The position numbers were made by a program, and so were the translations under genes. Below are positions 1 through 64,000 of a DNA stretch of 64,000 nt, in pieces (position 1 is the first letter of the stretch; each line of letters starts with the position of its first letter). A model generated the notes under the pieces. The model was not told where the DNA came from, made no database searches, and saw nothing but the letters and a program-made list of their open reading frames with translations. Source of the stretch: Labia minor (lineage: Eukaryota; Arthropoda; Insecta; Dermaptera; Spongiphoridae); contig OY720349.1 in the NCBI GenBank assembly GCA_963082975.1, forward strand, positions 61,502,501-61,566,500, read 5' to 3'.

Positions 1-167
1 AGATTCTATATATAGCAGTTTTATACAATTATTAATCATGTGAAAAATTATCAAACGTATATCTTTATCTTTACGGTCACTTTAGAAGAAAAAAAATCAA
101 AACGTTGTAGGTAATGACCCCCTTTCGGTTGAGCTACATTTCTCAAAAGTTGGTAGAAAACTACGAA
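1..167 (-). repeat. HINE-A repeat, truncated by window edge
   Basis: This stretch is the reverse complement of the middle of the HINE-A family seen complete at 6290-6884 and 62811-63407. Recognisable pieces are the segment around TATATATAGCAGTTTTATAC, the ACGGTCACTTTAGAAG segment and the GAGCTACATTTCTCAAAAG segment. Similarity stops near 167, so only an internal part is present. It is non-coding. Confidence 0.8.
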
Positions 168-399
168 TTTTTATTTTAATTGAAAAATTATACAAAAATT
201 TTCTATGAAAATAGGAATTTTTTTTTAAAAATAAAAATATAAACTTTTTTTAATAAAAAAAAATATTTTATAAATTTTAAAGAAATTACGTGTTTAGTTA
301 ATAAAAAAGAGAATAAATAATAAATAATTAATAAATAAAATATAGAATATATATAAATATAAATGGACTAGTCGTAAAATACATTGAATTTTGAAATAA

Positions 400-697
400 A
401 GTTTTTGGTGGTCGGCGCCGAGTACAGCGCATGAGTACTAATGGCGGTCCCCTACTCCTCGTCCGTGCGAAAACGAAGAAGGGGAGGGGGAAGGTATCGA
501 TCCGCATGAGGCATGCATTGGCCGCTGAGCGTGGCTCGAGTCCACATCATCGGATCTTTACCTCTGCCTGTCACTGACGGTGCTCACTGAGGTCGACACA
601 CGTGACCATCCCAACATCCGACCACAACAACCTGGACCACCCCGAGAGCTTATCACCCCCTTCAAGCGTCGGCCTGCCTACGATACTTCTCGGCAAG
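400..697 (+). other. GC-rich island, candidate first (5' UTR) exon with splice donor
   Basis: About 300 bases that are clearly richer in G+C and CpG than everything around them. They end at a near-ideal splice donor (GCAAG/GTGAGT, first intron base 698), after which composition returns to AT-rich. The ATGs near 431 and 439 open frames of only about 48 and 22 codons, so if this is an exon it is probably untranslated or has its start codon in a later exon. No repeat copy of it is visible elsewhere in the window, which favours host sequence over a transposon. No TATA box can be assigned. The call is inference from composition plus one splice signal. Confidence 0.35.
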
Positions 698-703
698 GTG
701 AGT

Positions 704-1964
704 TGATATGGTGCTGCTTAGCCATTCATGCTTAAAGAGGGAGCGAGGCAAATGAAATGGATGGTGGCCTGTCAATCCTCACCACATCCCCCCTCCCTTC
801 CTATCCAACATTCCAATTTTGAATAATCCAAATTTTTGTTCTATTCATTGCTACATATACACCATCGATTTCTCTTGAATTTCTTTACATTCACTTGTCA
901 TTTGTTAATAAAAATAAATAAATAAATAAATATTTCAGTAGAAATGTCTAATATTTTGAAAATAATATAAATTAGGAGTAAAGAAATAAATTTATATTAT
1001 AAATATATGACACTAACTATTAATAAGGTCATCTTTTACACTACAAAGAATTTGAGAATAATAAAATTATTTAAAATTTCAATTTTATTTTTTGTTTTTA
1101 TTTTTCTCATCTAATTATAAGTAAAGTTATGGTTATAAATATATATTATTTGATCGATGTATATACTCAAAAAGGTGTATATGTCAAAATTGTGGACAGT
1201 CGTATCAATAAAAAAATAATACATTGCATACAAATACTTATATGTTCAAAGACATTATCTTTAAAAGATAAACACAAATCTCGATTTATAGTTAGTCTAT
1301 CATCGAATTAATATTTAAATATCGTTTCAATATCTTTAAAAACAATCTAAATCAAATAATCATTAGAATAGAATTTAAATAAAATAAATTTTATGCAATT
1401 TTGACAATAATAATTCAATTACAACACCGTGAAACTATAATCCATTGATTATTATTTCTGACATTCACCATAAATATTGATCCCTCTTTATTTATAAATT
1501 ATGTATTCTGTTTCATAAACTATCTATATATTTTTTTTTTCTTTCTATATTTAACAATCTTGTTAGGTTTAATGGATTTAAAGTAAATAGGAATGAATAA
1601 ATGAATTTGTATAGATTTATTTAATTAGAATTTAGATATTTAAAAGATATAAATAAAAATTAAAATTTATTTTTCGTTAAGCTACAAAACATTTAATAAA
1701 ATTTAAATCAAAAGGGATTAAACTCTTTTCAAGATTTTGGATAACAAAGAAAACCGCCATCGAGCCCCGAAGCGTTGCGAGACGGAATCTAAGCGCAATT
1801 CCCTACAATATATACAACATACAAAAAAAATAAATAATAAATAATATATATATATATATAAATAATTGTGGATGGGAATTTCACTTACTTAAAAAAATAT
1901 TCATTCCAAATTATGTACTTATCATTTTTTGAAAAATAAATTGAAATTTAAAGTTGAATTAATT
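704..1964. other. AT-rich non-coding stretch
   Basis: No convincing gene or repeat family is visible. If 400-697 is an exon this would be intron. It contains (AAATA)n runs near 910-930 and a short GC-richer patch at about 1750-1800 with no supported identity. Confidence 0.5.
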
Positions 1965-2520
1965 ACTATCTCGGAATAGTATTGCGATCACGAAAATTTT
2001 CGATGTTGAGATTTTGATGTTTTTATACGTTTTGAAGGTTCCTGAATCATTTTCACTAAGGTTGAGAAAAATGTCTCTCTGTCTGTGTGTGTGTGTATGT
2101 AACCAAGATTACGCAAAAGCGGTTTGAGCTAGAATGATGAAATTTGGTACATGGGCATTATTCAAAATTCGTAGTTTTCTATCAACTTTTGAGAAATGTG
2201 CTCAACCGAAAGGAGGTCATTACTTACAACGTTTTGATTTTTTTTCTTCTAAAGTGACCGTAAAAATAAAGATATAGGTTTGATAATTTTTCACATGATT
2301 GATAATTCTATAAAACTGCTATATATAGAATTTCAGCTTGATTGAATCGCTGAAAGTACCAGAATTAATTTTTTAACACTGCAAATCTCACGCGCCAACT
2401 CGTGCCATGGTGCCATCAACAAAGAGCCAAACATGCGCTGGTTTAATAAATATTATTTATTAATTTTAATTTATAATTTAATTAATTTAATTTAATTTAA
2501 ATATAATATATGTTATTTTA
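1965..2520 (+). mobile_element. HINE-A copy, 3' end lost
   Basis: Starts with ACTATCTC, the family 5' end, followed by the conserved TTGCGATCACGAAAATTTTC segment, a (TG)n microsatellite near 2085 and the GATGAAATTTGGTACATGGG segment. The internal AT-rich block is reached near 2450, but the 3' inverted repeat and terminal hairpin seen in the 6290-6884 copy are missing. Non-coding and non-autonomous. Assignment to Helentron-type elements rests on the terminal architecture described for the complete copies. Confidence 0.75.
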
Positions 2521-3776
2521 TATTAATAAAATAATAATAATAATAATAATAATAAACTATAGCCTGTTCAGATGTGTCGTCACATGGGGACAAACAGAGA
2601 GATAAATAAATTTTTATTAAAATAAAAATAATTTTTATGGTTATCATTTTAATTATTATATTTGTTTTTATTTATAAAATAAATATTATCTATTTTTTTT
2701 ATTGGAATTAATTCTACAATTTTAGTTACTCCTGATAATTGTTTTTTCTAGAAATGTTTGGAAATTTTTATAGAAATGTTATAAAATATTTATATATAAA
2801 AAATTAAAAAATTGGAATTTATATTTATTAATCATGAAATTATTTATTAACAACTTTTAAATTTCTTCTTACCAGAAATAAACAATTATTATTTTAATTA
2901 TTTTAAATATTTATTTTAATAGTTAATGATGATAACCATGAATTTATCAATCTAAAAGTAATATCTTTAATACTAATCCTTGTTTTCATTATAATTTATA
3001 TAATATAGTATATATACCTCTCTCCCTAAATATATAAATATATATACTCGTACACACCCACAAAAATTTTAAAAAATTAATTTTCTCTTTGTAATGATTT
3101 TTTTTAAAAATTCAATAATATGTTTCAATTACAAAAATTCAATTAAATATAAATATGGTTTTAACTCAAGGTCCCCCTCTCATCTTGTTAAATCTCAAGA
3201 ACAAATATATGTATCTTTAAAAATTCTTTTAAAATTTTGAAAATGTAGGTATAAAATAAATGAAAATTATTATATGCTATTATACAAAAATTTTCATATT
3301 TAACTTTAAAATAATTTAATCTTATCATGATATAATTTCTTTATTATTTCATTCAATTTTTTATTTGTTTAATCTCTTATATACATATGTGCGTGTTAAA
3401 ACGAATTATTGTTTGAATTTTCAAATTTCATTAAGGGTATTACTATCAAAGTATTCCATTTTTAGTATTCTATACTATTATCGTATTTTTTTTTTAAAAG
3501 AATGTATCTGTATTAAAAAAAACCTTTATAAATATTTAAAAAAATCCCCTTCTGATCTTTGTGTAATATATGTATAGAATATAACAAAAAATATCCATAA
3601 CAAAAAAAAATCATACCTATTTGATTCTAATATAATAAAATATGTAAATATTATATAATCTATTAAAAATAAAAATTTGGCTAACACATCAAATTAATAA
3701 TAAATAACAAGGATTTTTCAAATATTAATAAAATATCTTAGAAACTCTCGTTTTTAAATTTTTTTTATCTTTTCTA
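2521..3776. other. AT-rich non-coding stretch with (TAA)n
   Basis: A (TAA)n microsatellite lies at about 2524-2554. The remainder is very AT-rich sequence with no recognisable gene, terminal repeat or conserved block. Confidence 0.5.
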
Positions 3777-4378
3777 ATGGGTCTTTCAACAACGACGGGT
3801 CGATGATAAAATTGAATAAAACTAGATGTGTGTGAGATATTAACGAAATTTATTTTTTATTTGAAAGACCCATTTATGCCATTATGGATGGAATATGACA
3901 TCGTCCAAATATCCGTCGCGGCTTCATATGGTGGCACGAATCCGAGAGGGCCAATTTTTAATGACTCTGTTGCAAAGATCCGGCTGTATCTGAGCGATGG
4001 CCTGCGTTATGTTGACTTTTAGGGCAACGGGCGATTGTGGGTTATTGGTATAGACCTGGCGTTCCTTTGACGTAAAGGTGTTGAATGGTTGCTTACTGAA
4101 TCAGTCGTCTCCAATTTGGTCACCAATCGTTGAAGAGTAGACTTTGAAGGGCCACCGCGTCTGCCGTAAAATGGGCGCAATGCGCGCAACGTTCGCACTA
4201 ACAAATACTCATTTCGATAATAAATTTTTATCATTTGCTCATGCTGCTCAACTGTGTTACTTGCCATGGTGATTTGGCATCAGTGACTGAATCAGAAAAA
4301 AAGATTTGACAGATGCCGCCAAAACAAAATGGCCGCCACAGATTATTAACATTGACCCGTCCTTGTTGAAAGACCCTA
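3777..4378 (-). mobile_element. Tc1/mariner-superfamily element, internally deleted
   Basis: A 602-bp element bounded by TA target sites and by inverted repeats beginning ATGGGTCTTTCAACAA on the left and, read inward on the other strand, TAGGGTCTTTCAACAA on the right; similarity continues for about 30 bases. It holds the first part of a transposase on the minus strand fused to a short C-terminal remnant, with the catalytic centre deleted. The helix-turn-helix region resembles that of the DD41D-type elements at 8802 and 16443, but the termini differ, so it is a separate family. It can only move with a transposase supplied in trans. Confidence 0.8.
3885..4267 (-). pseudogene. transposase remnant (N- and C-terminal ends only)
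   Basis: An ATG at 4267 opens 82 codons. Residues 1-70 are a DNA-binding helix-turn-helix of the type EQHEQMIKIYY ... RALRPFYGRRGGPSKST, continuing to LRQRNARS, which is where the family linker normally begins. The frame then runs into unrelated residues and stops at 4019. Downstream on the same strand, 4018 to about 3885 translates as a transposase C-terminus (RVIKNWPSRIRA and SRDGYLDDVIFH). All catalytic residues are missing. The gene is dead as a transposase, but the DNA-binding part is open. Confidence 0.8.
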
Positions 4379-5118
4379 TATAGATAATATTTATTATATA
4401 AATTAAAACATTAGCATTTTTCTTTTGATAGTAATATTTATAAAACATATTCAAATGGATTTATTTCAAAATTTGTCTACAATTAATTATCCCGCAAATA
4501 ATTTACATTTATATTTTCACCAACATAAATGATACAAACGAATCGACGAAACAAAAATAAAAGAGAGAAAAATAAATATTGAGAAGAATGTAAGTAGGAT
4601 AACGCGTGGAGACTGGGAGGGTGCAGATGTTTTGGAGTGGGAACGAACATCTTACTTTATGGTTTGTTTTTATTAACTTTTTTTTTATATTTAATTTAAA
4701 CGACTGTGATTTATGTGGAGATAAAAATACAAATTTCTTTAGTGATAAAAGTAAAATTTTTATTTAGTTTATTTAAATTGAAATAATTGTTTTTCCTGAT
4801 ACAATTATATTGATCATATTTTATATATTGTACATATTTTTAATAATATTGTTAACAAGAAAATTATGATTTAATAATAAAATTATTAACTTATTTTTTA
4901 TATAACTAAGTAAAAAGTATTTCTTACAGAGTTATTATTTAAATTATTTTATTTATTAATTTTGAGAACAAAAGTCGCAAATATAACGTGGGAACGATAA
5001 ATAAGAATTTAGAAAAAAATGATAACGAATAATTTTTTTCTCTGAATAAATTGTGAAATTTATTTATAAAATATTATACTGTATATAAAAGTATTAGGTA
5101 TTTATTATTTAAAATTCA
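4379..5118. other. AT-rich non-coding stretch
   Basis: No gene or repeat family is recognised. A somewhat GC-richer patch at 4595-4660 has no open frame of note. Confidence 0.5.
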
Positions 5119-5867
5119 TCTATATATATATATAAAGGTTTTTGTCTGCACTTTGCTCAGAATTTAAAATTTTTTGCATATCATCGCGTTTCATGACCTC
5201 TTGAACCCAAAAGTGAATTTAGAATTTTTCATGTCTGTCTGTCTGTCTGCCTGTCCGGAAAATAAGGAGGTTATAGACTCAAAATTGGCTGAACCGATTT
5301 CTATGAAATTACATCACAATATTCTTATATATCTCTATAGTAACATAGGCTATAAATTTTATTAATATCTAATCAATAACCGCAGAAATGAATTTTTTAA
5401 AGTTTATATTATGCTCCATGTCACTGGCCCTAGTGGAATCATTTTCACAATGAATATAAATTATTATGCCAATTCCCAAACAAAGAATTAATATAATATT
5501 TTTTTAAAAATCTAATTTTCAAATATCATTTCAATTAAATAATTTATTATAAAGGCTCTCATTTTAATTAATTTAATAAAATATTTAGATCATCTTTTTA
5601 ACTTATATTATCAGGAGACCGATTGGAATACGTCCGCTTGGAAGACCAAGGACGCGTAGGAAGGAACGTAAGAGAGATGGAACAGGGGCTCAGGATGGGA
5701 CAATAATAATATATATAATTAATTTACTGATTAAATTAAAATATATTTTAAATAATCACACAAAAAGAAATGAATGTTTTATGTTATATACGGATTGAAA
5801 CAAAATGGATGAAAACCTTTTACTACTTTCAACCAAATACTATGTACCACTAGGGGGTTCAGGAGGC
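5119..5867 (+). mobile_element. degenerate Helitron with captured RTE fragment
   Basis: Starts A/TC followed by a TATATA run and the GTTTTTGTCTGCACTTTGCT block; close relatives of this block lie inside the Helitrons at about 11210 and 43890. At about 5613-5700 it carries a plus-strand piece of RTE reverse-transcriptase C-terminus (GRPRTR-type codons). After that comes a linker shared in inverted orientation with 7528-7741 and 58244-58384, running through TTTCAACCAAATACTATG to a decayed copy of the GC-rich 3' block. The terminal hairpin and CTAG are lost. A decayed Helitron is the best reading; the 3' limit is approximate. Confidence 0.6.
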
Positions 5868-6289
5868 GGAGTATAGTATATATATAATTTTAGGATAAAG
5901 ATTGCATAATTAGATCATTATTTTTAAAATTTTAAAATTATTTCATTTTATTTAAAATACTTGATGTGATTATATGTATAGTATAATATTCATAAAATGG
6001 ACACAGTATATCAAAAGGAATAATATCATGCCATTTTTGATAAAAAAAAAGAGTGATAAACTAATAAGATGATGTCGGATAATCAAAGTATGGCCACTCA
6101 AGATAAATTACTATTTGTTTATTAAAAAGAAGACAAATTTAATGTATAACTATTATTTTAAAAAGAATTTTAATTATTAAAATTATTTTAAATATTTTCA
6201 TAATTATGCATTCAAATCTTCACTCAAGACGAGTTTATTTCCTAGTAATAAATAATACTCAATTAAACAAAACCTATATAACTATTTTT
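5868..6289. other. AT-rich non-coding stretch
   Basis: No gene, terminal repeat or repeat family is recognised. Confidence 0.5.
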
Positions 6290-6884
6290 ACTATCTCGCC
6301 AGAGATAGTATTGCGATCACGAAAATTTTCGATGTTGAGATTTTGATGTTTTTATACGTTTTGAAGGTTCCTGAATCATTTTCACTAAGGTTGAGAAAAA
6401 TGTCTGTGTGTGTGTGTGTGTGTGTGTATGTAGGCAAGATTACGCAAAAACGGTTTGAGCTAGAATGATGAAATTTGGTACATGGACATTATTCAAAATT
6501 CATAGTTTTCTATCAACTTTTGAGAAATGTAGCTCAACCGGAAGAGGGTCATTACCTACAACGTTTTGATTTTTTTTCCTCTAAAGTGACCGTAAAAATA
6601 AAGATATATGTTTGATAATTTTTCACATGATTAATAATTGTATAAAACTGCTATATATAGAATTTCAGCTTGATTGAATCGCTGAAAGTACCAGAATTAA
6701 TTTTTTAACACTGCAAATCTCACGCGCCAACTCGTGCCATGGTGCCATCAACAAAAAGCCAAACATGCGCTGGTTTAATATTTATTATTTATAATTTATA
6801 ATTAATTAAATTTAATTTAAATATAATATATTATGTTATTTAATCCAATTCAAATTGCGAGATAGTCGAGTTGAGACACTCCAG
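6290..6884 (+). mobile_element. HINE-A, complete Helentron-like non-autonomous element
   Basis: A 595-bp element. The left end is ACTATCTCGC (6290-6299), immediately folding with GAGATAGT into a terminal hairpin. Its inverted copy GCGAGATAGT lies at 6857-6866, followed by the terminal GAGACACTCCAG block; in other copies this reads GGAGACACTCC and forms a small 3' hairpin. A (TG)n microsatellite sits about 110 bp from the left end. There is no coding sequence. Subterminal inverted repeats, an internal microsatellite, a 3' hairpin and no clear target duplication are the features described for HINE/DINE-1 elements mobilised by Helentrons. Superfamily assignment is inference from this architecture. 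Confidence 0.75.
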
Positions 6885-7042
6885 CTAATTATTTTACCTA
6901 TTTTAAAGAAAACAACAAATACAAAATTTTTTTTTTAAATTGAGATTTTTCGCATTACGTTTACTATTTTCATACATATATGTAAAAGTTTTTCCCATTT
7001 GTCAAGAAGTCAAGAGCGATTCATTTCTTTAATATAGTTTAG
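6885..7042. other. short spacer, nothing recognised
   Basis: AT-rich spacer with no supported feature. Confidence 0.4.
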
Positions 7043-7231
7043 GGTAAAGACACCTTTTTTAATCAAGCATTCCACTTATTTCCTGTCTTGTCTGCTGGCA
7101 AAGAGGTAGGACAGTTCAAAAGGCATAAAGGAACCTATAATCGAGGGGCTTTGTCACGAGTCAAAAGTTTAAATGGAGTGAAATACGGTTGGTTGAGATC
7201 TGAAAAAGAAGGCGGTTGCTTGAACGCCTAG
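7043..7231 (+). other. unrecognised ATG-less open frame, possible exon or relic
   Basis: After an in-frame TAG at 7040, 62 codons stay open until TAG at 7229. The translation is protein-like in composition (for example FKRHKGTYNRGALSRV and GVKYGWLRSEKEGG) and the stretch is GC-richer than its surroundings. There is no ATG near the start, and a pyrimidine-rich run precedes GGCAAAG at about 7097. It could be an exon, a fragment of an old element or chance. I do not recognise the product. Confidence 0.2.
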
Positions 7232-7527
7232 TAATGGAAGAAATATGGTCATTCCTGGAGGGATTTAACTTCCTCGTTCTTTTAATTGATGGTCAAATAT
7301 GGGATCGCTTTAAGAAGAGAGTTTTATTATAAAAAGAGAAGAATTGTTTTAGACGGACGATTAGTTTATAAATTTTATCTTTTAAGAAAGTATACTTGAA
7401 AATAAGTTAAGTAGATTCTTTGAAAGAAGAATAGAAAGATGAACGGGTTAAGAATTTATTGATATTAGCGATATTTCGATAATTTCATATTACAATGTTA
7501 TTTCTCTGATCAAATAATAAAATAATA
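7232..7527. other. non-coding spacer
   Basis: No gene or repeat family recognised. Confidence 0.4.
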
Positions 7528-7741
7528 CTGGCTGCTCCAAGCGCCTTCGGCGCTCCTCATACCTAGACGGGGGCTCCGCCCCCTTTACCCCCGAGTGATA
7601 CATAGTATTTGGTTGAAAGTGTGTATGTAAAAGGTTTTCATCCATTTTGTATCAATCAGTATAAGTAGATAAGACATTTATTTGTTTTCTTGTAAAATAT
7701 CTTTTAATTTAATCAGTAAATTAATTATATATTATTATTGT
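7528..7741 (-). mobile_element. Helitron 3'-terminal fragment
   Basis: On the minus strand the sequence ends with the hairpin AGCGCCGAAGGCGCT (7540-7554), a short spacer and CCAG-T where Helitrons have CTAG-T, so the terminal tetranucleotide is mutated. Upstream is the shared GC-rich block GGGGGCGGAGCCCCC. The roughly 150 bp further inward are shared with 58244-58384 and with the plus-strand relic ending near 5867. No Rep/helicase coding sequence and no matching 5' end are seen nearby. Confidence 0.65.
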
Positions 7742-8801
7742 ATACTATCATCTAGTAATATAATAAGCTAGAGCAAACAGTAAAGAAACAAATATAAATG
7801 TTTATTATTTTAACAATGAATATATATATATATATTTTGCAACATTTCTGGAAAATGGAACACCCGCAGCTCAGCTCAGGAGTTACCTAAGATTCTAATT
7901 TCTTTTTTATTTTTCATCTCATTTGAGGTACCCTTCACCTCAGAAAAATTTGGTAGTTTTTTGCATACAGACGGACAGACTGTTGTATTAAATATATAGA
8001 TAATGCAAAAGCATCCTTTCATTTGTCTGACTAATTTCGTGGTTGGTTAAAATAAATTGTTTGTAATCCGCATTTGTACAATTAACATTTTATCATGAAC
8101 ATCCGAGTTGTATTCATTAATATGTTAATAACACTTTAGAAATAAATAATTAGGGGATATTTGGCGGTAAATTTTTATTTTATCCTTTATAAATGTATTT
8201 ATTATTATTATTATCATTATTATTTATTAGAGAAATTATATATTATATTTATATAAATATAACTTACTTTTATATTCATTATCACAAAATGAAAAAAAAA
8301 AAAATTATTCCCAAAACTCTTTTGAAAAAAAAGTTTCTATTATCTAGAGATGATAACAATAATTTGATCAGAAAATTATTTATTAAATATTTAATAAGTG
8401 ATTATAGAATATTTAATTCGAAATATTTTATATGAATAAATTAATAGTAAAAATGAATATTTATTTTGGAACAATTGAATGAGAATACGGGAGCTCTCCC
8501 CACTTGAACACAATTGCTCTTGAGGGACAGAAACTTCACTGTCATTTATGTCTAGTCGAGGGATAGTAAATAAATAAATACCCACAAGTGACGAATTGTT
8601 ATATGACATGCCTACTTAACTATTCGTGTTTTCGAATATTAAGAGGTTTTTTTTTAAATTTATAAAAACCTGAATATGTATATAATTATTAAGTATGGAT
8701 AAAGTAAACTTCAATATATTTTAGTATTGTATATTAAAAATCAAATTGATAATTAATTTGTATGATATTGATGTGACAAATAAAAAACAATAAACATAAT
8801 A
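7742..8801. other. AT-rich non-coding stretch
   Basis: Holds a (TA)n run near 7819-7836 and a GC-richer patch at 8475-8620 without identity. No gene is supported. Confidence 0.45.
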
Positions 8802-9694
8802 AAGGGTGTTTCTTTTAGAGATATAGAACTTTAAATTGTGCAATAAAACAACGAGGGATTATTCAATTGACATGAATTTTATTTATACGAAAGATAATCT
8901 TGTGGCATTACATTTTATATATGATTTCTGGCATATGACCGCCACTGCTGGCTCGGATGTAGTCCAATCTGGACTTCCAATTTTCGATAACTTTTTCCAA
9001 CATTTGTGGCCGTATATCGGCAATAACACGGCGAATGTTGCCTTCTAAATGGTCAAGCGTTTGTGGCTTATCCTCATAGACCAATGACTTTACATAGCCC
9101 CACAGAAAGTAGTCTAGCGGTGTTAAATCACAAGATCTTGGAGGCCAATTCACAGGTCCAAAACGTGAAATTAGGCGGTCACCAAACGTGTCTTTCAATA
9201 AATCGATTGTGGCACGAGCTGTGTGACATGTTGCGCCGTCTTGTTGGAACCACAGCTCCTGGACATCATGGTTGTTCAATTCAGGAATGAAAAAGTTAGT
9301 AATCATGGCTCTCTACTCTTTCGGGTCTTCCTCAATGCTACGTTCTACAGAAGCAATAGCTTCTTCTGTACGCACCGTACGGCGTCTCTGGGGATGCGAG
9401 TTATCAATAAGAGTAAAAGTGGTGCGAAAACGTTCCATGGTTAATCGAATTAACTGCTCTGATGGACGATTTTGTCGACGATAAAATGGATGTAGTGCAC
9501 GATGCGTATTCCGCACAGAACCATTATTTTCGAAATAAAATTGCATTATTTGCAAGCGTTGTTCAGGCGTGAGTCTATTCATGATGAATTGCCAAACCAA
9601 ACTGAGAATAAATCACTTGACAGCTGTTAAATCGGTGGTCAACTTGAACAGTAATGCCAACTTACAGTTCTAAACCTCGAAAAAAACCACCCTT
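8802..9694 (-). mobile_element. DD41D-type Tc1/mariner element, internally deleted copy 1
   Basis: An 893-bp element flanked by TA (8800-8801 and 9695-9696). Inverted repeats start AAGGGTG and continue for about 37 bp through a TATAGAACTTTAAATTG-type block. The minus strand holds both ends of a transposase, separated by a deletion of roughly the middle third. Spacing between the second aspartate (QQDGATCH) and the third (PLDYFLW) is 41 residues, which places it with DD41D elements. The same deletion junction occurs in copy 2 at 16443-17218, so this is an amplified non-autonomous derivative rather than independent decay. Confidence 0.9.
8908..9600 (-). pseudogene. DD41D transposase, central part deleted
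   Basis: The N-terminal piece (9600-9313, 95 aa) opens at an ATG and contains the helix-turn-helix region: LTPEQRLQIMQFYFENNGSV, then ALHPFYRRQNRPSEQ, then the linker HPQRRRTVRT. It ends in a stop right after the deletion. The C-terminal piece (9306-8908, 132 aa) contains QQDGATCHTA, the GPVNWPPRSCDLTPLDY motif with the third aspartate, and the C-terminus VIENWKSRLDYIRASSGGHM. The first catalytic aspartate and its flanks are missing and the halves are in different frames. No active transposase can be made, though the DNA-binding piece remains open. Confidence 0.9.
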
Positions 9695-9696
9695 TA

Positions 9697-10267
9697 TATA
9701 ACCTCTTTTCAATCAGCTTAAAACTAATAAGTAAATCTAAAACTTTCTCAAAATTATGATTATTTTCATGTCATGGTTGAATCAAATTAGTATACCTGAC
9801 TCAATTATACAACTCGTTAGCACAAAAGGTATAGTCTCTCTACATTAGTCCTCTGCCCTTGGGTGATATTTGCCACCAACTCAATCAAGAGCACTCAATT
9901 AATAGGATTTATACCTTTTCGGAGGCTAATTACCAATTTCATTAAAATAAAATCCAATATAGCTACTTTCTCTTGACTTTGACAAAAGTGAAACTTGATT
10001 ATCATGTTTTATGAAAGATAAAGAATACTTTTTCTTAATGACTTATTCCTACGATCTATGCAAATTGATATTATAAAAAAGAATTGAACTGATTTTAAAT
10101 TAACTTTAATTAATTAATTAAATTTAATTAATTAACTTTAATTAATTAATTAAATTTAATTAATTAACTTTAATTCATTGCAATTAATTATTATTTTTCT
10201 CTTACATCTATTCTTTATAAAAAATTAATAAAACCATAAGAATTTTATAATAAAATAATATGAGCTG
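9697..10267. other. AT-rich non-coding stretch
   Basis: No gene recognised. The tandem repeat at 10096-10185 is listed separately. Confidence 0.45.
10096..10185. repeat. AT-only tandem repeat, period about 30 bp
   Basis: About two and a half copies of a unit built from TTTAATTAATTAATTAAA and AATTAATTAAC. It contains almost no G or C and is highly self-complementary. Confidence 0.7.
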
Positions 10268-10330
10268 TAACCAGGCACAGAACCGACCGACGATTTGAAA
10301 TAAATTAATTTTCAAATAACATTATATATA
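10268..10330 (-). repeat. HINE-C 3' end, separated from its 5' part by a Helitron
   Basis: Contains ACCGACCGACGATTTGAAAT and the adjoining AATTAATTTTCA, which is the minus-strand 3' end of the HINE-C family including a decayed terminal hairpin (ACCAGGCACAG). The Helitron at 10338-11512 follows within a few bases, and the matching 5' part lies at 11583-11715 in the same orientation. Confidence 0.7.
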
Positions 10331-10337
10331 TATTATA

Positions 10338-11512
10338 CTAGCTGCTCAGAGCTCCTTCGTCGCTCTTCGCATCTAGACGGGGGCTCCGCCCCCTGTACCC
10401 CCCCGAGTGTCCCTATTCTGAGCTATAACCATCTAACTCCTAACCTGTCCCATCTCTCTCACGTTCCTTCCTACATTGTCCGCCCTGTTCACAATTGGTC
10501 TTCCAAACGGACGTTTTCCAATCGAACTCCCCACCAATATATTTTTCCTCTCCCATTCTAGCCATGTGCCCTGCCGATCCCAGCCTTCTCTATTTTATGA
10601 CCTATATCTAGAGATGCATAGAGGTCATGCAATTCTTTGTTATGCAGTCTCCGCTATTCCCCGGTGTCCTCATCTTTCTTTGGCCCATAAATGCTGGGAA
10701 GAATCCTATTCTCAAATACTCTGAATCTATTCTCATCTCCCAGGGTTATAGACCATGCCTCCCACCCATATAATACAATTAATAAATTAATAATTTTGAT
10801 CCCCTTTGATAATAATTTCCAGATTGTAACCTGTATCTGATACTAATTATTTTGTCTTATCACTATTAATTTCAAACCCCATCAATTTTCCTGCCTCGAT
10901 TAATTTTTTTATGCTACTTTAAATGTTATTAATTTATTTAAAAAAAAAAACAAAGTAAACAAAATAAAAATAAAATATAAAATTAGCATAACACTAAACT
11001 ACTATAAAAATAATATTAAAAAATATATTATATATTAAAATCTTACGTGAAAATCCAATTATGAGATCAAATTTTCTTAATTAAAATAATTTACTCACAT
11101 AATCTTAAAAATTAATAGTATTAAATTATAGCCGTAATGTGAATGTTTTCAAAGTTTAAAAGGCCAATAAGATCAATTGAGATATTGTAAATATCAATAG
11201 ATATAAAAAGATTTTTATCTGCACATTGCTCAGAATTTAAATTACCGCCAAATTATCGCCACCAGCGCTTCTATTGACATATTTTTGTTCTACATAATTT
11301 CCACTACCCGCCTATAATATATTCTTTATAATTTTTTTAAAATTTTTCTAATTCAAAAATCGAAAATCGGGCTTCGAGGTCTGGTGGCCAGCCCCTTTGT
11401 GCTTCCGTGTAAAAAATTCCAGGTCCCTGCGTGCGTTAGTATTTGCTGGAGAGCTCGGTCAAACAGACAAACAGGCAGACAGACACATTACACTTGCTTT
11501 TATTATTATAGA
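10338..11512 (-). mobile_element. non-autonomous Helitron carrying RTE sequence, copy 1
   Basis: Read on the minus strand, it begins A/TC at 11512-11511 with TATAATAATAAAAGCAAGTG and ends CTAG (10341-10338) before T. A decayed hairpin (partners CGAAGGAGCTC-like) and the GC-rich GGGGGCGGAGCCCCC block lie just inside. Length is 1175 bp. It is closely similar over its whole length to copy 2 at 42991-44178. The interior holds an RTE reverse-transcriptase fragment, an AT-rich spacer and an embedded block resembling the 5' end of the Helitron at 5119, in the opposite orientation. No Rep/helicase gene is present, so it needs an autonomous Helitron. Confidence 0.85.
10420..10795 (-). pseudogene. captured RTE reverse-transcriptase fragment
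   Basis: The minus strand encodes, with frameshifts, the RTE C-terminal region: a YGWEAWS-type segment, RFRVFENR, GEWR and LHNKELHDLYAS, then a GRP segment. Similarity to genuine RTE 3' ends at 39731 and 62411 stops before the RTE stop codon and before the (TCTA)n tail. This fits sequence captured inside a Helitron better than a separate LINE insertion. No function is expected. Confidence 0.75.
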
Positions 11513-11582
11513 TAGATAGATATATAAAGTATAAAAAAAATTATTTTTAAAATTTGAATTAAAATGACTAAATTATATTATC

Positions 11583-11715
11583 TTCGGACGGACAGACATG
11601 ATGCTAAAAATACTTTTTTCGGTTAGGAAAATGCTTGATTCATGGAAATATGTAAAAATCTCCACATGTGAATTTTGTCATGAAAACAATACCTTCCTTA
11701 CTATCGTCGGTCGGT
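11583..11715 (-). repeat. HINE-C 5' part
   Basis: The minus strand begins ACCGACCGACGATAGTAAGG (11715 inward), continues through TCCACATGTGGAG-like sequence and ends at the TGTCTGTCC microsatellite. Together with 10268-10330 it brackets the Helitron. Confidence 0.75.
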
Positions 11716-12108
11716 AAAAATGATTATAACTTAGGGTTCGGTAATGAGAAAAGTACCCAAAGGATGTGTCAATACGCAAGCGGAACTGGGTTCGGGAGGA
11801 TAAGTTACACCTATACTTCTTCAGCATAGAAACATGAACAAACAAACAGACATCTTCCATTATATAGATATAATAGATCTAGATATGAAAATAAAATATT
11901 TTCCTAAATTGCATTTCAAAAAGAAGTCTATAATATATCTATAGAGAATATGCTTTGAATTGATTTATAATTTTTTTTTTTGTGACACTATAGTTGTACT
12001 TTCTTTTACTACGTTATGAATATCAAATGTTCTTTTATGCATCTATTGAATTTTTTTACCTCTTCAAAGAATATATAGTATGATTATTATAAAATCATTT
12101 GAAAAAAT
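11716..12108. other. AT-rich non-coding stretch
   Basis: No gene or repeat family recognised. Confidence 0.4.
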
Positions 12109-12690
12109 CTGGAGTGTCTCCACTCGAATATCTCGCAAATTTGAATTGAATTAAATAACATATATTAATTTAAATTAAATAATAAATTAAAATTAATAAA
12201 TAATATTTTGTAAACCAGCGCATGTTTGGCTCTTTGTTGATGGCACCACGTCACGTGTTGGCGCTTGAGATTTGCAGTGTTAAAAAATTAATTCTGGTAC
12301 TTTCAGAGATTCAATCAAGCTGAAATTCTAGATATAGCAGTTTTATACAATTATTAATCATGTGAAAAATTATCAAACCTATATCTTTATTTTTACGGTC
12401 ACTTTAGAAGAAAAAAAATAAAAACGTTTTAGGTATTGACGCTCTTCCGGTTGAGCTACATTTCTCAAAAGTTGATAGAAAACTATGAATTTTGAATAAT
12501 GCCCATGTACCAAATTTCATCATTCTAGCTCAAACCGTTTTTGCGTAATCTTGGTTACATACATATACACACACAGACATTAGTCTAATCCTTAGTGAAA
12601 ATGATTCAGGAACCTTCAAAACGTATAAAAACATCAAAATCTCAACATCGAAAATTTTCGTGATCGCAATACTATCTTTAGCGAGATAAT
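12109..12690 (-). mobile_element. HINE-A copy
   Basis: The minus strand starts ATTATCTCGC (one mismatch to the family ACTATCTCGC) at 12690 and ends in the GGAGACACTCCAG hairpin block at 12109. The internal order of blocks matches the 6290 copy, with a short CATATACACACAC tract in place of the longer (TG)n. Non-coding. Confidence 0.8.
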
Positions 12691-12849
12691 AAAAATTGGA
12701 TACATATCCAAAAGGATTGTTTATATATTCAAAAATAAATAACTTAATTAAATAAAAATAACAAATAAAATATTTATGTGATTCTCTTAAATATTACTTT
12801 TCATATGATTGATAATCATTGATATTTTATCTCAATATGTGGAGGATAT

Positions 12850-13150
12850 ATGAACAACAATTATTTTATGACGTTTTGTTTATAATCTTTAAATTAATTG
12901 TTTAAGAATAATTATTTTTTCTCCTCTAATTTTGAATTTGTAAACACGTTCCGAGCGCCATCTGGTTGGTGACCTAGGTCTTATATTAAGTATCATTCGT
13001 CACTCGTCACTGGACACTCGAACAGTGCAGTCGCTTGATAACGATTGCAGAAGTAGCAATCAAAACGTTGTGTATATTTTTGTATTTTTTTAATAAATAA
13101 ATAACAAATATCAATATGTGGTTTTATTTACAAAATTCCGTTATAAATCA
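12850..13150 (+). repeat. Penelope-like terminal fragment, copy 1
   Basis: About 300 bp shared, in opposite orientation, with 44200-44510. The landmark is GCTTGATAACG, then a stem GATTGC/GCAATC around AGAAGTA, then AAAACGTTG. Sequences of this kind (TGATAACG, short stem, CGAAACGTTG) are a known hallmark of Penelope-like element ends. No coding sequence for reverse transcriptase or a GIY-YIG nuclease is attached, so the class is inferred from the motif alone. Confidence 0.45.
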
Positions 13151-14062
13151 TTGGAGAATTTCGGGTCAATTACAATTAATAATTTGAGTCATCATATAAA
13201 TTTTTGAAAAAATATTGTCTATAATAGTTATAAATAAATTGAAATTCAAATTAATTGATGGATGGATTTCTCTTTTAAATAAATATTTTTTTCTACGTTA
13301 CAAACTTTGAAAAGAGTTTGGAATTCGGTAGACGATCTTTATCACACGAAAAAATACATATACATATAAGATATAATAAAATAAATACATCTAAGCTTGC
13401 AGAGAGAGATAAAATGTGATTAGACAGATTAAAAAAAAACATAACCTCTTATCAACATTAAATCTTGGTAACTTTTACTAAAATAAATAGGTGACGTTTT
13501 TATCTGATCGTTGCTACCAACTGATTGTAGAATTTCAATTTATAAATGTTTTTTTATTATAATAAATATATGATCTTTTTTTTAAGAATAAGGTCAATTA
13601 CATACCGTGTTTCTTTATGATATGAAATCACTTTAAAAAAAACATGTTAATTGAAAATAAATATTTATTTATCAGTGTTCTCTCTCAATGAGACCAAATT
13701 TAGTGAAATAGTATTATAAATAAATGTCTTTGAGAAATAAGTTTCTAATTTACTAATATTTACACTAATAATGTATATTAAATTGTTAATGGTAATTTAT
13801 TAATTTCAATAAATAATAAGAATTATAGAATAAATGAAAATTCTAATAAAAGAATTTACTTTAACAAAAATCACTTCATCACTCGACGTGATTATTTTAT
13901 AGGATTATGAATCAATTTCATGTGTTCTAAAGGTAATCTGAATTATGATGATTACTTCTTTAATTTTTATATCTTGATATGATTGACTTTTGGATAAAAT
14001 TCCAGGTAAAATATGTATTTTTTCATTTATATTTTATATTTCACTTTTTTTCAACAATTTTT
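13151..14062. other. AT-rich non-coding stretch
   Basis: No gene or repeat family recognised. Confidence 0.45.
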
Positions 14063-14640
14063 ACCGACCGACGATAGTAAGGGAGGTATTGTTTTCACAC
14101 CAAATTTCACATGTGGAGATTTTTACATATCTCCACGAATCATGCATTTTCTTAACAGAAAAAAGTATTTTTAGCATGGTGTCTGTCCGTCCGTCCGTTC
14201 GTATAGACATGTACAGCTTGAACGGCTCAACGGATTTTGATGAAATTTGGCGTATTTATATAATGCATCAGTATGATGAATTGATCAATTTTTGGTGCAA
14301 ATTCGGAAACCGGAAGTGGTAGTATTAACGGGTTATTTTCACACCAAATTTCACATGAGATTTTTTACATATCACCACGATCATGCACATTGTATTGGTT
14401 TTATCTTCGAGAAAAATCATCTTTATTAGTTTTTTCTTAATTTCAAATTATATGACGTCATCCAGCCATTCATGACGTCACAGCCAGGTCTTATATATTA
14501 TAAATAAAATAAAATTAAAAATATTTGTTTTATCCATATCTGTTTTTTATTACATTAATAGATATCTTAAAATGATTTGAAATTGTTTCTCTAGCTGGAA
14601 ATTAATTTACTTCAAACCGTCGGTCGGTTCAGGCCAACTT
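14063..14640 (+). mobile_element. HINE-C copy with decayed 3' hairpin
   Basis: Begins ACCGACCGACGATAGTAAGG and carries a (GTCC)n microsatellite at about 14185-14203 and two ATGACGTCA-type sites near 14452-14480. It ends with CCGTCGGTCGGTT, the inverse of its start. The terminal hairpin, intact as GACCTGGCCACAGGTC at 30516, is reduced to CAGGCCAA here. No functional coding sequence: the open frame over the microsatellite is a by-product of the repeat. Confidence 0.8.
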
Positions 14641-16442
14641 ATTTTTATTAAATCGTGTAAATAAATATTATTAATATATATATATTTATCCATTATTTTT
14701 AAGTAACTACTGTCAAACTGAATTTCACTCAAATTTTAGATGAATAAAGGAAAAAAAACCACCACATTAAACATTGTCTATTGTTAAATGTAATTTAAAG
14801 ATATAAGTATATATAATATTTACAGGTATTTGTAAACGATGCCCAACCATTTTCCATTTTCTCTTCTATGTAATATAATTTACCATTAGTAGGGTATGTT
14901 GCTCGAGATGAATATAAAATATATATTAATAACCTACCCTAACAAGTAGCTGAAATATTTAATGATAATTTTTATATTATAATTTCAATATAAACAAAAG
15001 TATTTATACTTATAACATATTATTTCAAACTTTCTAGAGGGAAATTGAGTTCCCCTCCCTCTCAGAGTACTCTGCCATTTTAAAGAGTCTTAAAGTACTT
15101 CTCCTTTTTTAAAATATTTTCTGCGTAACTTCATTTAATAACTTTAACTCAATATACTCTCATTTTAAATATCTTTAATACACTAACAATTTACTTTAAG
15201 TTATCTAGATTGTGATTTCACACGTTTTCCTTTCAAATAATTGAATTGTTTTACCCCAAAGGCAAGAGACCACAAATCGGTTCTAATTTGTTTTGTTTTA
15301 TCTTATACTGTGTATTGTGTTGAAAATCCTAAAAAAATCCTCAAAGCAATATTCAATTTTTAATTTTAAAATATTTTTATTTTAACATACCCTTTGACCC
15401 TAATATAAAAAAAAAAAATATTTTTCTTATTAAAAATTAAATTATTAAAAAAATGATGATAGGGTTTATAATAAATCAAAAATTATTTTAAACCAGTTAA
15501 TCAATTAAACCAGTAAGTATATATAAATGATGTGAATTCTGTTTTGTTGAATTTTGTTAAATAATTGAAGCAATCAAGAGGTTGTTTACATGAATATTTA
15601 ATAATTAACACAATAAAATGACGAATGGGTGGATATAAGCATGTAAAATTAACAATGAAAAAAAGTCATCATTTTTACTTATTTTCAGTAAATTCTTCTA
15701 AAGTTTATATAGGACAAGTGAAACGAATAAGTATGGTTGACTTGACAGAACCTTGGGGTTCTGAATCATTATATACAATTAAATTTGTACACAAATGGAA
15801 ACCAAGTGGGGTCATGGGGGATGGATTTATTTCTGATTTTCATTTTGTCCTCTCGCTTTCTGTACATTTGAATATTCACTGACAATATTCTGAACACGGA
15901 TTTCAACCTCAATTAATTTATGAATCATAAAACATGAATGATCATAACAGTTCACTTACTCTGATATGTTTAGCCAGCTACAACCGAAATATTGTACTAG
16001 TTGAAATATAGTTTAACTTAGAAAAACAGTTAAAAATATTTTTTGTATAATTTATATTATTCTAATTGTTGTTTTTTGAATTTTGTTTGAAATAAAGAAG
16101 AAAAAGTGTAAGTGTGTAAAGTGTCTAATTGCATAAGTTTTTGCTACCCGTAACAGATGACAAATTCCAAATACTTGTTTAATTTAAAGGATTCACTGTT
16201 TTTCTCTCGCTTCCTTAATTCAACGAGAAGGATATTTTTACTCATTTCTAAGTAGCACCTGATGCGAATTTATTTTTCACTTTAACTTTCTTTTTAGTTT
16301 TTCAATTTTATAAATTTTTAAAATATTGTATGATTTAAAAAATAGAGAATTTGAAACTAAAATTGTTTAATATGGACAACACACTACCACCATCTGCCAA
16401 TAAACAAAAATATACAAACGATTGATTATGTCTCTAAATATA
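14641..16442. other. AT-rich stretch without recognised genes
   Basis: The longest ORF (15625-15882 +, 85 codons, containing GQVKRISMVDLTEPW and HKWKPSGVMGDG) has slightly protein-like composition. I see no family motif, splice context or codon signature strong enough to call a gene. The rest is AT-rich with no repeat family. Confidence 0.35.
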
Positions 16443-17218
16443 AAGGGTGTTTCTTTTAGAGGTATAGAACTTTAAATTGCAATAAAAAAAACGATGGATT
16501 ATTCGATTGACATGAATTTTATTTGCTGGCTCGGATGTAGTCCAATCTGGACGTCCAATTTTCGATAACTTTTTCCAACATTTGTGGCCGTATATCGGCA
16601 ATAACACGGCGAATGTTGTCTTCCAAATGGTCAAGCGTTTGTGGCTTACCCGCATAGACCAATGACTTTACATAGCCCCACTGAAAGTAGTCTAGCGGTG
16701 TTAAATCATAAGATCTTGGAGGCCAATTCACAGGTCCAAAACGTGAAATTAGCCGGTGACCAAACGTGTCTTTCAATAAATCGATTGTGGCACATTATTG
16801 TTCAATCCAGGAATGAAAAAGCTAGTAATCATGGCTCTACTCATTCGGGTCTTCCTCAATGCTACGCTCTACAGTAGCAATAGCTGCTTCTGTACGTACC
16901 GTACGGCGTCTCTGGGGATGCAGGTTATCAATAAGAGTAAAAGTGGTGCAAAAACGTTCCATGGTTAATCGAATTAACTGCTCTGATGGACGATTTTGTC
17001 GACGATAAAATGGACGTAGTGCACGAAACGTATTCCACACAGAACCATTATTTTCGAAATAAAATTGCACTATTTGCAAGCGTTGTTCAGGCGTGAGTCT
17101 TCATGATGAATTGCCAAACCAAACTGAGAATAAATCACTTGACAGCTGTTAAATCGGTGGTCAACTTGAACAGTAATGCCAACTTAAAGTTCTATACCTC
17201 GAAAAAAAAATCACCCTT
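16443..17218 (-). mobile_element. DD41D-type element, internally deleted copy 2
   Basis: A 776-bp element between TA sites (16441-16442 and 17219-17220), with inverted repeats starting AAGGGTG and matching over about 37 bp. It shares the large central deletion of copy 1 (8802-9694) at the same place. It additionally lacks about 55 bp that in copy 1 encode the HDVQELWFQQDGATCHTAR part of the catalytic domain. Copy 2 is therefore a further-deleted member of the same lineage. Confidence 0.9.
16519..17079 (-). pseudogene. DD41D transposase remnant
   Basis: The N-terminal piece (17079-16837) lacks the first residues seen in copy 1, because MNRLTPEQR is interrupted, and starts at MQIVQFYFENNGSV. 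The C-terminal piece (16776-16519) runs from MKDTFGHRLISRF through LTPLDYFQWGYVKSLV to VIENWTSRLDYIRAS. The second catalytic aspartate is deleted as well as the first. Non-functional. Confidence 0.9.
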
Positions 17219-18009
17219 TATTATTTAATATTAAATTTTTGATTTCACTAGAAAATAAAATCTATTTTATATGATTTATTTGTAAATTAAAATATTTTTT
17301 ACATAGTAAGCATTGTACTCTTATATAATAAACTAAATTATAATTTTAACAATTTTCTCCATAATCAGTTTATTTTAATTAAATGTAGGTAATATTTCAA
17401 CATGTATAGTATTTATTGTTTTTGTTTAATGCTTATTTAATTATTTTATTTATTTATTTGTTTGATTTCTTTTGTTTTTGTATGTATAATTTGTATTCAT
17501 CGTAATGGAATGAATTTCTTATTATTAATTTTAATTTACAGTTATATAATTATACAGTTTAGAAGATGTATCTTTTGTTATTATGATTCATTTATTTATT
17601 TATTTATTTATTTATCCAATTCAATAATAATCCTTCAATTTCATTTGATGATACGTCAATGTTTGTATGAATTGTAGCCATTTTGTTTCTTGTTATGAAT
17701 ATCCAAATGGTCCAAAATGGCTACAAGTCTACGCATATACTGCAAGTAACTTTTGCTGTGGCAGACCTCTACCCACTCTCTCTACATTTTTCTGCCCAAT
17801 TTTCAAATCTAGGGATTCTCTACCATCATTTATTTTTCTTATTTTTCACGTTTACAATCTGTTTTATTAAAGAGCAATCACTCTACTATATTTTGTTTAT
17901 TATATGTATAAATTATTATCAATAAACATTTGACTAAGCATCTATTTTTAAAAATCCTTGAAAATGTATTGCTTTGAATAATTTTTTTTTTAAAGACAAA
18001 TGTAGATTA
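17219..18009. other. AT-rich stretch with a small GC-richer patch
   Basis: 17670-17830 is GC-richer and open in two plus frames (67 and 80 codons). The translations show no motif and read like chance frames. (TTTA)n occurs near 17590. Confidence 0.35.
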
Positions 18010-18240
18010 ATCTAAGTATCTTTCTTTGTGGCCTTACGCATTTTGAAAGTTTTGGCCACAGCAAACACATTTCTCCAAAAAAATATCTCTAACCTGAACT
18101 CCCTCCACCTAAATCCTATATTCTTCGAACTCCCTCACGTGCCTCCCTACATTGTCTTCCCACCAAGTACTTGCTCTATCAAACAGTCTCTTCCCAATTA
18201 GTTTCTCAAGCAAATAAACTAGTCTTTTCCTCCCATTCTA
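18010..18240 (-). repeat. decayed RTE LINE 3' end
   Basis: The minus strand matches the order of blocks in the RTE 3' ends at 39731 and 61091: TGTGGCC...TTGGCCACAGCAAAC, then a TCCCTACATTGTC block and CCTCCCATTCTAG. It is too diverged for a continuous frame, which makes it the oldest RTE copy in the window. Confidence 0.6.
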
Positions 18241-18926
18241 GTGACCAAATGTGGTTGAATGATCTGATATTTATCTAAAGAAGTAGCGATCTATACAATT
18301 ATCTAAAAATGTATTATATAAAAAAAGAATTTTTAAAATTAAAAAAATAAATAAATAAAAACAACACTAAGAATTTATATTATTTTAAGAGAATCACTTT
18401 TATATAATTGGATTTTATTAAATTTAGAATTATTTTTATATAATATATTATTACAAATGGGTAAACAAAAAAAAAATTTATTTTTTAATTATAATATTAA
18501 ATTTGAAAATAACTAAAAAAAAATTGTAAAAAGCTATATTTTAAAGACTTTTACTGGTGTTAAAGAAATTGCTGAATGTTATACAAGAAATTCTTTGGAA
18601 CTTTATCACTGCACATAGCAGTTCATATCATGTATTTTATTCTATGCCTTTGGCATGTTTCAAAATCTACCCCGCTTGAATCATGAAGTTAGGCAACACG
18701 CGGTGTTGTTTGTCATTAATCGGCTGATCACTCGCAGATGTTAACCTTTCAAGACATTTCAATTTAAGTTATTTTATTTTGTAAATTGAAGAATGAGTTG
18801 GCTTAAAAAAGATTTTAAAAATTGTATTTGTAATTTTAAAAATATTGACATTTTTAAAAAAATAAATTTGTCAAAGAATTGTAATCTAGTAGATTTTTTA
18901 AAAAAATTTTTATTCTGTTATCGAGT
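18241..18926. other. AT-rich non-coding stretch
   Basis: No gene or repeat family recognised. Confidence 0.4.
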
Positions 18927-18974
18927 TTTATTTTATTTATTTATTTTACATTAGAATATATAAACGTTGTAGAG

Positions 18975-19188
18975 TTAAGTTGCAACGTGTTCTTCCTTTG
19001 ATGGAATGGGAGGTGATATTTTTTCCTCTTTTTCGGCAAGGGGAGGGTTAGTCGACGGCGGCGTCTGGGGTGCATGATGCAGAAGTCCCCTATTGAGGCA
19101 AGCAGGGTGACATGGTTCCCTTGGCAACGGCGTAAGGGCGACAACCCCCTGGAGAGAGAGAGTCTCTCCAAAATGCAACGACAACAAC
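18975..19188 (-). other. GC-rich island, candidate terminal exon
   Basis: On the minus strand a possible acceptor (TATGGATTTCAG, intron side ending at 19189) precedes about 215 GC-rich bases. One frame is open from the acceptor to a TAA at 18975 with a protein-like end (TPPSTNPPLAEKEEKISPPI, then SKEEHVAT). AATAAA motifs follow at about 18930-18945. A second frame is also open (to 18941) but is arginine-rich and less convincing. There is no similarity to other repeats in the window. The product is unknown, and the exon call is inference from composition and signals. Confidence 0.3.
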
Positions 19189-19199
19189 CTGAAATCCAT

Positions 19200-20084
19200 A
19201 TAGACAATTCAAGAAAGAAAATTTTAATCAAACAAAAAGTTTTTTTTTTTTCAAAGAAATTTCTACTTTAGGATAATGCGGATTTATTTTAAAAATAAAA
19301 CAAAATATAAGTATTAATATTATATATGATTATTTTTCTTATGCTATTTATTAAATTGTTTCTATCTTGGGTAAAACAAAATAAAATAATATAAAAGATT
19401 GAATAACTTTAATAAAAAAGGTATATTTATAGAGCAAGATATCTATTATAAATAAATAAATCATTGGTTTTCTCTCGACAAATTCACGTTTATAATATTA
19501 CAAAAGTATTGAAAAAAAAATACGAGTATACTTATCTACCGATCATATAAATTCAAAAATTTCTTTTATTTTTTTTTTTAATTACCTGAAAATATTTTTT
19601 CTTAAAAATAATCAACTGTTATAATATTTTGAATTTTCTCTTATGAGAGCAAATTGTGGTGTATGTATCTTGTAAACTACAGTTACACCCTCGTACAGAC
19701 AGATATTAGTGTATAAGATTCTAGAATATAAATAAAAATATATTGATATATAAATAAATAAATATTTATATCTATATATTTAATTTTTACATTATAAACT
19801 ATTAAATTTTTTATATAAATTATAATTATAAATTACATTGATTTTTAATAATGAAATTTTATAAATTTAATTTATAAAAAACTTAATAGGTTTTCTATTA
19901 AAATGACCACTGGGAAATACAGTCTGGGGAGGGTTAAGTTATTAAATATGTTTGTAAAATCAAAATATTTTCGTTAAAGAAAGATAAATTAAAAAAAAAC
20001 AGACCTAATATGCGAGTAACTATAGATATAGTTATTTATATTTTGTATTTTTATTTAAGTCAAGTAGGTTTTTATTTGAAAATA
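19200..20084. other. AT-rich non-coding stretch
   Basis: No gene or repeat family recognised. Confidence 0.45.
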
Positions 20085-20559
20085 TGAGGGCAGGTCACTA
20101 AGCCCGTGACTTTTTTAATTTCTCTACTCTTAAATGAAATAGCAACACTCCTTCTGTCAGTAGGCAACTATCAACTGACTCCTGTCGAAATTTGAACCAG
20201 CTGGGTCATTGAGCTTTTGTTTGACATCCACTAATAAACATAGACTACCTCGTAATTTGGAAAAATTGAATTTCCCATTAAATAGGATACGCATTTCTCC
20301 CTCATCCGCCTTATTTTCCGGATTTAACCCCAAGTGACTTTCTTGTTTCCAAATCTGAAGAAATGGCTCGGCGTAAAAAGATTTGACTCCAATGATGAAA
20401 TCATCTCACAAACAAATTCCTTTTTTGATGCCCTCGATAAATCTTATTTTTTGGACAAAGTGTATCGAGCTCAAAGAAAACTACATTGAAAAATAAAATA
20501 CCTTTTTATCCAAAAACCTGTTTCATTAAAAAAATCACGGACATATTGACCTGCTCGCG
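20085..20559 (+). mobile_element. mariner deletion derivative, copy 1
   Basis: A 475-bp element between TA sites (20083-20084, 20560-20561). Its inverted repeats resemble those of 56881-57401 (left GAGGGCAGGTCACTAAG, right GCGAGCAGGTCAATATG read inward). The inside retains only the transposase C-terminus, with frameshifts: GYAFLPHPPYFPDL, NPSDFLVS, KKWLGVKRFDSNDE. The same large internal deletion is shared with the 56881 copy, marking an amplified non-autonomous family. Confidence 0.85.
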
Positions 20560-20561
20560 TA

Positions 20562-22520
20562 TATTAATTGTTCCTTTCCTTTTAATAAAATTAAAATATT
20601 TCATTGTCTGTTTTTGCAAAATAATAAATTCAGTAATATTTTTATTCCACAATAACATTTATAAGATAAAAAGTACGTCAATCAGAACTACAGACTGTAA
20701 ATGCTTTTTTGTAAGAAATTATTATTAAAGTCCGATTAAATTAGAAAAATGAAAATAATCAAAAAAATATTAAATGACTAATATTATTATTTAAACCAAC
20801 AAGAGAAGTAAACAAAACACGTTAATTAAAGAAGACTTTTGATTTTTTAAATCATTTTCAAATTTATTATTAAATTTCAAAATTAAGTTAATATTTAAAT
20901 AGATTATTACTTATTAATTTCGAATCCATTCATGATTTTGTCGTTTCTATTTAACAAATTGTTATCATTAGGATTAATTTGTTTAGTTAATATGTATATA
21001 TAGATTTATACCTATAATCCTAACCCTTTCTCCCTCATCTTTAAATTATAAATAATCTCCTCTCTCTCTCTTCTAATAGGATTATTCCAATTAAGAACGT
21101 ATTGACGTCACCTCTGTAAATTACGGCTAATCGCTATAAAAAGAAATAAGATTAAAGCCCTCAAGACATGATTATTAATATTAATTGATTTTTTCGAGTT
21201 GAGAGAATTAACGTTGAATAAATTATTTTAACCGAGATTGAAAAATCAGAGAGGAAGCGAGCATTAAATTGGATTATTATTATTAATACTACTACTGTAA
21301 ATAATTTGTCATATTTTATAATTATTAATGACAATATTCCATTTTAGAATAATTAAATGTATAGATTTATTGTAGTTTATAAAGGAATTTTACTGAAATA
21401 TCCTTAAAAAATATTATTAATCAAAAATTTATAAATTAAAAATATTTTTTTAATATTGTAAATAATATTTGGGGTGAAGGAGGTGAACGACATTGAAAAT
21501 TAAATATTTATTTTATTTTTACTTAAATTTACGATATTTATACTTCTAGAATATAGATCTTATATGGTATATACATATTATCACTACATATATTTTAAAA
21601 TTTCAACCTATGTAATTTATTACATATTTATTACCCCCTGGATGGATATTTATTTTTGCGTTTTGATGTCTCGCCATCATTGATCTGATTAATCGATTCA
21701 TTAAATTATAAATATACCCTTAAAAATTGAATCTTCTTACTTAATGAAAAAAATATTACTTAACTTTATTTTATCGCATTTAAAAATGTATTTTTATTAA
21801 TCCTATTTTTTAATGAAATTTTTTCCTTTATTTAAAATAATTTTGAAAATGCTATGTATTTTTCTTAATATTCTATTTTTAAATATTTTAAGGCATCTAA
21901 TTTGTAAGTTGATTTCAACCAATTTAAGTGTTTTATATTATTGTAAGTTTTGGAAAACAATATCTAACTAATTTTCTGCATTTTCGCATTATTGCAAATT
22001 AAATGCAAAAAGGTAAATAAATAAAATATCGATAATGATTAATATATCAATATTTTTTTCATTTAATGATGAAATCAAAATACTTTTGAATTTATTTACA
22101 TATCCTAAATAAGCCGACTGGGGGATAAAGACCACAACCCTCTAACAACACAGGGCAACAATTGTGAATACAGCCAAATAAAATCAAAAATATATGCGGC
22201 AGCTCTAAAAGGTTGGAGCCTCGCCTTTGCCAATTGGCAAACAGACTTACAGAAAATATTATATATGTATATATAAATTTTTTATTTACTATTAATTATA
22301 TTATTTTATATTATTATTTTAAGATTTTTCTACATTATTTTATGTTTGTTAATTTAAAAAAAAAATCAAATTCAAAATTATAATGAAAAAATTATTTAAT
22401 TATTATGACAAAATTATGAAATTTATATTTTTCAAATGTGATAAAAAAGAATATTTATTAAAATGTAAGAAGCACCAAATATATGAATAAAACAAAAAGA
22501 AATATTAATATGTATATATG
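20562..22520. other. AT-rich stretch without recognised genes
   Basis: A GC-richer patch near 21060-21160 contains a CRE-like TGACGTCA but no open frame. 22110-22250 is another GC-richer patch of unknown nature. No repeat family is recognised. Confidence 0.4.
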
Positions 22521-22993
22521 TAGGGTTGCCATATTTTTTCACGGACCAACCGGGACAGTTCTGTCTATTTTACTTTAGGTTGAGGGATGTCGGTTTCGGG
22601 GGTGGGGGGGAGGGGGGTATAAAAACAGTAATGTAAAAAACACTTAAAATATAGAATAGATAATAAGCATCCATACTTAGTGCATCAAAATTTGCATTTA
22701 TTAAATCATTCTTTAATTCTTCCAGCGCTAAAGGTGCTATTACATTTAATATTATAGCCTCACATTTGGTTTTTCCCAATGAAAATTTTGGTTCAAAAAA
22801 TTTGTATTACTGTGTTACTTGCCAAAATGTTACTAATCACACAAGAGCAGATTAATCATTCTCTGATCTAATAATTGTGCTCAATTATTTCCAAGAAACT
22901 GTGCCCTGAATCTAAACCGGGACAATTTCAACAACCGGGCGGGTCGCCGGGACAACCCAGTATATCCGGGACTGTCCCGGCGAAACAAGTCTA
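22521..22993 (-). mobile_element. hAT element, deleted, with perfect 8-bp target duplication
   Basis: A 473-bp element flanked by TATATATG at 22513-22520 and 22994-23001. The left end is TAGGGTTGCCATAT and the right end, read inward, is TAGACTTGTTTCGCCGGGAC. An 8-bp duplication is diagnostic of hAT-type transposition. Part of a hAT transposase remains on the minus strand. The right half is closely similar to the 215-bp element at 31588-31802, which carries it in the opposite orientation. Confidence 0.9.
22570..22800 (-). pseudogene. hAT transposase fragment
   Basis: The minus strand translates as FFEPKFSLGKTKCEAIILNV, then IAPLALEELKNDLINANFDA and LSMDA, then loses similarity. This is the segment of hAT transposases leading to the first catalytic aspartate (the SMDA position). 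Everything downstream, including the remaining catalytic residues and dimerisation domain, is absent. Non-functional. Confidence 0.75.
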
Positions 22994-23001
22994 TATATAT
23001 G

Positions 23002-24847
23002 TAGAAAAAAAAAATAAAAAAAAATAGTATGTAAACTTGTAAAGCAAACGAATTGTATCTATTGTCCGAATAAAGGACTTTATTATTATTATTATTATTA
23101 AATAATGTGTAAGTCTATTGATTATTCGATGTGTCCTAATCGAATTATTATTAATTAATAATCAGTTTTTGTTAAAATCCCCTTAAATTCTTCAATTAAA
23201 TTACATATCTATGTAATAACATATATTGATATATTTTTTTTAGTCATTTTTGACTAAACTAAAAATTGAATCGATTTTTATATTCTATAACGACTAGTTG
23301 TAATGTTCCCGGAGGTGTTGCTTTCACGGAAATATAGTTCAACGTCTAGTGGCCCTGGGGGTCGTTTTTATTTTATAAAAACCCATCATCTATCCTCTCC
23401 CCTTTGCATATCTTAACTCTACATGGCCCAATAAATGAAGGTGTCACGGTATCAGAGTAACATTTTGGCTCATTTTTTTTCAACTTGAAATAATCTTGGG
23501 GTTCAGTAGATTCTGAAAAATTTCATTAACATATACATTAGGTAACATATCTATTAGACAATAAGGAAATTGAATATAATAATAACATTTTATTTAAAAT
23601 TATTTTTTTATTTTATTTCTTTATAAAAAGTTATTTTAAATATTTATTTTTATTAACTATTATAAAATGATTTATGGTATCAAAATATATTTTTAAGATT
23701 TAATATTCATAAATATTATAAAAAACATTAATATTTTTTTGTTTATACATTTTTATCCATTTTAAGTATTTTAAGCAGAATATAATATAGCAAAGCAAAT
23801 ATAAAAATGTACTACAAAGGAATAAATAACGAAAGGCCTATTTATAATCTTAATTTTATATTCAATTTTTTGTTATATTATTGGAACATGAATTCTATAT
23901 TAGCTGGGAAATTGAAATTCTCTATTATTGATCAAAAGACCCATGTCAATATCCAATTAAAATAAAAAAAAATTGAAGAATACATTAAAGTTAATAACAT
24001 TTTCTATTTTAATCTAATAACAAATTTGTTATTGTTTTAATATTATTAACATGTAATTTTGTAGTAAATTGATAGAAAAGTTTATTAATATTTTTATTGA
24101 ACTTTTTAATTAAATTGATTTTGTGATTTTTAACATTTAAATATTTAAATATTAAATAAAATTAGTTAAATTTGAACTTTCAAATTTTTAAAATATTTAT
24201 ATCATAAAATAATTGAAAAATTTATAAATATAAAACCTAATTGAATTGATGAGGTCCTAATACCCTTTTAATAGAAAATTTTTTATACATTATAATAAAA
24301 AAAAATTTAATTTAATTTAATTTTTCTAAAAAATTAATATCAGTTAATTCTAAAAATATATATACTGATTTATACAATCGTAATAATTCCATTAATTGAA
24401 TAATTAATATTTTTTTAGAAAAATTGATTTTTTAAATTTAATTTTTTTTATTCAGAATAATTGATTCTGATATCCATATATATATATTTAAACACGAATC
24501 CATCAATCATTGATATCGAGTTTGTGTTTATCTTGCTAGTGCAAACACCCAAGCTGGCTAGCATTTTTTTATTTCCATCTAATCTGATAGACAAATGAAT
24601 CGCATTAAAGATTAAAATAAATACAATATATTTTAAATGTATATACAATAAAATATAGGATATTTGAAGTATGCATTTATATTCACTTTTAAATTTAAAA
24701 AACGATTTAAAAGTAAAAATTTTATAAAAAAAAAACATCAATAATTATTTGACTAAATTCATATACATAGAAACAAGAGAAAAATTTCAATTATAGAATG
24801 ACAAGAGTAAAATTATTTATTTCTATAAATAAAATTATAATAAAAAT
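23002..24847. other. AT-rich stretch without recognised genes
   Basis: (ATT)n lies near 23080-23100. A GC-richer patch at 23290-23460 has no sustained open frame. The open frame at 24448-24741 shows no motif. Confidence 0.4.
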
Positions 24848-25296
24848 TGTAAGAAAATCCAACTATGGGGCACTTGTAATGACCCACGATGACTGTGAAT
24901 TGTATTATAAGTAAATTATGGGCGCCAAACTTTGGGTAGATTGTCTTTATCCCAAAATACAAAAGGGTGAAAAAAAAATTAAGGGAAAAGGAAAACAAAT
25001 AATGTTTGCACTAATACACTTTAATTAATAAAAAAAATTTTAAATAGATTAAATATAAGACATTTGAATAAAAAAAATAAAATAATGTAATTCACTATTA
25101 TTACAGGGAGTAACAGGAATAGTTATCACAGGGTGTGATGATTTATAAAAAAAAATAATTATATCACGGGACGTGTTAGTTGTTACAAGGTCATATCAGG
25201 ATGATATATCTTTTTCAACTTCCAATTCTCAACTGATAAAAAATAAAAACTTGGAGGGAGATGGTTCCTCCCCTTAATCAAAATATTATATCTATC

Positions 25297-26243
25297 TTAT
25301 CTTATTATGCTAGCTAAAATTGTATATATCTATATATATTTCTATATATATTTCTATATTGGTTCTCAAAAACCGCTCTAACGATTTTTTTCAAATTCAC
25401 ACTAGATATAGTATTTATAAAGAAAAATTAAGTTTTATTGATCATATCTCTTGAAACATACAGCTTCATTATTTATTTCTTAATTAAAAATTATATATGG
25501 GTGACGTCAATGGCATCCATTTTGAAATTTTACTCCCGCCTTTTTTTAAAGGATATTGTATTAATATTTTTTTTATATTTAAAATATTTTAAAATTTATT
25601 ATTTAATTTCGAATTTAATTTCGAAATAAAATTAAAAATATTTATTTTTAATAAAATATATATATATATTTATTAATCTCTCTCAAAAAAAAAACAACAA
25701 AATAAAATACGGTTGGTTGACTCCCGCTTTTTTTTAAATGATATTGTATTAACATTTTTTTATATTTAAAATATTTTAAAATTCATTATTTAATTTCGAA
25801 ATAAAATTAAAAATATTTATTAATCTCTCTCAAAAAAAAACAACAAAACAAATAAATGTCTTTGAAAGATGGTAAAAATATGTTTGTTATTATCAAAATA
25901 TCTTAGACCAGTGGTAAAAACAATTGATTTTACTCCCCGAGTTCGAAGGATCGAAACTCGCCGCGTGCATTTTTTTTATCTATTTTCGTGATTTATTTAT
26001 TCATTGTTCTTTTATTAATTAAGTTTTAGATAGTTTTATAATTTTTAATATTTTTTCAATAAAATATTATTTAATACATTTAATAGTTGTAATAAATAAT
26101 TAAAGAATTGTATATCAATATTTTTTAAAGGGTAGAGCGAGAGCTCGGTGTCCCAGGTATTAATATTACCAGCCAAATCCAATAATAATGAATCATTTTT
26201 TTTAACTTAAGTACCGAGCCGAGGCTCGGGGTCCCGGTACTAT
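25297..26243 (+). mobile_element. Helitron-like insertion with two successive 3' hairpins
   Basis: Inserted in the solo LTR, as shown by the uninterrupted copy at 48355-48856. It starts TC after A. Near its right end is the palindrome CCGAGCCGAGGCTCGG (about 26216-26231), followed by GTCCCGGTACTAT before T. This is Helitron-like, but CTAT replaces the usual CTRR. A second similar hairpin-plus-tail (GAGAGCTCGGTGTCCCAGGT) lies 80 bp earlier, suggesting a duplicated 3' end. The interior has no coding sequence. Confidence 0.45.
25533..25850. repeat. tandem duplication of about 180 bp
   Basis: Two copies in direct order of a block starting TCCCGCCTTTTTTTAAAGGA (second copy TCCCGCTTTTTTTTAAATGA) and ending CTCTCTCAAAAAAAA-ACAACAAAA. 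The second copy is shorter in the AT-rich middle. Confidence 0.75.
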
Positions 26244-26365
26244 TCATTTATTACATTTTAACATTAATGCGACAAAATAACTTTGTTAATATAATAAGAA
26301 AAATAGAAAAACAAAATAAAATGAACAATAAAAAAAAAATATAAGTACTTTGTCCGTTACAAAAT

Positions 26366-27879
26366 TTAATTTTTATTAAATTTTATAAATAATTTCATTT
26401 ATAATGAATTAAATAAAGTTTCAACAACTTTCTCTGTAAATTTTATAATTATCTACAAGTTATAAGATGAAGTCACTATAAAGATTAACATATATGTATT
26501 AAAGCCATGTTTGTAGAGCTTTCTTGCATTGATAAACAAAACATAAATAGAGATTGTAAACTGCGAACACCCGCTTAAACTTTCCATCGAAATTAATTAA
26601 CGATATCCTGGAATTTGCCACAAACCTTGTCTTTAGTTTAATATACATATAAAACATTATTATATAGGATAGGTATATATATCTATATAGATATATAGAT
26701 ATATATATTTATGATAGTCCTAATGCAGTCACACCACACAAATTAATTAAATTATAAGCTGTTTTAAATTAAGATCTTTTTAAATATCGTTGTTAAATGG
26801 ATAATCCTATAATAACCACATATTAAAGTATTATTATTATTATTATTATTATTACATACCAATTATACAATTATTTAATAATTGCATCATATAAATAGAT
26901 AATAATACCTAAGTACAAGCCAAATACAAATATAATATATATATATATATATATATAAAACAACTTTTCATAAGAGAGAAAGAATAAAAAAAATATACTC
27001 TTTTTACATTTTTATTGTTAATTAATTGTATAAAATGATATTATTTCAATTAATATTACATTTAAAAAATGAATATCTATGAGATATAAATTTCCAAATA
27101 ATTTTAATGCATTTATTTTATTTATGACTTATAAAAATGTTTTTAGAAATATAAAGGTAAATACATTTCTATTTAAGTATTTGTTTTTTAATAATTATTT
27201 TTAATTGATATTATTATGTTCTAAAAGAGATATAATTTACGAGTATTGTTTATTTAATTATAGTTCAAGAAAATTGTCTTATAAGCCTTATACTCTTATA
27301 CCCGGATAAATAAATACGAAAAAATCTATATTGAAATTCTAAGCAATACATCCACTCCTGTACAATATTTAATTTGTGAAATTACTCTTAAAATATCAAT
27401 TTGTTTTGGTCCATCTCATTCTTAGGTCATTTAAAAAAAATATAATACATTTTTATAGAATAAAATATTTAAAAAGAAATATACAAAAATTTTGTAAACA
27501 TACCGATTCACCCAACAATGAAAATTCAATTTATTTGGTATTTATGTTTTTGTTTATTTTATTTAGCTAATATCTAGTCTCTCCTCTAACCATATTTATT
27601 GTTTCTCTTCATTTGTTGATACTTATTATATGATCTCTAATTGACTTTTGATCGATGTTCATAGAGGACGACCATTTCCAAATTTTCCAGGTTATGGGGC
27701 TTAGATGTATGAGCTCTATCCCGTTCTAAACCATTTTCCCAGTCATGTTCTATTGCATAAGTCCCCAAAGTTAACTGGCCTCCGACCCATCTAACAAAAA
27801 TTTTCAATCTTGGTACCTTAGAGAAAAGGGGACATAAATATTGGCAATACTCACAGTTTGCCTAGTGGCGAATCGTTAA
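26366..27879. other. AT-rich stretch with microsatellites
   Basis: (ATT)n at 26830-26853 and (TA)n at about 26934-26957. No gene is recognised. 27600-27860 is GC-richer, decayed and unassigned. Confidence 0.4.
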
Positions 27880-28029
27880 ACTACTTAATGCTGTCTTATT
27901 TGTTCTAATTGAAATATAAAAAATATTGATTAAGTGTTACTAATATGAATGAAAGACTGTTGAATCAGGCCAGGGCTCACTAAATATTCGCCTCGCGACC
28001 CATAGTTTGGGAACTACTGCTCTATCAGA
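27880..28029. repeat. hAT-type terminal fragment
   Basis: Read on the minus strand from 28022, the sequence AGTAGTTCCCAAACTATGGG followed by TCGCGAGGCG is a typical hAT terminal motif (CAGTGGTTCCCAAACT type). The opposite end and target duplication were not found. Confidence 0.45.
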
Positions 28030-28560
28030 TGAATTCTGTCTGGACAGTTCTGTCGATTCTGAGGATTCTTGCACTATTCTTTAGATATTTGTTCATCTCC
28101 CTGGTTCTTTGACGTCTTCCATTATCGTACATAGAGAGAAAATCTTCTTCAATGAATAATGCGAAAGATATCATATAATTTTCAAGAAAATCTTATTGTT
28201 AGATATATCTGGCCAGATTCATTGAAGGTCCATATAATGACACTATAATTCTTTAAGCGCATCTAAATCTACCTCATAAATATAATAAACCTCAATCAAA
28301 TGAGATTCTTTTCTCATTGCTACCCTCTTCTCCATATTCGGACCCGTTCATATCAATATAATTGTTTCCAATCATCCAATGTGTGTGACCAACCTTTATG
28401 TTCCTTAACAAAATGTAATCCATGTTTCTTTAGTAACAGGCATCGAATTGGTTTCCTACTGTGTATTCCTGGCACTCTTCCTATTCTCCGTGAATAAATT
28501 GTTAAATTTTTAACTTTTGAAATCTGAAAAAGCGCATGGTGCTCCGAATTGATCAAAGCA
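28030..28560 (-). pseudogene. Tc1-like transposase relic
   Basis: The minus strand encodes, through frameshifts, RRIGRVPGIHSRKPIRCLLL, then KKHGLHFVKEHKGWS-TLDDWKQLYRYERVRI (the region before and including the first catalytic aspartate in Tc1-like enzymes). Further on come YDNGRRQRTREMNKYLKNSA and RILRIDR, in register with the second-aspartate region. Several catalytic positions are substituted. No terminal repeats were found, so it is an old, dead copy. Confidence 0.65.
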
Positions 28561-29254
28561 TAATAAATCTTTTAGTTGAGAAAGTCCTTTATCAAGTAAA
28601 GTTAAAAACCCTAACGGCTTGTAATCTTAACAAAATATAACGATTGTTTAAATCTAAAGCAATAAGATAAATTAAAAGAAAGAATACTGGTTTAACCAGC
28701 AATAGATTATTTTGCAATTAAACATTTGTTTTACTAAATAAAAATTACTTTATTTTAAATTAAAATAACTTTATTATATATATTATCGTTTTTATTTACA
28801 CACACACATTTTAAGATAGAATAATATTTTTCAGTTTATTAGGAAAATATGAATTTAAAGTTCAAATATTAAGATAATCGGTTATTTAGTTGATGAGTGT
28901 ATATAAATTTATCAAATATATTTTTACATGTGATTATTTTAATCCTACTTTATTTTCTCTTTGTTTCAGGTAAATTCTCTTCTTTATTCAACCATATATA
29001 TATGTAAGTGTCTATAATATAAATTTATAATTAATAATTAAATAAATTACAACGAAATAACTGAACCTAAATAAATATTAAATCTGCCTACCACACCAAT
29101 GGATTTGAAATATTGATAATTTATTATTATATTTTCTAATAAGTCATTTATTTTTTTATTTTTATTCAAGTTAATTAAAATCTAATTGTTTTTTTTACCT
29201 AAAAATATTAAACATTTATAGAGTATATTTATTTAAAAACAAAATTTATTTTTT
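28561..29254. other. AT-rich non-coding stretch
   Basis: No gene or repeat family recognised. Confidence 0.4.
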
Positions 29255-30531
29255 ACCGACCGACGATAGTAAGGGAGGTATTGTTTTCACACCAAATTTC
29301 ACATGTGGAGTTTTTCACATATCTCCACGAATCGTGCATTTTGTTAACAGAATAAGTTGACCTGTGGCCAGGTCCGAACCGACCGACGGTTTGAAATAAA
29401 TTAATTTCCAGCTACAGAAACAATTTCAAATAATTTTAATATATCTATTAATGTAATAAAAAACAGAAATGGATATAACATAAATATTTTTAATTTTATT
29501 TTATTTATAATATATAGCTGGAGTAGCCGGCGTTGCCGGCGTTACCCGAGGCTGTGACGTCATGAAGGGCTGGGTGACGTCATATAATTTTAAATTAAGA
29601 AAAACATAAATGAAGATGATTTTTCCCGAGGATAAAATCAATACATTCGTGGTGATATGTAAAAAAATCTCCTTATGTGAAATTTGGTGCGAAAATAACC
29701 CTTCCCTTCTTATCGTCGATCGCTAATACTACCACTTCCGGTTTTCGGATTTGCACCAAAAGTTGATCAATTCATCCCACTGATGCATTAAGTAAATATA
29801 CCAAATTTCATCAAAATCCGTTAAGCCGTTCAGGCTGTACACATCTATACGGACGGACAGACGGACGGACAGACGGACGGACGGACGGACAGACGGACAG
29901 ACATCATGCTAAAAATACTTTTTTCTGTTAAGAAAATGCATGATTCGTGGAGATATGTAAAAATCTCCACATGTGAAATTTGGTGTGAAAACAATACCTC
30001 CCTTACTATCGTCGGTCGGTAAAAAAGTATTTTTAGCATGATGTCTGTCCGTCCGTATAGATGTGTACAGCCTGAACGCCTCAACCGATTTTGATGAAAT
30101 TTGGTATATTTACTTAATGCATCAGTGGGATGAATTGATCAACTTTTGGTGCAAATCCGGAAACCGGAAGTGGTAGTATTAGCGATCGACGATAGGAAGG
30201 GAAGGGTTATTTTCACACCAAATTTCACATGAGGAGATTTGTTTATATATCACCACGAATCATGCACTTTGTATTGGTTTTATCCTCGGGAAAATCATAT
30301 TTATTAGTTGTTTCTTAATTTAAAATTATATGGCGTCATCCAGCCATTCATGACGTCACAGCCTGGTCTTACATATATATTATAAATAAAATTAAATTAA
30401 AAATATTTATGTTCTATCCATATCTGTTTTTTATTACATTAATAGATATATTAAAATTATTTGAAATTGTTTCTGTAGCTGGAAATTAATTTACTTCAAA
30501 TCGTCGGTCGGTTCGGACCTGGCCACAGGTC
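29255..30531 (+). mobile_element. HINE-C copy split by insertion of a second HINE-C copy
   Basis: The left piece (29255 to about 29356) begins ACCGACCGACGATAGTAAGG and breaks off after TTGTTAACAG. The right piece resumes near 30023 with AAGTATTTTTAGCATGATGT, runs through the (GTCC)n tract and CGTCGGTCGGTT, and ends in the perfect hairpin GACCTGGCCACAGGTC (30516-30531). Joining the two pieces gives the family order seen at 14063-14640, so the material between them is a later insertion. Confidence 0.85.
29359..30020 (-). mobile_element. complete HINE-C copy, inverted inside another
   Basis: A 662-bp minus-strand copy. Its 5' end ACCGACCGACG is at 30020-30010, a long (GGAC/AGAC)n tract lies at about 29850-29905, and the 3' end has the inverse repeat followed by the hairpin GACCTGGCCACAGGTC (29374-29359). 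An extra GC-rich block (GCCGGCGTTGCCGGCG, about 29527-29545) is absent from the outer copy. Because it is inverted relative to its host copy, most of it can pair with 30023-30531. Confidence 0.85.
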
Positions 30532-31579
30532 AATTTATTTAATTTAAGATTCCTCAAAAGATTTTGAAAACACTAAATTAAATGGGCTGATGTTGAAAAA
30601 AAAATATTTTTATTAAAATATTAAATAGATCGATTTATCTATCTGTTTTCTAGACAAAAAAATCTTATTTACATTTTATAACAATAGTAATAATAATAAT
30701 AATAATACATTCGAAATGAGAAAACATAATTACCATATAACATTAAAGTATAATATCCTAATTAGTATAATTACTCCCTTTTTTGACTCTAGATAGCATT
30801 TAAATCTAGTAGGTCGTTTCATCTATTCACTTGCACATTTTATTAGTAATTTTAGTGTCGCTTGCCCGGTGGTCAATAGCCTACTCAACCCTTATCCACT
30901 CACCCTAATTTTTTCAAAAGTCCAATTTGAGAACGAAACGATTTTCATTAAGCTGATTAGAAGAAATTTATTATTTAAATCATCACACGAAGCTTTTTTT
31001 TTATATCACATAAAAATTGCTTTTGGCTAAATAAACCTGTTTTAATATTAATTTGAACTTGAACTAAAGAAAACGATTAAAAGAAAAAGATCCAGGTAAT
31101 TCATCCAATAAACATTTGTGAACGGACAAGATTTGGGTTGACTTCTTTAAATAGGTTTGCTTTGTTTTATATCGTTTTAAGGTAAAAAATCAGAAATAAA
31201 AATAAAAGAATTTATTGTTAAATTGTTTATAATTTAAAAATTCAATAAATTGCAAAATAAGATAGAAACAATTTAATTGTTTTACTTTGTTCAAATTTGT
31301 AAAACAAAATATACATATCTTTATTTATCGAGGATTTATAGTTTTTAGAAGCAAAAAATTTTCTTTCACAATCATAAAAGTAATCGTTAACAATAATTTT
31401 TCAATTTCATAAAAATATTAATATGTGAATTAAAAAAATATAAATATTAATTTCCAAAAGTGTTTGCTTAGAAAAAATAATTCTAGGATTCTACACATAA
31501 ATGAAAAAGAACAAGAAAGAATATTATTAATTTTTTTAATATTTTTATTAGTATTTAAAAGTTATTATTATTTTTTAAA
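30532..31579. other. AT-rich non-coding stretch
   Basis: (TAA)n at about 30685-30706. No gene or repeat family recognised. Confidence 0.4.
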
Positions 31580-31587
31580 GTTATATA

Positions 31588-31802
31588 TAGACTTGCCATA
31601 TGTCCCGGTTTCGCCGGGACAGTCCCGGATATACTGGGTTGTCCCGGTGTCCCGCCCGGTTGTTGAAATTGTCCCGGTTTAGATTCAGGGCACAGTTTCT
31701 TGGAAATAATTGAGCAAAATTATTAGATCAGAGAATGATTAATCTGCTCTTGTGTGATTAGTAACGTTTTGGCAAGTAACACAGTAATATATGGCAACCC
31801 TA
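31588..31802 (+). mobile_element. short hAT derivative with perfect 8-bp target duplication
   Basis: A 215-bp element flanked by GTTATATA (31580-31587 and 31803-31810). Ends are TAGACTTGCCATAT and, read inward from the right, TAGGGTTGCCATAT. The inside corresponds to the right half of the 473-bp element at 22521-22993 in inverted orientation, with the transposase part deleted. It carries a CCCGG-rich subterminal tract (31603-31680). Non-coding and non-autonomous. Confidence 0.9.
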
Positions 31803-31810
31803 GTTATATA

Positions 31811-31980
31811 TATATTACATGAAAAATAAATGATTTTTAATTTTTTGAATGAATAATAATTTGAATAAAGCTCTTTATTTTTCTTAAAAAGTTAATTTTA
31901 TTTTTCAAAAAAAAAAAAAAAATAATGATTTTTTAATTAATTCACTTAAAATTATCGACACTTTTTAAAAATAAGATATT

Positions 31981-32029
<49 letters not shown>

Positions 32030-32372
32030 GATGGAAATCAACAGGTATGAAACTTACATAAAGACTTAAATTAAGAATTGATCGTTTCTTTCTATTTTTG
32101 GTAAAGTCAATCACTTAGATTAATATTATTTATAGATTAACCATTAATAAGCACAGAAATAAAAGTAAATATTGATTTTTTTATCTATTTACTATTATTT
32201 TTAGAATATGTTAATTAATAGAAAATAAAAAAAAGAAACATCTTAATATTAAAAAAGTAATTTATAGAAATTTTTATTAGTCAAATAACTATTTATACTG
32301 GTTCTTACTTATATTTTTTAGAAAATCAATAAAAAAAGATAGAATCAATAGAGATTATTGGAGTTAACGTAA
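31811..32372. other. AT-rich stretch with (TA)n microsatellite
   Basis: A (TA)n run of about 17 units lies at 31987-32021. No gene recognised. Confidence 0.45.
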
Positions 32373-32708
32373 CTATAGGACTCAAGGGGGGCTCCAGGAT
32401 AGGTTCTTTGGGGGCCATGTAACCGAGGGGGGGTATGAAAAAATTTAAAAATGTAAGTGTAAAATGACGCCTTTTTAGGACGTTTTCAACGACCTAAAAA
32501 CGGTATGGACGGTTTGACTCCATATATATATATAATTTTTACCACAAAATAAAAAGATTTTCAAGCCATTAGAATGTTTTTGCAATAACACATCAAATTT
32601 ATTTGACCCTTTTACCATAAGAATGTCAACGTTGAAAGCTATTACCTTTTCATTTCAAGTATGGATATACTTTCTCTTGTAAATTAGTTTGCTGTGAAAT
32701 TGAATATA

Positions 32709-33780
32709 TTGGGCTGGGGAATAAGTTGGTGCGTTTTTTTTTCAAAGAGCTTTATTTAAACAAAGAACAATAATTATAACAGTAAATTAATCAAATATGT
32801 ATTTGATGTTACTGTTTTCCACCTCCTCCCACCTCTCGACCAATTTGTTGATGCTATACCGCCAAAAATTACCTGGCCAGGTGTCGAAGAAGTTGGTGAG
32901 CCAGTTTTTGAGGTCCTCTTCGCCGTCGAAGGTAACACCTCTCATTTGATTGGACATGGAGCTGGAAAGGTGATAATCGGTTAGCACAAGATCCGAAGAG
33001 CACGGTGGAACCTCCCGTTCGAGCTTTTGAAGTGCGGTTTTGACGACTTGTGCAATGGCGTTGTCTTGTAACAAGATGACTTGGTCTTGTCGATCGGGTC
33101 TTTTCGATCGCATAGCCTCATTTACGCGGCATAGTTGGACGATGTAGAGCTCCTTGTTGACCGTGTCGTTCTTTCCAAGCATTTTCCAGTGCAATTATGC
33201 CTTCCCAGTCCCACCAAACTCAGATAATGGCCTTTTTCGAGTGGAGATTTTGCTTGAGTCTCGACTTCGGTGTGTCTCCAGGGGCCACCCACTCTTTTCT
33301 TTGCTGCATATGGACGTACAGACATCAATTCGGTACAAAAAGCGCTGCTTATGATCGCGTGTTGTTCGATGGCGTATGAGGTGTTGAACAGCAATTTGAA
33401 GCGATTTCTTTTTTGATTTCATTAAGCTCGTGAGACACCCAGGGTCCAAGTTTTTCGCTAAATCCCACTGAATAAAGATGAAATTGAGGATCGTCTTATG
33501 ATCGCAGTTCTTTTTTTCGGTCAATTCACGACTTTTTCCCTTCACAAACACCATGAGATGCTCTTCATCGAATTCTGCAGGTCATCCGATGCGAGGTTAA
33601 AATCGCAGTTTTTGAACTTGGCAAACCATTTTTGAGCTGCGCGTTCTCTTTTGACACCTTCTCCACACAAGTTGCATATGTCACGAGCGGCTTTAACTGC
33701 TTTTGACAAGTTTAAGGACAATCTTTCCCAACATTTCACCACTAATTTTGGGTTCTGCATTTTTTTCTTCCATTAAATCC
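32709..33780 (-). mobile_element. mariner (DD34D-type) element, decayed
   Basis: The left end, after TA, is TTGGGCTGGGGAATAAGTTG, matching mariner terminal repeats. The minus strand carries a nearly full-length but broken transposase. The right terminal repeat was not found beyond the transposase start near 33773, so the element appears truncated there. Confidence 0.7.
32787..33773 (-). pseudogene. mariner transposase, frameshifted
   Basis: The start region MEEKNAEPKISGEMLGK is followed by a frameshift into the helix-turn-helix part (AARDICNLCGEGVKRERAAQ, then KWFAKFKNCDF). Next come HLMVFVKGKSRELTEKK and the stretch around FLYRIDVCTSICSKEK, where the VTGDE-type first catalytic motif is destroyed. 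The last piece (33194-32787) has LHWK-like MHWKMLGKND, a shortened LLQDNAIAQ region with the second aspartate and SSDLVLTDYHL with the third, and ends FWRYSINKLVERWEEVENSN. At least three frame changes make it non-functional. Confidence 0.85.
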
Positions 33781-34115
33781 ATCAAACTTTCATGGGCATC
33801 AATAAAACAAACAAAATCTTCCCTAATTACTCCGTTGCAAATGTACCTTAAAGTTAAAGCTAAAATGTAAACTTGAATTATGTGTATATACGTATAAGTA
33901 AAATTATGTAGAATTATAAGTAAAAATATTATATAGAAATAAAGACGTTCCTTTTTTTAAATTCTTGTATGAAATGGTTTTTCCAATATATGGTCATAAA
34001 TAGTTTATAATATACAAAGATGCACTTTAGTAAGAAAATAATAAAAAAATATTGAGCATTCGGGGGGGGGGGGGCATTTCCCCAAGCATTTTCCTCATGC
34101 CCCCCTGCTATAGGT

Positions 34116-35435
34116 TATGAATCACTTATCAATTTTTTACTCCCTTTTTTCATCCAGAGTAGATTATTTAGAGGCTCCCCTCCATATAAATGCATTCCTG
34201 AGGGATTTTCGAAGAAAAAAAATTGTGAAATTATAACATTTTCAGTTACAGAATTAATATAATATAATAATTTTGAAATATTGGGCTAATATAATTGAAC
34301 TCAAATGTTTAAGCTATGATTTACGACGGTAATTCAAATCGATCACCAATCCAAAAATTTAAAAATTGATTAAAAAGCCATTGAAAATAAATATTTGAAA
34401 AAATAAAAATGCCAATTTCCTTAAATAAACATAAATATTCAATAAAATATAAAATGGGGCGTTGTTGTCGGGCAATGGTAATGGCCTTTCTCAACCGGTT
34501 GAGTGCTATGGCGTTTACATTTTTCCGTCACTGTACATAAAATTAATAAATAAATGAATAAATAATTATTATAGTTACAATCATTTTTAAAATACCAGCA
34601 ATCAAATTAATGAAAATATAAGAATGAAATAGAAAATGTAATATAGATAGGTTAGATAGAATAGAAAGATTACAAAAGTACATATATGTATTTTCAATGT
34701 ATTTATGATATATATATATATATGAAAATATAAGATTGCCATGATATCAAACAATATGGGTTGTATTGAATAGAGGACTGACACTATTTGTTTGTGATAC
34801 CTTTGTAACATATGTCAAGTTTGTCATCCCCTCCTCCATCCCCACCGCACCACCTTCTTATTCTTTTTTCTTCATTTTGTTTGGCAATTCCATGGAGAAG
34901 TATAAAGTGATATTTTTTTTATGTTATAATTTATGACAAGGTATTAAAAAATTATAAAAATCTCTGATTATAAATATTATTATCTAAGTAAATATTTATT
35001 TATTCTTTCTATTTGATTTTTTCGTTTTTGTTGTGAACAATTATTAAAGTTGACCTGGTAGGGGAAATGTTACTTTTGTTCTCATCGGAGAAATGTCACT
35101 TGTATACCACTGATAAGGACTTGGCCTTTTGGATTCGCACAACAACACTTGATAAAGCATCTAGAATTAGGGGATGATTCATCATCACTTTATAATAAAA
35201 TTTAATTAATGTTCAAATCTGATTGATTAACTCAAATGAATGAATGAGAAATAAATGGAGAACTCTACTTAAGTACTATTCATCAGATCCGATTTGCAAA
35301 ATAATTATATTGTTGGAATTATCTTTGGTTGGGTGATTCGATTAGAACTTCTCTTTAATTTATATTAATATTTAAATAATATATATGATCTTCTATTAAA
35401 ATAGTACATTAATAATAGACTCTTTTCTTATTTTT
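34116..35435. other. AT-rich stretch without recognised genes
   Basis: A plus frame at about 35034-35178 (HLYTTDKDLAFWIRTTTLDK) is open but lacks supporting signals. (TA)n near 34710. No repeat family recognised. Confidence 0.4.
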
Positions 35436-35705
35436 ACCGACCGACGATAGGAAGGGAGGGTATTGTTTTCGCACTAAATTTCACATGTGGAGATTTTTAC
35501 ATACGTATCTCCACGAATCATGCATTTTGTTAACAGAAAAAAGTATTTTCAGTATGATATTTGTCCGTCCGTCTGTGTCTCCGTATAGATATGTACAGCT
35601 TGAGCGGCTCAACAGATTTTGATAAAATTTGGTATACTTACTTAATACATCAGTAACATGAATTTATCAACTTTTAGTATATCCGAAAATCGGAAGTGGT
35701 AGTTT
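35436..35705 (+). repeat. HINE-C 5' half
   Basis: Begins ACCGACCGACGATAGGAAGG and follows the family through the GTCCGTCCGTC tract to GGAAGTGGTAGT, where similarity stops. No 3' hairpin. Confidence 0.8.
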
Positions 35706-36114
35706 ACAAAGTATTAATTTTATATTCACTGTCGGAAATTTTTCACTTAAAATATAGTAGTAATTAATAATTGAGTAATTAAACTAATACTTTCTACCCA
35801 AAAATGATTTTTAATAAAAAATCGATATATGTAATATTTCTACACTGATGGAATACTAGCGTTAAATCAATTCAGAGAAAAAAAATAAAGGATTTAAAAA
35901 TTTTAAACTTACGCAAAATACCTAATTCTCCCGGCCCAATGACGCAGCCAGCGTGCGAGCTGCGACTATGTACCTAGCGCTCGCTTCCCATACATCCGCC
36001 TGGGGTTTAAACATAATAATAATATATATGTATGTATAGGTCAAATTAAAAATGATATAAAATTTAATTCGACCCTTATCCATTATTATTACTTTAAACT
36101 AACTGGTGAAATAA

Positions 36115-36115
<1 letters not shown>
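35706..36115. other. spacer with a small GC-rich patch
   Basis: 35930-36005 is GC-rich. On the minus strand it abuts a possible donor (TTTTGC/GTAAGT at about 35912-35922), so it may be a short exon, but no frame is convincing. (AT)n at 36118-36150 is the target tract of the LTR element. Confidence 0.3.
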
Positions 36116-36150
<35 letters not shown>

Positions 36151-36157
<7 letters not shown>

Positions 36158-36388
36158 GGTATTACTTAATAAAATAAATACTTAACAAACAAAATTAACA
36201 ATCTTTAATCGTAAATAAACATAAACATAAATCGTCCGTTATATTCATCTGCAAACATAAGAATGGACCGCAACATAAAACAACCACCGGTCGCAAGTAT
36301 CGTAACATAGAGGTCGCTTACATAGCCTTCACACAGCGCCCTCACTTAACTTAAACTTTAAATGACATAATTTAAATTATTTCCTACA
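36151..36388 (-). repeat. 3' LTR
   Basis: Identical by eye to 38864-39101. Its inner boundary (36388) is followed on the plus strand by GTTTCGGCCTTCCTG, the complement of the presumed polypurine region. Confidence 0.93.
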
Positions 36389-36567
36389 GTTTCGGCCTTC
36401 CTGACATCAATCGACCTCGATTGTTTATTAATCACTTAAAATAAAAGTTTAACAAATAAAAACATTATAATACTTATTACTTTAGATTCACAATTCATAC
36501 ACAATTCATTACAATATCACTTTTTTTCTATTATTTACTTAATTAGATGAATTACAAATCATGGAAA

Positions 36568-38799
36568 TCATTGAAGAAGTTCACGCTCTGACAAGTTCAC
36601 TTCAGAATTAATATTTCCAGGCAACCAAGGCCTGATTCTAGAAACATCATAAGTTCCCTTAAAAGGGAATCGCGAATGCTGAAATCCCTGTATGTCTCTC
36701 AATATGTACCTATCATTTGGTAAAACGGTTTCCTTAATTGTATCTTCTTTAAATTTTTTCTTTTTCTTTTTCACTTGAATAATATCATTTTGTAATTGTT
36801 TGTCGAGTTTAATTAAATTATTATATTGTTCATTTAGCTTGTCACTATTTACTTTCAATTTATCATAAATTTTATTTAAAGATTGAGTTTCTTTCATTAT
36901 TTTGTTTTTACCATCTTGTAATTCTTTTAATTTTTCTAAAATAATTTCATTTTCTTTTTTTAAAATATTTATTGACTCTTCTAATTCTTCAATGGTATTT
37001 TTATTAATAAATAAATATTTTTGAAATAATACATTTTTCATCATAATAATTTCATTTTCTACACATTTTTTGGAATTAAAATTTTTCGATAAGCAATCTA
37101 ATTTAGTTTTATATTGAGCGGACATACCAGGATTTACGACATAATTTAAATCATTACCTTCGAATAAATCTTGATCTATTAATAATAATTCAGCTACTGA
37201 GGTGGACTCGTCAGTGTTCCCTTCTTCTATTTTTTTAGATATTTTCAATTGGCCATTAAATTCTACTTTCACTCCTGGAGAAAATATAAAGTTTCTTCCT
37301 AAAAGCAAATCATGACTCATAGTGTGATCTGGAACTACATGAAACAGAATTGAGAACAATTGATTATTTATATAACATTTAGTTTCAAAAATACATAAAA
37401 TTTTCAATGTCGAAGAATTAATTCCAATAAATTTTTTTGAATCTAAATATGGTTTTCTTAATGAACTAGGCACCAAATAAGATTTGATGATATTAATAGG
37501 GCTACCCGTATCAATCATTCCATTTGCTTTTACCGAACTTGAGCCATTTTCGTAAATAAGTTTAGTTTCCACGTCGCAATCGGTTTTGGTATCCACTAAA
37601 TACGTAGATGAAGGTGTAGATGTTGAAGATTTGTTTTCTTCCCTCCTATACATTGGTTTCGATGGACAGTTTTGGCTTATGTGTCCCATAACTCCGCATG
37701 TAAAACATGAACCAGGGGCCCTTTTAGACTTCCAGCATTGAGAGACAAGGTGTCCAATTTTATTGCAATTAAAACATCTCTTCTCCGCACTTTGAATGTT
37801 AACTGTTTTAATGGCACTGGGTGGATACTTTTTCTCGGGCTCATACTTCTTTGTTGTTTTTCGCTCCGAGTCTAATATTTCTTGGTAAATATTTAATTTT
37901 TCTTTAAATTCTCGGATATCTTTCGCTCCATAAAGAATAATTTTATTTGCCTTGGTGTCGGGAATACCCTCAATTATATATTGCATGAGGGATTTATTAT
38001 CAATATTACCCTTCTCTGCAATTTCCTTCATAATAATAAAATATTCCCGCACTGTTTCTTCCTTTCTCATGGTTCTTAAATTTAATTGTTTATGAATATC
38101 AGCAGGACTTACTTGTTTTTTGAATTCTTGAAGCAAGATTTCTTTCATAATCTTCCAAGAATTTATCTGCTTTTCAGAATTAATAAACCTTTTAGCAAGG
38201 CCCTCTAATTTCTTTTTTGCATAAACTTGCTTTTGCAAATCAGACCAATTAAATAAAATGGCATTTTCCTCAAAATCTCGAATAAATTTTTCTATCGAGT
38301 AATCATTGGTGCCATTGAAAGGAGATATGGTATCCTCTATGTCTCTAAAATTGAAAGAAAAATTATTATTATAACTCTGAAAACTAACCTCCGATGCCGT
38401 TTCGTGATATTGTGTTCTTTCCATTTCAGATTCATAATAATTTTGTTGATTAACATTTTCATTTTTATTTTCCCTCAGTTCTTCTATATTATCAAAATTC
38501 ACCAAAGCAGACTGGATTCGAGTTGCCAGTTCTAGAGAGGTTCCATCTGTTTCGAGGGTTAATAAATAAGCACATGCTTTCAATTTTTCTTCAGAAAAAG
38601 AGGAAGCCATTTTTCCAACTGCCGTAATAAAGGTCTCCGAATCTTCTTCAATATCGTTGAATCCTTCAAATTTTAATATTTTCTTGCGGTTGAGTCTTGA
38701 ATCGGATCCAAACACAATATTATTCAACACGTGCACTTCTTCTCTAGAAGCATCAAAAATCCTTTGTTTAATTCCAGGAAATGCTTCAAGCGTTGCCAT
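36568..38799 (-). CDS. Gag-retropepsin polyprotein with coiled coil replacing Pol core
   Basis: An intact 743-codon ORF from the first ATG (38799) downstream of the 5' LTR. Residues about 155-310 are a Ty3-type Gag capsid domain (FNGTNDYSIEKFIRDFEENA; IIEGIPDTKANKIILYGAKD). Two CCHC zinc knuckles follow: C342, C345, H350, C355 and C365, C368, H373, C378. A retropepsin spans roughly 410-520, with catalytic DTGSP at 430-434 and HDLLLGR at 496-502. Residues 525-575 look like the start of the protease-RT linker. A lysine/glutamate-rich coiled coil then covers about 575-688, where reverse transcriptase, RNase H and integrase core would be. Residues 692-726 (LPNDRYILRDIQGFQ, YDVSRIRPWL) match the C-terminal tail of Ty3-type Pol. 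The product could assemble and process particles but not copy or integrate DNA. Confidence 0.92.
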   Translation of the reverse strand: MATLEAFPGIKQRIFDASREEVHVLNNIVFGSDSRLNRKKILKFEGFNDIEEDSETFITAVGKMASSFSEEKLKACAYLLTLETDGTSLELATRIQSALVNFDNIEELRENKNENVNQQNYYESEMERTQYHETASEVSFQSYNNNFSFNFRDIEDTISPFNGTNDYSIEKFIRDFEENAILFNWSDLQKQVYAKKKLEGLAKRFINSEKQINSWKIMKEILLQEFKKQVSPADIHKQLNLRTMRKEETVREYFIIMKEIAEKGNIDNKSLMQYIIEGIPDTKANKIILYGAKDIREFKEKLNIYQEILDSERKTTKKYEPEKKYPPSAIKTVNIQSAEKRCFNCNKIGHLVSQCWKSKRAPGSCFTCGVMGHISQNCPSKPMYRREENKSSTSTPSSTYLVDTKTDCDVETKLIYENGSSSVKANGMIDTGSPINIIKSYLVPSSLRKPYLDSKKFIGINSSTLKILCIFETKCYINNQLFSILFHVVPDHTMSHDLLLGRNFIFSPGVKVEFNGQLKISKKIEEGNTDESTSVAELLLIDQDLFEGNDLNYVVNPGMSAQYKTKLDCLSKNFNSKKCVENEIIMMKNVLFQKYLFINKNTIEELEESINILKKENEIILEKLKELQDGKNKIMKETQSLNKIYDKLKVNSDKLNEQYNNLIKLDKQLQNDIIQVKKKKKKFKEDTIKETVLPNDRYILRDIQGFQHSRFPFKGTYDVSRIRPWLPGNINSEVNLSERELLQ

Positions 38800-38863
38800 A
38801 ATAAATTGAAATATTCAATATTCTTAATTCGTAAAAAATTGTTCTCACCCCACACCTGAGATA

Positions 38864-39098
38864 ATTATAGGGTATTACTTAATAAAATAAATACTTAACA
38901 AACAAAATTAACAATCTTTAATCGTAAATAAACATAAACATAAATCGTCCGTTATATTCATCTGCAAACATAAGAATGGACCGCAACATAAAACAACCAC
39001 CGGTCGCAAGTATCGTAACATAGAGGTCGCTTACATAGCCTTCACACAGCGCCCTCACTTAACTTAAACTTTAAATGACATAATTTAAATTATTTCCT

Positions 39099-39101
<3 letters not shown>
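38864..39101 (-). promoter_or_regulatory. 5' LTR, presumed promoter
   Basis: The copy upstream of the ORF on the minus strand; by analogy with LTR elements it should hold the promoter and transcript start. It lies 65 bp from the ORF ATG. No individual promoter motif is assigned. Confidence 0.85.
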
Positions 39102-39136
<35 letters not shown>

Positions 39137-39156
39137 GTTGTTTTTAATTATTTTTA

Positions 39157-39190
39157 AATCGTCGGTTGATTCTTTGCCTGGCCACAACTA
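39157..39190 (+). repeat. HINE-C 3'-end remnant
   Basis: AAATCGTCGGTTGATTC followed by GCCTGGCCACAAC is a decayed version of the family 3' inverted repeat plus hairpin. The rest of that copy is absent; the LTR element inserted just to its left. Confidence 0.5.
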
Positions 39191-39710
39191 ATTTTTATGT
39201 TAGTTTTCAGTTGGTTACAAACTTATTTTTCTTAAAATCTCTAAAACATAAATTTTTATACTCTTTTGGAATTTATAACATAAACATACGGATAATAAAT
39301 TTTTGAAAAATTCAAATTCTCATTCGTTTGTCTATCTCAAGGACTCTAGGATCCCGAAAACTCTTTAGTGCATATCCATACAATTTTAACTCCTTTAATT
39401 ATATATTAATTTAATATTCTTGTTATACCCCCCCCATTAATTAGTTTAGCTGTAAATATGTAGTTCTTTATTCTCTCTAACCCATTTCTTAATATCTTAA
39501 TATTCTAATTATAAATCAAATATGAAGATATATATTTTTATTAAAGTCATGAAAATATAATTTTAAAATCTTTTTAAACCTTATTATTTAACTATTTTTC
39601 TAGTTAAATATTATTAATAATAGACAAATCATTAATTGGCTGTAACTTTATTTATTTTTTAAATACCTTTAGTGCTTTAGTTTATGGTAAATTCATTCGT
39701 TTAAAATTAA
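39191..39710. other. AT-rich non-coding stretch
   Basis: No gene or repeat family recognised. Confidence 0.4.
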
Positions 39711-40193
39711 ATCTATCTATCTCTGTGGCTCTACGGAACTCGGAAGTTCTTGGCCGCAGCAACCACACTTCTCCAAGTATTCCTATTCTGAGCGACAACC
39801 CTCCAATCCCCAACCTCTCCCGTCTCTATCACGTCCCTTCCCACATTATCCACCCCCCCGCGTCCTTGGTCTTCCAAGCGGACGTTTCCCAATCGGTCTC
39901 CCCACCAATATATTTTTCGCCATTCTTTCCTCTCCCATTCTAACCACGTGCCCTACCCATCGCAGCCTTCTCGATTTTATAATTCTAACTAAATCTGGAG
40001 ATGCATAGATGTCATGCAATTCCTCGTTATGCAGTCTCCGCCATTCCCCGGTGACTTCATTTTTCTTTGGCTTATAAATGCTGCGAAGAATCCAATTCTT
40101 AAATACTCTAAATCTACTCTCGTCTCCTAAGATCTTAGACCATGCCTCAAACCCATACAATACAACTGGCAAAATAATTGTTTTATATAACAT
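39711..40193 (-). pseudogene. RTE-type LINE 3' end with (TCTA)n tail
   Basis: The minus strand encodes the C-terminal region of an RTE-clade reverse transcriptase: LPVVLYGFEAWS, RFRVFKNWILRSIY, GEWRRLHNEELHDIYASPDL, KSRRLRWVGHVVRMGEERMA, GRPIGKRPLGRPRTR. After one frameshift near 39850 it ends GDWRVVAQNRNTWRSVVAAA-KNFRVP at the stop codon (39733-39731). A (TCTA)n tail at 39711-39724 marks the LINE 3' end. The 5' end is truncated near 40193, as usual for LINE insertions. Dead as an enzyme, but one of the better preserved RTE copies here. Confidence 0.85.
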
Positions 40194-41100
40194 TAAATGA
40201 TAAGTCAGGATATTTATTGCTATTGATTTAATAATTAATTCTTGATAGATTTAACGTATTTTATAAAATAAAATGCAATAAGTTATTATCTTTCAATGAG
40301 TAAGTTTGGAAGGCAATTTTTCCAATAGAGGGTTCCCATTTAGCTGAGTAGTATTTTTTTTAGCCCTAACGGCTAATTCATTCAAATTGTTTATATTTAA
40401 TTAATTACCCTATGTCAACAGGAACGTTGATTTAAAAATTCTTTCTTCTCTTTCATTTTCTATGTTTGAAATTAGGGAATTGGGTTAGAATAATTTATCT
40501 GTCCTCTAACGAATATTTTTCCTTGAAATTTTACCGATTGATTTTTAAGAATGACTTTAGCCAGATCGCCAATTTTTTCACTGAGTTTTATTTCACATGC
40601 AACTTCACACAAATCAAATATAGCAATTGGGTTAATTTGAAAAATACCTTCAGTTCTTTTGATCCTATCTAATTTGTTATTATTATTATTATTGTAATGA
40701 GATGAATTTATACTTCCATACTCTTAGTCAGTAAAGACTGATAATAATAGGTTACCCTCCCCAAAATTAAATAAATAAAAAAAAAGAGAAAAATATAATA
40801 TCTTTTTTAATACATTAAATACGGATATTAGAGAAATAATTTATATATATATATTCAAGGGCTTTGATATCAATGTGAATTAATTAATGTAAAAAGGGAA
40901 AAATTAAGAGGTTGAGGGTAAATTGTTCTCTATATAAGTAATCAAATCTCCATACGACTGATCAATTAAATTAATTAATGTTATGCAAACAAACAATCAA
41001 AAAGGGAAGACACTGTTTTCTAATTCAATTAAAACGAAATTTTTATTTGATCTTATAATTGAAATTTTATAACAGGAAAGCCTATTAAAATTCAAATAAA
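40194..41100. other. AT-rich non-coding stretch
   Basis: (ATT)n at 40679-40694. The open frame at 40466-40672 has no motif. No gene is supported. Confidence 0.4.
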
Positions 41101-41142
41101 AGCTTCTTTTTTTGTTTTAACATTCGTATTGTTTTTAAATAG

Positions 41143-41243
41143 ACTATGGTTGGATTTTTATGCGAAAAGTGTTGGAGGAGGCGGAAGAGCTTTTCAACTC
41201 CGTGCCGACATCTACTAAGAGTTCTTTGGTTTCTCCATGCTAA
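41143..41243 (+). other. candidate terminal coding exon of an unidentified host gene
   Basis: A strong-looking acceptor, a long pyrimidine-rich run from 41104 ending TTGTTTTTAAATAG at 41142, precedes a short stretch with near-balanced base composition. In the frame of the ATG at 41160 it reads YGWIFMRKVLEEAEELFNSV then PTSTKSSLVSPC and stops at TAA (41241-41243). AATAAA follows directly (41242-41247). Splice signal, base composition, amphipathic residues and polyadenylation motif agree with a last exon of 33 codons. I do not recognise the protein, and the upstream exons are not identified. Confidence 0.35.
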
Positions 41244-41559
41244 TAAAAAAAATAATGCCCAGTGTTTATGTCTATTTTCTCAGACTTAATGTTGTTTTCA
41301 GTTAAAAATTGTTATTGGCCATAAATTCAGGTAAATGTATTGTTTTATACAACTAGATACCTCTAGTAATAGTCAATATTTAAATTTTTAAGCTTTCTTT
41401 TATAAATTTTTACATAAATTATACTTTACTTTATTAAAATTAAATGGATATTTATAATTAAGAGAGTATTGGTATATATATTTATTTATTTATAAAATAC
41501 TAACTATATAAATTTGTTTTTCTTACCTTTTAATAATCAATTATTTCTCTAAAAAAAAT
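41244..41559. other. AT-rich spacer
   Basis: No gene or repeat recognised; possibly 3' flank of the candidate exon. Confidence 0.35.
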
Positions 41560-42179
41560 CGGGAGTGTCCTCCCCTAGACTTTCCCGCATATAAATAGGT
41601 AATTAGGTTATTATTATTATGTTTTAACAACAATAAAAATAAACAAACTAATTAATTTAAATTATAAAGTAAAATGGCTTAACACTCTATTATATATATT
41701 TATAATTTACACCTAACGCTACTTGTATAGGTAAAATGTCACTTCCGGTGGTCAGATCATGATGAAATTTGGTATCTGAATTTTTTCCATATTTTTAAAT
41801 CTATATACAAAATAGGAAGCAAATATCTCGAAGCAAACTGGTACTTTACTTGAAAGGTAAACGCAACCAGTGTAGGTAAAGTACCACTTTCGGTTAACCG
41901 ATTTTGACGAAATTTTGATAGAAATCTACAAACTGTGAATAATATCGGTGTACCAAATTTGGAAGTCCTAGCTTGGTTAATTTCTGAGTAAATTTGCTCA
42001 CAGACAAACATTACATACTTCCATACATCCGTACATACGCACACACAGACATAATTCGAAAAATGGTATTTTCCGACTCAGGGAGATCTAAAACGTCAAG
42101 ATCTATCGAAATCTCGAAGTCGAAATTTTTGACGATTCCAATACTTCCCTTATACCTTATAGGAATTATGCGGGAAAGT
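41560..42179 (-). mobile_element. HINE-B, second Helentron-like family
   Basis: The minus strand starts ACTTTCCCGC (42179-42170) and carries the inverse GCGGGAAAGT at 41588-41579. It ends in the hairpin GGGAGGACACTCCC (41574-41561) followed by a T-run. A GTCTGTGTGTGCG tract sits in the same relative place as the (TG)n of HINE-A. The order of blocks after the 5' end (AGTATTGGAATCGTC, AAATTTCGACTTCGAG) parallels HINE-A, but the sequence is clearly diverged, so it is a sister family. Non-coding. Confidence 0.75.
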
Positions 42180-42990
42180 AAAAACAAGACAATAATTTGA
42201 GTCAAACAATTTTTTTTAATTGATACATTCCTGATTGAAATCAAATAATCATGAAAATGCTAAAATAGTAAAAATTCTTCTTTTTGTAAGGAAAGTTTTA
42301 TTTTTTTTTATTCAAATATTGTATAGAAAAAAGGGACCTATACTACTTGTATATTAATTTTTATTTCTTTTTTAAAATGTCGATTTTAAATAAATTGTAA
42401 AGTATTAGATTCAAAATATGTATTGAAGTACGTATCAAATAGAGTTAAGATGATAAACTAAAGAAGGAATGATAGATTGTATAAAAGATATTGGATTTTT
42501 GTGTTAAAATTTTTTTCATCTAAAGAAGCACTTCAATGTCTACCACTACTAGTCCTTTGTTCATGAATTCTTGTATCAATATTGATATTATCTTTTATTC
42601 AACACACCAAAGGAAAGATAATTTTTGAATACCTCTTCATTTATAATACAATTTGTTACTCATTTATTATAAAGAAATTTAGTTGATTCCACTTATCCAT
42701 CTTTTGTTAAATTTTACCTCTCATGGATTTATAAATTTAAGATACCCCAAAAGTCCAAAGTTTTTGCTTTCTAAGAAATGTTCGAAATTCACTAATATTA
42801 AAATTGAATATATATACATATATATATATATATATACATATAATTATTAATAATTATTATATTCTATTATTTTTTTCTATATATTTATTATTCTATTAAT
42901 TTTTGAGGTGTTGATTATTTTTTTTAGAACTGGGTACATGAGAACCTATGGTTTAAAGTATACAATAAAAAGTTTATTAATATTCAATTA
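42180..42990. other. AT-rich non-coding stretch
   Basis: (TA)n near 42810-42840. No gene or repeat family recognised. Confidence 0.4.
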
Positions 42991-44178
42991 CTAGCTGCTT
43001 CGAGCGCCTTCGGCGCTCTCCACACCTAGACGGGGGCTCCGCCCCCTGTACCCCCCGAGTGTCCCTATTCTGAGCTATAAGCATCTAACTCCTACCCTGT
43101 CCCATCTCTCTCACGTTCCTTCCTACATTGTCCGCCCTGTTCACAATTGGTCTTCCAAACGGACGTTTTCCAATCGAACTCCCCACCAATATATTTTTCC
43201 TCTCCCATTCTAGCCATGTGCCCTGCCGATCCCAGCCTTCTCGCTTTTATAACCCTAACTATATCTAGAGATGCATAGAGGTCATGCAATTCCTTGTTAT
43301 GCAGTCTCCGCCATTCCCCGGTGTCCTCATCTTTCTTTGGCCCATAAATGCTGGGAAGAATCCTATTCTCAAATACTCTGAATCTACTCTCATCTCCCAG
43401 GGTTATAGACCATGCCTCCCACCCATATAATACAATTAATAATTTAATAATTTTGATCCCCTTTGATAATAATTTCCAGATTGCAACCTCGATTTAAATT
43501 CTTTGCAAATATTATTCTCTCTGATACTAATTATTTTGTCTTATCACTATTAATTTCAAACCCCATCAATTTTCCTGTCTCAATTAATTTTTTTATGCTA
43601 CTTTAAATGTTATTAATTTATTTAAAAAAAAATCAGAGTAAACAAAATAAAAATAAAATATAAAATTAGCATAACACTAAACTACTATAAAAATAATATT
43701 AAAAAATATATTATATATTAAAATCTTACGTGAAAATCCAATTATGAGATCAAATTTTCTTAATTAAAATAATTTACTCACATAATCTTAAAAATAGATA
43801 GTATTAAATTATAGCCGTAATGTGAATGTTTTCAAAGTTTAAAAGGCCAATAAGATCAATTGAGATATTGTAAATATCAATAGATATATAGAAAGATTTT
43901 TATCTGCACATTGCTCAGAATTTAAATTACCGCCAAATTATCGCCACCAGAGCCTCTATGATCTAGTATGGTAACTAAACTATTTTTAATTAATTATTCT
44001 TTATAATTTTTTTAAAATTTTTCTAATTAAAAAATCGAAAATCGGGCTTCGAGGTCTGGTGGCCAGCCCCTTTGTGCTTCCGTGTAAAAAATTCCATGTC
44101 CCTGCGTGCGATAGGTTTGCCTGGAGAGCTCGGTCAGACAAACAGACACACACATTACACTTGCTTTATTATTATAGA
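42991..44178 (-). mobile_element. non-autonomous Helitron carrying RTE sequence, copy 2
   Basis: The 1188-bp minus-strand element starts A/TC (44178-44177) with TATAATAATAAAGCAAGTG. It ends with the perfect hairpin GAGCGCC-GAA-GGCGCTC (43001-43017), then GAAGCAG, then CTAG (42994-42991) before T. TC start, a 3' hairpin shortly before CTAG, and insertion between A and T without duplication are the defining Helitron marks. Closely similar throughout to copy 1 at 10338-11512, with an intact hairpin, so this copy is younger or better preserved. No helicase is encoded. Confidence 0.92.
43060..43445 (-). pseudogene. captured RTE reverse-transcriptase fragment
   Basis: The same captured segment as in copy 1: RFRVFENRIL-type residues, GEWRRLHNKELHDLYASLDI, VRVIKARRL and AGHMARMGEE, with frameshifts. 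It stops short of the RTE C-terminus. Further traces of the RT domain (KLMGFEIN-type) continue to about 43590. Confidence 0.75.
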
Positions 44179-44199
44179 TTAAAGCTTTGGTGGTTGTTT

Positions 44200-44510
44200 T
44201 TATTTATAACGGAATTTTGTAAATAAAACCACATATTGATATTTGTTATTGTAAATTTATTCAAAAAATACAACAATATACACAACGTTTCGATTGCTAC
44301 TTCTGCAATCGTTATCAAGCGATTGCACTGTTCGAGTGTCCAGTGACAAGTGACGAATGATACTTAATATAAGACCTGGGTCACCAACCAGATGGCGCTC
44401 GGAACGTGCTTACAAATTCAAAATTACAGGAGAAAAAATAATTATTCTTTAACAATTAATTTAAAGATTATAAACAAAACGTGAACAACAATTTTATGAC
44501 GTTATTGTTG
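44200..44510 (-). repeat. Penelope-like terminal fragment, copy 2
   Basis: Reverse-complement counterpart of 12850-13150. On the minus strand it reads GCTTGATAACG, stem GATTGC/GCAATC, then CGAAACGTTG, so here the GAAAC that is mutated to AAAAC in copy 1 is intact. It directly borders the Helitron 5' end at 44178. Confidence 0.45.
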
Positions 44511-45552
44511 ATTTGATTTCAATAATGTGAATAAATATGACAATATAAATAAATAATATAAAAATGAACTTTAGATTTAATAAATAGTACATTTGAAGTT
44601 ATTTTTACCACTCCTGATATTGTCTGCTTAATGGAATCTCTATTATTAATAAATAAATGGAATAATAAAAAAAAATCCCCCTAATTTTATCCTCAAGAGT
44701 TCTTTGTGAACAAGAATAATCAAAGCAGACAATTTTTCTTAAAAAAAAAAAAAAAAACTTGTTTGCTATGACATGAAATTTATTAAAGAAGAAAATTATG
44801 ACTAGACTTTCCAAAAATACTGTAAAATTAAATATATATTACATTTAATTAATGCTCCAGTCCTTTTAAAAAGTTTATTTTCTAAACGGCGTCTGATTCA
44901 TAATATTTACATTCTCAGTAATAATAAATAGTCAAGGAGTCTTGAATGGAGTGAATCTCTCCGAAGTAAAAGGGTTTTGGTTTATTTTCATTTCCTATTT
45001 ATTTATTAAAAGGTTTCCCTTACAAAAGTCAATTAATTCCATTTCCTTCTCTCTGTCTGTCAGTATGTTGTTGTTTTTATATAAACTTACTATTAACTTA
45101 CTATATAGATTTGTGCGTGTGTCGTTTTTTTTTTTGCATTTAGCAGATTGCATTCATCTATATGGAAATATGCAATCCTTTTACTAATTAGAATATCACT
45201 TGGCCATTTGTTTTTATTTGAAATAATCATTTGTAAAGACGAAGAAAAGAAGCTACCGGGGAAGGAAGTGATAAATATTAGAGAGTACTAACGAAATTGC
45301 CTGTATAATCTTTCCTGTTCTGTTTTAAATCACTACCTATCAGCTACTTGGAATGACAAATATTTCCTCAAAAAAGAATCAATAGTAGTTAATCTGGTTT
45401 GAAGAAAACTAATTCGATAATTTTTGTAAAAAGGAAACACTTATTTTTTTAGGACACGCTTGTTTTATTTAAACTTATTATTATACCGCCTGATATAAAT
45501 GATTTCAACACTGAGTATTGTAAAATTTATTTTGTGCGAATATGAAAGTTTC
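44511..45552. other. AT-rich non-coding stretch
   Basis: The open frame at 44942-45187 is hydrophobic and AT-driven, without motif support. Confidence 0.35.
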
Positions 45553-45563
45553 AGTTTGTTTAT

Positions 45564-45834
45564 AGGAGGCAGCTAGCCGAGCGTGTAGCATAACAATTTT
45601 CTACACAAGAAGTCGGCGTTCGATTCCAACTAAGAACAAATTTTTCTAATAAAATTCAATTTAACATCAGCTGCCTCCGGCTCCAGGAACTGTCAGTTCC
45701 TGGTTCTATACATGCGGATGGCAACGGGAAACCACCGCATTAACATTCCCAAGAAAAATTATCATGGCTAGGCGGCTTCTAGGCTATCCTAATCATGATG
45801 ATAGCCAAACTCCGAAACGGAAACCTTAAGAAGA
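45564..45834 (+). mobile_element. tRNA-derived SINE with 11-bp target duplication
   Basis: Flanked by AGTTTGTTTAT at 45553-45563 and 45835-45845. The head contains an RNA polymerase III A box (TAGCCGAGCGTG, 45574-45585) and B box (GTTCGATTCC, 45618-45627) at tRNA-like spacing, so it is tRNA-derived. A GC-rich body follows (GATGGCAACGGGAAACCACC near 45717-45736), and the tail is short and A/G-rich (CTTAAGAAGA). It would be copied by a LINE in trans; which LINE cannot be told. Only one copy is in the window. Confidence 0.85.
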
Positions 45835-45861
45835 AGTTTGTTTATGTCTTTTTATATTTTT

Positions 45862-46398
45862 ACTATATTCGCCAGAGATAGTATTACGATCACGAAAATT
45901 TTCGATGTCGAGATTTTGATGTTTTTATACGTTTTGAAGGTCCCTGAGTCATTTTCACTAAGGTTGAGAAAAATGTTTGTGTGCGTATGTGTGTATGTAG
46001 ACAAGATTGGGCAAAACGGTTTGAGCTAGAATAATGAAATTTGGAAATGTAACTCATCCGGAAGAGGACCTTTACCTACAACGTTTTCATTTTTTCTTCC
46101 TCTAAACTGACCGTAAATATATATATATGTTTGATAGTTTTTCACATGATTAAAAATTGTATAAAACTGCTATATATAGAATTTCAGTTTGATTGAATCG
46201 CTGAAAGTAGTGGAATTAATGTCTTAACACGTTGACTGCCATCACTCGCTAGCACATGACGTGGTGCCATTAACAAACATGCGCTGGTTTAATAAATATA
46301 ATTAAAAATTAATTTATAATTTAATTAATTAAATTTAATTTAAATATAATATATATTAATTAATCTAATTCAAGAGATAGTCGAGTGGAGACACTCCA
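45862..46398 (+). mobile_element. HINE-A copy
   Basis: Starts ACTATATTCGC (diverged ACTATCTCGC) and ends with GAGTGGAGACACTCCAG at 46398. It is shorter than other copies because of internal deletions around 46050. It lies 17 bp after the SINE target duplication. Confidence 0.8.
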
Positions 46399-48354
46399 GA
46401 TTTTTACTTAGAAAATTTGTTGAATCGGATACATACGTAATTATTTACTTCAATTTTTAAATTCATATACACTGACGAAAGATATCAAGATGGAATAAGA
46501 TAAAAAACATTTGGATGCTTGTATACACAACCATAGCATCGACAGTAGTTTTTAAGATGCCACTAATTCACTCTTCTTTTCGCGCATTCGTTGTCGACTA
46601 CATCGGTTAAGATGCCACTATTTCACTTTTGAAATGCTTCTTGTCGCACGTTCTTTAACCTGTAACCTTAAAACTATTCAAATAATAGTTTAAGTAGGTA
46701 AACGCTTTGCATCAATTTCATTTAAAATAAATTCCTCTGTCTAAAATAATGCCATTCTTTTATTTTTCGACTTGATTCATTTATTTTCTCTTTGTAAAAG
46801 TTGCACATGACTGAATAAGAAGCACTAAGGTTCTCCAACGTAAGACTCATGTTAAAAGTTCACTGAGCTGCAAAGGTTTATCACAGATGGGATAAAAATA
46901 TGCATCCTTCGAGAGTTTCAGTTTACATTTCTAGATATTTTTTTATCATAAAAGCTATTCTTTGGATAAATCTCTTCAAACCATTCTGAATTCAAATTTA
47001 ATTTAAAATATTTTTCAAAATTATTTCCATTTTATTCAAAATATTTTTCAAAATTATTTCAATTTAATAATATTTTTTAATATTTTAGCATTTAGATTTA
47101 AAGATAAATTTAAATTTATAAAATATTAATAGTTATTTAACATTTTTATTTTATTATTTATATTGATTTTTCTTGGTATTTGGACACTCAACTAAATTCT
47201 TTTAAATAATTTTAATTTTCTGTTTAATATTGAAAATTTTAATTATTTCTATGGTTTCATTCCTATTATTTTTATTAAATAATTTTAGTCAGTTTCATAT
47301 TGAACAAATGAATTTAAAGAGAATAATAGTTATTATGAACAAAATTATTTTTGTGCAAAATTTATCAATCGGACTAAATAAAATTGGAATGAATAATATT
47401 TAGATTAGATGTATTTTGTTAAAATAAAAATAATAGAATAAATTAATTTTCAATACCGCTATTTATTTTAAACATAAGTAAAAGCAAGTCTTTTGAAGTA
47501 AAAATATCAATAAATCATTTTATTGGTTATTCCTATATTTTTTGTACTCTCCATCATTTTTCGGTTGACACTTTTATCGATGGCATCGCTGTTTGTTTGA
47601 ATGGAAGAGTGGAGATCCGCTTTCATATGTTATGTTTTGTTGGTTGGGACAAAAACTTTTTACCAAGATACCGCCAAGAAGAAATAGAAGATGAAAATGC
47701 GAACTTTTTATAAACAATACAATATATAGGACATATCGTAGTAAGAGAATATTTTTCCCATTGATGGTAGAATAATAAATATTTATAAACATAAAAGTTA
47801 TAGTATATGTATTCGATATTGATAAAAGAAAAATAAGATTTTCTCCAAAATTGATTTTTTAAAGCCATTTTACATTTCAAACTAAATTTACTTTTATTTA
47901 TTTTTCAAGTCACTCAATCACCTTTTCATTTTTCAAAATGAACTTATAAACTGATAAATATAAATTTCTTTCAGCATATAAGTAAATAATTAAAAAAACC
48001 ACTAAATTAGTATCTGATAAAATAGAGGTAAAAAAATTAATATTCATAATATAGAAAAAATTATTTAATAGATATTAGATACATGATTTTCTCAATCTTT
48101 CAGTTCATTTTTAAAATTTAAAAAATCATTTGATATTGCCATGTTCAAATAATTGGTCATTTATTTAGTACATTTATGGCGCTAGTGTATTTCTAATCCT
48201 CAAACCCCCCCCCCCCCCATCCTTCATACGGCCCAAGAGTGAGACTTTGATGTAACATATTGAACAATTAATAATAATAAATTAATCAATTAATATAATA
48301 AATAGAATTAATTAATTTAATTTAAAATTTTGTCAAATTTATATCCCTTTCCCA
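46399..48354. other. AT-rich stretch without recognised genes
   Basis: 46530-46680 holds two related short blocks (TTAAGATGCCACTAATTCAC and TTAAGATGCCACTATTTCAC) about 65 bp apart. A C-run of 14 lies at 48205-48218. No gene is supported. Confidence 0.4.
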
Positions 48355-48856
48355 AATTATGGGCCAATTGTGCCATCAATGAACCAACTATACAATTAAT
48401 ATCCCAGAGTATAAAAGGGTGTTGAAAAATTAAGGGAAAAGGAAATCAATAATAATGCTCACACTAATTCACTTTAATTAAATAAATAAAAAAATTAACA
48501 AATAAAGTATAAGAAATTTAAATAGGAAAATAAGAAAATGTAATTCACTATTATCACTGGAATTAGCAGAAATAATTATCACAGGGTGTGATGATAAATG
48601 ATTATAAACAAAATAATTATATCAAGGGACGTGATAGGTACAAGATGATATGTCTTTTCCAACTGCTGATTCTCAACTGACAAAAATTATAAACTTGGAG
48701 GGAGGTTCCTCTCCTTAATCGAAATATTATATCTATATACATTTATTACATTTTAAGATTAAGCGACAAATAACTTTGTTAAAAAAATTTAAAAAAATAG
48801 AAAAAAATAAAATAAAATGAATAAAAAATATATATATATATAATTTGTCCGTTACA
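48355..48856. repeat. second copy of the 24848-26361 LTR-like repeat
   Basis: Aligns with both outer parts of 24848-26361 and ends with the same TTTGTCCGTTACA. It lacks the 0.95-kb insert, showing the pre-insertion sequence around ATTATATCTATA. The left end is diverged and no target duplication was found. Confidence 0.65.
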
Positions 48857-48877
48857 ACTGAAAGTTTTAATTAAATC

Positions 48878-49630
48878 CAGTGGCGTACCTAGAACTTTTG
48901 CCGCCCGGAGCGATCTCCAGTTTGCCGCCCTTTTTATTCCAAGTCAATCAAATAGTGGCTTTTATAATTTAATACACATAAATAAATTATTAAGTTATTT
49001 AATCAATATTAATTAATACACAGAGAAAATTTTTTACACATATTTGTATGCACTCGTAAACATATTTATAAAATATTTACTCTTCTAGCTTTCATACTAG
49101 AAAAATCGTGTATAATGCTCTCAAAATTTATATTTATATTTTCTCCGCCGACCCTGCTTTTCAAAAAAAAAATCGATGATTTAAAAAATATTGGTATATC
49201 ACTTCAAAGTAATCATATAAACTTTTCAAAAGAAATGACATTTATAAACTGATATCAAAAAATTTTAGTTAGGAAAAATTGCTGAACAAAATCGTAAAGA
49301 TGCGTTACGAATTCAACGAATTTTAATGAATACAATAAAATAAAATTATTATCCTGTTCTTGGAATTAGAATTCAAAATTTACACTAAAATGCATTTATA
49401 TACACCGAGGAATAATATTCGAAATCATATAGTTAATCATAATTTATATAAATCAAATAGTAAACTTATAATAATCATAATAATCATTTATTATTCAAGA
49501 AAGAAAAAAAATAAATATGAAATGAATAAGTTGCTTTATACAACTATAACTAAATATAAAAAATGCCGCCCCAAGATAAGTGCCGCCCGGTGCGGACCGC
49601 ACCCACCGCACCCCCCTAGGTACGCCACTG
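48878..49630. mobile_element. non-autonomous hAT element with perfect 8-bp target duplication
   Basis: A 753-bp element flanked by ATTAAATC (48870-48877 and 49631-49638). Both ends read inward begin CAGTGGCGTACCTAG, a widespread hAT terminal repeat. Subterminal GCCGCCC motifs occur at both sides (48900-48930, 49563-49610). The AT-rich inside encodes no recognisable transposase. It inserted 22 bp from the end of the LTR-like repeat. Confidence 0.93.
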
Positions 49631-49638
49631 ATTAAATC

Positions 49639-51053
49639 ATAAATAATATTTCATACATCTAAGTTATAAAAACTCCATGGGACCTATTTCAAATAAACAT
49701 TAGACTCTTGATTCTTTTTATTATTATTATTATTATTTTAATGGTGTTATCAAAGAAACGAGGTCATCTTTGATTCTTTGAAAATACCTTTGATTTTATC
49801 TTTCAAAAGATGAATTTTTTTTATTGTTTATTCGGCGATTTCTTTTCGATTCAAATAATACTTTATTTTTTTTTTATTAATCAAAGAAATTTTTCAAAGA
49901 TAGAAATGAAAATATTGTTGTGAATAATATAGTTGATGATTATTTGTTTTATTAAAGCCATTTTCTTACCCTTATTTCTTTTTTAATTGATATTTTATAT
50001 TTTAGTATAAGCTTAAATCAACTTCCTGAAGCTACTAGGATATCATTTTATTATACATATATTCATATGAAAAGGATCATTTTAGAACCATATTAAAGTT
50101 TCAAAAAAAAAAAAAATTTTAATATCAACCCTCCAATATTATTGAATAGAAGTTCACCTTTTTTTTACAAAGTTTAATGAAATTTTGTTATTGTTATTAT
50201 TATGTGTTCAAGTTATCGGTCACATGTAAAACTGTTACAAAACATAAACATATATAAATTTATAAATCGTTTTTATAAGATGTATTATGTACAATTTCAA
50301 TATATAATATCCAAACAGAAAATGTGATTATACTAACTAAACAGTTATGAATTATTATTATTATTTAATCCGAAAAATTAAAGAAATATTTAATTATTTA
50401 TTATTTTTTATCAAAATCTCTCTCAAAAATATCAGTTTTAAACTTTTAAATTTGTTTTTTAAACAAAACGTCTAATGTTGGTGTACCATAATAACTAAAA
50501 TTTGCCCATAAATCAACTTGAAACCTCACCGAGAATTTTTGAATAAAAAAAATTTCTTATTAAAGTTTACGTTTTAAGTTTAATTTTATTTTATATATTA
50601 TATTAAAATGTTTGCTAGATAAAGAGATAAAAGAAAAATTGTATTTGAACGCTCATTGGTAACTTGATTGTAGTCTACTTTTATTTTATAATTAACAATT
50701 ATAATTCAAATCAAAACTTCCATCCTTAATTTTCATTGAATACTAAAGAAAATTCTTCAATTTTAATGATTGTTCACACCAATGATAGATAAATTCATTA
50801 ATTTGTCTGTCTAGACAGTTTCAAACATTTATAATTATTTCTATTGAGAGATAAAAATCTATTTTTGCAGTTTTAATGTTTTTAAATAAAAACATAAAAA
50901 TAAAACACCCTTTGAAGTTTTAATAACAATACAATTTACATCAAAATAAATATTACATTTCTCTTCCTCCCTCCCCCTAATCATCCCATCACTTAATTCA
51001 TTCTCATATCTCTTGATTAAAAGCTAACGAAATCACAATTTTCACTCCGTCAA

Positions 51054-51089
<36 letters not shown>

Positions 51090-52562
51090 ATTTTTTATTA
51101 TTATATTATTTATTTATTCATGTTTTTTTAATCAGTTAATGAGATAATATCAAATCAATTTGATAAATAATAGAAATAAATATTTGCGCTTTTAATCCAC
51201 CCACGGCTTTGATGAAAAGAAAAATCATTCAATCAGTAAACAATAAAATAAAATACAATCGACACAACTGCGAGGGAATTATTTCATTTGATGTTTCTTT
51301 TCATATATATGTATAAAAGAATGCTTATTTAAAAAAATATTTTATTCAAACTAAGGACAAATAAACATAAAAGAAAAATTGTATATTTCATAAATAAATA
51401 TTATGATTAATGATAAGAGTTTCGAAATTTGAAAATATCCCGCTTTAATTTTTGATAGAATAATTTAAATAGAATCTAAGTCTCTTTATTCCAATTAAAT
51501 ATATTCATAATGAATAAGCAGAGGTTTTTGGATATTTAAACAGACAAAAATATAACTTTCTTTGTATTTTGTTTTTTTTTTGTCTTTCTTTAATTTCTAA
51601 ACCGAAAAGTGAGGTTAAAATGTGTAGATCTTTGTTTAAAATTGTTAAAAGCTTAATATTAAGAAATTCACTTTTTATAAGTCTTTATATATCACTTAAG
51701 TACTAATGATAAATGCATCTTCTCGTTTTTTTTATAGATTAAATAATATTAGAGCTGATAAAAATTTGACGATTAAAAATAATAGATGTCCATATTTGGT
51801 CTACTATCTATAAAAAATTATAAAAACTTCTTGAAATTTATTTTAAGATAAACTTTATATGAAAATAAATAACATAATACTGGTAAACTTAATTAATATA
51901 ACAACTTTAATATCATGAGATAAAGTCAATATTTTATTTCTTCCTTTTTCGTGCAAAAACAAAAAAAAAACTTTTTTTAAAAATGTTTTTAAATAATTTT
52001 ATTTGGAGACAAGCTTTAGTTACTAAGCAATACATCAGTAGACAGAAAAACTTAAGTTCAATCCACTGGGATTTTCAGTCATAGAAATCTTTTCCTTTTA
52101 AAAATCCAAGTTATAAAATATAGGATCAAATTTGTACTTGGTCGTCAAAGTTAGTCTTTAAAATTAAAAGAATCAATTCCGCTGGGATAGCATTAAATTT
52201 ATCTTGACATCAAATTTCTACGGATTTCAGTTGTTTTCCTGTTAGGTTTAGGCTAAAATTCTTTTCTCCTTTCCCTTTTTATATTCTTATTGAGAAATTT
52301 ATTAATAAAATTATTAAAAAACTAAATAATATATTTTCTAAGAACGGAAGATAAATAAAAGACTTTTTAAAGAAAATGTCTTGAATGAATGAAACTCTTC
52401 TCTTTCTCCATAGAAGTCATTTAATATAATACTTATATTAAATTAGTATTTGCTCAGGAATTAAAGCACACTTGTTCAGAATGAAATTTCTTTTGAAAAA
52501 GAGAATAATATACAATCTTATATATATACATTGTAATAAAAACTTTGATTAAACGATTTCAG
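49639..52562. other. AT-rich stretch without recognised genes
   Basis: (ATT)n at 49718-49737 and (AT)n at about 51058-51086. No repeat family or gene recognised. Confidence 0.4.
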
Positions 52563-52845
52563 TTTGGGTTGTTATTTATTATTCCCTACTGAGAAGAAAA
52601 TCCTTTCCTGTTGCAAAGGTCCTTCTGTGTATGTGTCCTCCCTCGCAGTGGCATCATCCTGTCCTTTTTTTAAACCAAAGCTGACAGGCTTGTCTACACT
52701 CACCATCGAACCCACACGCACACTGTCACAACAACCCTCTCGGGAAAGAAAAAGGACTAAACTTTTTTGTTCACCTGCCCAACAACAACAACACAACTGT
52801 CACTTGAACAACAACAAAAGATTCGACGTCTTTTTTCATTTATAA
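52563..52845. other. GC-richer island, possible exon (strand unresolved)
   Basis: On the plus strand an acceptor-like GATTAAACGATTTCAG ends at 52562 and a 93-codon frame stays open to 52845, with a CAACAACAACAACACAAC stretch near its end. On the minus strand 52796-52572 is also open (74 codons, for example SMVSVDKPVSFGLKKGQDDA) and contains an ATG-GTGAGT that could be a start codon abutting a donor. Either strand could be exonic, and CAA repeats are common in 5' untranslated exons. Product unknown. Confidence 0.25.
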
Positions 52846-54123
52846 GAATTAATTTTCATGAGATTTTCAGGAGGAGAGAAGAAAAAAAAATGGCTCACAC
52901 AAAAGATGTTGATTTTTGAAGAAGAAACGATTAAAAGATAACATGTGATTTATTTATATAAAACTGATTTTTAAAAGGATTATCTTGAATTTTTCCATTT
53001 TTCAATATTATTTAAAGAAGAGAAGTCCAATTGAGATGTCAAAGATCTTTAAAGTTAGAGGGTTGAGGAGAGGGAGGTGTCTTATGGGATCTATGACCAT
53101 AAAAGAAGTGAGACGAATATATTCCCTTGGATAAAAAAAACTTTAATGTTCGCATAGGAAGATAGGAATAGAATGAGGAAAAAGAGTAGGAAGGTGGAGA
53201 ATAAAACAAATCAAAAGTACATTTACTTTGCATCATATTCGACATTTCAATTTAACATTATAGAGGATCATTTAAACTAATCCTTTAAGTAAATTGAAAT
53301 GTCACAAAAGTATAACAAAAATCTCATATTCATATATCTAGCTGAAATCTCTGAGAAAGGATAACTCGTTCCATCTCTAATCTAAACAAAAAAGACTTCC
53401 CCTCCCAAAGAATGGCTCGAGTAATTTCTTTGGAGACCAATCTAATAATTCAGTGTGAGAATGTACTATTATATAATATAAAGTTATTAAAAATATATAA
53501 AAGTACAGTTTTTAGTTTTAATTATTCCAAATGTATTTAATTTTTCTTTAAGATTTGTTTAGGTCTTTGAAAATAATATACATTTTGATTCTGTTGTTTT
53601 AATAATATTTATAATAACGCGTTAACTATAATAATAATAATAATAATATTTATAATAATGTTACCTATAGTAATAATCAATTTCAGCAGTTTTTTTCCAT
53701 ATCCACTCAGCGCGTAGCACCTTATAAATTATGATTTTTTTATTTACTTTTAACTACTTATATGAGGCGTTAGGATAAGTATCGATAGTAGCAAGTATCG
53801 AATATCGATACCTTTTAGTACCTTTTAGTTATTGAAAAGAAAGTATCAATACCAGGATTATATCTCAGGAATCGGAACATATCAACGTAAAAGCAATATT
53901 TATTTCGATATATATATATATAAATTATTGTAAGATTTAATTGAATACAATATGTTTCCCAAAGTCTATTAATATATATATATATAATTTATATATATAA
54001 TACTTTTATAAAAAAGAACAAAAATCCCATACTCAAATACATTAGAATTCTGAAGATGTAAAATTAAAAATTTTAAATATTTTTTCTTTATATTTAATAA
54101 ATTTGTGATAATATTCAGACTTA
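52846..54123. other. AT-rich non-coding stretch
   Basis: (TAA)n near 53630-53648. A TATCGATA-rich patch lies at 53780-53815 (GTATCGATAGTAGC, AATATCGATACC). No gene recognised. Confidence 0.4.
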
Positions 54124-54125
54124 TA

Positions 54126-54756
54126 CGAGGGTGGACTGAAAAGTTTCCGACCTGACCAAGAAAAACTATGTTTTTCAATTTTTTTTTGTTTTATTTTTCA
54201 AAATTCAAGATAATTGAGACCTGTACGATGTCAGCTGAACGCGTGCGAAATATTTTGCAAAACCATTTGAATATGGAAAGCTGTATGCAATGTGGGTGCC
54301 GCATTTCCTAACGTTAGACCAAAAATTGCTTCGAAAAACCATTTCTAACGACAATTTGGCGCTGTAGGCGTAATCCAAACGAATTTTTGCATTGATTCAT
54401 AACTGTTGACGAGACTTAAATTAAATTAAATCAAATTTAATTAATTAAATAATTTATTAATTAATTAAATTAATTAAATAATTTATTAATTAATTAAATT
54501 AATTAAATAATTTATTAATTAATTAAATTAATTAAATAATTTATTAATTTATTAATTAATTAAATTAATTAAATAATTTATTAATTTATTAATTAATTAA
54601 ATTAATTAAATAATTTATTAATTAATTAAATTAATTAAAACACCGTTATGAGAAATGTATCAGTGTTGATGGAGATTATGTTGAAAAATATAGCAAAAAA
54701 AAATTGAAAAACATCGTTTTTCTTGGTCAGGTCGGAAACTTTTCAGGCCACCCTCG
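54126..54756 (+). mobile_element. mariner remnant with long inverted repeats and AT satellite filling
   Basis: A 631-bp element between TA sites. Inverted repeats begin CGAGGGTGG and match with a few differences for roughly 75 bp (through AAGTTTCCGACCTGACCAAG and a TTTTTCAA end), which is long for a mariner. The plus strand keeps two transposase scraps: ERVRNILQNHLNMES with a KLCARWVP-like stretch near 54230-54300, and the C-terminal YEKCISVDGDYVEK near 54650-54690. Between them the catalytic domain is replaced by the AT-only tandem repeat at 54414-54640. Confidence 0.85.
54414..54640. repeat. AT-only tandem repeat inside a mariner
   Basis: Five to six units of about 36-44 bp built from AAATTAATTAAATAATTTAT and TAATTAATT, containing essentially no G or C. 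Each unit is palindromic in part. Confidence 0.9.
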
Positions 54757-54758
54757 TA

Positions 54759-56582
54759 TATATACTTTCATATATTTCTATTATATTTCATATATTATAT
54801 AATATACCACTATAGATTTTATATTATTTTTCAATGATTAATTTTTAAAATTTATATATTATTTTCATGAATATTACATTTGAAAATATTATACATCAAC
54901 GTCGACTTATTATGTTCAATTTATTTTTTAACTCTTTTTTTTTTATTGAAATTTAATAATAATAATTATATTTAGTTAATAGAAAATCTATACAATTTAA
55001 ATCAATTTTTTTTCTTTAGTATTTCACAATTATAATTTTTTAAAATTTAAATAAATTTGACATAAGCACTTTTGAAAAATTAAAAAAAACTCATTTTTCT
55101 ATAAGGCAAAATTGATGTTTTCATGATATACCTATAATATATAAATATTCAATTTAAAAAGTATTTCAACATGTTGAATATTGAAATAATTTTTTTTTTA
55201 TTAAAAAATTGCTATTCACATATAGTAATATTTTTTTGTCAATTTTATTTTTGAATGTCAAATTCCCACTCTTAAATTTAAAAGAATCTATAAAATCATG
55301 AAATCCTTTTCAAATATTAATTAAACCATTATAGAAATTCCCAAGGTATTTCCCATATAAACAGTTTCTTCCTTCTACCTCTTTTATTATTTTCAAACTG
55401 AAAATAGCTAGCTTTTAAGATGTATCTATAACAAATTTCCGGTTCCTGTTTAATTATTATACATCTCATATTTGAAGTGGTCTAAATTTGGGAAATTTAC
55501 ACTGACAATATCTTAAAATCTCATCTTAAATTTAACATAATAATTGATTTTAAATGTTATTTATTTTTAAACTTCGCTTCATTTTAAAGGAAATTATTTA
55601 TTCCATGAGGAAAATTAGTATCTTTTGAAAAGGAATCAATATTTAAACTATTTTTACTATTTTCTTTTGAATTATATACTTATAAGTAGAGGAGTACGAA
55701 TCTAAATTTTTTAAAAGAATCAATTTTTTTTTATAACCTAAACTAAAGAAGAAATTTAGTAAATGTATGGTATTTTATATTTTAAAACATATATATCTTT
55801 ATGAATTAATTTATTTTAAATGATAAGTGAAGAGGATAATAATACTTAATTTAATAATTTGATACTTAACTTATGAAGTGGCTTTCAAATATAAAATATT
55901 TCATCAATACTTATGATTTTCTTCAAAAACTTCTGTTATTGCAAACTATTAAAAATAATATAATCTAGCAAATATGAAACCAATTTTAATTAAACTGTAT
56001 ATAACAAAATAAACAGCAATTGAATTAATTGTAATTAATTTACTAAAATTGTAACTGAGATCTAAGTCATCTAAATTATTATAAACATTAAATTACATTT
56101 TTATTCTTTAAAAAAAAACATTGCTCTTAATTAATTTTGAATTTCAATGGTTAATTGTTTTCAATTACAAGTTAAATTTATAACCTTTATCTATCCTTTA
56201 ATAAACATCTATAATCAGCTCCATAGTGACTGAATACTACACTGATTAGATTGTCTATAAATACTCAACAGTAAACATACACTGATAATAACAATCAGTT
56301 TATCAAAGACAAACTTTCACATACAAGGATAAATTTTCATATTATTGTAACATATTTGACAGATTTTAAATAATAAATATCTATGATTAGATAATTTTAC
56401 TTCTAGAAAATTGTTTTACCAACTGCAACGAAATAAAAGCAAAAAAATAGAATAGAAAATGGAATCATGAGAAACATCCGTTGAATCTCATTGGGAAATG
56501 AGAGGCGTTTCTTTCATTTGAAAATGCCATTAATATTCATTTATAATTTTCTAATTGAAAAGACTTGTTTAATTTATTATCA

Positions 56583-56625
<43 letters not shown>

Positions 56626-56633
56626 CTTTCCTT
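54759..56633. other. AT-rich stretch without recognised genes
   Basis: No gene or repeat family recognised. A (TA)n tract lies at 56587-56621. Confidence 0.4.
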
Positions 56634-56750
56634 ATGACGAACTTCAGATTGATAATATCAATGCAGGCGACAACTTGGCTATTGAGAGGACCAGAAGGTC
56701 AACCTCCGGCAAAAACAGTGCCAGATTCCATTAAATTATTATTAATTTAA
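56634..56750 (+). other. short protein-like open frame, possible exon
   Basis: 38 codons from ATG at 56634 to TAA at 56748-56750, including MQATTWLLRGPEGQPPAKTV then PDSIK. Composition is much less AT-rich than the surroundings. Two possible acceptors (ACTTCAG, ATGCAG) lie within the first 40 bases, so the frame may be a terminal exon beginning near 56666. Product unknown; chance cannot be excluded at this length. Confidence 0.25.
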
Positions 56751-56880
56751 GTGTTTATCATCTTATAACGGACGACCCAATGATTTCATTCACTAATCAT
56801 GGTTTTTCATCATCTATTCATGTCTTTTGATTTAAAAATTATCCTTTCTTTTTATATTAATTTAGGGCAATGTTAATATA

Positions 56881-57401
56881 CGAGGACAGGTCAATAAATT
56901 CGTGACTTTTTGAATTTTTAAATTTGACTTTTAAAATGAAATGGCAACACTGCTCCTGTCAGCAGGCAACTATTAGCTTACTCCTGTCGAGATTTGAACC
57001 AGCTGTGTATTTTAGTTTTTGTTTGACATACATTAATAGCAGACTGCCTCGTGATTTGAAAAGAAAATGAAAAAAGTGAATTTCTATGAAAATCCATTAA
57101 TTGGATACGAATTGCTCCCTCATCCATTCCATTCTCTGGATTTAGCCCGAAATGACTATTTGTTGTTTCCAAACCTGAAGAAATGGCTCGGCGGAAAGAG
57201 ATTTGACTCAAACGATGAAATCATCTCACAAACTAATACCGTTCTCGACAAATCTTATTTTTTGGAAAGGATAAATAAATTGGTGGAACATTGGACAAAG
57301 TGTATAAAGCTCAAAGGAAACTACGTTGAAAGATAAAATAATTTTTTATCCAAAAACCTGTGTTTCATTCAAAAAATCACAGACTTATTGACCTACCCTC
57401 G
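56881..57401 (+). mobile_element. mariner deletion derivative, copy 2
   Basis: A 521-bp element with TA at 56879-56880 and 57402-57403. Inverted repeats: left CGAGGACAGGTCAATAAATT; right, read inward, CGAGGGTAGGTCAATAAGTC; similarity extends about 35 bp. Only the transposase C-terminal third remains. The left internal segment, including GGCAACACTGCTCCTGTCAG, and the deletion junction are shared with 20085-20559. Confidence 0.9.
57067..57336 (+). pseudogene. mariner transposase C-terminal fragment
   Basis: An open frame of 89 codons. After YELLPHPFHSLDLARNDYLL, which contains the third catalytic aspartate (NDYLLF), it runs through KKWLGGKRFDSNDEI to the normal C-terminus ERINKLVEHWTKCIKLKGNY. 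The helix-turn-helix domain and the first two aspartates are missing, so it cannot bind or cut transposon ends. It is the best preserved coding remnant of this family here. Confidence 0.9.
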
Positions 57402-57403
57402 TA

Positions 57404-58243
57404 TATCAAATATATGTAATAGAATGTGTTCTTGAAAATTTAATATTTACTTACTGTCAATTTTTCTGCCAGTTTGTGGTCCTCCCAACCGTAATCTCGG
57501 GTGACATGACATTACATTACTCGTAGGAGTCAATTTAAGATCACAGAATCCCTAAACCAACCCTATGAATATTTTAAAATATTGTTTGCATCGTCGGATA
57601 AGGGTGGGGTCCACTAGGTCCATAGAAAGTCTCTTCTTCCTTCTATATTGTTGATTTTTTTTATGATAAAATAAAATAATAATATTTTGGATAAATTAAA
57701 TAGCCATCCAAAATCTAAATTAAATTAATAATCAATTATTATAATTCGTCTTAATGGGAATGCGATTTGAATTAGTTTTATTAATAAATAATATATTAGA
57801 CTATAACAATTAATTTTGGATCTATTTATAGTCATTGACTAAAATAATATTATGTGGTATTTTTTTATTCACACATAATTAATGTTTACAGGTATATTAT
57901 ATATGCTGCTAATATTAATGTGGATAATAAGTACTAATTAATGAGCGACGCAACTTCAAAAAACGCAAAACGAAACGACGCAAAGCGAGGTATTTGTGTA
58001 GATAAAAAATTATTATGTCCAAAATATGAATTAATATTATATTATTGTAAAATAACTTCTAATCTTTTAATAATAATTATATAAGCGTTTTATTTATATA
58101 AAGATAATTAAGAATATTAAATGAATGCATTTCAATGAAAATATAATTTGATTATATACTAAGTACTATTTGTTTTTTATTTTTAACATGAAAAAAAACA
58201 AAAAATTCTAAAAATAAATCGTTTTTGAATAATATTTTTATAA
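57404..58243. other. AT-rich stretch
   Basis: A GC-richer patch at 57455-57650 has no open frame or repeat match. The rest is featureless. Confidence 0.35.
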
Positions 58244-58384
58244 CTAGATGCTCTTCACACATAGACGGGGGCTCCGCCCCCTCTACCCCCGAGTGGTATA
58301 GTATTTGGTTGAAAGTAGTAAAAGGTTTTCATCCATTTTGTTTCAATCAGTATATAACATAAAACATTCATTTCTTTTTGTGTG
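58244..58384 (-). mobile_element. Helitron 3'-terminal fragment without hairpin
   Basis: The minus strand ends with GGGGGCGGAGCCCCC-GTCTAT and CTAG (58247-58244) before T, but the GAGCGCC/GGCGCTC hairpin is deleted. The 100 bp upstream match 7528-7741. No 5' end nearby. Confidence 0.65.
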
Positions 58385-58824
58385 TGGCCAGACTTTTAGC
58401 TTTTAGGGGCTACTTTTTGAATAAAATATAGTCTGCGGTCGACTATGGATATGGGTAAATAATTTTAAAATTTTAGAAGATAATTAAAGAAGTCATTATA
58501 TCGCCGATTTAGATATATGAAAGATATGTTAGTTTTAATTATTATAATAATATTAATAAAAAAAAATTGTAAATGGAAAGGCTGTTATTTTTCATTTAAA
58601 TTTATAACTTCAAGTAAAATAAATACTTCATTTTGGAATGGATATGAGAGGAGGGGGAGGTAGAGGCGAAATTTGGGTAGAGTAGAGAAGTCTAGGACTA
58701 AACGGTGTTTTGAGAAAGGGAAGCCCTTGGATAATAAGTATATAAATTATCGGGATAAGAAAAATATAAATAGATGGTATATATAAAAGATGTAATAACA
58801 TATAGGATGATTATGATCTAAAAT
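58385..58824. other. non-coding stretch
   Basis: A purine-rich patch lies at 58620-58735. No gene or repeat family recognised. Confidence 0.35.
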
Positions 58825-59005
58825 TATTTTTTAATAAATTTAAAAATAATATCCCGGGTAGCGAGTAGATTCTTTTCTATAATCCCAGTAGAAAAGAATT
58901 ATATTTCAGGGATTGGCGTCCCTGCCCTCACGTGAGCTCATGATTTCTTCTATATCCCTCTTCTACCTGGAGGAATCATGTCCTTTACCCATTGACGCCT
59001 TTCCA
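58825..59005 (+). repeat. duplicated block with conserved hairpin, copy 1
   Basis: Direct-repeat partner of 60165-60345. It contains the stem ATTCTTTTCTA (58869-58879) / TAGAAAAGAAT (58889-58899) around TAATCCCAG, then TTTCAGGGATTGGCG and the palindrome CTCACGTGAG, followed by CATGATTT and ATCATGTCCTTTACCC. No ORF. It could be a structured RNA gene pair or the end of an unrecognised mobile element. Strand is given as the direction in which the landmarks are listed, not as proven transcription. Confidence 0.5.
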
Positions 59006-59129
59006 TCCATTCCCTTACTCTTACTCCCCCCCCCTCCCCTGATCATTCAAAAAATCAAATTTATTTGGATGAAGGAGAATACCTAGCATAGCTTCATTAG
59101 AAAGAAAAAAAAATTGAAATCTTGTCTCT

Positions 59130-59199
59130 TATAGGAGACTCTTTAGAGTCTCCTATATATATTTGAATTACCCCCCTTCGGGGGGTAATTCAAATATAT
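59130..59199. other. two adjacent perfect hairpins
   Basis: Hairpin 1: TATAGGAGACTC (59130-59141), loop TTTA, partner GAGTCTCCTATA (59146-59157), 12 bp with no mismatch. Hairpin 2: a 20-bp stem 59157-59176 / 59180-59199 around loop TTC, with a C6/G6 core (ACCCCCC-TTC-GGGGGGT). They share one base at the junction. A T-run does not follow, so a bacterial-type terminator reading does not apply. Confidence 0.8.
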
Positions 59200-60164
59200 C
59201 CAGATTACGTCAACCCTTCGACTAGCAAAACCCCGTTTATTCACGAGTGAGACATGTCTTATGTGCCTCTGAGAGGACCCACCTCTCAACGCTTCTTACT
59301 ATTAGAAAATTTGGAACTCCTATTTATTGAACTCTTTGGAGAATTAGCAGAAACACTTCTATTCAATTGGATTCAGTTTATACAAATTAATAACAAAATT
59401 TCATAAAAAATGAATAAAAGTAAAAAGATACAACAGAATTTTCGCCAGATTTTCAATAAAATGGATTTTTAGTGAAATATAAAAGAAAATTATAATTAAT
59501 TTTTATTTGGTATCATGTTTACACTTGAAATAAACATTTTCTGATAACAATATATAAAACGCCTATCAAAATACTCGTTATTCAATGTAGATTCATTTTC
59601 ACTAGCATTATATAATTTTATGATGCTTCCTTAATTAAATATTAATTATTGAATTTTGACAGTTGCAATGTGATTTCGGCTGCCATGTTGAATGACGTCG
59701 AATCTTTTGATTAAATATATTAAATGATTATTCTTTGCATATCTCTTCTCTCAATACAAGATTATTTTTGATTCTTGTATTTCTTGTATTATAACTATTT
59801 CCATGATCATTTTTCTCTGTTTAATCAATATTTAATGAATAAAGTCTTTGCCATGTATTGCTTATGGGCTGAATTTTCGTAGCCTTCAAGTGAATTTCTT
59901 TTCTATGTTTTTACTAGTTGATCAGACAGTCGCATCGGATTGGGCTAAGACTAGTAATTCTTTTGTCTGAGTTCAAATCTTTCAATTTGTTTATTTTTTA
60001 TAATTTTATTCTTTAGATTTTTAATAATATAATTATAAATGTTAATATAATATTATTTAAATTAATTATTAAATAACATAAAAATTACTTGAAAAGGAAG
60101 GAAATCATTTTATTGTTTTTATATATGAAGCAATAAGAAAAAATTGGATAAGTTTCATGAAATG
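59200..60164. other. mixed stretch without recognised genes
   Basis: 59205-59330 is GC-richer and unassigned. A weak B-box-like AGTTCAAATC lies near 59979-59988, without a credible tRNA fold. No gene is called. Confidence 0.35.
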
Positions 60165-60345
60165 TAAAATTAATTTTTAATAAATTTAAAAATAATATCC
60201 TGGGTAACGGGTAGATTCTTTTCTATAATCCCAGTAGAAAAGAATTCTATTTCAGGGATTGGCGTTCCTGCCCTCACGTGAGCTCATGATTTTTTCTGCC
60301 TTCCCTCTCCCATGGAAAAATCATGTCCTTTACCTTTTAACTTTT
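60165..60345 (+). repeat. duplicated block with conserved hairpin, copy 2
   Basis: Same landmarks as copy 1 in the same order: ATTCTTTTCTA (60215-60225) / TAGAAAAGAAT (60235-60245) with the identical loop, then CAGGGATTGGCG, CTCACGTGAG and ATCATGTCCTTTACC. Differences between copies are scattered outside the stem, for example in GGGTAACGGGTAG versus GGGTAGCGAGTAG. Confidence 0.5.
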
Positions 60346-60747
60346 TTCTATCAGTTCCCTTACTAGTCCCCCTCTCAACCTTATTTAGAGGAAGAAGAAT
60401 ATCACTTATCAATTCTTTAAATAAGAAAATAAGCTTAGTTAGGGGATTAATTATATATACAGGTATTTTATATATAAATTTCTCACTTTCAATTATGAAA
60501 TATTTAATTTGCAATGTTACTTTCACATGCATTATTCGACCTGATATAACAATTAGATATCTTCACCATTTCTTCTTCTTTCTTAATATAAGAAAATTTC
60601 TAACTCCTATATAATATTAATATATTAAAATGGACGAATCGAATGTGAGTTAAGTTAACATACAATTATGTAAAAAACCATATTTACTTTTGTCAAAAAA
60701 AAGATTTCTATATATTTTAAAGAGCATCTAATTTAATTAAATTACAG
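60346..60747. other. AT-rich stretch
   Basis: The open frame across 60312-60614 overlaps the duplicated block and has no motif. No gene is called. Confidence 0.35.
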
Positions 60748-61008
60748 CGAACCCAAAACAATATCTTGAGTATAATAACTAAGGCACCTCGGTATTTACC
60801 AGTTAGACTATTACATAGAGATCTCAAATTGCGCACATTAGAGGAAGTGATTAAATACATTTCTAGTTAATTTGAGGATGATGCTTCTAGTTTAAACATG
60901 AAATGGAAAGTATGCATGTTTTCAATTCATTGTCAAAAACTGTTATTACGGAGTGAAAATTTAGACTCTGTAAACGAAATTCTGGTTGAACACTTTCAGA
61001 AACGCTAA
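60748..61008 (+). pseudogene. Jockey-like LINE reverse-transcriptase C-terminal fragment
   Basis: One plus frame reads RTQNNILSIITKAPRYLPVR, then LLHRDLKLRTLEEVIKYISS and a stop at 60868-60870, then stays open to 61008 ending NEILVEHFQKR. The first half fits the conserved C-terminal part of Jockey-type reverse transcriptases (R-N-x-L-x-x-I-x-x-A-P-x-Y, HRDL, T-x-E-E-V-I). The rest of the element is missing. A dead fragment; family call moderate. Confidence 0.55.
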
Positions 61009-61075
61009 AATTATATATTCATTTGTATAAAATTATTTCAGAATATAAATGATTGTATATACTATATATATTATA

Positions 61076-61645
61076 TCTATCTATCTATCTCTATGGCTCT
61101 ACGATACTCGAAAGTTCTTGGCCGCAATAACCACATTTCTCCAAGTGTCCCTATCCATCCAATCCCTACCCTCTCCCATCTTTCTCACGTCTTTTTCTAC
61201 ATTGTCCACCCATCGCGTTCTTGGTCTTCCAAGCGAAGGTTGGAAGGTCTACTCACCACTATATTTTTCACAATTCTTTCTTCTCCCATTCTAGCCATTG
61301 CACCATTCTTACTTTTAACCTATCTTTCAACTCTCTTACGTCCCTACCTACGCATCCTTGGTCTTCAAGCCGGCGTTTTCCAATCGGTCTCCCCACCAAT
61401 ATCTTTTTCCTCTTTTTCCTTTTTTTGTTTAATTCTATTCCGTTTGATTTTTCCCCAATTTGTCTAATTACATATTCCAGAACTAAATTAAATAAAATTG
61501 GTGATCATGCGTCTCCTTGTTTTAACCCATGCCGAATTTCGAAAGTTTCTGATAGTTGATTCCCTTATCTTACTCTTCCTTTAATACCTACAAGACAAAT
61601 TTTAATCATATGTACTAGTTTTTTTGGAATTCCCATTAAAGTTCA
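61076..61645 (-). pseudogene. RTE LINE 3' part with (TCTA)n tail
   Basis: The minus strand starts upstream in the RT palm (LSETFEIRHGLKQGDA near 61505-61555, the F-E-I-x-x-G-x-x-Q-G-D motif of RTE-type RT) and continues with many frameshifts to the C-terminal blocks. It ends at the CGAGTATCGTAGAGCCATAG region and a (TCTA)n tail at 61076-61091. An internal segment around 61200-61400 is partly duplicated. Old and inactive. Confidence 0.75.
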
Positions 61646-62400
61646 AGAAAAAGAGTACAGTAAGTTTTAGATATGCTAAATATTATTATAATTATATATA
61701 TGCTATATATTGATATATATATTTATTAAAATTATAAAAATTCTCTATTTGTGAGTTCTATATTTTCATCATTCAGTCTAAAATTATATTAGCTTTCTCG
61801 TTTGTTGTAAAGTGAATATTAATTTTTTTTTTCGTTTATGTTGAATATTTATTTTCCTTTTATTGGGACATGCTATCTGCTTAAAGAAAATAATTCGCTT
61901 ATGGCGAGAGGGCTCCTCTACTTCCTCAAGGGGATGCTAGAGGCTTAAAATTGAGTGTGGGGTTAGAAGCCACTTTTTCCTTTCTCGCCAACCCCCATCC
62001 CATCAACCTAACCACTTCGCAACTCTAGTGACTTTTTGCCTTCATCACCAAAAAAAAATGTGAAAAAAATACTGATTCTCGTCTCTTCCTTTTTTTAATG
62101 CAATTTTCTCTCAATTTTATTCTATTATCTTGCTCGTACTATATCTTATATATACATATACTATATGAAATCCTCCCACACCATTTAGATCTCCCCTCTG
62201 GGCATATAATTTAAATTCTTGTCAATTATTTTGACTTAAAAAATATAATAATCTAATTTTTATTATCGTAATCATTACATAGTATAAAACAAAGTCGATT
62301 TCTCTGTCCCTATAAACACTTCAATCTTTAAAACTACGTAACGGATTTTAATGCAGTTTTTTTTAATAGATAGAGTGAACGGGGCACACTTCAGTAAACA
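61646..62400. other. AT-rich stretch
   Basis: No gene or repeat family recognised. 61890-62050 is GC-richer and unassigned. Confidence 0.35.
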
Positions 62401-62410
62401 TAGAACTTAG

Positions 62411-62790
62411 GCGACGAGGGTAGATTTAGAGTATTTGAGAATAGGATTCTACGAAGCATTTATGGGCCAAAGAAAGATGAGGTCACCGGGGAATGGCAAA
62501 GAGGAATTGCATGACCTCAATGCATCTCCAGATTTAGTTAGAATTATAAAATCGAGAAGGCTGCGGTGGGCAGAATGGGGAAGGAAAGAATGGCGAAAAA
62601 TATATTGGGTGGGAGACCCAGTGGGAAATGCCCGATTGGAAGACCAAGGACGCGGTGGGTAGATGATGTAGGAAGGGACATAAGAGAGATTGGAGAGAAT
62701 AGGGATTGGAGGGTTGTGGCTCAGAATAGAGACACTTGGAGAAGTGTGGTTGCTGCGGCCAAGTTTCGAGTTCCGTAGAGCCACAGAGAT
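62411..62790 (+). pseudogene. RTE LINE 3' end with GATAGATAGA tail
   Basis: The plus strand encodes FRVFENRILRSIYGPKKDEV-type residues with frameshifts, then LHDLNASPDLVRIIKSRRLR. The last frame gives GKERMAKNILGGRPSGKCPI, GRPRTRWVDDVGRDIREIGE and NRDWRVVAQNRDTWRSVVAA, ending in the stop at 62776-62778. A short GATAGATAGA tail follows. This is the most complete RTE C-terminus in the window. 5'-truncated, inactive. Confidence 0.85.
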
Positions 62791-62810
62791 AGATAGACTG
62801 TACTCTTTTT

Positions 62811-63407
62811 ACTATCTCGCGAGAGATAGTATTGCGATCATGAACATTTTTGATTTCGAGATTTTGATGTTTTTATACGTTTTGAAGGTCCTTAAGGCAT
62901 TTTCACTAAGGTTGAGAAAAATGTCTGTCTCTCTTTCTCTGTGTGTGTGTGTGTGTGTATGTTTGTGTGTATGTAGATAAGATTACGCAAAAACGGTTTT
63001 AGCTAGAATCATGAAATTTGGTATATGGGCATTATTCAAAATTCGTAGTTGTCTATCAACTTTTGAGAAATGTAGCTCAACCGGAAGAGGGTCATTATTT
63101 TTTTTCTTCTAAAGTGACCGTAAAAATAAAGATATATGTTTGATAGTTTTTCACATGATTAAAAATTGTATATAACTGCTATATATAGAATTTCAGCTTG
63201 ATTGAATCTGTAAAAGTACCGGAATAATTTTTTTAACATGCCAGCACGTGACGTGGTGTCATCAACAACGAACACGATCACGCGCTGGTTTAATAAATAT
63301 TATTTATTAATTTTAATTTATAATTTAATTAATTAAATTTAATTTAAATATAATATATGTTATTTAATCCATTTCAAAATGCGAGAAATCGAGTGGAGAC
63401 ACTCCAG
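62811..63407 (+). mobile_element. HINE-A, complete copy
   Basis: A 597-bp element. It starts ACTATCTCGC-GAGAGATAGT, a perfect terminal hairpin, carries a long (TG)n tract at about 62939-62965, then AAATGCGAGA-AATCGAG, and ends with the hairpin GGAGACACTCC plus AG at 63407. Inserted 20 bp after the RTE tail. This and 6290-6884 are the reference copies for the family. Confidence 0.82.
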
Positions 63408-64000
63408 CTTATTATATTTACTATAATTAGGTAAGTTTACCTATAAATACACGATCATCATATTTATTTTAATTTATATATAATAGTTTCCCTACTAGAA
63501 AGAGAGAAGTCAAATATATTAACCTATCAAATTATTTCTAGGTATTTTAAAATAAACATAATTTCAAAATCAGTAACTTCTATTAATAAAATACATATGC
63601 TATAGAAATCTATTTTTAGAATTTGACGATATTATAATAAAAGAGAACTACTAAATTAAAACTATATTTATATAAGCTTAAATCAAAATGATTTGTTCTC
63701 ATTTTTTGATTATATTAATCGTTTAAGACATTCATAACTACAAAGAAGAAAAAAAAATATTTAATAAAATAATTCTTATATCAAGTCAAACACAGATAAA
63801 TTCTTTCAATGTTAAAATAATCTTCACGTTAAATTTCCTCTCTGAAAGATATATTTTTTGTTGATATCTAATTATTTATATAAATTAAGCCCCGCTACTG
63901 AGATAAGTGGTAGTCTATTTGCATTTTTTTGCATCCGTTCATTACGGTGTATTTAACTTGGAATAAAAGAAGACTAAACATTCGAGAAAAATGCTAAGAT
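63408..64000. other. AT-rich non-coding stretch
   Basis: No gene or repeat family recognised up to the window end. Confidence 0.4.

What the first reader, a model, noticed from the sequence alone, without database searches (positions are those of the whole stretch)
36151..39101. Recent LTR retrotransposon encoding Gag-protease-coiled coil-Pol tail, with no polymerase
Seen: two 238-bp LTRs identical by eye, one uninterrupted 743-codon ORF, two CCHC knuckles, DTGSP protease, then about 110 residues of coiled coil, then an LPNDRYILRDIQ...RIRPWL tail like the end of a Ty3-type Pol. Known: autonomous Ty3 elements place RT, RNase H and integrase between protease and that tail. Inference: a single in-frame replacement removed the enzymes yet the frame was kept open, so the Gag-protease product may be selected and the element may travel using a relative's enzymes. 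The coiled coil may affect particle assembly, partner recruitment or interference with the autonomous parent.
Basis: partly seen in the sequence, partly recalled or inferred. Interest (0 to 1): 0.85.

Follow-up and report, generated by a model that had tools for sequence, protein, structure and literature searches.

The report
Retrotransposon that stole a condensin fragment
In an insect genome, a defective jumping element has lost its copying enzymes and carries in their place, fused to its coat protein and protease, a stolen piece of a host chromosome-packing gene, yet it has recently spread to about thirty sites.

Summary
The element (window 36153-39101, minus strand) has identical LTRs, a 743-codon Gag-protease ORF and a Ty3 integrase C-terminal tail. 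The "coiled coil" replacing RT, RNase H and integrase is a captured host fragment: 332 bp of SMC4, the condensin subunit, in SMC4's own sense and frame, 97.6% identical to an open SMC4 gene elsewhere in the assembly. The junction is not private: 32 places besides SMC4 carry the coil. At least 18 copies have the full ORF open, 18 of 18 with perfect 4-bp target-site duplications and 14 of 18 with identical LTR pairs. Gag-protease evolves under purifying selection (omega 0.32, p=7e-16); the coil not detectably (0.70, p=0.19). No autonomous parent with this Gag was found. The nearest autonomous family (3 RT-bearing copies found) has 50-54% identical Gag-protease but well-matched ends, so it is the plausible helper. 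Best reading: a helper-dependent, pol-deleted element that transduced a host gene, an insect Ty3 counterpart of gag-onc retroviruses and maize Bs1. Whether the coil does anything is unproven.

The parts
36153..39101 (-). whole element, 2949 bp, inserted in an (AT)n run; 4-bp duplication ATAT on both sides (position ambiguous inside the repeat)
38866..39101 (-). 5' LTR (236 bp; TGTAGG...CCTATA)
   Evidence: identical to the other LTR
36153..36388 (-). 3' LTR (236 bp)
38800..38865 (-). short leader; starts with a block shared with autonomous relatives L032 and L033, probably holding the primer-binding site (tRNA not identified)
   Evidence: by eye
36568..38799 (-). single ORF, 743 aa: Gag - CCHC x2 - protease - SMC4 coil - integrase tail
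37789..38799 (-). Gag (residues 1-337), omega 0.31
   Evidence: domain borders set by hand
37600..37788 (-). two CCHC zinc knuckles (residues 338-400), omega 0.50
37240..37599 (-). aspartyl protease with DTGSP (residues 401-520), omega 0.29
37060..37239 (-). protease-RT linker remnant (residues 521-580); about 33 aa of it are missing in frame in one otherwise open copy (L023)
36728..37059 (-). captured 332-bp fragment of host SMC4 (residues 581-690 and two bases), N-terminal coiled-coil arm, same sense and frame as SMC4
36571..36727 (-). C-terminal tail of a Ty3 integrase (residues about 692-743), omega 0.47
36389..36567 (-). 3' non-coding region ending in a polypurine-like tract next to the LTR; last about 120 nt 91% identical to L033 and L034

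Best explanation
A Ty3-type LTR retrotransposon lost RT, RNase H and the integrase core, and 332 bp of the host's SMC4 gene came to occupy their place in frame on both sides, probably by two template switches during reverse transcription with a co-packaged SMC4 mRNA. Since then it has multiplied as a helper-dependent element. It supplies its own Gag and protease, which are under selection, plus the end, leader and polypurine signals; RT and integrase come in trans, most likely from the related autonomous family. Shown: the anatomy, the SMC4 origin, the multiplication, integrase-type insertion and purifying selection on Gag-protease. Inferred: the capture route, the helper and the particle step. 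The coil is most likely a tolerated in-frame spacer. If it has a role, the best candidate is to hold protease domains together in place of RT and integrase.
For: Coil = SMC4: of 33 genome matches to the coil (all 42 candidates scored), one lies in a 1265-aa open frame; 30 fall inside ORF matches or element copies, and 2 lie 2.2 and 4.6 kb from such matches on the same strand. That frame is SMC4: its first 623 residues match solved SMC4 chains (best E=1.5e-122, 9f5w chain B), and the whole frame matches many proteins that sources name SMC4 (44% to Periplaneta americana). It has no stop, and I read the N- and C-terminal ATPase motifs by eye (motif knowledge recalled). DNA identity is 97.59% over 332 bp. 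Direction: the match to an unnamed SMC4 protein (P0029, 79% over 1255 aa) runs through the segment, and P0029 agrees with the host against the element at 3 of the 5 near-fixed differences; the other 2 are uninformative. Mobility: 18 of 18 open full-length copies have perfect 4-bp duplications (13 of 18 ATAT); 14 of 18 LTR pairs are identical. Selection: Gag+knuckles+protease omega 0.32, p=6.8e-16; tail 0.47, p=0.029. Helper: three RT-bearing copies (RT 99-100% alike, next 70%, 150 of 1318 candidates scored) with xxDD-type RT, H2C2 and DDE-type integrase motifs; all three share the first 19 nt of the LTR exactly and 14 of the last 15 (by eye); LTR 75-79% alike over positions 36-238; the last 120 nt of the 3' non-coding region 91% alike (L033, L034).
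Against: Nothing here shows transcripts, particles or present movement. Gag is only 50-54% identical to the supposed helper's, so co-assembly of the two Gag types is assumed. The donor gene has no intron in the segment, so RNA-level capture cannot be told from DNA-level joining. Several copies with broken ORFs (L019-L022, L025) also have LTR pairs without a mismatch, so an intact ORF may not be strictly needed in cis.
Confidence: 0.86

Rival explanations
1. The captured coil is an active, selected part: an oligomerising arm downstream of the protease replaces the dimer contacts that RT and integrase give in Gag-Pol, so that protease still switches on in particles.
For: Regular 11-heptad coil right after protease. 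In HIV-1 a leucine zipper fused downstream of protease enhances Gag cleavage (PMC3291649, abstract), and RT-RT contact is proposed to drive protease activation (PMC11998509, abstract). A near-fixed F-to-I change since capture falls on a heptad d position; no other d position varies in amino acid among the 29 copies compared (codons with gaps set aside).
Against: Coil omega 0.70 is not below 1 (p=0.19) and the coil has relatively more nonsynonymous change than Gag-protease (Fisher p=0.018). Against the host gene, 29 of 38 variants not near fixation are nonsynonymous, about what the null expects (0.755), and 5 of 5 near-fixed ones are. Core (a/d) positions are not significantly spared: 3 of 24 changes against 25% expected, p=0.12. 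In SMC4 this arm pairs with the C-terminal arm (recalled), so homodimers are not assured. In HIV-1 the zipper caused premature cleavage and lower particle yield.
Confidence: 0.25
2. The coil acts against the host: it binds the SMC4 C-terminal arm (condensin) or chromatin, or tethers particles or integration complexes to chromosomes; or the reverse, piRNAs against the element also hit SMC4 mRNA.
For: 332 bp at 97.6% identity in sense orientation to a host gene of chromosome structure. Condensin II is reported to restrict human LINE-1 (PMC5656329, search listing only).
Against: No interaction, small-RNA or expression data; the fragment is only one arm; no constraint seen.
Confidence: 0.1
3. An autonomous parent with this same Gag exists but is absent from the assembly (or lives in other individuals), and drives the family; the 50-54% relatives are irrelevant.
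For: Each open copy is young by its LTRs but the copies differ from one another (pS 0.039), so some source has kept working; no closer autonomous element was found.
Against: The ORF search listed nothing between the family's own copies (89% or more) and the 53-54% relatives (only the best 60 of 1043 candidates were scored). All six unpaired LTRs among the 40 scored LTR hits (of 198 candidates) were looked at: five have direct repeats on both sides and look like solo LTRs, not hidden autonomous copies (by eye).
Confidence: 0.25
4. A domesticated host gene family rather than a mobile element.
For: Purifying selection on Gag-protease.
Against: Identical LTR pairs and target-site duplications at scattered sites, mostly AT-rich, and many broken copies.
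Confidence: 0.02

Closest known systems
Acutely transforming retroviruses with gag-onc fusions (recalled)
   Same: Host coding sequence fused in frame behind Gag in a pol-deleted, helper-dependent retroelement with intact ends
   Different: Here an insect Ty3 element, multicopy in the genome; protease kept; host part is a structural coil, not a growth-control gene; an integrase tail is kept behind it
Bs1 of maize (PMC13317346, passages read)
   Same: LTR element carrying host gene segments
   Different: Plant; segments of three host genes; here one segment, donor locus identified, in frame, and the coil found in 32 places besides the donor
TR-GAG non-autonomous LTR elements of plants (search listing only; definition recalled)
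   Same: Gag kept, pol lost, moved in trans
   Different: TR-GAG encode Gag only; here protease, a host fragment and an integrase tail are also encoded
Bdelloid rotifer LTR elements with captured ORF3 (PMC5408684, abstract)
   Same: Animal LTR elements that captured extra ORFs
   Different: Those have gag and pol plus a separate ORF3
Pol-deleted siblings in the same genome (L031; L036 and L042)
   Same: Gag-protease ORF kept open over pol deletions; L031 and L042 also keep the integrase tail
   Different: Their pol remnants align to their own autonomous relatives (the last 14 residues of L036 do not); no host fragment seen

Membership tests
Ty3/Gypsy LTR retrotransposon | paired LTRs and short target-site duplication made by an integrase | tested here: met
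   18 of 18 open copies, 4-bp duplication
Ty3/Gypsy LTR retrotransposon | Gag with CCHC and aspartyl protease | tested here: met
   50-54% to the Gag-protease of full Gag-Pol elements. Pfam gag and protease scores are below cut-off, knuckles above
Ty3/Gypsy LTR retrotransposon | RT - RNase H - integrase in that order | tested here: not met
   absent from the ORF; only an integrase tail. So: a non-autonomous derivative, not a full member
Ty3/Gypsy LTR retrotransposon | primer-binding site matching a tRNA | tested here: inconclusive
   leader block shared with autonomous relatives; no tRNA search was made
Host-gene-transducing defective retroelement (gag-onc / Bs1 type) | insert traceable to a host donor gene | tested here: met
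   SMC4 at C1:44217074-44220868, 97.6% over 332 bp
Host-gene-transducing defective retroelement (gag-onc / Bs1 type) | fused in frame to Gag and enzymes lost | tested here: met
Host-gene-transducing defective retroelement (gag-onc / Bs1 type) | moves with a helper's enzymes | tested here: inconclusive
   candidate helper with matching ends; no mobilisation data
Host-gene-transducing defective retroelement (gag-onc / Bs1 type) | capture through RNA (intron loss) | not testable with these tools
   donor ORF is uninterrupted
TR-GAG | Gag as the only coding domain between LTRs (recalled) | tested here: not met
   protease, coil and tail also present
SMC4 | ATPase head and hinge | tested here: not met
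   only 110 residues of one arm are carried

The most novel reading that the evidence does not exclude
An animal Ty3 retrotransposon has converted a stolen arm of condensin SMC4 into a working replacement for RT and integrase as the oligomerising part of its Gag-protease polyprotein, making it a successful helper-dependent parasite that has outnumbered its enzyme-bearing relatives (32 coil-bearing places, against 3 RT-bearing copies).
Probability: 0.2. Interest if true: 0.85.

Novelty: new variant of a known kind. Interest (0 to 1): 0.66.

Why it matters
Host-gene capture fused to Gag is the textbook origin of retroviral oncogenes (recalled). Among LTR retrotransposons the captures of host gene pieces that I saw in print were in plants; rotifer elements with extra ORFs are also in print. 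I saw no invertebrate Ty3 element with a host fragment fused behind Gag-protease in nine paper searches. Here donor, product, both junctions, many young descendants and a candidate helper are all in one assembly, so the capture can be studied directly: how in-frame capture happens, whether a captured fragment is selected, and whether a transposon carrying a piece of a vital gene exposes that gene to small-RNA silencing. The genome also holds two other Gag-protease lineages gutted of enzymes, which makes selection for keeping Gag-protease in defective elements testable.

Tried and rejected
The coil as a relic of integrase: BLAST first aligned it to the helper's integrase C-terminus (148 residues, 36%), but with composition correction, and with low-complexity filtering, only the tail and a few flanking lysines remain. 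Rejected once SMC4 was found.

L026 as a half-deleted intermediate (reported open frame 967 aa): the fetched DNA shows two separate open pieces with other DNA between them in the protease region. Rejected.

Unpaired LTRs as hidden autonomous copies: 6 of 6 unpaired hits among 40 scored (198 candidates) were fetched; 5 have direct repeats on both sides and no element DNA in the 100-bp flanks, and one (L047) has no clear repeat (by eye).

Same architecture in other species: region 575-743 was scored against 3691 candidates, none at E<=0.001. The whole ORF found 28 proteins at E<=0.001, best 36% identical (only the 7997 best candidates scored); I did not look at their C-termini one by one.

A shared Gag frameshift in three copies (L025, L027, L030) as proof that broken copies travel: the three are no closer to each other (97.0-97.5%) than L025 is to the window copy (97.6%), so repeated slippage is as likely. 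Left open.

Cis-signal explanation for keeping the tail: the tail has more nucleotide change per site (0.201) than Gag (0.139), so no sign of nucleotide-level constraint.

An earlier selection count with rougher borders (coil 588-683, tail 684-743) gave coil 0.71 and tail 0.49; the report uses the exact borders. By branch type the coil had 1 synonymous and 5 nonsynonymous changes on inner branches, too few to use.

Not obtained: copy counts for the L031 and L042 families and an SMC-family count. Absolute dating was not attempted (no rate for this species).
Full report
What is there. On the minus strand, 36153-39101, lies a 2949-bp LTR element inserted in an AT repeat, with identical LTRs and one 743-aa ORF. 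Pfam sees two CCHC knuckles (E=3e-9), a weak Retrotrans_gag (2.8e-4, under its cut-off) and a weak retroviral protease (0.011, under its cut-off), and no polymerase or integrase core. Duplications at other copies put the LTR at 236 bp.

The family. A search of the own genome (604 Mb, 71 contigs) with the ORF gave 65 matches; 60 of 1043 candidates were scored. Of these, 18 loci (L001-L018, the window copy included) cover residues 1-743 with no stop, at 97-100% identity. One more (L023) is open with about 33 residues of the linker missing in frame. Others carry frameshifts, stops, truncations or an insertion. 18 of 18 have perfect 4-bp target-site duplications (13 ATAT, 5 others) and 14 of 18 have identical LTR pairs; of the 25 copies among L001-L030 with two LTRs in the fetched DNA, 23 have matching duplications. 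This is a young, integrase-inserted family.

The coil. Residues 577-690 are predicted as one helix, with block pLDDT 89-98 over residues 601-680 and lower at its ends. The hydrophobic repeat is regular in 11 of 11 heptads and 0 of 5000 shuffles match it. Searching the genome with the coil alone, all 42 candidates scored, gave 33 matches: one in a 1265-aa open frame on C1 and 32 elsewhere. Of the 32, 30 fall in element copies seen, and 2 lie 2.2 and 4.6 kb from element pieces on the same strand, probably split copies; these two I did not fetch. The 1265-aa frame is SMC4. Its first 623 residues match solved SMC4 chains (E=1.5e-122), Pfam SMC_N is at 3.5e-26, the whole frame matches many proteins named SMC4 (44% to Periplaneta americana; 79% to an unnamed protein P0029), and the C-terminal ATPase signature is there by eye. 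The element and the gene share 332 bp at 97.59%, in the same sense and frame; beyond it I see no likeness at either junction. P0029 runs through the segment and sides with the host gene at 3 of the 5 near-fixed differences (the other 2 uninformative), so the piece went from gene to element. Against the host, 29 element copies are 96.1-98.5% identical; 5 of 5 near-fixed differences and 29 of 38 others change an amino acid.

Selection. On a tree of the 18 open ORFs, with a null built from the observed mutation spectrum and stop-creating changes left out, omega is 0.31 in Gag (65 nonsynonymous of 141 changes, p=4e-12), 0.50 in the knuckles (16 of 26, p=0.067), 0.29 in protease (19 of 42, p=7e-5), 0.83 in the linker (23 of 33, p=0.37), 0.70 in the SMC4 coil (28 of 41, p=0.19) and 0.47 in the integrase tail (18 of 32, p=0.029). 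Gag+knuckles+protease together give 0.32, p=6.8e-16, and differ from the coil by Fisher p=0.018. So a working Gag-protease has been needed; the coil's sequence has not detectably been. Changes at heptad core positions are fewer than expected but not significantly so (3 of 24, p=0.12). The sample is small for the coil, so weak selection is not excluded. Only open copies were used, which favours low omega in principle; dropping stop-creating changes from the null meets this in part.

Helper. The next matches to the ORF are elements at 53-54% (about 50% over the longer alignments), residues 8-583 only, then a 49% partial and others at 40% and below. Three of these (L032, L033, L034) have 1422-1430-aa Gag-Pol ORFs. 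RT, RNase H and integrase were seen by Pfam on L034 and RT and integrase motifs on all three. Their LTR pairs are 100% identical and they are 98.8-99.9% alike. Only these three RT copies were found at 99-100%; the next is 70% (150 of 1318 candidates scored). Their LTRs are 75-79% identical to the element's over positions 36-238, with the first 19 nt identical and 14 of the last 15. The last 120 nt before the 3' LTR are 91% identical (L033, L034), and the integrase tail of L033 68%. The ends that RT and integrase act on are thus far better matched than Gag, as expected if this family is served by that family's enzymes. That is inference.

Siblings. L031 keeps Gag-protease at 99.1% identity to autonomous L033 over 562 aa, while its pol scraps are 73-82% identical. 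In L042 and L036 against L037 the contrast is weak (96-97% against 88-97%). In L031 and L042, as in the subject, the ORF is open and ends in the integrase tail; L036 ends before it. The L031 contrast suggests renewal of Gag-protease by recombination, or stronger constraint there.

Mechanism. Capture by template switching onto a packaged host RNA is a described route (PMC13317346, passages) but cannot be shown here, since the donor has no intron in the segment. A possible use for the coil comes from HIV-1: a leucine zipper placed behind protease enhances cleavage, at the price of fewer particles (PMC3291649, abstract), and RT contact is proposed to promote protease activation (PMC11998509, abstract). 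A long coil behind protease could stand in for RT, but the selection test does not demand it, and I rate it 0.25.

Novelty. Gag fused to captured host sequence with loss of pol is known for vertebrate retroviruses (recalled); capture of host gene segments is known for maize Bs1. Nine paper searches (open-licence papers only; I saw listings, plus passages of one paper and abstracts of three) showed no Ty3 element of an invertebrate carrying an SMC fragment; the search for SMC4 with retrotransposon, captured and LTR gave 3 papers, none about this by title and start of abstract. The host is an insect as far as its SMC4 and retroelement relatives tell; species not determined.

Noticed in passing
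L031 (G000:C9:58931000-58940900) against L033: A second pol-gutted lineage: Gag-protease 99.1% identical to the autonomous element, pol scraps 73-82%, integrase tail kept in one open 902-aa frame; suggests Gag-protease renewal by recombination.
   Followed up: partly
L036, L042 and similar hits at 38-39%: A third lineage: L036 and L042 lack RT but have RNase H (L042 also an integrase scrap by Pfam) in one open frame of 875 and 922 aa; related to autonomous L037. Other hits at 38-39% have open frames of 768-928 aa and were not fetched.
   Followed up: partly
L023 and L041: Both lack about the same part of the protease-RT linker, so a linker-less version seems to have been passed on.
   Followed up: partly
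L025, L027, L030: Three copies share a frameshift at the same place in Gag without being clearly closer to each other than to the rest.
   Followed up: partly
G000:C1:44217074-44220868: Host SMC4 is an uninterrupted 1265-codon frame, i.e. seemingly without introns in that part.
   Followed up: no
window 8908-9306, 32787-33554: ORF remnants that look like mariner-type transposases (by eye).
   Followed up: no
window 39846-40193: ORF remnant that looks like the end of a non-LTR reverse transcriptase (by eye).
   Followed up: no
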